A stretch of DNA of 5,833 bases. It comes from Chloroflexota bacterium. GTDB lineage: Bacteria; Chloroflexota; Anaerolineae; Promineifilales; Promineifilaceae. Positions 1 to 5,833 of this stretch are shown one piece after another. Position numbers and translations under genes: made by a program. The stretch is from assembly GCA_008501785.1 (NCBI GenBank), contig QQUD01000590.1, forward strand, positions 1-5,833, read 5' to 3'. The notes under the pieces are model-generated. The model was not told the DNA's origin. It saw only the letters and a list, made by a program, of their open reading frames with translations, and made no database searches. Position 1 is the stretch's first letter. Every line of letters begins with the position of its first letter.

Positions 1-368
1 GAACCTAATGTGAAACCACTACAAAAGCCTGGATAATTTGGCAGCTTATACGTTGTTTTTATATCAACAGCAAATTTGACACGTTCATCTTCAAGACTAA
101 CAAAAGATAAATCTGGATAATAGTTTTGATGCTCTGGTAATACAATTGCATATCCATATTGTTCAGCAAAGTCAAGAATTTTGGGAAAAAGATGAATTTC
201 TAAAATCTTTGAAACAATTTTTGTGTCAGACGAAATCGTGTAAATGTTTTTGTATACATCAATAAAACCTTTTACTGTCCACTGACCATCATCTGTAGAA
301 ATATTAGACTGGAGTGTTTGTACAAATGCTTGCAATTGATGCTTGAAGGTTTTTTTGATTACCGTCAT
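1..368 (-). CDS. EcoRV-family type II restriction endonuclease, N-terminal part (3' end beyond window)
   Basis: This gene reads from an ATG at 366-368 to the left edge with no stop, giving 122 codons of a longer protein (EcoRV itself is about 245 residues). EcoRV cuts GATATC to blunt ends as a Mg-dependent PD-(D/E)XK dimer. Compared with EcoRV recalled from memory, the Mg-binding Asp74, Asp90, Lys92 and the accessory Glu45 correspond to D86, D102, K104 and E57 here. All four are offset by exactly 12, so the spacing is identical. Other shared stretches are SDTK (47-50), the QN of the minor-groove Q-loop (81-82), YPD (84-86), VDIKTTY (101-107) and FTLG (119-122). A two-residue insertion falls between KTTY and FTLG. 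The recognition loop lies beyond the edge, so specificity for GATATC is inferred only. A purine-rich GAGAAAGAG sits 8 bases before the ATG. G+C is about 33%, well below the glc genes, suggesting transfer. The cognate adenine methyltransferase is not in the window. Confidence 0.9.
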   Translation of the reverse strand, partial: MTVIKKTFKHQLQAFVQTLQSNISTDDGQWTVKGFIDVYKNIYTISSDTKIVSKILEIHLFPKILDFAEQYGYAIVLPEHQNYYPDLSFVSLEDERVKFAVDIKTTYKLPNYPGFCSGFTLG

Positions 369-436
369 AAATTAGGCTCTTTCTCTTTTCTGCCAACTCG
401 ACTTGTTACTTTTTGACTTACTGGAATTTTTTTGCC

Positions 437-465
437 ATCATAAAACAAATACGGGTACATTGTAC
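437..465 (-). promoter_or_regulatory. possible promoter of the restriction gene
   Basis: On the minus strand TATGAT (437-442) matches five of six bases of a sigma-70 -10 box. With a 17-base spacer the -35 position (460-465) reads GTACAA, a poor match. The start point would lie about 60 bases before the ATG of the EcoRV-like gene. The -35 hexamer falls inside the 9+1+9 palindrome at 451-469, so a protein bound there could control this promoter. The weak -35 box and the competing terminator reading keep confidence low. Confidence 0.25.
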
Positions 466-472
466 CCGTACT
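440..472 (-). terminator. hairpin plus T-rich tract after glcDE, probable terminator
   Basis: About 35 bases past the glcDE stop the minus strand carries ACGGGTA, a CAATG loop and TACCCGT, extendable outward by an A-T pair, a G-T wobble and another A-T pair to about 10 bp. It is followed at once by ATTTGTTTTA. This is the layout of an intrinsic terminator, placed where the glc transcript should end and before the restriction gene begins. The core, 451-469, is a perfect 9-bp inverted repeat around one central base, so it could instead, or also, be an operator for the downstream gene. Confidence 0.55.
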
Positions 473-504
473 CATTAAATTCTTCACAAAATAGGGATGG
501 GATG

Positions 505-3078
505 TTAAACGAGGAATTGTTTTGGGTTCAATAGTCCAGTCGGGTCCCAACGAGACTTTAAACCGTGCATCAATGCGAGACTGTCTGGAGTGTGCTCCCA
601 TTGGTTGGCTAATGAATTAGGGGGAGAAGCAGCAATCATGGCATAACCGCTTAACGATTGGGTAGTTTTATGCAATGTTTTTAATTGCTCTATTCCCTTC
701 ATGTAGAGGAACCCGTGTACGATGTCTATCAAATAGTTGGTTGGGTGTTGTGCCAAACCTAAATTATTTATGAGTTGCGGCATGGCTTGCGGGGGAACAG
801 CGGCTCGTAAAACGCCTGATTCAGCAGATGCTTGATGCAGCCATTCTGTCCACAGGTACGTCCCTCGTGGTGAATCTGTTTGCATGATTTGGACAGCACC
901 AGCATTTTTCAGTTCATCACAAGCAGCGTTTATTTCTGCATTGACGTCTTCTTCAATGCCTTCTACGGTGTAGAGCAATATGTTTGAATACGCATTCCCC
1001 GGTGTGCGACATTGTGAGCAAAGCACAATGCTTGAGGCGATGAGGTTGTTTTGAGAAAGCAGCATCGCCCATTTGACACCTTGGGATAATTGATTGTATG
1101 GAACCATCAATGTGGTGCGTTTGCGTGGTTTGGGGAGGAGCTTTAAGGTGATTTCGGTGATCACGCCCAGGGTTCCGTATGCGCCGATGAACAGCTTGCG
1201 CAGGTCGTATCCGGCGGCGTTTTTGACAACGGGGCGACCAGCTTGCATGACACGGCCGTTTCCCAACACCACCTCCACCATCAACACCAAATCCCGAATC
1301 GCCCCGTACCGCATCCGCAGCGGAGCGTTGAAATTCGTGGACACAATCCCCCCAATCGTCGCTTCCGGCCACGGCGAAGCCAGCGGCACCCATAGCTGAT
1401 CCTTTGCCAATTCAGCCTGCAATTCAACCAGTGGTGTGCCAGCCCCAACCGTCACATACATATCATCTGGTGCATAGGATTTGATGCCGCGTAGATTTTG
1501 GAGTGAGAGGGTGATGTCAAACGGCCGTTTCTCTCCCACACCCAGCTTTCCTCCATAAATTCCAACGGACGGAACCTGACTACGATTGCCAAGCGCCACG
1601 AGTGCTGATGCTAACTCCTCTGTTGACTCAGGTGCAAAAAAGGTTGGAACTGGATCGTTTGTGGGTGCTGGAACCACAGGTTGTTCATTCGTTGTCGGAT
1701 TTTTCGGAAAGATTTTCCCAGGATTCAGCCGATAATAGGGATCAAACAATTCCTTGACTTCACGCATGGCACATAATTCGTTAGGCGAAAACATGAGCGG
1801 CATGTATGCTTTTTTCTCCAGGCCGACACCATGTTCGCCCGTGATGCTGCCCCCCATCGACACGCACAACTTCATAACTTCGCCACCAGTTGCTACCACC
1901 CGTTCTATCAACTCCTTGTCTTTCGGATCATCAATCAGAATCAGCGGATGTAGATTGCCATCTCCCGCATGAAAAACATGACCAACATGCAGGTTGTTTT
2001 GTTCACATATTTGATTGATTTGGGTGAGCGCAGCGCTCAACTTACTGCGTGGCACCACGCCATCAACCAGATAAAAGGCTGGTGCCAAGCGCGACATAGC
2101 CCCGGCTGCGCTTTTGCGTGCGTACCAAAGCTGTTCACGTTCGCGCTCAGTTTCAGCGACGTGTAGGCCGCCTGCTTCGTGCAGTTTCAAAATGGAGACA
2201 ATTTCTTGCATTTGGATTGTTAAACTATCTTCATAGCCATCCACATCAAGAATCAGCATGGCTCCAGCATCGGTTGGCAATCCAGCCCGGACGTAATCTT
2301 CAACAATCTGAATGATTTGTTGATCCATCATTTCCATTGAAGCAGGCGTCAAACCAGCGGCGATGATCGCAGAAACGGCCGTTCCCGCCTGCGCCAATGT
2401 TTCAAATACGGCCGTTAACGTCTTCACCCCCGGTGATTGACGCAGCAGTCGCAACGATGCAGCCGTAATCACCCCCAGCGTCCCTTCACTGCCAGTCAAC
2501 AGCCCCACAAAATCATACTCAGGATAATCGAATGCCTGACCGCCTAATTGGAGAATACGGCCGTTTGCCGCCACCATCTGCAAGCCCATCACATAATTCG
2601 TCGTTACCCCATATTTGAAGCAGTGCGGTCCACCAGCATTTTCTGCAATATTCCCCCCAATCGTCGATACACGTCCGCTGGAAGGGTCCGGTGGAAAAAC
2701 CAATCCGTCTGGGTCAATGATCATCCCCAACTGTTGATTCACCATTCCCGGCTCAACCACAACTGAGCGCCCCTCTGCATCATAGTCAAGCATCTGCCGC
2801 ATTAGTGCAAAGTTAAGGATAATGCCGCCGCCATGTGCCACAGCACCTCCAGACAAACCTGTTCCGGCCCCTCGTGCAACAATGGGCATGTCAAACTCAT
2901 TGGCCCAGTCCACAATCTTGGCAACATCAGCCGCCGATCTTGGAATTACAACCCCATCCGGCTGACCATAATCCAAACTCGCATCATTTTCATAGGTGAT
3001 GAGCAAAATAGGGTCAGTGATTATTTCAGCCGATGGCAACTGCTGCTGTAATTGGATAAATGCTTGATCATTTTTCAT
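505..3078 (-). CDS. glcDE: fused glycolate oxidase subunits GlcD-GlcE (FAD-binding 2-hydroxyacid dehydrogenase)
   Basis: This 857-residue protein joins two FAD-linked oxidase modules that are separate subunits (GlcD and GlcE) in E. coli. Residues 1 to about 458 are a complete GlcD. They hold the FAD-binding PCMH fold with RGAGTGLSGG near 69-78, GGNIAENAGGP at 141-151 and LTGSEGTLGVIT at 194-205, then the C-terminal oxidase domain with HAGDGNLHP (370-378), GEHGVG (414-419) and LNPGKIFP (451-458). Residues 459-479 form a Pro/Thr/Asn-rich linker. Residues 480-857 are GlcE-like, with GRPVVKNAAGYDL (614-626), IGAYGTLGVITE (631-642) and a terminal DPTGLLNP (845-852). With GlcF it should oxidise glycolate or a related 2-hydroxyacid at the membrane and feed electrons to quinone. 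The exact substrate (glycolate or D-lactate) cannot be told from motifs. The ATG start is backed by GGTGA six bases upstream. The frame is unbroken, so the fusion is real rather than a sequencing artefact. The partner glcF lies upstream on the same strand. Confidence 0.9.
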   Translation of the reverse strand: MKNDQAFIQLQQQLPSAEIITDPILLITYENDASLDYGQPDGVVIPRSAADVAKIVDWANEFDMPIVARGAGTGLSGGAVAHGGGIILNFALMRQMLDYDAEGRSVVVEPGMVNQQLGMIIDPDGLVFPPDPSSGRVSTIGGNIAENAGGPHCFKYGVTTNYVMGLQMVAANGRILQLGGQAFDYPEYDFVGLLTGSEGTLGVITAASLRLLRQSPGVKTLTAVFETLAQAGTAVSAIIAAGLTPASMEMMDQQIIQIVEDYVRAGLPTDAGAMLILDVDGYEDSLTIQMQEIVSILKLHEAGGLHVAETEREREQLWYARKSAAGAMSRLAPAFYLVDGVVPRSKLSAALTQINQICEQNNLHVGHVFHAGDGNLHPLILIDDPKDKELIERVVATGGEVMKLCVSMGGSITGEHGVGLEKKAYMPLMFSPNELCAMREVKELFDPYYRLNPGKIFPKNPTTNEQPVVPAPTNDPVPTFFAPESTEELASALVALGNRSQVPSVGIYGGKLGVGEKRPFDITLSLQNLRGIKSYAPDDMYVTVGAGTPLVELQAELAKDQLWVPLASPWPEATIGGIVSTNFNAPLRMRYGAIRDLVLMVEVVLGNGRVMQAGRPVVKNAAGYDLRKLFIGAYGTLGVITEITLKLLPKPRKRTTLMVPYNQLSQGVKWAMLLSQNNLIASSIVLCSQCRTPGNAYSNILLYTVEGIEEDVNAEINAACDELKNAGAVQIMQTDSPRGTYLWTEWLHQASAESGVLRAAVPPQAMPQLINNLGLAQHPTNYLIDIVHGFLYMKGIEQLKTLHKTTQSLSGYAMIAASPPNSLANQWEHTPDSLALMHGLKSRWDPTGLLNPKQFLV

Positions 3079-3084
3079 AAGATG

Positions 3085-3089
3085 TCACC
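3085..3089 (-). promoter_or_regulatory. ribosome binding site of glcDE
   Basis: GGTGA on the minus strand, six bases (CATCTT) before the ATG at 3076-3078. It supports this start, which also matches where GlcD proteins normally begin. Confidence 0.6.
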
Positions 3090-3122
3090 ATAAACGATAT
3101 ATTGAAAGCAAAACACGCTTTT

Positions 3123-3273
3123 GTAGGGGCGGGATGGCGCGGAGTTACCTTATCAAAACAAATCACCTTGTCTCCGCGCCATCTCGCCCGAACAGGTAAG
3201 TAACCGGGCGAGATAGGCGGGAGAAAAGATCATTCGTTTAGACCAAATGATGGCCCACCTATCCCGACCCTAC
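3123..3273. repeat. 151-bp compound palindrome (REP/BIME-like) between glcF and glcDE
   Basis: Four related G-rich arms alternate in orientation: 3123-3144 (+), 3171-3190 (-), 3205-3224 (+) and 3254-3273 (-). The first two pair over 18 bp with one G-T wobble (3127-3144 with 3172-3189). The middle two match at 16 of 20 positions as an inverted repeat across a 14-base gap. The last two pair at about 13 of 17. The outer ends are also inverted copies: GTAGGGGCGGGAT against GTAGGGTCGGGAT. The element is thus two hairpin units in opposite orientation, as in bacterial interspersed palindromic elements. It has no coding content and fills much of the 343-base gap. As RNA or single-stranded DNA it would fold strongly, which could stabilise the glcF message end or bind a transposase-like REP protein. 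Confidence 0.65.
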
Positions 3274-3292
3274 CGTACCGGTAATATTTTCA

Positions 3293-3389
3293 GGTCTTCA
3301 GGAATTCAGGAGGAGTGGAGGCTTTAGCCGGAATGGTCTCGTGAGAACCGGCTAAAGCCTCCACTCCAAACACCACGAAATCCTAAAGA
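3293..3389 (-). repeat. 97-bp dispersed repeat, copy 1, with perfect 20-bp hairpin
   Basis: Read on the minus strand, this 97-base segment aligns without gaps to 4757-4853 on the plus strand at 81 of 97 positions (hand alignment). Its core is a perfect 20-bp inverted repeat (3312-3331 with 3348-3367) around a 16-base loop. It starts 32 bases after the glcF stop. No T-run follows the stem, so it is not a classical intrinsic terminator. The flanking 3274-3292 and 3390-3421 show nothing further recognisable. Confidence 0.75.
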
Positions 3390-3421
3390 ACCATATTTTT
3401 TTAAAAAGCAAATTCAGACTT

Positions 3422-4711
3422 TCAGAATGACAAGTAAGCCATATCTAACAATTCAACAACATGCATCACCTTAGCTGGCAATCCCGCCTGACGCACGCCA
3501 GCAATCAACTGCATATGGCAGCCAGTATTGGAAACGGCAATAATGTCCACATTGGCGCGGGTGATGTCTGCAATTTTGGCGTTGAGAACGTGAACGGCCG
3601 TTTCCGCCTGCACAATGTTATAAATACCAGCACTGCCACAACACTGGTCTGGATATTGCAATTCAACAAACTGTAAGTCTGGAATGGCTTGTAGCAATTG
3701 GCGTGGTGCTTCAACCACCTTTTGCCCATGCCGCAAATGGCACGAATCAACATACGCCACACGTTTCGGCATGGCGATAGATGGCGATACATGCAGATTT
3801 TCGGCCAGGAACTCGCTCACATCTTTCACCAATTCGGCAAATCTGCAGGCGCGTTCGGCATAAACGGGATCATCTTTTAGCAGATGTGGGTATTCTTTGA
3901 GAGAGAGGCCGCAGCCGCCAGCGTTGTTGATAACGGCCGTATACGCCCCCCCTAAAAATGCATCAATATTTTGCCGTGCCAACGCCAGTGCAAACTCAAC
4001 ATCCCCCGCATGAAGCTGCGAAGCCCCACAGCAGCTTTGCTGCGGCACAAAATGAACCTCAAACCCATTCTGCTGCAATACACGCACCGTCGCCTGATTC
4101 ACCGGCGACAAAAACGCCTCCTGCACACAGCCCGTAAAAAAAGCAACACGCCCCCGTTTCTCGCCAACTGCGAGTGCCGTTTGTTTCAAATTTTGATATT
4201 TCAACGTCATAGGAGGCAAAATTGATTCGGCCGTTTTCAGCGAACCGGGCAAAAAATCAAGCCAACGCACCAGGCTTTGCAAGCCAATTACCTGATAAAC
4301 CCAGGAAAATCGCGCGATCCATTTCAACCTTCCCAAATGAGGCAACGCTTCACGCAGCCCCAACCACCGCAGCAACCGTTCCAACCTTCCTGGGGTGCGC
4401 TGCTGCTCAACCATAATGCGGGCTGTTTCCACCAGCGACCCATACGGTACGCCCGATGGACAAGCTGTTTCGCAGGAACGGCAGGCAAGACAGCGCGTCA
4501 AATGTTGTGAAAATGCGCCATTCAATGCCGCCGGTTCAATGCGCCCTTCCGCCGCCGCCTTCATCAGCACAATGCGCCCACGAGGGCTATCCATTTCCGT
4601 GCCAAACACTGCATAAGTAGGGCAAGCTTCCAAACACATGCCACAATGAATACACTGGTTGATACCAGCCTGAAAACTAGCTGAATTCAACAAATCAATT
4701 TTAGCTTTCAT
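3422..4711 (-). CDS. glcF: glycolate oxidase iron-sulfur subunit GlcF
   Basis: This 429-residue protein is the electron-transfer subunit that carries electrons from the GlcD/GlcE flavins towards quinone, on the inner face of the membrane. The N-terminal domain holds two CxxCxxCxxxCP ferredoxin motifs for [4Fe-4S] clusters, at C20/C23/C26/C30 and C74/C77/C80/C84. The rest carries two cysteine-rich CCG domains of the heterodisulfide-reductase/GlcF type: FFTGC (191-195) with SCCGA (226-230), then SCH (323-325) with QCCGS (356-360), and a late NTGC (395-398). All expected cysteines are present and the length is normal for GlcF. The frame stays open upstream to an ATG at 4891, but that would add 60 residues read through the 97-bp repeat. 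The start chosen here has GAGAGGA six bases upstream and begins just before the first cluster domain, as in known GlcF. It lies 209 bases after the transporter stop and 343 bases before glcDE, wide spacings for an operon. Confidence 0.92.
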   Translation of the reverse strand: MKAKIDLLNSASFQAGINQCIHCGMCLEACPTYAVFGTEMDSPRGRIVLMKAAAEGRIEPAALNGAFSQHLTRCLACRSCETACPSGVPYGSLVETARIMVEQQRTPGRLERLLRWLGLREALPHLGRLKWIARFSWVYQVIGLQSLVRWLDFLPGSLKTAESILPPMTLKYQNLKQTALAVGEKRGRVAFFTGCVQEAFLSPVNQATVRVLQQNGFEVHFVPQQSCCGASQLHAGDVEFALALARQNIDAFLGGAYTAVINNAGGCGLSLKEYPHLLKDDPVYAERACRFAELVKDVSEFLAENLHVSPSIAMPKRVAYVDSCHLRHGQKVVEAPRQLLQAIPDLQFVELQYPDQCCGSAGIYNIVQAETAVHVLNAKIADITRANVDIIAVSNTGCHMQLIAGVRQAGLPAKVMHVVELLDMAYLSF

Positions 4712-4717
4712 ACACAA

Positions 4718-4724
4718 TCCTCTC
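4718..4724 (-). promoter_or_regulatory. ribosome binding site deciding the glcF start
   Basis: GAGAGGA on the minus strand, six bases before the ATG at 4709-4711. It argues for this start over the upstream ATG at 4891, whose extra 60 codons would lie in repeat DNA. Confidence 0.65.
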
Positions 4725-4756
4725 AAAAACAAGCAGCACAAACTAAGAAGAAAGGC

Positions 4757-4853
4757 TCTTTGGGATTTCGCGGGGTTTGGAGTCTTGGCTTTAGCCGGGT
4801 CTCGTGTATCCGTTCCGGCTAAAGTCCCCACTCCCCCTGAATTCCTGAAGACC
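4757..4853 (+). repeat. 97-bp dispersed repeat, copy 2
   Basis: This is the second copy of the 97-base element, in opposite orientation to copy 1, in the gap upstream of glcF. The hairpin core pairs 4779-4798 with 4815-4834 around a 16-base loop, the same loop size as copy 1. Four positions of the arms no longer match (one of them a G-T wobble). Both ends are conserved: a TCTTT start and a CCTGAATTCCTGAAGACC finish. The inner ends of the two copies face glcF. Confidence 0.75.
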
Positions 4854-4877
4854 CAGAAGAAAGAACTTTCTTCGGGT
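4851..4877 (-). other. hairpin after the transporter gene, possible transcript end
   Basis: A 12-bp stem with one bulged base is formed by ACCC-GAAGAAAG and its complement around a two-base centre (4864-4865), 43 bases past the stop of the transporter gene. It abuts the end of repeat copy 2. No T-run follows on the minus strand, so a rho-independent terminator is not supported. It may mark a message end or be part of the repeat's surroundings. Confidence 0.3.
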
Positions 4878-4920
4878 GAAATGTCTAGCAAGTCATCAGA
4901 CTATTGGAAGTATTTGCCGC

Positions 4921-5833
4921 TCACCTACCGCTAAAATATTGGGGAATGTTGAAAAGAAATCCTGTGTCTGGGTTGGGTAGCAAACCACCCATTAACCAAA
5001 GATAAACAAATGAACCGTAAAAAAGCGCCGTCGCAATCAGTGCCACACGTCTCCACAAAGGAGGTTGCAGTTCAGGTGGTAAAAAGGTGGTGTTTACATA
5101 AAGAATATGAATCGAGCTAATCACAAGCACAACCCCGGCCATGTTTGCCCCAACTTGCAGCAAGATAATCGGCTGCGAAATACGTAAGGCCACCATGCCC
5201 CAAACCACCGCGATAGCTAAAACCGTGTAGTAAATGGCGCGCACATCACCTCCACGCCAATGTCGAATGCGGTGGCTGCTGCTCCAAAGCAAATCGGCAA
5301 TGGCCCGTACCGTTCCTTCCAAAATCACAAGCTGAGTTTTGAATAAAATCCACGCACCCAGCAGTGCAGCCATAAAAGTAAAAGCAACACCTCCACGCGC
5401 TGCCATTGCGGTTCCAAGTTCGGCCATAACGGATAGGCCGGGAACGGCCGTTTCCCCATCAACAAAACTCACATACAACACCGCCGGTAAACCCATCCCC
5501 ACCAGTGCCCCCAAGAAAAAAATAAGATACTGATCAATTTGCACAATCCGCCACCAGCCGCGCCATTTGGCAAGATTCTCAGGCGTGATGGTAAATATAC
5601 TGCCCACATGAGCCAATCGAGGATGTGCGCCGCTGGCAGCTGCTGGAATGTAGCCGGTAATCTTACCCATGCCATACCCCTTATCTCGCGTCCAGTTCGA
5701 CACCATCAAATTAACCACGCCACCTGCACCAGAATAGGCGGCAAACGCCGCAATACGCTGCCAATCAGCCCCTTCAGGCAGCAAAACAAACGAGTTCGAC
5801 TGCACGTCAAATCCCACAAAACCAACCGCACCA
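4921..5833 (-). CDS. Nramp-like metal transporter, C-terminal 303 residues (5' end beyond window)
   Basis: The reading frame is open from the TGA at 4921-4923 to the right edge. The GTG at 5815-5817 that could be taken as a start is internal, since GAVGF is encoded before it without a stop. About six hydrophobic segments are visible, at residues 24-46, 102-123, 148-177, 199-218, 221-246 and 260-285 of the visible part, with a short polar tail ending NIPQYFSGR. The first contains GAGGVVNLMVSNW followed by TRDKGYGMG. That pattern resembles, from memory, a divergent bacterial group annotated as Nramp family divalent metal transporters. The DPGN motif that would confirm Nramp lies in the missing N-terminal half, and the classical MPH motif of helix 6 is not seen here. 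Another APC-superfamily carrier is therefore possible. Placement before glcF may hint at supply of iron or another metal, but the 209-base gap with repeat and hairpin argues for separate transcription. Confidence 0.6.
   Translation of the reverse strand, partial: GAVGFVGFDVQSNSFVLLPEGADWQRIAAFAAYSGAGGVVNLMVSNWTRDKGYGMGKITGYIPAAASGAHPRLAHVGSIFTITPENLAKWRGWWRIVQIDQYLIFFLGALVGMGLPAVLYVSFVDGETAVPGLSVMAELGTAMAARGGVAFTFMAALLGAWILFKTQLVILEGTVRAIADLLWSSSHRIRHWRGGDVRAIYYTVLAIAVVWGMVALRISQPIILLQVGANMAGVVLVISSIHILYVNTTFLPPELQPPLWRRVALIATALFYGSFVYLWLMGGLLPNPDTGFLFNIPQYFSGR

Follow-up and report, generated by a model that had tools for sequence, protein, structure and literature searches.

The restriction endonuclease R.EcoRV cuts its recognition sequence at the position GAT^ATC. 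According to passages in one account of the enzyme, the bases are read mainly by the R-loops, the Q-loop reads the minor groove and carries Asp74, and Lys38 intrudes at the central base pairs (PMC4081073). On plasmid pLG13 (NC_005019.1, L081), the methyltransferase gene (M) is divergent from the endonuclease gene (R), and an HTH gene overlaps the start of R. In an Acinetobacter copy, too, R is preceded by an HTH gene, while M lies convergent behind R. Two further plasmid copies, from Rhodothermus marinus (WP_244870288.1 on pRMAR01, L082) and Antarctobacter heliothermus (WP_094037314.1, L083), are arranged as R then M in tandem, and their nucleases are 57–59% identical to the R of locus L003, the query that found them.

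The window analysed here is the whole of a 5,833-nt stretch of Chloroflexota DNA and a complete contig, since the protein database gives 5,833 as the length of the longest contig for the fragment itself; its left end cuts through a gene that shares with R.EcoRV the Pfam family PF09233, the catalytic residues and the Q-loop. In a scan of GTDB contigs 279 stretches were confirmed; the best 80 of them were studied as loci, so that statements about loci concern these closest relatives. The highest identities to the fragment among them, 74–75% over 118–119 residues, belong to L001 (Anaerolineae bacterium CG2_30_58_95) and L003 (Bacterium UASB270), both of which have a long R and an M, whereas the R of the contig is cut.

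The EcoRV-family fragment

In a scan for ORFs on the minus strand, the R frame starts with an ATG and runs without a stop to base 3, the contig end leaving the N-terminal half of the gene, codons 1–122 (Table 1). The Pfam profile Endonuc-EcoRV (PF09233) recognises the fragment at E 8.9e-48 (163 bits, cut-off 25) and is covered at positions 2–101 of its 244, while NCBIfam yielded nothing at E 0.1. Among PDB chains, eight distinct sequences of R.EcoRV match at E 3.1e-14 to 3.8e-13, and 36 of 95 aligned residues (38%) are identical to R.EcoRV. In an alignment with R.EcoRV and the 73 relatives whose R ORF is at least 260 aa, E57, D86, D102 and K104 of the fragment fall on EcoRV E45, D74, D90 and K92, and Q81-N82 fall on Q69-N70; the Q-loop and Lys38 equivalents, on which family membership was tested, are both present. 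The counterparts of EcoRV T37, K38, S41, T93, T94 and Y95 are retained as well, and the catalytic residues, the Q-loop residues and the T37, K38 and S41 equivalents are kept in the contig fragment and in 73 of 73 relatives.

The fragment is thus a member of the EcoRV family, its resemblance being far beyond chance. An earlier note on this DNA had read the EcoRV active site from the same four residues (E57, D86, D102 and K104) in the codons running from 368 to 1, had seen the QN of the Q-loop as well, and had taken the gene for a divergent family member; that observation is confirmed because the profile, structure-chain and residue matches agree, and the catalytic set is intact at 38% identity to R.EcoRV. 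The note had also described the EcoRV spacing and several short stretches as conserved. This holds for the four catalytic residues, which lie at a constant offset of 12 from those of EcoRV, but FTLG, although kept, is preceded by a two-residue insertion relative to EcoRV. On the minus strand the leftover bases 1–2 read TC, in keeping with the serine found after FTLG (FTLGSHG) in the eight relatives printed; the residue at this place in EcoRV is glycine.

The complete protein would be a homodimeric PD-(D/E)XK endonuclease of type IIP, with the fragment as its N-terminal half. Some copies in the family look broken, and the unseen half of the R gene could therefore be broken too. On such a reading the gene has decayed, with the N-terminal half intact at the contig edge and either a lesion further on or M lost. 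The R ORF is shorter than 260 aa in five of the 80 loci (L002, L011, L021, L022, which is cut by a contig end, and L042), for two others (L034 and L066) the rule of the script yielded no R ORF, and five genomes (G235, G216, G202, G058 and G196) hold family pieces in different frames, where assembly errors are possible. Decay is nonetheless improbable for a fragment that runs through 122 codons with no stop and retains every catalytic residue, in a family where R reaches at least 260 aa in 73 of the 80 relatives.

Table 1. Positions of the features described in the window
Feature	Position	Strand	Basis or remark
First 122 codons of the gene (R) for a type II restriction endonuclease of the EcoRV family, ATG at 368	3..368	−	ORF, PF09233, R.EcoRV structures
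D102-I-K104 codons = EcoRV D90-I-K92	57..65	−	Alignment; codons read off sequence
D86 codon = EcoRV D74	111..113	−	Alignment; coordinates from ATG at 368
Q81-N82 codons = EcoRV Q69-N70 (Q-loop)	123..128	−	Alignment; coordinates from ATG at 368
E57 codon = EcoRV E45	198..200	−	Alignment; coordinates from ATG at 368
78-aa ORF ahead of R	365–601		Overlaps glcDE-like gene by 97 nt
21-nt palindrome, 10-nt arms, then TTTGTTTT on minus strand	450..470	−	Between glcDE-like stop and R start
GlcD-GlcE-like fusion, FAD-linked oxidase, 857 aa	505..3078	−	PF01565, PF02913; outside R-M system
Second palindromic element	3122–3194		
109-nt element, inner inverted repeat GGAGTGGAGGCTTTAGCCGG ... CCGGCTAAAGCCTCCACTCC	3293–3401, 4745–4853		Inverted pair, 81% alike
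glcF-like gene	3422–4711	−	Same strand as the fusion, which lies downstream of it
Partial Nramp-family divalent metal transporter gene, right edge	4921–5832		NCBIfam NF037982, 91 bits, cut-off 50
ACGGCCGT 8-mers	1252, 1521, 2375, 2408, 2557, 3594, 3933, 5444		Contig positions

Predicted partner gene, gene order and site specificity

In 75 of the 80 loci a gene for a Dam-type methyltransferase lies directly downstream of R, on the same strand. The 75 products form a single cluster, of which the one member scanned is a PF02086 protein (D12 class). With each ORF read from its earliest possible start codon, the overlap of R and M is exactly 4 nt in 59 of 73 measurable loci and 1 nt in five of the 73. 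The five loci with no downstream methyltransferase are L002, L007, L011 and L022, in which the contig runs out within about 250 nt past the R ORF, and L024, in which there is room after R, yet no methyltransferase. All 75 enzymes are 49–66% identical to the adenine methylase encoded beside R.EcoRV on pLG13, aligning over at least 200 residues apart from the contig-cut example of L046 (57% over 147 residues). In 77 other methyltransferase rows (the 75 loci, R. marinus and Acinetobacter) 85 columns reach a conservation of at least 95%, and the EcoRV methylase is identical at 84 of these. The nucleases of the relatives are 34–41% identical to R.EcoRV (median 37%). The partner methyltransferases are therefore nearer to that of EcoRV than the nucleases are, as expected if both proteins still act on GATATC.

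The recognition loop of the relatives is that of R.EcoRV apart from two substitutions, and both R.EcoRV and the relatives have a Dam-type partner. Using EcoRV numbering, G182, S183, N185, T186 and N188 are invariant in 73 of 73 relatives, the T187 position is alanine in all 73, and at the G184 position 55 have glycine and 18 have serine; this count omits seven of the 80 loci, namely the five with an R ORF below 260 aa together with L034 and L066. Since the relatives keep the R-loop residues and an EcoRV-like methyltransferase, GATATC is the best prediction for the specificity of the contig's system, which the earlier note had left open between GATATC and a variant. Because the loop and the methyltransferase both lie outside the contig, we infer a GATATC restriction-modification pair from these relatives. 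The enzyme would recognise GATATC and cut it bluntly as GAT^ATC, D86 and D102 holding the Mg2+. The presence of T187A throughout and of G184S in 18 of the 73 makes a small change of specificity possible, and with a median identity to EcoRV of only 37% the nuclease might be imagined to have shifted off GATATC altogether. Such a shift is very unlikely, given that the remaining R-loop residues do not vary in the 73 relatives and that the partner methyltransferases stand closer to EcoRV's than the nucleases do to R.EcoRV.

Avoidance of the site was considered as a further line of evidence for GATATC and gave a negative answer. The median ratio of GATATC to its reversed control is 3.14 in 24 carrier genomes and 3.59 in 24 non-carriers (p = 0.80), the carriers being those of the 42 PF09233 genomes whose matches were judged near-complete by eye; GATATC is not rarer in carriers, so the host genomes lend the specificity no support. 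Across the 80 loci GATATC occurs at 0.53 of its Markov expectation, a value that is not singular, as AGATCT, TTCGAA, TACGTA and TCTAGA stand at 0.49–0.56 among the 24 palindromes tested. The contig itself has no copy against 0.57 expected. The literature, among the matches listed, held nothing specific on EcoRV homologues or GATATC methylation in Chloroflexota. For lake Chloroflexi the methylation motifs GANTC, TTAA and GCWGC are described, in a main text that does not mention GATATC (PMC6329791).

The order of R then M in tandem in the contig's relatives is unlike EcoRV's own layout, and no controller of the EcoRV kind was detected in them. No counterpart of the HTH protein of EcoRV or of Acinetobacter turned up in the 80 loci, where tblastn gave two hits with a best E of 0.54. 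Among neighbouring ORFs of at least 90 aa, leaving aside M and those antisense to R or M, no cluster exceeds seven loci. Small ORFs (45–200 aa) ahead of R were clustered separately because the first clustering could miss a controller. Six of 76 loci fall in the largest cluster, which is the beginning of R itself, and the next two comprise four and three loci; no family of small ORFs is shared beyond the R start, and a shared controller was rejected. The contig, in which no HTH controller gene was found directly ahead of R, agrees with a controller-free tandem as far as its sequence reaches. For EcoRI, M has an internal promoter; by analogy, one might guess that an internal promoter lets M be made before R in the tandem layout.

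The locus on the contig is very probably a two-gene phage-defence cassette, R then M, predicted to encode a GATATC-specific EcoRV-family endonuclease and a Dam-type methyltransferase. The partner predicted from the relatives would lie left of base 1, off the contig, as an N6-adenine methyltransferase gene sharing a few bases with the end of R, and its product would protect the host's own GATATC sites. Together R and M would act in defence against phage as a tandem with no controller.

The remainder of the contig

The 78-aa ORF ahead of R is probably not a gene. It matches nothing in Pfam or NCBIfam at E 0.1, no homologue was found, and the 80 loci hold no counterpart (best tblastn E 4.1); it was accordingly ruled out as a controller or as the end of a methyltransferase gene. 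Between the stop of the glcDE-like gene and the start of R lies a palindrome, whose fold over 46 nt (−18.3 kcal/mol, z −5.0) is matched in stability by none of 200 shuffles. Part of the T-run that follows it pairs inside the predicted stem, and a consensus terminator scan did not have this palindrome among its matches. The strong fold and the T-run suggest that the upstream transcript may end here, and the element is a possible terminator of the preceding gene that would isolate R from it. The sole promoter-like match on the minus strand in 300–640 is at 508–479, ahead of the palindrome. A role as operator was rejected because the upstream palindromes of the relatives do not resemble that of the contig; by the criteria used (arm at least 8, spacer at most 3, within the 160 nt upstream of the R match) they occur in six of 78 relatives, and L035 and L047 have one in common.

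The best NCBIfam models for the long FAD-linked oxidase gene are glcD and GlcE, both below their cut-offs, and fused GlcD-GlcE-like frames of 915 and 903 aa also occur in genomes G008 and G213. The inverted pair of 109-nt elements flanks the glcF-like gene, and these elements and the second palindromic one look like intergenic repeats of the REP/MITE type. The transporter gene at the right edge, identified by NCBIfam, has no Pfam match at E 0.1.

The contig also holds eight copies of the octamer palindrome ACGGCCGT, against a mean of 0.08 and a maximum of 2 in 200 shuffles, and this may be a more interesting feature of the contig than the R fragment. The 5.9-Mb genome that contains L026, titled Anaerolineales bacterium (G001), has 6,777 copies, with 392 of the reversed control, and nine other genomes compared with it have 2–55. 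Over 1,000 copies are present in 11 of the 298 genomes sampled from the class of G001 (G001, G142, G160, G176, G203, G213, G223, G243, G253, G263 and G290), with a maximum of 13,708 in 6.9 Mb; the other 287 always have fewer than 700, and six of them have none. The loci in which ACGGCCGT was noted are the contig, L026, L089–L091 and L093–L098. In 14 stretches (the contig, L026 and 12 that were fetched, two of these also from the genome of L026 and one all N) there are 216 copies, 201 of which lie inside ORFs of at least 120 codons, which make up 89% of the sequence; only two copies are in the stretch from G290 and one in that from G213. Including the flanks, the palindromic consensus lengthens to about GGnAACGGCCGTTnCC, which is symmetric by construction because both strands were pooled; each outer G or C is present in about half of the copies and A/T beside the core in 55%. 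The palindrome resembles the HIP1 element of cyanobacteria (GCGATCGC) in being highly iterated. The word 'Chloroflex' does not occur in the main text of the HIP1 paper (PMC4390886), and among the matches listed from one literature collection there was no report of ACGGCCGT as an iterated palindrome in Chloroflexota.

Distribution and significance of the family

The earlier note had called the fragment uncatalogued in appearance and EcoRV-type enzymes few, and neither description holds. Pfam names the fragment directly, and of the 12 plasmid records among 72,556 that match the R of L003, those of R. marinus and A. heliothermus already bear the annotation 'EcoRV family type II restriction endonuclease'. 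In a protein search, 684 of 686 word-sharing candidates, the fragment itself counted, match at E ≤0.001, the closest among the matches listed being P0002 (77% identity) and P0003 (76%), and two full-length relatives that were scanned are PF09233 proteins (E about 6e-117). To these 684 proteins and the 279 GTDB stretches can be added the class of G001, in which PF09233 occurs in 42 of the 298 sampled genomes and exceeds its cut-off in 41; none of 14 well-known control genomes has a match. The sole matches to the R of L003 among phage records are the two entries of one haloarchaeal virus, at 27.5% identity. Six loci on IMG/VR contigs classed as viral (L113–L118) have a relative of the L001 nuclease, with 64% identity in one and 52% in five whose match statistics are equal. 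The shortened ORFs of L002, L021 and L042 and the five genomes with copies in pieces look as if R genes of the family sometimes decay. The fragment is real but ordinary, because the phage-defence family to which it belongs is known and fairly common.

A tree of 85 rows, built on 119 columns of the N-terminal part with a rough bootstrap, separates EcoRV and the Acinetobacter copy from the other 83 rows with a support of 100/100. The contig fragment is on the 83-row side, at its base and with no resolved branching. The R. marinus and A. heliothermus copies fall on the same side, away from EcoRV and Acinetobacter, on long branches that do not resolve their placement. The tree requires eight changes for the Pseudomonadota rows and five for those of Chloroflexota, a pattern compatible with transfer between phyla, though no proof of it. 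There is a small chance that this large controller-free tandem branch, spread over many phyla, reads a relaxed or altered site, or that it times M before R in a manner unlike EcoRV's controller.

The contig adds one cut-off member to a known family of restriction enzymes and leaves the general view unchanged. In the survey around it, 41 of 298 genomes from one class of environmental bacteria carry EcoRV-type genes, which are thus not rare in that class. The compact R-M pair with no detectable controller in 75 of the 80 closest loci makes the group a source of candidates for natural GATATC isoschizomers, and the controller-free branch is a comparison case for the timing of restriction-modification genes.
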